Part shown: piece after piece, positions 1 to 20,119 of the stretch | How positions within the stretch are numbered: position 1 is the stretch's first letter | Layout: every line of letters begins with the position of its first letter | IMG/VR virus record: IMGVR_UViG_3300041405_000058 | Location: 1 to 20,119 of that record | DNA from: a virus | Strand: one strand, 5' to 3' | Length of the DNA stretch: 20,119 nt | Notes under the pieces: generated by a model | What the model saw: the letters and a program-made list of their open reading frames with translations, nothing else | The model's database searches: none | Told to the model about the DNA's origin: nothing | Translations under genes and position numbers: made by a program

Positions 1-906
1 CAAGTGGAAGTTGAAGTCTATTACTCCACTGTTGAGAAAGCCATCGCTGAACTGCGCATCCGCAATACTAAGCTGGCAGCGGCATGGACCATTGATGAAT
101 GTCAGGAGTTCCTCAATAGTGGTCTTGAACCTGCTAAGACATCGAAAGACGCTTGGGTAAAAGACGTAACCCGTGCATCCCGTCGTGAACACGAATGGAC
201 TACACAAGAACTCGAGAGCTGGGCATTGGGTGAAATCCAACCGGAGGGTAGTACTCTTGCAGCTGGGTTGGCAATCGAATTGAAACGTCGTTTGCAACTG
301 AGTGTACCATCGGTAGATGTTGATGCCGTGATCCTCTGCTACAAAGTCAAAGCTGGTCTTGTAAAAGCGCAGCCAACTGTTGCACCAGTGACCACTCAGG
401 TCGCTAAAGTCCAAGCTGTGGCTCAACCACAAACTAAAGTCAACTACGAAGGTCTCACTGAAATGAATCAATCCTACATCGAAGGCGCATTGGCACAATT
501 CCATGACGTAATGCGTCCGGGTAAAGCTGTGATGGCTCCACCTGCTGGTAGCAAGAAACCCCATCCGGGGGGTGAAGCGCAGAAACTACTGAAAGAAGTT
601 ATCAACTACGCTATCGGTCTGCCAGATCCAGAAGCTGCTAATGCTGCAATGCGTTATCTGTTTGATCACTTCGTAGCTAACCGTGCTGACGGTAAGATCT
701 TCGAAGACACCTACGCTTTCCGTTTTATCGAAGACATGCGTTCTCCGGTTAAAGAACAAGAATCTCACGCTGCACTGTTGACTCTGTTCTTGGCTTACGC
801 TGATCCGATGACTGAACTGCGCTCTCAGACTGATGTATCCAGTCTTATCCGTGGTGTTCCAACTCGCCTGCAATCGCGCGTACTGGAATTCTTCAGTAAG
901 TTGTAA
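1..906 (+). CDS. Hypothetical phage protein, 5' end outside window
   Basis: The frame is open from base 1 (CAA GTG GAA...) to a TAA at 904-906, so about 301 C-terminal residues are visible and the true start lies upstream. The GTG at 4 has no visible ribosome binding site and is probably an internal valine. The visible part has a helical N-terminal half, a Pro/Ala/Val/Gln-rich linker at about residues 120-145, and a helical C-terminal domain rich in Ala, Leu and charged residues. I see no signal peptide, membrane segment or catalytic motif, and I do not recognise the family. The gene is followed within 10 nt by a hairpin terminator, so it ends a transcription unit. In this context a virion or late protein is possible, but that is inference only. 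Confidence 0.85.
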   Translation, partial: QVEVEVYYSTVEKAIAELRIRNTKLAAAWTIDECQEFLNSGLEPAKTSKDAWVKDVTRASRREHEWTTQELESWALGEIQPEGSTLAAGLAIELKRRLQLSVPSVDVDAVILCYKVKAGLVKAQPTVAPVTTQVAKVQAVAQPQTKVNYEGLTEMNQSYIEGALAQFHDVMRPGKAVMAPPAGSKKPHPGGEAQKLLKEVINYAIGLPDPEAANAAMRYLFDHFVANRADGKIFEDTYAFRFIEDMRSPVKEQESHAALLTLFLAYADPMTELRSQTDVSSLIRGVPTRLQSRVLEFFSKL

Positions 907-915
907 TCTCATATC

Positions 916-940
916 GCCCAGTCATTTGGCTGGGCTTTAT
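916..940 (+). terminator. Hairpin terminator after the first gene
   Basis: GCCCAG at 916-921 pairs with CTGGGC at 930-935 around an 8-nt loop, and is followed by TTTAT. It lies 10 nt past the stop codon and just before the TATGTTAAT motif of the next gene. Confidence 0.75.
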
Positions 941-950
941 GCCGTGATAC

Positions 951-959
951 TATGTTAAT
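951..959 (+). promoter_or_regulatory. Putative late promoter motif TATGTTAAT
   Basis: TATGTTAAT lies between the preceding terminator and the fibre gene starting at 978, with 18 nt from motif end to the ATG. The same motif, TATGTTA(A/T)T, occurs in the same relative position before three other genes in this window. I recall that phiKZ-type phages use a late promoter whose conserved core is TATG; assigning it here is inference. Confidence 0.5.
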
Positions 960-977
960 ATTAAACTGGGTAAGACT

Positions 978-2384
978 ATGTTAGAAGCACTATTTTTTAG
1001 CAATTCTGGACCGACTGTTTTTGTTCCACCGGTAGTTTTAGATAATTCAATATTCCAAGGGTTCGTTAAATCCTCTGATTTAATCGGTGGTAACGCCTTG
1101 GCTGGTTTAATTGGGTTATCGGCTGGTACATCATTCAACGATGATGCTGGTTGGTTACACTTCAGCGATAATGGTGTTGAGAAATATATTGCTCGATTGC
1201 CGATCCGATATGGTGTAACACATGCTCAGTATGTCGCCGCCGGCATGAAGGCTGGTAAGGAGGTGGTATTTAATGGACGCCGATTTAATGTACGGTTAAT
1301 GACGGGTCTTACTAACTCGAGCTGGCCATCTATTTCTGGTCAACCTACTGCCGGTAGTGAATGGAACACGTATATGTATCCGATTTACGATGCACCAGAT
1401 CGACCTTCTGCGCCTGTTTGGTCTACGTACAAGAACGCCGATTTAGGTATGTCGTCATTACCTATTGCAGCTAAAGGCTCGATCACCGTAACTAGGGAAG
1501 AACACTCTTCGGTCAACACTTATTTCGCTGCCCGTGGATATGACTATTCGGGTAGTATGTCAGCAAACGTCATGACGCGGGTAACCGTAATTAACGATAC
1601 CAACGCTAACGAAGGTAACGGTGGGGGTGGATTTAACTCGTATGGATTCAGACCTATTCTTACTGAGCTTGCTCCATTCCCGGTGTACAGTGACACAGGA
1701 CCGGGTCCAACTGATTTAGTTAAGTATGACACCGCTACGTCATCTGGTTATTTCGGTACGGTGGATAATGCTAGCTTCTTCACTACTGATCAGATCGAAG
1801 CTAAGGCGCTTGTTTCGATGACTGGTACGACCTATGGCCGTGGGCTTACGGGCTTGTGGCAGAAGTTCGTTGTGCAAGATAAGATTTTGTTTATGCCCAA
1901 GGTTATTCAGCGTCAGAACACTTCGTGGGATGACCTTTATAAAGCCGGCTTTATCTTTGGTACGGATGACAATGGTATCGATCCGGGCGTCAATGCTCCT
2001 GTTAACCAGAGACGAACCATTGATTGGGTTGATGGCAATGGTAAGATCTTTACATTTGCTATCCGAGTAGCTAAGGGTCTTACAGTTAACCCTAGTAATA
2101 ACTCAGGTTCCACATCACCTGATGTTGTTGGGTCAGAGTACTCACTTACTATGGAACGTATCTATCCAACTAACGGTATCGATGTTGCTTGGGCATCGCT
2201 TGGTACTCCAGGACCTTCACCCCTTGTTAGGGAGTCATGGAACTATCTCGAGGGTGGTAAGTATACCTACAGCTACGTTGCCAATGGTAACTCCAATGCG
2301 TACACGCGTTCACGCACACTTAAGTCTGCAATGACTAGTGGTTGGTTGCCGGTATTGGAACTAATTTCAGTAACGGTGCCATAA
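978..2384 (+). CDS. Tail-fibre-like protein with two related modules
   Basis: 468 aa, monocistronic, with its own promoter-like motif and terminator. The N-terminus MLEALFF resembles the first residues of the two other fibre-type genes in the window. Residues about 18-235 and 240-468 are two diverged copies of one module. Each copy has an aromatic-rich segment (GWLHF..KYIARLPIRY in copy 1, LWQKFV..ILFMPKVI in copy 2), then an AAGM or KAGF turn, then a (K/R)xFxxxxR strand, a SEW/SEY segment and a terminal F/LxPxLxEL-type strand. Copy 2 is introduced by DTGPGPT and closely matches the protein at 9194-9916. This arrangement, with Gly/Asn/Thr/Ser richness and no catalytic motif, is typical of phage tail fibre or receptor-binding proteins. 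The exact role is inferred. The ribosome binding site (GGGTAAG upstream of ATG 978) is weak. Confidence 0.75.
   Translation: MLEALFFSNSGPTVFVPPVVLDNSIFQGFVKSSDLIGGNALAGLIGLSAGTSFNDDAGWLHFSDNGVEKYIARLPIRYGVTHAQYVAAGMKAGKEVVFNGRRFNVRLMTGLTNSSWPSISGQPTAGSEWNTYMYPIYDAPDRPSAPVWSTYKNADLGMSSLPIAAKGSITVTREEHSSVNTYFAARGYDYSGSMSANVMTRVTVINDTNANEGNGGGGFNSYGFRPILTELAPFPVYSDTGPGPTDLVKYDTATSSGYFGTVDNASFFTTDQIEAKALVSMTGTTYGRGLTGLWQKFVVQDKILFMPKVIQRQNTSWDDLYKAGFIFGTDDNGIDPGVNAPVNQRRTIDWVDGNGKIFTFAIRVAKGLTVNPSNNSGSTSPDVVGSEYSLTMERIYPTNGIDVAWASLGTPGPSPLVRESWNYLEGGKYTYSYVANGNSNAYTRSRTLKSAMTSGWLPVLELISVTVP
1683..2384 (+). repeat. Second fibre module (paralogous coding repeat)
   Basis: Codons 236-468 of the fibre gene encode a module related at protein level to codons 18-235 of the same gene and, more closely, to codons 18-240 of the minus-strand gene at 9194-9916. 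Shared landmarks with the latter are D(T/S)GPGPT, GYFG, (K/A)AG(F/M)(I/V)(F/Y)GT(D/N)DNG, PVNQ(R/L)RT, the G(D/N)GK(I/T)(F/Y)TF strand and the C-terminal PVLE(L/I)ISVT. Confidence 0.8.
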
Positions 2385-2393
2385 CGGTATATT

Positions 2394-2418
2394 GCCCTCC
2401 CCATTGGGGAGGGCTTTA
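2394..2418. terminator. Strong hairpin terminator between convergent fibre genes
   Basis: A perfect 9-bp stem, GCCCTCCCC (2394-2402) with GGGGAGGGC (2406-2414), has a 3-nt ATT loop and is followed by TTTAT on the plus strand. It lies 10 nt after the stop of the 978-2384 gene and 10 nt beyond the stop of the convergent gene at 2424. It can serve both directions, although the T-run favours the plus strand. Confidence 0.85.
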
Positions 2419-2423
2419 TGTTG

Positions 2424-3125
2424 TCATACTCGATCAGCAATACCAGTAGATGGGAATGCTCGGCCATTACCCCAAAGGATCTTAACCGCACCATCACCAC
2501 CTTTACCGCATATACGGTTACCACTGGATCTAGATTGTGCGTGGCCGCCACCACCATGCTTACCACCGTTAGGTGAGATAGCATTGACCGCGACGTTAAA
2601 CAAATCCACACCTCTACCGGCAGCTGTTACAGCACCATTACCAGTAAACACCCCTGAGTTACCACCGAAGAACATTGTACCGTCAGAGTTACCTTGTTGA
2701 CCAGAAGAACCATTACCGCCACCCATGTCAGTACCTACAGGCGTTGTTTCAGCTGTGGTGATACCAACATCAATACCGAACGCTGAAGAAGCGTAATCGA
2801 GCTGATGGGAGTTTGCTGTACCATAGGGAACACTACTTTGTACACCGCCGCTACCGACCACGATGTGATACGTATCACCAGGCGTAACTGCAATTTTATT
2901 CTTCCATCTCAAACAACCACCGGCACCTGGGTTAGCAGCTGCCACAGTTTGTACCCGACCTTGTTGTCCAGCTGAAATAATGAGAACGCTAATCTCAGTT
3001 ACGCCTTCTGGAACAATCCAGTCATACGAGCCCGGTGTAGTGTAAGCCGTTTGGCCACCTTTAACCATAGGGTCACTACCACCCATGTCCCAGAAGCCTG
3101 AGAATGCTAGTAAATGCTCGATCAT
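2424..3125 (-). CDS. Glycine-rich tail fibre / adhesin-like protein
   Basis: 233 aa from the ATG at 3125. The frame extends 4 codons further, to 3137, but 3125 fits better: it has GGGA 6 nt upstream, gives the N-terminus MIEHLL matching MLEHLM of the fibre gene at 9916, and leaves a normal leader behind the TATGTTATT motif. Residues about 23-52 (GGQTAYTTPGSYDWIVPEGV...) are the N-terminal beta strand typical of glycine-rich phage fibre proteins (YTTPGTYTWTVPxGV type). A Gly/Ser/Asn-rich body with GGGN, GGNSG and GGKHGGGG runs follows. The C-terminus DGAVKILWGNGRAFPST is the conserved GAVRIIWGxGRxFPST ending of that class. Such proteins are usually distal tail adhesins; receptor binding is inferred. 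It is monocistronic and bounded by hairpins. Confidence 0.8.
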   Translation of the reverse strand: MIEHLLAFSGFWDMGGSDPMVKGGQTAYTTPGSYDWIVPEGVTEISVLIISAGQQGRVQTVAAANPGAGGCLRWKNKIAVTPGDTYHIVVGSGGVQSSVPYGTANSHQLDYASSAFGIDVGITTAETTPVGTDMGGGNGSSGQQGNSDGTMFFGGNSGVFTGNGAVTAAGRGVDLFNVAVNAISPNGGKHGGGGHAQSRSSGNRICGKGGDGAVKILWGNGRAFPSTGIADRV

Positions 3126-3146
3126 ATCGAATCCCATCGAATTACT

Positions 3147-3155
3147 AATAACATA
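3147..3155 (-). promoter_or_regulatory. Putative late promoter motif TATGTTATT
   Basis: On the minus strand TATGTTATT precedes the glycine-rich fibre gene, 21 nt from the ATG at 3125, and directly follows the terminator palindrome at 3164-3185. It is one of four near-identical motifs in the window. Confidence 0.5.
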
Positions 3156-3157
3156 CG

Positions 3158-3185
3158 ATATAAGTCCTCTCCCTAGGGAGAGGAC
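3158..3185 (-). terminator. Palindromic terminator after the polymerase operon
   Basis: Bases 3164-3185 form a perfect 22-bp palindrome (11-nt arms GTCCTCTCCCT and AGGGAGAGGAC). On the minus strand it is followed by TTATAT. It lies 9 nt beyond the stop of the 122-aa gene and separates that operon from the fibre gene downstream. Confidence 0.8.
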
Positions 3186-3194
3186 AATATGTCA

Positions 3195-3563
3195 TTAATA
3201 GCCTTCGTTCAGCAGTTCACTTAATGCACGTGCTTGAGATACAGCTGTATTAGCGAATACATCACTCAAGTAGTAATCTTTGTCTACAGCTAGCGTAGCG
3301 AGTTCTCTCATGAGTTCTGGGTTAGCCTTAGCCCATGTTGCCCAGAAACCTTTATAGTCCTCATACGTCGGATTAAAGCCTTCTAGGGGTGGTTTCCCCT
3401 TAGCGTCCTTCCAGTTGTTTGTAAACTGTCGATAACCCTTGCAATCTAACTGCCAAGCTTCCTCAATAGTGCGCCCATCCGGTAGTCGTGCAAACAAAGC
3501 ACTGAATCGTTTGTCGCCAACGGAGGAACATTCGTATCCTCCGCGACGCTTCCACCGGTACAT
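3195..3563 (-). CDS. Small conserved phage protein coupled to the polymerase gene
   Basis: 122 aa. Its ATG overlaps the polymerase stop codon in the sequence TAATG, so translation is probably coupled. The N-terminal half carries the pattern RRGGYECSSVGDKRFSA, then ARLPDGRTIEEAWQLD, then KGYR, then GKPPLEG. I recognise this as a small protein of unknown function found in many large phages and some others, but I cannot give it a verified family name. The C-terminal part (FWATWAKANPELMRELATLA and onward) is helical. There is no signal peptide or membrane segment, and it is not a homing endonuclease. Coupling to a DNA polymerase part suggests a role in nucleic-acid metabolism; that is inference. 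Confidence 0.8.
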   Translation of the reverse strand: MYRWKRRGGYECSSVGDKRFSALFARLPDGRTIEEAWQLDCKGYRQFTNNWKDAKGKPPLEGFNPTYEDYKGFWATWAKANPELMRELATLAVDKDYYLSDVFANTAVSQARALSELLNEGY

Positions 3564-5668
3564 TACTTTGGGTTAGCTTTAGCCTTCAGATAACCGGCCA
3601 ATACTTCATCCAACTTAGGACCGCGCATCACTTTCTGAGCGATCTCCAGTACGTTCGTTCGGCAACCTGTGAGGTTAACGCCAAGTTCACGTTTATGGTA
3701 ATCACTCACCCCTTGTACAGCCGATGTTTCCATTACCGTAGTTTCACGAGCAATGTTCAGAATCTGACTAACGTTAGGATAAGTCGAAACAATGTCCAAG
3801 TCAGCTACGTGTGTCCAGATCAACGATCGGTAGTTAGGGAGATCCTTAACGCACTTAATACCGTTAGGACCTGCCATGTAAGTCGGTAGTGTTACAATCC
3901 AACCGTCATGCCCCACTACATACTGGTCAAGGTCATGAACCATCTGATCCGAACTGGTACCAATCACGCAAGGTTCAGGTCGATTCAGATACCAGAAGTG
4001 CATATCGTCAACGAGTCGCTTCGGGTTAGAGTTAAAGTTCTTATAGTCCGAGCTTTTAGAGAACAGTGTAATCGAGCTGGCCAAGTCATTGATGCGTTCA
4101 TCCAGTTGTTCTAGTCGAATGCTGTCGATGATGTTGTAAAGCCCGTATCGCACTTTGTGGTGCTTCTGCATCTCAATGTGCCATTCGATCCCATTGAGGT
4201 GGTCGGTTTCTTTGAACTTCAACTTACCAAAGTTAAGCTTCATGTTAACCATAAAGCCTGGATGTACGTTAACACCCCACACCAATTCGTCGACGCTTTC
4301 CCAGATCGGTTCACGATGCTCAACTTCACGAGATACTGTGTCTTCTTCGAAGTCGTAGATAAAGCTTACGGTATCATCATCATCGAAGTCCGCAGGAACG
4401 TCATCATCTTCAGACTCTTCCTCCTCGGCATCTTCTTCATCTTCAACCTCTAGTGCTTCAGTTACGGTCTCATAGGTCACCTTGTCATTGGCTGGGTTAG
4501 ACACGCTCCAATATGGATGACTACCACTACGGTCATTGATCGCCTTATTACAAGTCTTCATGAACGCAATAAAATCTTCCTCTGTTTTAACCTCAGCTTC
4601 TTCATCAACCGAGAGTTCTTTACGAAGAATGGCATCCAAGGCATAACTAGGTTCTTTACCCTTAGCGAGTCGAGTTACCCGATAGGTAGACATCGAGTCA
4701 ATGCACTGGAACGAAGCTGGTGCTGTAACCCAATGCCACTGATCCTCAGGACCCTTAGACTTAGTCACACCACTGGCCGTAGTGTTCATCGCTTGGTCTT
4801 GACGATAATGGAACTTACGATACTGTGGCGGTACCTTAGGATCACTGAATACATCAGCTGGATTAATCCCGTAATGCTCCAAGCACTTCAAGATTCGACT
4901 CATGTCGAAGTCCATGTTCCAGAAAGCAAAGAAGTCAGGCTTCCATTCATGGAGACGGCGCATACACTGAATAACAATATCAGCTGGAGTATTAACTACT
5001 TCAATCTCAACCTTCAGGTTACGAGCTTTCTTCAGAGTAACCAGTTCAGGAATACGTTCGAGTTCATCTAACGTTTCTTGTACCGGGTTCTCAAGGTCAC
5101 TTACCCAATGTTTCAAATAAGCAAGGTATACGTTCTCTTTATACGTAACGGACATACAGATGATCTGTCCATCGTTCTCAGATTCGTATACGTTTGTTTC
5201 GATGTCACCGCCAGCTACCGAGTTACGACTAATCAATCCCGGATAAGCTTCACGGTAATCATTCTTCAGGTAACATACAGAGCTAACGTCAGCACCATAC
5301 AAGTAAGGACTACGCGCGAGTTGTCTCAGTCTAGGGTTAGGTCCTTGACTAAAGTCATTCAATGCTCGAGCTACAGCTCTAGGCAACTTAGCTTGCGTAG
5401 TCTTAAACTGCTTAAGCTTTGACTTAAGCATGTAGTCTTTCTTTTCCTTGTATGGCCTTAAGTGTTCTGGTTTCTGTACAGCAGGGTCAATCCAAAATGG
5501 ACGTTCATAGTTCTCTACGATCTTTACTCGAGGTATACGTCGCTTGTCCTTTAGATGGACAATCTCCTTAACTACGTGAATATCGTTATTACCACCAATC
5601 TCTGTAACGTGTGTAATGTGTTTGGCTTCAATGCCTACCACATCGTCCTTACTGAATTGCTCGGTCAT
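3563..5668 (-). CDS. Family B DNA polymerase, exonuclease and partial palm (C-terminus missing)
   Basis: 701 aa, start ATG at 5668 with GAGG 7 nt upstream. Motifs in order: Exo I D155-I-E157 in AGGDIETN; Exo II N251-MDF-D255 in FWNMDFDMSRIL; Exo III Y511-NII-D515; polymerase motif A D625-IVSTYP. These define the 3'-5' proofreading exonuclease and the start of the palm of a family B replicative polymerase. The protein ends about 70 residues after motif A, so motif B (KxxxNSxYG in the fingers) and motif C (DTD) are absent. It cannot polymerise alone unless the rest is supplied by another polypeptide. A highly acidic stretch (about residues 405-450) sits between Exo II and Exo III. The first 150 residues are basic and poorly conserved. 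No late-type TATG motif lies upstream, suggesting early or middle expression. Assignment to family B is confident; the split-gene explanation is inference. Confidence 0.85.
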   Translation of the reverse strand: MTEQFSKDDVVGIEAKHITHVTEIGGNNDIHVVKEIVHLKDKRRIPRVKIVENYERPFWIDPAVQKPEHLRPYKEKKDYMLKSKLKQFKTTQAKLPRAVARALNDFSQGPNPRLRQLARSPYLYGADVSSVCYLKNDYREAYPGLISRNSVAGGDIETNVYESENDGQIICMSVTYKENVYLAYLKHWVSDLENPVQETLDELERIPELVTLKKARNLKVEIEVVNTPADIVIQCMRRLHEWKPDFFAFWNMDFDMSRILKCLEHYGINPADVFSDPKVPPQYRKFHYRQDQAMNTTASGVTKSKGPEDQWHWVTAPASFQCIDSMSTYRVTRLAKGKEPSYALDAILRKELSVDEEAEVKTEEDFIAFMKTCNKAINDRSGSHPYWSVSNPANDKVTYETVTEALEVEDEEDAEEEESEDDDVPADFDDDDTVSFIYDFEEDTVSREVEHREPIWESVDELVWGVNVHPGFMVNMKLNFGKLKFKETDHLNGIEWHIEMQKHHKVRYGLYNIIDSIRLEQLDERINDLASSITLFSKSSDYKNFNSNPKRLVDDMHFWYLNRPEPCVIGTSSDQMVHDLDQYVVGHDGWIVTLPTYMAGPNGIKCVKDLPNYRSLIWTHVADLDIVSTYPNVSQILNIARETTVMETSAVQGVSDYHKRELGVNLTGCRTNVLEIAQKVMRGPKLDEVLAGYLKAKANPK

Positions 5669-5885
5669 TGTAGTGCCTCAATGAGTTATAGAACTGTATA
5701 GCTTATGGTGGTTAAGTTTATTCATCCTAGCGTATGAAGATAAGAGCAATAAGGCTATAAGCTAATCGCTTATATTAATTAAAAATAAAAAGCCCCCTCC
5801 GTTGCTCTTAGTCTAGTCTACATTAGATTAGGAATCTCAAGTATTCTTTAACACAATCTTTATGATTACTCTTAAGGATAACCAC
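5669..5885. promoter_or_regulatory. Divergent control region with nested inverted repeats
   Basis: This 217-bp AT-rich gap separates the minus-strand polymerase operon from the plus-strand metallopeptidase operon. TAAGAGCAA (5741-5749) and TTGCTCTTA (5802-5810) form a perfect 9-bp inverted repeat. Inside it, GGC/GCC (5753-5755/5792-5794) and TATAAGC/GCTTATA (5756-5762/5768-5774) can pair, the last with a 5-nt loop. TATATTAAT at 5771-5779 resembles the AT-rich TATATTAC element I recall for phiKZ early promoters. Candidate promoters for both directions must lie here. Confidence 0.5.
5861..5868 (+). promoter_or_regulatory. Possible late promoter motif TATGATTA
   Basis: TATGATTA precedes the start at 5886 at the spacing seen for the other TATG motifs (22 nt from the G of TATG to the ATG; the others have 24-32). 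It is a weaker match. Its ATG also opens an in-frame extension of the coding frame, but that ATG lacks a ribosome binding site. Confidence 0.35.
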
Positions 5886-7148
5886 ATGAACAACTTCACT
5901 ATCTCTAATGAACTACTGATGGTAGGTGCTAAATCAGAGATTGGACCTATTACTAAGAAATGGATTGATGAGTACATTAAGATCAGTGTAGATCATCCTG
6001 ATCCTAATGATCCATTGTTCAAAGACCTATGTGCTCAGTATATCAAGGATGTTAAACGGGTAACCGGTATTAACATCGCTCTTGAAATCTATGACATCCC
6101 CGATCTCATCATGGGTGTACGTAGTCAGATTACATGGTTCGGTCATCAAGGTACTCGTTGGTATCGAGCTAAGGAAAGAAAGATCGTATCTGAAGACTCA
6201 GTAGCCCTGAAGAAACTGATACAGGTAGATCTTAAGACTGGATTTGTATCAGGCGATATCGTCAAAGACCTTACCTACACATTTATTCTATCGCATCAGA
6301 TGCTTAATGGGTTTGGTGGATTCACATCGGCTGAGAATACAGCTAGCATACTCCATGAGTTTGGCCACATCATCAACTCATTCATGTACCTAGGTGATTA
6401 CGTCTGGTTGAATTACTATTTGACCGAAGGTATCGAAGTGATGCTGGGTCGGAAGAAAGCTAAAGTAGAGCTTGAACTGTATAACGATCGTTGGATGCGT
6501 GAGAACGTACCAAAGGAAGAATACGAAGCCTTCACACATAACCAAACTGAAGAAGGTGCTAAGCGAGTTATCCTGAGCGTCGCTAAGAAACTACCTCGAC
6601 ATCACTTGACTCAAAACGAGATCACCGCTAAACGACGTGAAGAACAAACCGCAGACATGTACGCTACCCGTCTTGGGTATGGTCGTGATCTAGCGAGTGG
6701 ACTACACAAGCTTAGCAAGTACTACGAAGATCCATCCTTGGTTGGAGCATTCTGGTTCGGTGAAATGGCTAAGTTGTTTGCAACGGTATTATTCCTACCA
6801 TTCGCTATTATCGGTCTGATGGTATACGACCCAGCAGGTGGAGATGCCCACACGATGGATGGGCGTTACGATGAACCTATGGATCGGTTGGTTAAGATCC
6901 GCCGTGATCTGGTGGCACAACTTAAGAAGCCTGGACCACTCAACAAACAAGCTCTGGCTGACGACATCGATGCCATTGACGAGATGATCAAAGAGTACAG
7001 CACGAACAGCTCTATGTTCGACAGCATCATTAACTTCTTCCGACCTAGTGTCCGCAAAATGCGACAGAATACTAAAGTGGAAGATGATCTAGAATCACTC
7101 ATGAACAACGACCTGTTCCTACAGGCTCACAAACTCAGCAAAATGTAA
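5886..7148 (+). CDS. HExxH zinc metallopeptidase (gluzincin, M48-like) with a membrane segment
   Basis: 420 aa from the ATG at 5886, chosen over an in-frame ATG at 5862 because AAGGA (5874-5878) lies 7 nt upstream. Residues 157-161 are HEFGH inside SILHEFGHIINSF, a zinc-binding HExxH helix. E253-QTA-D257 in REEQTADMYATRLG matches the ExxxD third-ligand helix of M48-type gluzincin peptidases. A hydrophobic segment at about 296-313 (KLFATVLFLPFAIIGLMV) is probably a transmembrane or membrane-attached helix. It is followed by HTMDGRYDEPMDRLVKIRR (322-340), resembling the conserved HPxxxxRIxxL end of M48 peptidases. The C-terminus is a charged helical tail. It heads an operon with the 146-aa, Gp49-family and inner-head-like genes. 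Its substrate is unknown. It is not of the serine prohead-protease type used for head maturation in T4 or phiKZ. Fold class is fairly sure; biological role is open. Confidence 0.8.
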   Translation: MNNFTISNELLMVGAKSEIGPITKKWIDEYIKISVDHPDPNDPLFKDLCAQYIKDVKRVTGINIALEIYDIPDLIMGVRSQITWFGHQGTRWYRAKERKIVSEDSVALKKLIQVDLKTGFVSGDIVKDLTYTFILSHQMLNGFGGFTSAENTASILHEFGHIINSFMYLGDYVWLNYYLTEGIEVMLGRKKAKVELELYNDRWMRENVPKEEYEAFTHNQTEEGAKRVILSVAKKLPRHHLTQNEITAKRREEQTADMYATRLGYGRDLASGLHKLSKYYEDPSLVGAFWFGEMAKLFATVLFLPFAIIGLMVYDPAGGDAHTMDGRYDEPMDRLVKIRRDLVAQLKKPGPLNKQALADDIDAIDEMIKEYSTNSSMFDSIINFFRPSVRKMRQNTKVEDDLESLMNNDLFLQAHKLSKM

Positions 7149-7158
7149 GGTACCTACC

Positions 7159-7599
7159 ATGCGCATTGGTTACGAAATCTCGCACTACCTCAAGAATGTC
7201 AAAACCCAAGAAGGCAACGAACGCACCATTCGTGCAATGATGGTTGCTAACGCTTTGGGTTATCACTTCCCACTCGATCCTACCAAGTCAGCTTTTGATA
7301 ATGCAGAAGACCAACTGCCGGCTGCTCGCAAAGTAATTGGTCAGATTAATGAGAACATCTCTCTGGACTCCCGTCTGGCTACGGAACTATTCAAACAAGT
7401 TATCGCAATCCGTTACGAACTGCTGACTGGTTGCGTATGTTCCTCGATCATCGAAGCCGCTATGCGTTCGCACACTGCTGCCGATCATCAGACCAGCGCT
7501 GAGACTACTGCGGCACTGTCGCTCGTATCGAACCTTGAGTTCATGCAAGCTCAAAACGGCATTCAAAGCGTTCTGCGTTCGATGCCAGTTGAAGAGTAA
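7159..7599 (+). CDS. Hypothetical phage protein, 146 aa
   Basis: The ATG at 7159 follows the metallopeptidase stop by 10 nt, with TAAGG of the stop region serving as ribosome binding site. The protein is largely helical with an N-terminal RIGYEISHYLKNV segment. A cysteine pair sits in LLTGCVCSSIIEAAM near residue 95, and the tail is Ala/Gln/Ser-rich. There is no signal peptide or transmembrane helix. I do not recognise the family. Its position inside a tight operon between a metallopeptidase and a putative internal head protein suggests late expression and perhaps a virion or assembly role, but nothing in the sequence itself shows function. Confidence 0.8.
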   Translation: MRIGYEISHYLKNVKTQEGNERTIRAMMVANALGYHFPLDPTKSAFDNAEDQLPAARKVIGQINENISLDSRLATELFKQVIAIRYELLTGCVCSSIIEAAMRSHTAADHQTSAETTAALSLVSNLEFMQAQNGIQSVLRSMPVEE

Positions 7600-7609
7600 G
7601 GGGCTAACA

Positions 7610-7915
7610 ATGGATAACGGTGATGAGCCTCAGAGGCTCCCCCGCATTACCAAAGCCTATGCGAAGTCATTGATCGCCATGGAGCGTATCGTTGTCGACA
7701 CTGATATGTCGGTAGTGGTCGTTATGGTTAAGCTAAAGAACAAACAGCGGTTTGTAGCTGATGCGATCGTAGCGAATACAGAAATCTTTGATCCTGAACG
7801 CGGTACTCAGATTGCTCGAGAAAAGATCTATCGAAAGATTATCGACGCCGAGATGTATCAACTCCGTACGAAGCTACACGAGCAAAAACTTAAGGAGGTC
7901 AACGATGTTGACTGA
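7610..7915 (+). CDS. Gp49-family (Phage_gp49_66-like) small phage protein
   Basis: 101 aa from the ATG at 7610, preceded by AAGGGG 7 nt upstream. The frame is open further upstream to 7535, but that would run inside the previous gene and has no ribosome binding site. The core reads KNKQRFVADAIVANTEIFDPERGTQ, then IAREKIYRKI, then AEMYQLRTKL. This follows the Gp49/Gp66-type phage family pattern: a variable strand, a FD(P/A)E.G..IARE.A..KI turn-helix and a terminal YxLR.xL helix. The family is common in phages and its function is unknown. It ends 11 nt inside the next gene, which implies coupled translation. Confidence 0.7.
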   Translation: MDNGDEPQRLPRITKAYAKSLIAMERIVVDTDMSVVVVMVKLKNKQRFVADAIVANTEIFDPERGTQIAREKIYRKIIDAEMYQLRTKLHEQKLKEVNDVD

Positions 7916-9152
7916 ATCTGAAATTCTGGACGAACAAGTCCAGACCCTAGACGAAGCTTTGGATAAACTGACTGATCATGAATCTAACCAGATTACCGCA
8001 AACGTAGTCCCTGATACTGATGTCAGTCAAGCAGTTAGCGTAACGGTTGAATGTCTTAAGGCTACAGTTGACCTTTATCACACCATCTCCGCAGAAGGTG
8101 TATCAGCTGCCGACGTTAAAGCACTGCGTCACATTCGTGAACGTATGTCACCGTATATGACCCTTAGTTATCGTCCAGCTCTGGAAGCTTACGAAGGGAT
8201 GTTTACACCTAACCGTTCGATGATCAACCAGGTTGTTTCTCAGGAAGCTACTCTAGCTGAGATCGGTATTACTCTGAAGGAATGGTTCTTCAAGTTTATC
8301 GACTTCGTTATTAAAGTGGTGGACTGGTGCCGTATCGCTTGGAACTCCGAGACTGCGGTTAACATGCGTCTACGTCGCATTGACCATAACTTGCAATCGA
8401 TGTTCAACGCCTTTGACGACGTCTACAAGCGTAACAAATTGGCTGGCCGTGAACTGAGTAAGGAACTGAACGAAATCGCCAAGCAAGTCCTCCTAGACCC
8501 TAAGCTGACCCGTACTCGTGCCATGTTGCAAGCTTTCGGTGTTAAGCAATACGAAGGTGTGATCAATGATGCCGATTCGGTGGTGGATGATGCTTACCGT
8601 TGGATCTTGATGGACATCGTTGGGTTGAAGAACCACATCGAACAGAACAAGCCCATGGCTCTCGGTCATGACTACGCTGCTGATATTAACGTAGCTGTCG
8701 ATACAGTTGAGGCACTGCATGTAGCCGACGCAGATGTAGACTTCTTCATCGAGAATCTACCGAAAGACTTCTGGGCATCGCCTAAGCAGTTGCTGGCACG
8801 TAAGGTTTATCCACCATCGCACAACATCGAGCAAGTACAACAGATCGCTAAGAAGTTCCGTGAGATCCGCCGTAACGCTAACTTCGAGAAACTCGATGGC
8901 GTTGATGAGATCGTTCAAGCTGTAGAGAACATCACCGGTACCATCAAAGGTCTGGAACGCATGATCACAGCTAAGCAGAATCTGTTCACCAACTATTACA
9001 AGGCTTCCGCTACCTTGGCTAACTTCTACATTCGTGGTCGTGATATGCTGATGGAAGAGTACCTTAAGAATGTTGATGACGATTCCAAGAAAATTGTCAT
9101 GGATAAGCTTCAGAAACAATGGGACGACATCTGCTACAAGATGGGTCTCTAA
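7905..9152 (+). CDS. Putative head inner-body-type structural protein, 415 aa
   Basis: The start ATG at 7905 has a strong AAGGAGG 6 nt upstream and overlaps the previous gene by 11 nt. An in-frame extension to 7788 is rejected because it lacks a ribosome binding site and overlaps heavily. The N-terminal about 114 residues are acidic and end in VVSQE (S112-Q-E114). S/A/G-x-E is the cleavage signature of the phiKZ prohead protease. After it comes LAEIGITLKEWFFKFIDFVIKVVDW, an amphipathic aromatic helix, then a long helical domain. The region 93-140 aligns with residues 334-382 of the 639-aa protein at 18049 (LExY..., then EIG, then a helix ending W), so the two look like paralogues. In phiKZ, several paralogous inner-body proteins are processed this way and packed with the DNA; that role is inferred here. 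A terminator follows. Confidence 0.8.
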   Translation: MLTESEILDEQVQTLDEALDKLTDHESNQITANVVPDTDVSQAVSVTVECLKATVDLYHTISAEGVSAADVKALRHIRERMSPYMTLSYRPALEAYEGMFTPNRSMINQVVSQEATLAEIGITLKEWFFKFIDFVIKVVDWCRIAWNSETAVNMRLRRIDHNLQSMFNAFDDVYKRNKLAGRELSKELNEIAKQVLLDPKLTRTRAMLQAFGVKQYEGVINDADSVVDDAYRWILMDIVGLKNHIEQNKPMALGHDYAADINVAVDTVEALHVADADVDFFIENLPKDFWASPKQLLARKVYPPSHNIEQVQQIAKKFREIRRNANFEKLDGVDEIVQAVENITGTIKGLERMITAKQNLFTNYYKASATLANFYIRGRDMLMEEYLKNVDDDSKKIVMDKLQKQWDDICYKMGL

Positions 9153-9157
9153 CAGCA

Positions 9158-9186
9158 TAAAGCCCCTCCGTGATGGAGGGGTAATA
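9158..9186. terminator. Bidirectional hairpin terminator between convergent genes
   Basis: CCCCTCC (9163-9169) pairs with GGAGGGG (9175-9181) around a GTGAT loop. It is followed by CTTTAT on the minus strand and TAATAT on the plus strand. It sits between the stops at 9152 (+) and 9194 (-), so it can end both units. Confidence 0.8.
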
Positions 9187-9193
9187 TGTCGTC

Positions 9194-9916
9194 TTACGTT
9201 ACCGAAATGATTTCTAGCACTGGACGCCAATTAATTCCGTCGTTTGCTTTCTGGCCATGGCTACGGTATCCGTAATTAGAGTTACCGCCAGCAGCTACGA
9301 AATATTCAGTATAAGTAGTTCGCGATTCCATACCCATGGAAAGGAGTGAGTCAATATTGGCTGTACCGATGTTATCCCAAACCACCGGGTTACCAACTGT
9401 AGGAAGGCATCGTTCGAACATCGTCCATTCAGTATTAGTACCAATAGCGATACTGGTATCTGGAGCTGGATCAACGTTCGCTACTTGCGGTAATCTAACT
9501 TTGAAGGTGTACGTCTTACCATCACCTGCAACTTTAGTAAGTGTTCGTAACTGATTCACTGGAGTACCAACTGGATATTTACCATTATCGTTAGTACCAT
9601 ACACCATACCAGCCGCGTAGATATCGGCCCAAGCAATATTAGTAATCCTAAATGGACGTTTGGCGATATAGAAAATCTTCCCAGCTTTGATAAATTTAAG
9701 CCAGCCATTCTGGTCAGTGTTGGCCGCTGTATTAGGGGTGCCTGTAGTCATCGGCCCAGCCGCTGCAACTTCATCCGGGGTAAACAGCTGAGCTAAAGTA
9801 GTGATACCAAAATAACCTTCATCGATAGTACCGGCCTTAAGAGTCGTTGGACCAGGACCACTATCTGGAACAGTCGGCGTGACCTTAACACTCACGCACA
9901 TGAGATGCTCTAGCAT
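9194..9916 (-). CDS. Single-module tail-fibre-like protein, paralogue of the 978-2384 gene
   Basis: 240 aa, ATG at 9916 with GGAAA 6 nt upstream. The N-terminus MLEHLMCVSV resembles MIEHLLAF and MLEALFF of the other two fibre genes. A short linker ending DSGPGPT (residues 18-24) leads into one fibre module: EGYFGITTLAQLF, NGWLKFI..KIFYIAKRPFRI, WADIYAAGMVYGTNDNG, PVNQLRT, DGKTYTFKVRL, TEWTMFER, and a terminal WRPVLEIISVT. This matches the second module of the 468-aa protein very well. No catalytic motif or membrane segment is seen. It is monocistronic, bounded by hairpins on both sides, with TATGTTAAT upstream. Probable role: tail-tip or fibre component for surface recognition, possibly an alternative adhesin; this is inferred from the class. 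Confidence 0.75.
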   Translation of the reverse strand: MLEHLMCVSVKVTPTVPDSGPGPTTLKAGTIDEGYFGITTLAQLFTPDEVAAAGPMTTGTPNTAANTDQNGWLKFIKAGKIFYIAKRPFRITNIAWADIYAAGMVYGTNDNGKYPVGTPVNQLRTLTKVAGDGKTYTFKVRLPQVANVDPAPDTSIAIGTNTEWTMFERCLPTVGNPVVWDNIGTANIDSLLSMGMESRTTYTEYFVAAGGNSNYGYRSHGQKANDGINWRPVLEIISVT

Positions 9917-9942
9917 ATTAGATTTCCGTATAAGTAGTTTTC

Positions 9943-9951
9943 ATTAACATA
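9943..9951 (-). promoter_or_regulatory. Putative late promoter motif TATGTTAAT
   Basis: On the minus strand TATGTTAAT is preceded by AATAC and lies 26 nt before the ATG at 9916. It directly follows the terminator at 9967-9986. It is identical to the motif at 951-959. Confidence 0.5.
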
Positions 9952-9959
9952 GTATTTCG

Positions 9960-9986
9960 ATATAAAGTCCTCCCCAAGGGGAGGAC
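9960..9986 (-). terminator. Palindromic terminator after the large structural operon
   Basis: GTCCTCCCC (9967-9975) pairs with GGGGAGGAC (9978-9986) with a 2-nt centre. On the minus strand it is followed by TTTATATCG. It lies 8 nt beyond the stop of the 974-aa gene. It closely resembles the hairpin at 3164-3185. Confidence 0.8.
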
Positions 9987-9994
9987 AATATGAC

Positions 9995-12919
9995 TTATAC
10001 CGGCTCGAGTGTATGACGCAACCAGTTGAATACGATGTCGTCTTCGATGGTCAGTTCTTGGTTCGGTAGTACTGTAAGTTTCTTACGCACAGCCAGCCTT
10101 ACAGCATCGTCCTCAACGGTGATGATCGTGAAGTTGTTAGTACCACCCAATCCAGTTGCTTCGATTGCCATTACGTCCGTACCAGAAGTTTCCTTCAGTT
10201 TAGACACAATGTCAGACATACTGATCGTGCTACGTTGCAAGTGATCATTAATGACTGACTTAGCATTAGCCAGCAGACTTGGTCGAATCGTCGGGTTAGT
10301 GTAACCAGACTTGTTCAGATAGAAACTCAACGTAAACGCTTGGTCTACCGGAATCGTAATCTTCTGACCTTCACGGATAGATGCAACCGTATCGCCGTAA
10401 GTGGTAGTTGGATACAGGAACAGCTCAGCCTCACCCAACAACTTCGAATCCAATACGCTAATATCGTTCTTAACCCAGTTAACGATTTCCATAGGAACCT
10501 CGGTAGCATAGGCAGCAGCATCCCGTTCGTTAGCATAGTAGAACAAACCGTCAACCATGAACAGCGTGGTCTCATAAAGCAACTTCCGAGCATCCAACAG
10601 AATCGGATTACCATCAGCATCCATTACTGGATCACCGATACGATGCTTCATTACTGGATTACCCACATCATCCAATACAGGGTCACCAACTTTGTGGAGG
10701 ACCTTGTAATCGAGTGTACCGTCTGGTTTAACAACGATGATGATGTTACCATTAGTATCTGTCTCATAGACCGTGGTCTCATAGAAGGCAGGGATGTTAT
10801 GGTCGTACTTCTTATAGCTCTCAGAACTCAACACTGGTCGGCTACGACGCCACAACCGAGTCAACTCGTAACCCAGTGTAGTTACCAGACGTTCACGGTT
10901 AACAGTCATGAACAATTGCGGGAGCAAATGAGCTTGAACCATTTCATCGAGATCGTTAGGTTGATAACCTGGTGTAATAGAGTTCACTACACAAATCGTC
11001 ACATCGAAGTTAGTCGACAGAGGAATGTAATAGTTGTTCTGGGCACTACTGAACATCGTCATGTTGGTTGTACGTAGAGCGTTATCCGAATTGATGTCGT
11101 AATTCGTCTCAATCTGGAAGTCGTAAGTACGTACTGTATCGGTCTTGGTATACAACGTGCCATTCACCGACGCCCAACGTTTCTCACCCGGTGGTTGATA
11201 ACCAATTTGTAGCGCAACTTGGTTGTCTTCTAGTTTACGAAATTGTTCGGATTGTTCCAGAGACACACGTACGACATAACCTTTATCGTTACGCAGAATC
11301 TCATAGTCGCCAATAGCAACCTGTAAGTTAGCTGTGTCGTTCTCACCTACAAAGATCTTCTGAGTGATCAGAGGATTATCGAGAAAGTATGGACGCATAT
11401 CGAAGTTGTTATTAGTCGCATCCAACACGTTGTGAAACGGGGAGTAGACATAACGTGCATCGTTCATCTCACGAGCGCGTTGCTCAGCAGACATACCATC
11501 CAAACGATCAATGGCAGCATCGGTCAAAGGAGTCACTTTACCGTTGCCGAAGCTATAAAGCATCGATGGCAATAGAGTTTGACGATACCCATTGTCAGAT
11601 ACGTGCTTAGAAGCCGAGAGACTATCCATGTTGAACGTAATCTCCGACATTGCCACACCTGCACCACTTACAACATCCAACGCCTTAGGTCGGCTTAGGC
11701 GACGTGCCGCGAGATATTCCAGATTCGTAACGTTATCGACGTTAGTAACCAAAGCATAACCACGACGGTCCAGTTGTGCCTCGAGTTGTACGTTAGTAAT
11801 CGGAACCTGCATTGGACCCAGCGTGTTGTTGATAACCTGTTCACGCAAGGTAGTGAATGGCATCACATCAGCACCACCGGTAATACGCTCACGTGCCAGT
11901 ACTTGACAAGTTGTCAGCGTTTCCAAAGGAGCCGTAAAGGTACGGTCATCATCGATCGAGTTAAACTTAACGGTGAACTCAGAATCCTTAACAGTACCCA
12001 AGTCCATATCCAATACACCTTGAGTGGTATAGATGTCAACCCGAATACTACCTTGTGCCATCCCAGTGGTTACGTACACCGTAGGGATACTAACCTTAAG
12101 CCGGTTGTTAACTACCTTAAATACAACCGTGAGTTTATCAGGGTCATACATCAGATCAGAGTGAGTCGTGACGACTTCATTCCAAGTTTCTTCATGGTCT
12201 TGCGAAATATAAGCTCGAGCATAATAGAACTGGTCGGTGAAGGTGTATTCGGTCTGGAACAATGTCTCAGGGTTTAAGGTATCGGAATACGAGCTAACCT
12301 TAAACTGATACATCGGGATAGTCATCATCATCAAACGGCGACGTTGATCATCCTTCTTAGAAATCATCATGTCCCACTGAACGATGTTAGTGGAAAGTTG
12401 TTGAACCGGCGATTCTTTATCGAGCACGTATTCTACAGTTACACCCCCATGACGCATTACGGTCATCTGGATCGGATACTGCATAGTGAACGGTAGACCG
12501 GGAGCCGAGAACTCTGACAACCGTGGAATAACCAAACGTTTAAGACCTTGGTCACCAAACGGAACAGCTTTAGCCACGATCTCGTCATAGTCCAGAATCA
12601 ACATCCATGGAGTTGCCGCGGGAACCGCAAAGCGATTTAGATAATCGTCGTCTGACATGTGGAGATACAGGTCTTCTTGAGTGAGCGCCTGACGGGCGTA
12701 CAGTTTGCCCATCAAAGCCTCAACCTCGGAGATATTAGCTGCGGTCTCCATACTACCGCATTCCATCAAATACACAAACGGTAGGGTGCCGTCTGGAATG
12801 TCGTAAGTTGGATTATTAGGATCTGGGTTAACCTGAGCATCCAACTCATTCAACTTCAGTGTCTGGATCAAACTAGGGTTACGAAGGACATCGTAAAGAT
12901 TGTCTTTAAAGCTGCTCAT
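9995..12919 (-). CDS. Large structural protein, candidate baseplate wedge (gp6/J-like)
   Basis: 974 aa, ATG at 12919 with AAGG 7 nt upstream, 14 nt after the 347-aa gene. It is beta-rich with many short Asp/Asn/Thr turns and no signal peptide or membrane helix. Residues about 347-409 (RITGGADVMPFTTLREQ..., then PITNVQLEAQLDRRGYALV, then VDNVTNLEYLAARRL) resemble the GGRD...SFEELR / D.VT...Y.A.R.L layout I associate with T4 gp6- and gpJ-type baseplate wedge proteins of large phages. Residues 745-776 hold two copies of a short (V/I)GDPV(L/M)D..GNP(V/I) repeat. Size, operon with another structural protein and closeness to fibre genes all fit a baseplate component. The assignment is tentative; virion structural protein is the safer name. 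Confidence 0.7.
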   Translation of the reverse strand: MSSFKDNLYDVLRNPSLIQTLKLNELDAQVNPDPNNPTYDIPDGTLPFVYLMECGSMETAANISEVEALMGKLYARQALTQEDLYLHMSDDDYLNRFAVPAATPWMLILDYDEIVAKAVPFGDQGLKRLVIPRLSEFSAPGLPFTMQYPIQMTVMRHGGVTVEYVLDKESPVQQLSTNIVQWDMMISKKDDQRRRLMMMTIPMYQFKVSSYSDTLNPETLFQTEYTFTDQFYYARAYISQDHEETWNEVVTTHSDLMYDPDKLTVVFKVVNNRLKVSIPTVYVTTGMAQGSIRVDIYTTQGVLDMDLGTVKDSEFTVKFNSIDDDRTFTAPLETLTTCQVLARERITGGADVMPFTTLREQVINNTLGPMQVPITNVQLEAQLDRRGYALVTNVDNVTNLEYLAARRLSRPKALDVVSGAGVAMSEITFNMDSLSASKHVSDNGYRQTLLPSMLYSFGNGKVTPLTDAAIDRLDGMSAEQRAREMNDARYVYSPFHNVLDATNNNFDMRPYFLDNPLITQKIFVGENDTANLQVAIGDYEILRNDKGYVVRVSLEQSEQFRKLEDNQVALQIGYQPPGEKRWASVNGTLYTKTDTVRTYDFQIETNYDINSDNALRTTNMTMFSSAQNNYYIPLSTNFDVTICVVNSITPGYQPNDLDEMVQAHLLPQLFMTVNRERLVTTLGYELTRLWRRSRPVLSSESYKKYDHNIPAFYETTVYETDTNGNIIIVVKPDGTLDYKVLHKVGDPVLDDVGNPVMKHRIGDPVMDADGNPILLDARKLLYETTLFMVDGLFYYANERDAAAYATEVPMEIVNWVKNDISVLDSKLLGEAELFLYPTTTYGDTVASIREGQKITIPVDQAFTLSFYLNKSGYTNPTIRPSLLANAKSVINDHLQRSTISMSDIVSKLKETSGTDVMAIEATGLGGTNNFTIITVEDDAVRLAVRKKLTVLPNQELTIEDDIVFNWLRHTLEPV

Positions 12920-12933
12920 TGAAATACCTTATG

Positions 12934-13977
12934 TTAATCAGTGAAACTGCGAGTCAGGTTACCACCCAACTTAGCATCGTATTCAGATTTGAGTACATGC
13001 CATTCGAGTTCGTTGTGAGCTTCTACGTTGATGTACGGATAAGCTGCAAAGTTGAACCAGTTGATTTCATTCTTTGACAACTTAACCGTTTGCACACCAC
13101 GCTGTCCATCCATCATCGCAGGGTTAAATTCTTGTACCAGTTCGTTAAACTCATAAATAAGGATGTAGTCGTAAACTGTCAATCCCATGCAGCGCCAACT
13201 GAAGTTCAATTGATCACTTACTGTTTGAAAAGGTGTTTCGGCACCGTCACCGGTAAAGTTCAAACCTTGTCCAGTTGGTGAGTTCATCGCCAGCGCTGCA
13301 CCGGGTGCGGCAATACGCTGAACGAATGTTTTAGTGGAGTCCATTACTAGACGATAGATTCGAATGTTAGCATCATACTCGTTCAATAGTAACAGGTTTG
13401 GATATGGCAAGATTCGGCCTTCACGGTTCAAACCCATGTAGACTTGCAGCATATACATCATCCATGTTATAGGATCTCCGTCAATGTTACGGACGGTCAT
13501 CTGTAGGTCGTAGGTCCCAAATTGATACGGGACATCATCTACATATGACATCGCATCACGATACACGCCTGGAGTAGTAGTAGCCAGATTGAGCGTGAAG
13601 TCTTCCCAACCGGTAAGGCTGATCAAGTTGTTAGACAGCAACGGAATAAATGGATTGAGCGGGTCCACTCCTGGACACCAATCATAACCTCTTGACCGAT
13701 GCTGTTCTGGATCTAGGTACGCCCTGACCCGTCGCTCAATACTTTGTGGATTAGGGTTCAGCAGCATTTGCAGACGCCGATCGACCATGCAGTTTTGTTC
13801 GGACAAGTTTAGATACGGACGGGTAAAGAATGTATAACCATGGTTCTCTGTGTTTAGGGGTACCGCGTTGTTTCGACCTGTAATGTTCAATCCACGGAAG
13901 GTATCTGATACAGCCTGATCCCGTGGAGACAAACCCGTGTTCTTAACGATCTGATTGATAAAATCATTTAAAGCCAT
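12934..13977 (-). CDS. Putative virion structural protein, 347 aa
   Basis: ATG at 13977; the ribosome binding site is weak (purine-rich AGAGATTAAG upstream). This is the first gene of a two-gene minus-strand operon with the 974-aa candidate baseplate protein. It begins with a helical MALNDFINQIVKNTG, followed by a mixed alpha/beta body rich in Asn, Pro, Tyr and Trp (DWCPGVDPLNPFIP, GDPITWMMYMLQVYMG, QLNFSWRCMGLTVYDYILIYEF). No enzymatic motif, signal peptide or clear membrane segment is visible; the WMMYMLQVYM stretch is short and amphipathic. This composition fits a tail, neck or baseplate protein, but I do not recognise a named family. Its operon partner is the best hint to function. Confidence 0.75.
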   Translation of the reverse strand: MALNDFINQIVKNTGLSPRDQAVSDTFRGLNITGRNNAVPLNTENHGYTFFTRPYLNLSEQNCMVDRRLQMLLNPNPQSIERRVRAYLDPEQHRSRGYDWCPGVDPLNPFIPLLSNNLISLTGWEDFTLNLATTTPGVYRDAMSYVDDVPYQFGTYDLQMTVRNIDGDPITWMMYMLQVYMGLNREGRILPYPNLLLLNEYDANIRIYRLVMDSTKTFVQRIAAPGAALAMNSPTGQGLNFTGDGAETPFQTVSDQLNFSWRCMGLTVYDYILIYEFNELVQEFNPAMMDGQRGVQTVKLSKNEINWFNFAAYPYINVEAHNELEWHVLKSEYDAKLGGNLTRSFTD

Positions 13978-14014
13978 TTTCTTAATCTCTTAGTCAATTA
14001 AAGGAAGAGAGAGT
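13978..14014. promoter_or_regulatory. Short divergent intergenic region
   Basis: Only 37 bp separate two divergent structural operons. It contains AT-rich TTAATCTCTTAGTCAATTAA and the ribosome binding site AGGAAGAGAGAG of the plus-strand gene. No TATG motif lies on either strand except the plus start codon context. Promoters for both operons must be here, inside the coding regions, or of another class. Confidence 0.35.
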
Positions 14015-15241
14015 ATGCCATTACCAATTGTTAACTCCGCACTTAGCGGAGATGCAGGTGCCGTAGGTCGTGACCTGATGGCCACTGTACTGACCGCTGC
14101 AAAGTCGATGAGTTCTATTAGCTCTCTGGCTGACGTGACCAAGCCGCTGCGTGTTGAACCCATTACCATCATCGATCAAACGATCGCTGATCAACCCTAC
14201 ATCCAAGACCTGCTCAAACTGAGCGTTAGCCTTTATGCCGGTTATTACCTGCAAGCCGTTAACATGGTTTTCGGTGTAGGTAAGATTGATACCCTGAAGG
14301 TATTCGACTCGCTCAACCCTGAGCGTAGTGGTGCTTCGGCACTGGGCTTTGAGAACTTCCGTTCGGCTGTGTTCTCCCCAGAAACCTATGCTAATGGCAT
14401 TCCATCTCTGGAAGCATTTGCTAAACCGATGCGTCAAGGTCTGATCGCCGAATATTCGGACGAGAAATACCAAGCGTCTCTGGAATACCACACTTCTATG
14501 GAAGCGCAAGCTCCAGCTGCCCCAGGCAAGAAAGATGTCAGGGACCAGAAGGGTGATAAAGAACCAGTTCACAGCATGTCGTCTGGTGACGGCGGTAAGA
14601 TTTACGAAGCCGAGAACCTCGCTATCGGTAAGTTGATTAACGTCGAAGTTAAGTCTGGTAATGAGAAAGCTAAGCTTCCTGTAACCATCAAACTGATTCC
14701 TGCGGTTGTACCTTCCGATACAATCACTCATATCTTTACTGCTGGTGGACGTGATACTTGGGCTCACCGCCTGTTCTTGGTGAAGTCTGGTCAGATCAAA
14801 TTCTGGCGTGACTTCGTAATGGGTCAAGATATGATCGATGCTCACATGAAAGCATTGATGACTGACAAGTCCGGTGTCTATAAGACAATTCTGGATCGTC
14901 GTCGTAATAACGTTGCTCAAGCTATCGCCTCTGGCCGTCTGAGTCTGGCAGATGCTTCGAACATCGCTATCATCTCTGCTACCACCATGAAGCAATCGGC
15001 TAATACCCTTTACGCTAAGATCGACGATGTCAGCGTACGTAAGAAGTTCTTTGATAACTCTTACCTGTTGATGATGATGACTGTTGATGAGCGCTGGAAC
15101 CGCGTGACTATTTATCACCGTGGTGTGGATCTGGCTGCTAGCTACCGCATCGACGACATCAAGCTTGCTGAGAAATCGAAAGGTCAGGATATCACCGAGA
15201 TCTTCAAAATGTTCAGCAAGCAAATGCACACTAACATCTAA
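14015..15241 (+). CDS. Putative virion structural protein, 408 aa
   Basis: ATG at 14015 with a purine-rich AGGAAGAGAGAG upstream. This is the first gene of a four-gene operon (14015-17979). The N-terminal domain is Ala/Ser-rich and helical (residues about 1-165, including YAGYYLQAVNMVFGVGKI). A polar Pro/Ala/Lys/Gly/Asp linker follows at about 165-200. The C-terminal mixed domain (about 205-408) contains LPVTIKLIPAVVPSDTITHIF and a polar helical end. No catalytic motif, signal peptide or sure transmembrane helix is seen. An antisense frame of 402 codons overlaps almost all of it, but this strand has the operon, the ribosome binding site and plausible protein composition. Family not recognised; virion component is inferred from context. 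Confidence 0.8.
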   Translation: MPLPIVNSALSGDAGAVGRDLMATVLTAAKSMSSISSLADVTKPLRVEPITIIDQTIADQPYIQDLLKLSVSLYAGYYLQAVNMVFGVGKIDTLKVFDSLNPERSGASALGFENFRSAVFSPETYANGIPSLEAFAKPMRQGLIAEYSDEKYQASLEYHTSMEAQAPAAPGKKDVRDQKGDKEPVHSMSSGDGGKIYEAENLAIGKLINVEVKSGNEKAKLPVTIKLIPAVVPSDTITHIFTAGGRDTWAHRLFLVKSGQIKFWRDFVMGQDMIDAHMKALMTDKSGVYKTILDRRRNNVAQAIASGRLSLADASNIAIISATTMKQSANTLYAKIDDVSVRKKFFDNSYLLMMMTVDERWNRVTIYHRGVDLAASYRIDDIKLAEKSKGQDITEIFKMFSKQMHTNI

Positions 15242-15252
15242 GGATTACCACG

Positions 15253-16143
15253 ATGAGTATTCTTGCTTTTATTGAATCCATGCCAGCGGTCATGGAGCGT
15301 CGGTCTGTCCTAGCCGCCGTTGAACAACTGAAGATGGAGTACGACGACACCGTCGCACCATTCATCGATGATGTTCGTGCCGCATTTGAAGGCGTTGAAA
15401 TGAAGTCCGTGCTGATGAAGCGTATGGATACCGTTACCCGACGTTTTGTAAGCTTCAATGGTAACTCATTCAACCTGATTCTGAATAACCTCGCTAACTT
15501 GCGCAACGCATTCCCGATCATCGAGAAAGATGTACGTACCGCATTCAGTGTACAGTTCACCAATACCAACATGTCCTTCGAACGTGCTAACGTTTTGAAG
15601 TTCATCGAAGCACTGGCTTTCTACATCCGTTATGGTCGTAAGTTTATGCTGTTCGCTATTGCTCAAGAAGCACTGGCGGCTGGTAAAGCTACCCCACCTA
15701 AATGGTCGGCTGCTGAAGCCGAGTGGATCAACGACAACATGGATCAGTTTGCTGGTCTGTACGTAACCATGTCGCTACCACCAGATCAGTTCAAGGCACG
15801 TCTCCAGAAAGCATCTAATGCTATCGTTGATTCGGGTACATTTGCTATCGCTCAACAGTCGTTGGGTGTTGCTAAGACTGATCCCCTGGAGATGGACGGT
15901 TTCTCCCCACGTCAGAACATCTTCATGATGGCCGGTAAGTTCCTGGCTGAACTCCAAGTGAGTCGTTACCACGAAGCCAAGGAAGAGTTCTATGGTCTGC
16001 AACTGCGGTTGAACGAACTACAAGAACTGCTGAAAGGTGAGCCTGCTAACCCAGTCGTCCAGAAGCAGATCCAGGCTTACGAGAAACGCATCTCTGAGTA
16101 CACTTATGAAATGCGCCGTATCGAAGAGAAAGCCGGCATCTAA
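15253..16143 (+). CDS. Putative virion-associated helical protein, 296 aa
   Basis: ATG at 15253, 11 nt after the previous stop. TAAGGA, formed by the stop codon and the next bases, supplies the ribosome binding site. The protein is almost wholly alpha-helical: an N-terminal MSILAFIESMPAVMERRSVL, a central FIEALAFYIRYGRKFMLFAIAQEAL helix with aromatic and hydrophobic faces, and a C-terminal coiled-coil-like stretch at about residues 238-296 (EEFYGLQLRLNELQELL..., then YEKRISEYTYEMRRIEE). No catalytic motif is seen. It is tightly spaced with its neighbours, suggesting subunits made together. I do not recognise the family; a structural or assembly (scaffold or chaperone) role is possible. Confidence 0.8.
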   Translation: MSILAFIESMPAVMERRSVLAAVEQLKMEYDDTVAPFIDDVRAAFEGVEMKSVLMKRMDTVTRRFVSFNGNSFNLILNNLANLRNAFPIIEKDVRTAFSVQFTNTNMSFERANVLKFIEALAFYIRYGRKFMLFAIAQEALAAGKATPPKWSAAEAEWINDNMDQFAGLYVTMSLPPDQFKARLQKASNAIVDSGTFAIAQQSLGVAKTDPLEMDGFSPRQNIFMMAGKFLAELQVSRYHEAKEEFYGLQLRLNELQELLKGEPANPVVQKQIQAYEKRISEYTYEMRRIEEKAGI

Positions 16144-16152
16144 GGAGCTTAC

Positions 16153-16686
16153 ATGTCCAATATCGCCGTAAGACCGTTTCCAGAAAATCGCGATTACTCG
16201 GGCGGTCAAGCTAAGGCTAGTCGCCGCTTCGAAATGCGCGCTGGTGATCCTCGGGTACATGACTTGTTCGTGGAGTATTCCAACTTCCCTAAACAAGCTA
16301 TTACTTGGGATTTCCAGAAACGAGTGATTAACCTCGCTCAAGACATGTTCGCTGGTGAATATAGCTGGTTCATTCGACAAGATGCTAACGCGCTGTTGAA
16401 AGATCAGAACTACGCCTTCGTACTTGATACCGTGCGGTTCATCGCCTCGGGTACTCGTAAGTTTAGTATCCACACTTGGCCAGCCTTGCTGACCTATGAT
16501 GTACCTATTGTGACTGAGTCCGTTGAAGGTCGTCGAGATATCTATTTCTTGACCCAGAAACTGGATGTACCTACTAACAATGAACAATTCATTGCTAAGT
16601 GGCTGTCACACAAAGGTGGCTTCGATGACCTGATGTACACGATGAACATGTTGTTCGGTAATGTACCTGCGAAAGTGAACACTTAA
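16153..16686 (+). CDS. Hypothetical phage protein, 177 aa
   Basis: ATG at 16153, 9 nt after the previous stop, with TAAGGAG as combined stop and ribosome binding site. It is a compact mixed alpha/beta protein with a basic, Pro/Arg-rich start (MSNIAVRPFPENRDYSG) and a Trp/Phe-rich middle (ITWDFQKRVINLAQDMF, YSWFIRQ, FSIHTWPALLTYDVP). No signal peptide, membrane helix, zinc site or nucleotide-binding motif is seen. It lies in the operon of three larger putative virion proteins, with matched spacing. The family is not recognised and no function is assigned. Confidence 0.8.
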   Translation: MSNIAVRPFPENRDYSGGQAKASRRFEMRAGDPRVHDLFVEYSNFPKQAITWDFQKRVINLAQDMFAGEYSWFIRQDANALLKDQNYAFVLDTVRFIASGTRKFSIHTWPALLTYDVPIVTESVEGRRDIYFLTQKLDVPTNNEQFIAKWLSHKGGFDDLMYTMNMLFGNVPAKVNT

Positions 16687-16695
16687 GGAGGGATA

Positions 16696-17979
16696 ATGGT
16701 TAATTCAATTAGCCATTCCCAGCCTACTAATCTCGGCGGGGTAACACCCGCCGATTTTAACGTCTTGTCCAATGAGTATTTCCAAGACCTAGATCGTTAC
16801 CAGTTAGGACTGGATACGACGGTTAAGGAAATGGCTTCGCTTGAACTACTTGTAGATTACCTTAATAAGGGTGATCCGCAGATGTTGAGTTATGCCCTCG
16901 AGAAGTTCGAACTCAGTCAGGTGATTTCCAATGAGGACGTCGACCGTGCGGCAATGCAGGCTTGGGATCGTATAAAGATAAACCTGCGTCGATTCCAGAG
17001 TGATCTGTTTGGTTATGCCAAGGTTATTCAGTCTGGAGCTGACCGACTAGTAGAACGCCTTGAGATGTTAATGGACATGGCTAGTAAAGCTAACTCCAAA
17101 CCATTCAAGGAGGAAATAACTTTAAAGAAGACGGCTAAGTTTTCTCTTAATGGTAGTTTCCAACCAAAAGACATTCGACCAGTACTAGAAGATACGAACA
17201 ACGTCTATGACTTCTTGGATAAAGTGCTGTTGAACTACATGAAGCAGATCGATAAACTCTTGCAGACTGTACAACCCAACCAGACTTTTCCTGAGGGCGC
17301 ACAAGTACGTTTTGATCTCTTCACTGCTGGTAAGTGGATGAAGAACTTCACACCACTAGCTGAACCAGACGACCGGTTCCGTACCAATGCTTTTGTAGTG
17401 AGGGGTATCACCGCTCAAGGCGAGAAGGCACTGTATTATGCAGGTCCACCAGATATTAATGAAGAGGGCACTGCTGACTGGGGCTACTTCATTAATACCA
17501 TCCGTACCATGCGCTTTCGTTATATCAAGGTTCCTAACCAAGTACCGGTAAACGAATCTGATGACACCATTAAGGTAGAAGCTGCAATGACGATCCGTCA
17601 ACGCATCGGCTATCTGTTGGGTTGCGCTAAACGGATCGCTGCTCGTAAAGGGTATGATCAAAAGATTTCCACGGAGTTACGTAAGATCGAACGTTCCGCT
17701 GACAAGCTCCGTAACGCTGCACGTCAGGCTAAACCACAAAAGCCTAGTGGTGATCCAGAAGCTGATCAAGAAACGCCAGCAGCCGTAGCTGAGATCGTTA
17801 GAGACCTAACTCTGATCATGAATAGCACGATGCGACTAGTTAACGAGTTTAATCACGCTATCGCTGGACAGATTCGATTGATCGGTGCTCTTGGATTCGT
17901 GGCGGATCTGGAGTTGAAAGCCTTTGAGGCTCCACTCGAGAAACCTAAACCTGAAATACAAGACAAACTCGATACATAA
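16696..17979 (+). CDS. Putative virion structural / internal head protein, 427 aa
   Basis: ATG at 16696 with a strong AAGGAGG 4 nt upstream and a 9-nt gap from the previous gene. The N-terminal half is helical (DLDRYQLGLDTTVKEMASLE, then RLVERLEMLMDMASKAN). A central beta-like insert (about residues 146-280) holds KFSLNGSFQPKDIRPVLED, PEGAQVRFDLFTAG and FRTNAFVVRGITAQGEKALYYAG. The C-terminal helical part includes a charged Pro/Lys linker (about 345-360). The helix, beta insert, helix layout loosely recalls the 639-aa protein downstream, where an LPGGYTFKVMG strand sits in the same relative place. That suggests a common head-protein theme, but the similarity is weak. It is the last gene of the operon, with a terminator directly after it. 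Confidence 0.75.
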   Translation: MVNSISHSQPTNLGGVTPADFNVLSNEYFQDLDRYQLGLDTTVKEMASLELLVDYLNKGDPQMLSYALEKFELSQVISNEDVDRAAMQAWDRIKINLRRFQSDLFGYAKVIQSGADRLVERLEMLMDMASKANSKPFKEEITLKKTAKFSLNGSFQPKDIRPVLEDTNNVYDFLDKVLLNYMKQIDKLLQTVQPNQTFPEGAQVRFDLFTAGKWMKNFTPLAEPDDRFRTNAFVVRGITAQGEKALYYAGPPDINEEGTADWGYFINTIRTMRFRYIKVPNQVPVNESDDTIKVEAAMTIRQRIGYLLGCAKRIAARKGYDQKISTELRKIERSADKLRNAARQAKPQKPSGDPEADQETPAAVAEIVRDLTLIMNSTMRLVNEFNHAIAGQIRLIGALGFVADLELKAFEAPLEKPKPEIQDKLDT

Positions 17980-17987
17980 TAGCCAAG

Positions 17988-18012
17988 TGGGAACCTACGT
18001 GGTTCCCATTAT
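17988..18012 (+). terminator. Hairpin terminator closing the 14015-17979 operon
   Basis: TGGGAACC (17988-17995) pairs with GGTTCCCA (18001-18008) around a TACGT loop and is followed by TTATG. It lies 8 nt after the stop and just before the TATGTTATT motif. Confidence 0.75.
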
Positions 18013-18014
18013 GC

Positions 18015-18023
18015 TATGTTATT
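18015..18023 (+). promoter_or_regulatory. Putative late promoter motif TATGTTATT
   Basis: TATGTTATT directly follows the terminator hairpin and lies 25 nt before the ATG at 18049. It is identical to the minus-strand motif at 3147-3155. Confidence 0.5.
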
Positions 18024-18048
18024 CTAAATCCTCAAAGAGAGAACAAAC

Positions 18049-19968
18049 ATGTCCCTGTTCAACCTCAAATCGCTCGTTAGTAAGGAAGACTTTGCTGATG
18101 CGCACGAGCCAGTCAATGACGGCGTAAAAGATGTACCCAATGCTCAGACCATCGCAGCCAGTGTTAAGAGCGCTGACACTGGGACTGACACCAACAACGC
18201 TGGCCCAGCTAAAGTAATCCCTGAAAAGGAAGATACTGATGACGCCACCGAAAAACAATTCGACACCGTTGGCGAGAAAACCACCAAGGGTGATAGCGGT
18301 ACTGCTCCAGCTAAGTCGGATGCAGGTGCCGAAGATACCCAAACGGATTCCACTGATGGAGCAACCAAAGCACCGCCATTCGTAAAGAAAGACGAGGCTG
18401 AAATTACTGAGTCCGAAGGTAATCCTTCTAAACCGGTTGATGCTCCACTGGAACACGAAACCAAAGAAGCTGCTGAAGACGAGCAGAAGAAGACTGAAAA
18501 AGTCACCGAGTCACTCGAGTCGTATGCTCAACACGCTCCGCGCTTTGACATCGTTGGTTATCCTAATGCTGACCGTGAGAAACTCACCCAACGCATGAAC
18601 TGGCTTGCCCGTCGTACCGGCAATGCTACCAACGTAACTATCTCCACTGAATCGATTACCAAGTTGGCTGAAGCTGGCCGAGCACGCGTACAACACTTGG
18701 CCAAACAAGTTGAACGACACGAACAACGTAAAGTATCGGCTGAGAACTACGAAGCCGTAGTTGATCAGGCTGTAGCTGGTCTGCCAACTGAACATGGTAG
18801 CGAACCATTGCCAGCAGAAGTAGCTGAAGCTATTACCGAACGTGAGATCATGCCACTGGACGTTGATACTACGGGTATCATCCAAGTGCAGGACGCTATT
18901 CAGACTTTGCATGAAGGTCAGGTAGCTCTTGAGAAACACCTCGCTATCATCCGTGGTACCAAACGTATTTCCAAACAAGCAGCTGCTGTATTACAAGCCG
19001 GTCTGGAACACATTGACCAAGTATGTGGTCTGAAAGTACGTGCTACCGGTCTGGAAGGTTACGACACTTCCCCTAAAGCCGCGATGGAAGATGCTGAAGT
19101 CAATGAGAAATCGCTGTTGGATCGTGCTGGTGAAATCGGTGCTAAGATTCTTCAGTTCCTTCGTGAGCTGTCTGCTAAAGCAAAAGTGATGTGGCAGAAG
19201 TATGAGTCGGGTGTGGCTTCAGTACAAACCAAAATGGTTGCCGTTAAGAAGGAAGTCGATGCTCTTAAAGGTACCCCTACTTCACAAAGCCTTGACGTTA
19301 CCCAAACCTCCGATGCATTTATGTTCATTGGTAAAGAGTTCGTAGGTGATGCAGTATCAGACGAGGAAATGCTAGTTTCCTTTGAACTCGGTAAGATCAT
19401 GAATACGATCCAGAAAGAAATCTCTGGTCCGGTTCTGGCTATTCTGCGTAACGGTAGTGTCGACGAAGAAACCCTTGAGAAGATCCATGAAGTACTGGAT
19501 AATCATGAACTGGATGTCGGTAACGGTAAGGAAACAGAATTGCCGGGTGGCTACACCTTCAAGGTAATGGGTCCTGCGTTCTCTATTGAGAAAGGACAAC
19601 CTGCCAGAAGCACCAAAGTTCCAGTAGCTGATATGACTGATCCAGGTCAACTCAAGCGCAACTTTGCCGAGATCTATAAGTTCACCGGTAAACTGGCTGA
19701 CGCTGATCAGATCGATGTTTTCGTAACGATCAATGAGAAGCTGACTCAGGAATTGATTAGCCTGCGTAAACGTGCACAACGTGGTATGTTCGATGAAGAA
19801 CTTTATCAGCGTATCCAAAGCACCGCGGCTCATATCACCGACCGTTATTTCAACCTTTCGAAATACTTCGAAGTAATGGGCGTCTTGGCTAAAGCTCAAG
19901 CTAGCCGTGCTAAGGTATATCACTGGTTGGCTCAAGCATGGAACAATAGTTATCAGACCGACGACTAA
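18049..19968 (+). CDS. Putative head inner-body-type protein with acidic propeptide-like N-terminus, 639 aa
   Basis: ATG at 18049; the ribosome binding site is only purine-rich (AAAGAGAGAA). Residues about 15-160 are low-complexity, acidic and Thr/Lys/Ala-rich, probably disordered. A helical domain with many S/A-x-E triplets follows, for example S155-L-E157, S230-A-E and A345-M-E347. Residues 334-382 (GLEGYDTSPKAAM..., then DRAGEIGAKILQFLRELSAKAKVMW) align with the post-SQE region of the 415-aa protein at 7905. The rest is helical with a beta insert around 498-525 (LPGGYTFKVMGPAF) and ends in a Tyr/Trp/Ala-rich helix. This matches the idea of a phiKZ-type inner-body protein processed by a prohead protease during head maturation; role and cleavage site are inferred. 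It is a single-gene unit with its own promoter motif and terminator. Confidence 0.8.
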   Translation: MSLFNLKSLVSKEDFADAHEPVNDGVKDVPNAQTIAASVKSADTGTDTNNAGPAKVIPEKEDTDDATEKQFDTVGEKTTKGDSGTAPAKSDAGAEDTQTDSTDGATKAPPFVKKDEAEITESEGNPSKPVDAPLEHETKEAAEDEQKKTEKVTESLESYAQHAPRFDIVGYPNADREKLTQRMNWLARRTGNATNVTISTESITKLAEAGRARVQHLAKQVERHEQRKVSAENYEAVVDQAVAGLPTEHGSEPLPAEVAEAITEREIMPLDVDTTGIIQVQDAIQTLHEGQVALEKHLAIIRGTKRISKQAAAVLQAGLEHIDQVCGLKVRATGLEGYDTSPKAAMEDAEVNEKSLLDRAGEIGAKILQFLRELSAKAKVMWQKYESGVASVQTKMVAVKKEVDALKGTPTSQSLDVTQTSDAFMFIGKEFVGDAVSDEEMLVSFELGKIMNTIQKEISGPVLAILRNGSVDEETLEKIHEVLDNHELDVGNGKETELPGGYTFKVMGPAFSIEKGQPARSTKVPVADMTDPGQLKRNFAEIYKFTGKLADADQIDVFVTINEKLTQELISLRKRAQRGMFDEELYQRIQSTAAHITDRYFNLSKYFEVMGVLAKAQASRAKVYHWLAQAWNNSYQTDD

Positions 19969-19976
19969 TAACCATT

Positions 19977-20005
19977 AGGGGAGGTAACACTCCCCTTTCT
20001 ATTTC
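19977..20005 (+). terminator. Hairpin terminator after the 639-aa gene
   Basis: AGGGGAG (19977-19983) pairs with CTCCCCT (19990-19996) around a 6-nt loop and is followed by TTCTATTT. It lies 8 nt after the stop codon. Confidence 0.75.
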
Positions 20006-20021
20006 ATAAAAGGTATTTCGT

Positions 20022-20119
20022 ATGCACGATGACACTCGTGAACATCACACTAATCACGCTGGAACGAATGACGAGCCTCTTGAACAAGTAGGTGCCGATA
20101 ACATCATTCACGATACCGT
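20022..20119 (+). CDS. Start of a His/Asp-rich hypothetical protein, cut by window end
   Basis: ATG at 20022 with AAAGG 8 nt upstream; the frame stays open to the window edge (32 complete codons). The visible N-terminus is polar and rich in His (6), Asp, Glu, Asn and Thr, beginning MHDDTREHHTNHAGTNDEP. This acidic low-complexity start resembles in style the N-terminus of the preceding 639-aa protein, so it may be another internal head-type protein with a propeptide, but too little is visible to decide. It lies directly after the terminator at 19977-20005, without a TATGTTA motif, so read-through or a different promoter is possible. Confidence 0.65.
   Translation, partial: MHDDTREHHTNHAGTNDEPLEQVGADNIIHDT

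Follow-up and report, generated by a model that had tools for sequence, protein, structure and literature searches.

The DNA polymerase of phage phiKZ was recognised as a split-subunit enzyme ten years after its genome (PMC5105663). The first phage in which such an enzyme was identified is OBP, and in SPN3US it is formed by gp18 and gp44 (PMC5694885). The phiKZ-type split has been documented for more than ten years, the original account being that of Cornelissen et al. 2012, and the arrangement is general in phiKZ-related phages. PMC5105663 and PMC5694885 describe the split and do not state its site relative to the polymerase motifs. The phiKZ polymerases form a divergent cluster (PMC7544198). 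In an antisense knockdown screen both phiKZ genes, 050 and 082, gave phenotypes, and phiKZ 049 was termed an SH3-domain interactor of the polymerase (PMC12571901). A family B polymerase from two genes is likewise found in Methanothermobacter thermautotrophicus (Kelman et al. 1999), an archaeal case that appears to be an unrelated split event. In a PA5oct-like Pseudomonas jumbo phage polymerase B also lies in two ORFs, but it is interrupted by an intein with an HNH endonuclease and the phage carries no nucleus genes; no intein-like extension was noticed on inspection of the ends of the N- and C-halves described here.

The DNA analysed here (the window, with its full length of 20,119 bases) is a virus fragment from IMG/VR in which virion structural genes predominate. 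Its gene order is that of 201phi2-1 gp143-gp155 and of phiKZ gp82-gp92, and the fragment is therefore a piece of a phiKZ/201phi2-1-like jumbo phage; the source phage is close to 201phi2-1 and probably nucleus-forming. The window contains a truncated-looking family B polymerase gene (Table 1), which is very likely the N-terminal subunit of a two-gene polymerase, completed to a proofreading replicative enzyme by a PF20286 partner encoded elsewhere. It would thus represent one half of a conserved two-gene replicase, and neither decay nor error. The family and the two-gene layout are the same as in phiKZ (gp82 and gp50), 201phi2-1 (gp144 and gp83), SPN3US (gp18 and gp44) and OBP, from which the window differs in sequence divergence only. 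The acidic linker of about 50 residues, which begins with EVEDEEDAEEEESEDDDVPADFDDDD, is present in the 201phi2-1-like N-subunits and missing in phiKZ and in the more distant homologs.

Table 1. Positions of the N-subunit gene, its motifs and the adjoining small gene in the window.
Feature	Position	Strand	Remarks
N-terminal subunit, split family B DNA polymerase (very likely)	3563..5668	-	701 aa; phiKZ gp82 / 201phi2-1 gp144 ortholog
Domain content of the 3563..5668 product		-	N-terminal domain; 3'-5' exonuclease; motif A on the first strand of the palm
Exo I, D155-I-E157	5198..5206	-	invariant in homolog alignment
Exo II, N251..D255	4904..4918	-	invariant in homolog alignment
Acidic linker separating Exo II from Exo III, ~residues 409-460	4289..4444	-	from homolog alignment
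Exo III, Y511..D515	4124..4138	-	invariant in homolog alignment
Motif A, D625-IVSTYP, with the first of the catalytic aspartates in the polymerase site	3776..3796	-	lines up with motif A of T4
Small gene, 122 aa, PHROG 9995	3195..3563	-	overlaps polymerase stop (TAATG); adjoins the N-subunit in Pseudomonas jumbo phages

The positions of the three exonuclease motifs and of motif A had been given in a sequence-only reading of this DNA, and all were reproduced exactly in the 701-aa protein. The ORF matches PHROG 3011 'DNA polymerase' with E=1.1e-228 (residues 4-699 on profile positions 3-570 of 576), and among its best matches are PhiPA3 gp085, phiKZ gp82 and 201phi2-1 gp144, the last being 76% identical along the entire N-half. 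The residues of Exo I, Exo II, Exo III and motif A are invariant in 15 homologs that are 40-87% identical to the window protein, and the N-half profile aligns with T4-type polymerases from Exo III through motif A (E=3.4e-5), so the motif matches are not due to chance. Each of the 21 N-subunits read keeps the pattern D-x-x-S-T-Y-P, in which T replaces the L of the family B consensus DxxSLYP. T4 and RB69 gp43 have Exo I-III and motif A in the same order and are similar to the window ORF in profile and fold; however, they are single chains of ~900 residues, whereas the polymerase of the window is divided behind motif A, with an N-half too divergent to be detected by PF00136.

The nearest homolog is a metagenomic sequence (L005), 88% identical at the protein level. 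Between it and the window ORF dN is 0.10 and dS 1.24, giving a dN/dS ratio of 0.08; the N-half gene is under strong purifying selection. In the homologs read the stop codon falls 77-96 residues past motif A, following a conserved tail, GVNLTG..N..EI, and the early stop is thus ancestral and not an accident. That the ORF is a polymerase gene in decay or cut short, as might be supposed from a frame that stops shortly past motif A with no motif B or C after it, is highly improbable in view of this shared stop and tail, of the selection acting on the gene, and of the relatives, which have no intact single-chain copy. The preference for a functional split over decay expressed in the sequence-only reading is supported by the same observations, the orthologs having the same architecture.

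The N-half ORF itself contains neither motif B nor motif C. In a six-frame scan of the whole window neither motif occurs in any frame, while motif A is found once, and the PF00136 and PF20286 models gave zero matches to the window; this agrees with the earlier statement that the frame ends about 70 residues past motif A with neither motif nearby. In the relatives both motifs occur in a separate protein. A PF00136 search of 201phi2-1 pointed to one place, within gp83, which is annotated as DNA polymerase and resembles EL gp21 as well as phiKZ gp50. This type of C-half falls in Pfam PF20286 'Divergent Family B DNA polymerase'; in its sequence KINNNSYSG forms motif B and SDTDS motif C, and motif A is absent. 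The PF20286 model, with known relatives as the positive control, was silent in the control genomes and found one gene apiece in all five relatives searched (phiKZ, 201phi2-1, EL, PBS1 and a 325-kb metagenomic relative). The second part of the polymerase, which the sequence-only reading preferred to place elsewhere in the genome, is therefore a separate conserved gene in the relatives, absent from the 20 kb fragment; judging from them, the source genome would carry its C-half gene beyond the fragment.

Of 50,697 phage records, 275 gave the N-half and 281 the C-half, with host genera in common and with equal counts of the two in the commonest shared genera. The C-half total takes in 7 Bacillus records; the Bacillus N-half is too divergent for tblastn, and a profile recovers it in both of the two Bacillus records searched. 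The two genes are roughly 30-45 kb apart where the distance was measured (35-45 kb in five IMG/VR contigs holding both), and likewise tens of kb apart in the other records listed for both halves. In the sample of the nearest homolog, the N-half (L005) and the C-half (L033) are on two different contigs. No fused N+C polymerase gene was seen in the subset of records inspected. The family A and family C (Pol III alpha) models gave no match in phiKZ, 201phi2-1, EL or the 325-kb metagenomic relative, and no full-length polymerase of family B, A or C was found in the related genomes searched, so that the split is not contradicted by a complete enzyme alongside it.

A longer continuous gene, masked in the window by a sequencing error or an intron, is conceivable in principle, as group I introns do interrupt the N-subunit gene in PhiPA3, HPP-Temi and BpSp. 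The window, however, gave no intron match and holds motifs B and C in no frame, and in the relatives the C-half gene is tens of kb away; we give this explanation, which the relatives refute, almost no weight.

The site of the break is best seen in the Bacillus branch, which is closest in sequence to ordinary family B polymerases. In sequence and profile searches against solved structures the N- and C-halves of the window branch gave nothing usable, whereas the Bacillus branch matched clearly. The PBS1 N-half has a textbook motif A, DFDLSSLYPSII, near its C-terminal end, and matches RB69 gp43 residues 106-434 (E=9e-14), the match ending just past motif A. It covers positions 45-91 of PF00136, and the PBS1 C-half covers positions 103-211 (E=7e-17) and also matches an archaeal polymerase in the region of its fingers and motif B. 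Since the two PBS1 halves match complementary stretches of PF00136, the junction is placed, by sequence comparison, between motif A and the fingers, the halves tiling one polymerase. The C-half begins at positions 84-106 of PF00136, i.e., past motif A. The break had been assigned earlier to the fingers region; the PBS1 half-matches bear this out and locate it at the start of the fingers. Given a break after motif A, the two sets of metal-binding aspartates are therefore carried by different proteins, which bears on the assembly of the replication machinery in nucleus-forming phages.

The fold predicted for the N-half is confident over its N-terminal and exonuclease domains, and with a best E=7e-10 it matches family B polymerases from E. 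coli, RB69, yeast and archaea. The fold match of the C-half on its own is weak (best E=7e-3, to RB69 gp43), and the comparison of the C-half profile with T4-type polymerases was not significant. In the single-chain models pLDDT is below 50 for residues 573-676 of the N-half, around motif A, and for residues 165-215 and 395-419 of the C-half, around motifs B and C. Such low values would suit a palm that folds only once both chains are together, but they may also be caused by the shallow alignments (15 and 16 sequences).

We infer that the two chains associate physically and share an active site. From the N-half would come the exonuclease for proofreading, the N-terminal domain and the first strand of the palm, which bears the motif A aspartate; the second protein, an ortholog of phiKZ gp50 (PF20286), would supply the fingers, motif B, the motif C aspartates and the thumb; their association would complete one palm across both chains and yield a proofreading replicase. 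The active site is probably composite: the exonuclease chain would contribute the motif A aspartate and the divergent polymerase chain those of motif C, and neither chain would then synthesise DNA alone. Alternatively, the N-half could be a mere proofreading exonuclease beside a self-sufficient divergent polymerase, its motif A-like sequence being idle in DNA synthesis. We consider this unlikely: the C-half has no motif A of its own and starts past the corresponding PF00136 positions, the N-halves of the 15 homologs all share the same motif A residues, the motif is well formed in PBS1, and group I introns in two relatives are located exactly at the N-half motif A. Homing introns often occupy conserved catalytic sites. 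The idle-motif reading agrees with the description of a group 1 polymerase that has no fused exonuclease, the exonuclease protein being encoded elsewhere (PMC7824862). The new element beside that account is that the exonuclease chain, as judged from its residues, bears motif A as well. The composite site, if true, would correct PMC7824862, in which the divergent polymerase is self-sufficient and the exonuclease stands alone. Assembly of the enzyme could then be under control, for example through import of each chain into the phage nucleus on its own.

The TAATG coupling of the polymerase stop to the small downstream gene, pointed out earlier, was confirmed. This gene was considered as the missing C-half and ruled out, since its 122-aa product is free of polymerase motifs and its relatives include proteins of ~73-kb Achromobacter and Delftia phages. 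Sphingomonas phage PAU has a further relative, and weak matches come from Rhizobium and Bacillus SP-15 phages; because of their occurrence in these other phages, the small gene is not specific to the split polymerase. Just 3' of it, at ~3184-3163, there is a perfect 10-bp hairpin, GTCCTCTCCC-TA-GGGAGAGGAC. Of the terminator proposed at this place the hairpin itself holds up; its T tail is weak, and the site is absent from the list of the terminator scan.

Group I introns are located exactly at motif A of the N-subunit gene in HPP-Temi (L091:4695-6363) and PhiPA3 (L009:5803-6108). In HPP-Temi exon 1 ends with ...VADLD and the next exon restarts with IVSTYP, with an HNH endonuclease ORF between them; the PhiPA3 gene restarts at the same point. 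The Goslar ORF (L092:4488) likewise stops at VAD, with a NUMOD1/HNH gene after it, but Rfam gave no intron there. In Bacillus phage BpSp a group I intron (L087:1839-2141, 87.5 bits) cuts the N-subunit gene between Exo II and Exo III, and the ORFs that it separates, gp207 and gp206, are annotated as two genes. A three-piece polymerase in BpSp, with the N-half in two ORFs, was ruled out by this intron.

Elsewhere in the window, the genes at 978-2384 and 9194-9916 encode paralogous virion structural proteins, with 38% identity over 236 residues. The 9194-9916 gene sits between the orthologs of gp148 and gp149, which adjoin each other in 201phi2-1; this copy is either a lineage-specific insertion or a gene lost from 201phi2-1.

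Follow-up and report, generated by a model that had tools for sequence, protein, structure and literature searches.

What a putative membrane metallopeptidase would be doing among the head genes of a giant phage is the question raised by a gene at positions 5886-7148 of a viral DNA stretch of 20,119 nucleotides, referred to here as the window (IMG/VR record IMGVR_UViG_3300041405_000058). A sequence-only reading had proposed a divergent M48-type peptidase with a membrane-like segment, and all the elements that it listed are present in the 420-amino-acid translation: H157-EFG-H161, E253-QTA-D257, a hydrophobic segment and the tail HTMDGRYDEPMDRL. An upstream in-frame ATG at 5862 is also open, but the start at 5886 was preferred because AAGGA (5874-5878) sits 7 nt ahead of it. 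Scans for promoters and terminators nearby yielded nothing to go on.

The window protein matched PHROG 2767 ("unknown function") over residues 2-420 (E 5.1e-92), which amounts to full-length similarity. Its orthologues include phiKZ gp84, 201phi2-1 gp145, PhiPA3 gp086, EL gp52, and SPN3US ORF45/gp45, which are cross-linked by notes in the sequence records. It had also been suggested that phages seldom encode such enzymes, which does not hold in this lineage, where they are widespread: tblastn with the window protein matched 216 phage records with a threshold of E≤1e-3 and 243 with E≤1 (272 at E≤1e-3 for the neighbor gp87), and a family search was positive in all five further jumbo phages, PCH45 (E 1.4e-98), Goslar (E 9.9e-79), OBP (E 4.5e-32), phiR1-37 (E 2.0e-9), and AR9 (E 6.3e-5). 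AR9 carries two PHROG 2767 members, g051 and g118. The second of these zincins, g118 (L063:655-1626), lies directly 3' of the major head gene and lacks the plug histidine described below. One homologue (L037:3650-5731) is 694 amino acids long, with about 260 extra C-terminal residues past the protease-like part that have no Pfam match above cut-off.

Table 1 Features of the predicted metallopeptidase gene and of the genes downstream, in window coordinates
Feature	Coordinates	Strand	Detail
AAGGA, ribosome-binding-like	5874..5878	+	7 nt upstream of ATG 5886
M48-like metallopeptidase gene (predicted)	5886..7148	+	420 aa; orthologue of phiKZ gp84 / SPN3US gp45
Predicted 9-residue N-terminal propeptide MNNFTISNE, cut after SNE9 by prohead serine protease	5886..5912	+	[SAG]xE column
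HEFGH, predicted zinc-binding/catalytic motif, residues 157-161	6354..6368	+	H, E, G, H invariant 25/25
EQTAD, predicted third zinc ligand motif, residues 253-257	6642..6656	+	E, D invariant 25/25
Hydrophobic helix, residues 295-313, between ExxxD and plug	6768..6824	+	hydropathy maximum; model helix 289-313
YDEPMDR, counterpart of M48 plug HPx4R, residues 328-334	6867..6887	+	Y/H 23/2 of 25; R334 25/25
gp85 orthologue, vertex-binding protein by Pfam name	7159..7599	+	PF25615 E 6.6e-57; PDB 8y6v chain E, molecule gp85
N4 gp49/Sf6 gene 66 family protein	7610..7915	+	PF13876 E 1.9e-7 (scanned from 7607)
gp86 orthologue, vertex-binding by Pfam name / candidate ejection protein	7905..9152	+	PF25617 E 9.2e-114; PDB 8y6v chain G, molecule gp86

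In order to determine whether the putative zinc site is a property of the family, we compared two alignments. The first (A3) held the window protein and 24 proteins from viral_contigs with 17-85% identity to it, and H157, E158, G160, H161, E253, D257, G264, and R334 were identical in all 25, as were M1 and G123. In the second, more diverse set (A6; 23 proteins, including those of AR9 and phiR1-37), the same eight positions from H157 to R334 were the sole invariant columns. Absence of H157, H161, and E253 from homologues would have spoken against the sequence-only reading; all three are kept in 25/25, and the reading survives. The motifs alone are unremarkable, with 351 of 20,000 shuffles of the window protein containing HExxH and 94 of 20,000 containing it with an ExxxD further along, so the case for a protease rests on conservation among homologues. 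Across the window and the phage loci retrieved, 57 of 356 stop-to-stop frames of at least 200 amino acids contain HExxH, and 47 have HExxH, ExxxD, and [YH]x5R at the family spacing. All 47 are this gene, one per locus, in a count that includes some overlapping or repeated loci; the AR9 proteins fall outside the spacing pattern. Judged on these alignments, the HExxH/ExxxD observation is correct and goes beyond chance.

Which family of zinc peptidases this protein resembles was addressed with profiles. The window protein itself has no Pfam match at E≤10, and hence none reaching the PF01435 (M48) gathering cut-off of 20.3 bits, and no NCBIfam match at E≤1. The PDB rows returned by its single-sequence search, those for Merlin, were not meaningful (best E 0.31). 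Family profiles were used for this reason. In a Pfam tally that lists 25 of 32 families, with SprT-like outside those 25, M48 matched more members than any other family (12/25 at E≤10, best 2.8e-4), versus one of 25 each for Reprolysin_3, Zincin_1, M1, and M43 (E 0.024-0.37). Ten relatives were scanned singly against PF01435, and of these L040 passed the cut-off (21.2 bits) and six had no M48 row at E≤10. The match of L040 stops before ExxxD, and that of SPN3US gp45 (L017) spans both HExxH and ExxxD. Both AR9 proteins also passed (23.8 and 22.1 bits), and phiR1-37 g204 failed (15.3 bits). AR9 g051 scored 24.1 bits against SprT-like, below the cut-off of 25.6, versus 23.8 against M48, above the cut-off, and with scores so nearly equal this protein alone does not separate the two.

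Searched against the PDB, the A3 profile found ZMPSTE24 (E 8e-5) and Ste24p (6.6e-4), with the next unrelated row at 0.085, while A6 gave E 7.3e-6 and 2.1e-4 for the same enzymes and 0.02 for the next unrelated row. Below E 0.01, the family profile finds M48 enzymes alone. The ZMPSTE24 alignment takes in both the HExxH and ExxxD blocks, with E253xxxD257 paired with ZMPSTE24 block 411-441. Compared by hhalign with four Escherichia coli M48 proteases together, A3 reached a probability of 78.8 (E 1.6e-5) and A6 81.5, with 73.6 for HtpX and 67.2 for LoiP, in alignments that span 21-34 columns around HExxH only. The control, the M1 gluzincin PepN, scored 0.5 (E 0.11) and shows no profile similarity beyond HExxH, so that a comparison with M48 and other gluzincins, which the earlier reading had proposed, favors M48.

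In predicted structures the M48 signal is weak. AlphaFold2 models of the window protein (pLDDT 71.8, pTM 0.73) and SPN3US gp45 (70.7 and 0.74) are of moderate confidence, and in the former HEFGH lies on helix 148-186 and EQTAD on a separate helix, 245-279. The best Foldseek match in the PDB was ZMPSTE24 for both, weakly so (E 0.034 and TM 0.17 for the window model; E 0.13 for gp45). VIA-align, which re-ranks Foldseek's own list, placed M48 enzymes at ranks 1-6 for both models with Z of 6.5-8.5, in a range where Z near 8 can be background. For the window model these included Ste24p (Z 8.5, rmsd 9.0, 179 aligned) and the GSU M48 protein 3c37 (Z 6.5), with 5.7 for the first unrelated entry; for gp45 they included Ste24p (Z 8.1, rmsd 9.2, 195 aligned) and BepA 6ait (6.5), with 6.0 for the first unrelated entry. 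The best named matches among viral models were virion structural proteins of related phages, AR9 zincins, and phage proteins named Peptidase, BepA, or M48. Taking the profile searches, the weak model matches, and hydropathy together, the proposal of a divergent M48-type peptidase with a membrane-like segment is supported, and the family is very probably one of M48-like metallopeptidases.

The best matches by both profile and fold are Ste24p/ZMPSTE24 (M48A, CAAX prenyl protease 1; Z 7.3-8.5 to the window model). Ste24 has a seven-helix membrane barrel. The window protein has no such barrel; it differs in being 420 amino acids long with one hydrophobic helix or hairpin, in its tyrosine plug, and in being packaged in the virion, the last by orthology. 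The E. coli M48 proteases HtpX, BepA, LoiP, and YcaL share HExxH, ExxxD, and the plug arginine with it, but all four have an HPx4R plug where the window protein has YDx4R. BepA has a TPR domain and the window protein has none.

This plug is one departure from M48. HPx4R is conserved throughout PF01435 (PMC7950410, Bryant et al.), and the same study places BepA H246 in the fourth zinc site and R252 in the active site, and describes H246N as apparently deregulated. Since the window protein has YDx4R instead of HPx4R, we call it an M48-like variant and stop short of placing it within M48. Its tail had been singled out by the sequence-only reading; the tail is indeed present and contains YDEPMDR, but is better described as the counterpart of HPx4R with histidine replaced by tyrosine. 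The tyrosine lies six residues before the invariant arginine, the same spacing as for the plug histidine (H276-R282 in HtpX). In this column L037 and L038 have histidine and the other 23 of 25 have tyrosine, and AR9 g051 (DPHPTIYKR) and phiR1-37 g204 (DPHPSNKAR) carry the canonical HPx4R. From the spacing and these histidine-bearing relatives, tyrosine has most likely taken the place of the plug histidine in phiKZ-type members. In a tree, all 18 tyrosine-plug rows lay to the same side of a single branch (support 91/90, not starred; recovered in 92% of bootstrap trees), and a single histidine-to-tyrosine change in the family is likely, with the tree unrooted and the histidine rows on long branches. 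The plug tyrosine may act as a zinc-facing switch.

Another is the hydrophobic segment. The best 19-residue Kyte-Doolittle window of the window protein starts at residue 295 (mean 2.19), and the hydropathy maximum falls between ExxxD and the plug in all 25 homologues (19-residue means 1.49-2.74). The segment is about 20 residues long here and, by eye, about 40 with a central proline or glycine in many others; the SPN3US gp45 model has two helices there, 303-320 and 324-340. In HtpX the hydrophobic segment after HExxH (196-214) precedes ExxxD (E222), whereas in the window protein it follows ExxxD. AR9 g051, AR9 g118 (zincin protease), and phiR1-37 g204 (structural protein) belong to PHROG 2767 and have HEIGH and ExxxD, as in the family, but g051 and g204 lack an insertion between ExxxD and the plug.

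The earlier reading had pointed to virion proteomics as a way forward, and presence in particles is already reported for orthologues: the family was detected in virions by mass spectrometry in 201phi2-1 and SPN3US. Record annotations give structural or virion protein in 201phi2-1, phiKZ, and phiR1-37; the phiKZ record reads structural head protein, and several related records read virion structural protein. Work on SPN3US places gp45 in the head and shows by mass spectrometry that it is cut at ASE-20 (PMC5694885, Table 1), its propeptide being similar in length to the capsid-targeting sequences of T4 (PMC5694885, PMC10052503). The prohead-protease motif of phiKZ is reported as S/A/G-X-E (PMC10449902, PMC10052503). 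SPN3US gp45 and the window protein are both in PHROG 2767, and the glutamate of ASE-20 aligns with window E9; the SPN3US propeptide has 20 residues ending in ASE, versus 9 ending in SNE in the window protein. The [SAG]xE motif is found in that N-terminal column in 23 of the 25 A3 sequences (the exceptions are L038 and L041) and in 18 of 23 in A6, where the AR9 pair and phiR1-37 g204 keep the glutamate but not the preceding S/A/G. By orthology the window protein is almost certainly a head protein, and phiKZ-type members in general are probably packaged and trimmed of a short propeptide. That this lineage matures its heads with a serine protease, as previously stated, is borne out by PMC5694885 and PMC10052503.

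SPN3US gp45, phiKZ gp84, 201phi2-1 gp145, and EL gp52 share both the motifs and the kind of gene order seen in the window, and the suggestion that the gene adjoins a putative inner-head gene in an operon fits its neighbor gp86. The label "vertex-binding" for gp85 and gp86 comes from Pfam and PDB molecule names only. Both match PDB entry 8y6v, which we take to be the phiKZ capsid, unlike phiKZ gp84, which matches no PDB chain. In 14/14 annotated records, the gene is followed by a same-strand gene of 136-166 amino acids and then one or two more, after which opposite-strand genes come next, including a long gene that several records call a gp87 homologue or virion protein. In FLC9, two small opposite-strand genes precede the long gp87-like gene. 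When the downstream gene of ten records was scanned against PF25615 (gp85 family), four matched at E≤1 and one lay above cut-off, so that Pfam picks up homology to gp85 only in part beyond the close Pseudomonas group. A gene similar in size to the N4 gp49/Sf6 gene 66 family gene at 7610-7915, between gp85 and gp86, is found in 201phi2-1, PhiPA3, and Noxifer, and none is found in phiKZ.

Other features of the window were also recorded. Genes 978-2384 (+) and 9194-9916 (-) share virion-protein modules (PHROGs 1062, 3589, and 16120), and the latter lies between gp86 and gp87, a place without a gene in phiKZ and 201phi2-1. Gene 3563-5668 (-) encodes a 701-amino-acid DNA polymerase/exonuclease homologue (PHROG 3011) with the long acidic stretch VEDEEDAEEEESEDDDVPADFDDDD. 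A 402-amino-acid open frame at 14021-15229 (-) is antisense to nearly all of the virion gene at 14015-15241 (+) and is probably a codon-usage artefact.

These observations can be assembled into a pathway. The 9-residue N-terminal signal would carry the protein into the prohead, and the prohead serine protease would remove it after SNE9, as proposed from the conserved site and the cut shown for SPN3US gp45. H157, H161, and E253 are predicted to bind zinc with E158 as the base, given that these residues are invariant and that the profiles match M48. Y328 and R334 would form a plug in place of HPx4R, keeping the enzyme quiet until a substrate displaces it. The packaged protein is probably ejected with the genome, and it would leave the head together with early proteins. 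The hydrophobic helix or hairpin could then insert into the host inner membrane or into the vesicle around the incoming DNA, where the enzyme might cleave membrane or ejected proteins. Once injected, phiKZ DNA sits in a vesicle whose origin is believed to be the host inner membrane (PMC13282480). Both gp86 and gp47, the SPN3US protein in the matching position, have been proposed as ejection proteins, and gp47 is described as an essential ejection candidate with a transmembrane segment (PMC5694885). The membrane segment, these ejection-protein neighbors, and the inner-membrane vesicle make action after ejection the better guess. We give even chances to this account as a whole, in which a head-packaged M48-like membrane metallopeptidase of phiKZ-like jumbo phages acts after ejection.

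Against the account, SPN3US gp45 carries no essential mark in Table 1 of PMC5694885. Against ejection in particular, the main text of PMC10449902, which validates injection of several phiKZ proteins, makes no mention of gp84, and since gp85 and gp86 occur in one solved entry under vertex-binding names, these clustered genes may have their function at the capsid vertex and not in ejection. The alternative that fares best builds on this. The protein may be a second head-maturation protease, one that stays behind at ejection and has gp85, gp86, inner-body, or vertex proteins as its substrates within the prohead or capsid. Its presence as a head protein with a propeptide resembling capsid-targeting sequences would fit, as would the gene order gp84-gp85-gp86. 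In SPN3US, gp45 has a mid to low SC/M of 2.99, between the portal (1.29; 12 copies) and the tail sheath (8.84; about 264 copies) (PMC5694885), a range into which some 60 vertex copies could fall. In phiKZ virions, the 63 semi-tryptic peptides reported, of which 15 were mapped to earlier data (PMC10449902), leave space for other cuts. However, the study of SPN3US heads attributes each of its 14 listed cleavage sites to the serine protease gp245 and scores 42 head proteins as uncut by it (PMC10052503). That leaves no visible product of a second protease, a point slightly in favor of use after ejection, though the study looked for gp245 sites and further cuts could have escaped notice. A membrane segment also has no obvious use in a capsid, and phiKZ gp84, as noted, has no match among PDB chains. 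We consider a maturation role unlikely, although it is the most serious competitor.

The protein could also be an inactive M48 descendant that only stabilizes the head, as the structural annotations in phiKZ and related records and the loss of the plug histidine in 23/25 might suggest. E158, the predicted base, would be dispensable in a structural zinc site, yet it is kept in 25/25 sequences down to 17% identity, and of the eight invariant columns of A6 all but G264 belong to the three motifs, while G264 follows one of them by seven residues. Loss of activity is therefore improbable, and the conserved "structural" protein of phiKZ-like giant phages is probably an enzyme. A little less probable again is that the enzyme acts late, as newly made protein in the host membrane (in quality control, lysis, or remodeling around the phage nucleus), with its presence in heads incidental. 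The M48 relatives HtpX, BepA, and YcaL carry out membrane-protein quality control (PMC7950410) and the hydrophobic segment would suit such a role, but the [SAG]xE site in 23/25 together with the specific processing in SPN3US points to deliberate packaging, and the abundance in virions, mid to low, is above that of the portal. Finally, that HExxH arose by chance in some helical structural protein unrelated to M48, which the shuffles and the weak Foldseek scores might have allowed, is hardly credible in view of the conservation, the M48-specific profile matches, and the motif spacing.

Some of this has been anticipated in record names, a few of which already use M48. The Moabite protein is called an M48 family lipoprotein protease (by HHpred to HtpX), the Yaphecito record likewise names the protein, that of Proteus phage 7 is called a beta-barrel assembly-enhancing protease, and AR9 has a zincin protease with pfam01435. 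In the literature searched, which covers part of the field, we found no paper describing this protein as a metalloprotease and no report of activity, zinc, or ejection for any family member. The terms gp45, metallo, and peptidase are absent from PMC5105663, and the proteases in the relevant parts of PMC6207643 and PMC6892783 are a host Vibrio protease and an FtsH homologue, not this protein. PMC10643120 and PMC9700779 contributed nothing on it. As far as these searches show, the tyrosine plug, the family-wide propeptide site, and the insertion between ExxxD and the plug are described here for the first time.

A broader reading can be put forward tentatively, as doubtful but worth stating: the protein may be a central entry enzyme in nucleus-forming jumbo phages and related ones, namely an M48-like membrane metallopeptidase with a tyrosine plug. 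It would be packaged in its propeptide form, ejected with the genome, and then, at the host inner membrane or at the lipid vesicle in which the phage DNA is first enclosed, process ejected or host membrane proteins for vesicle formation or for handing on the genome. If so, the existence of relatives in AR9, a phage of Bacillus, would imply a role that is independent of an outer membrane. SPN3US heads contain about 50 different proteins, most of undefined function (PMC5694885), and the M48-like assignment gives one conserved head protein predicted catalytic residues (E158, H157). The assignment thereby bears on whether enzyme action distinct from that of the prohead serine protease is needed in head maturation or in the poorly understood first minutes of infection, while the phage DNA is enclosed in a membrane vesicle. 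The tyrosine-for-histidine plug would be a natural variant of the M48 auto-inhibition mechanism.
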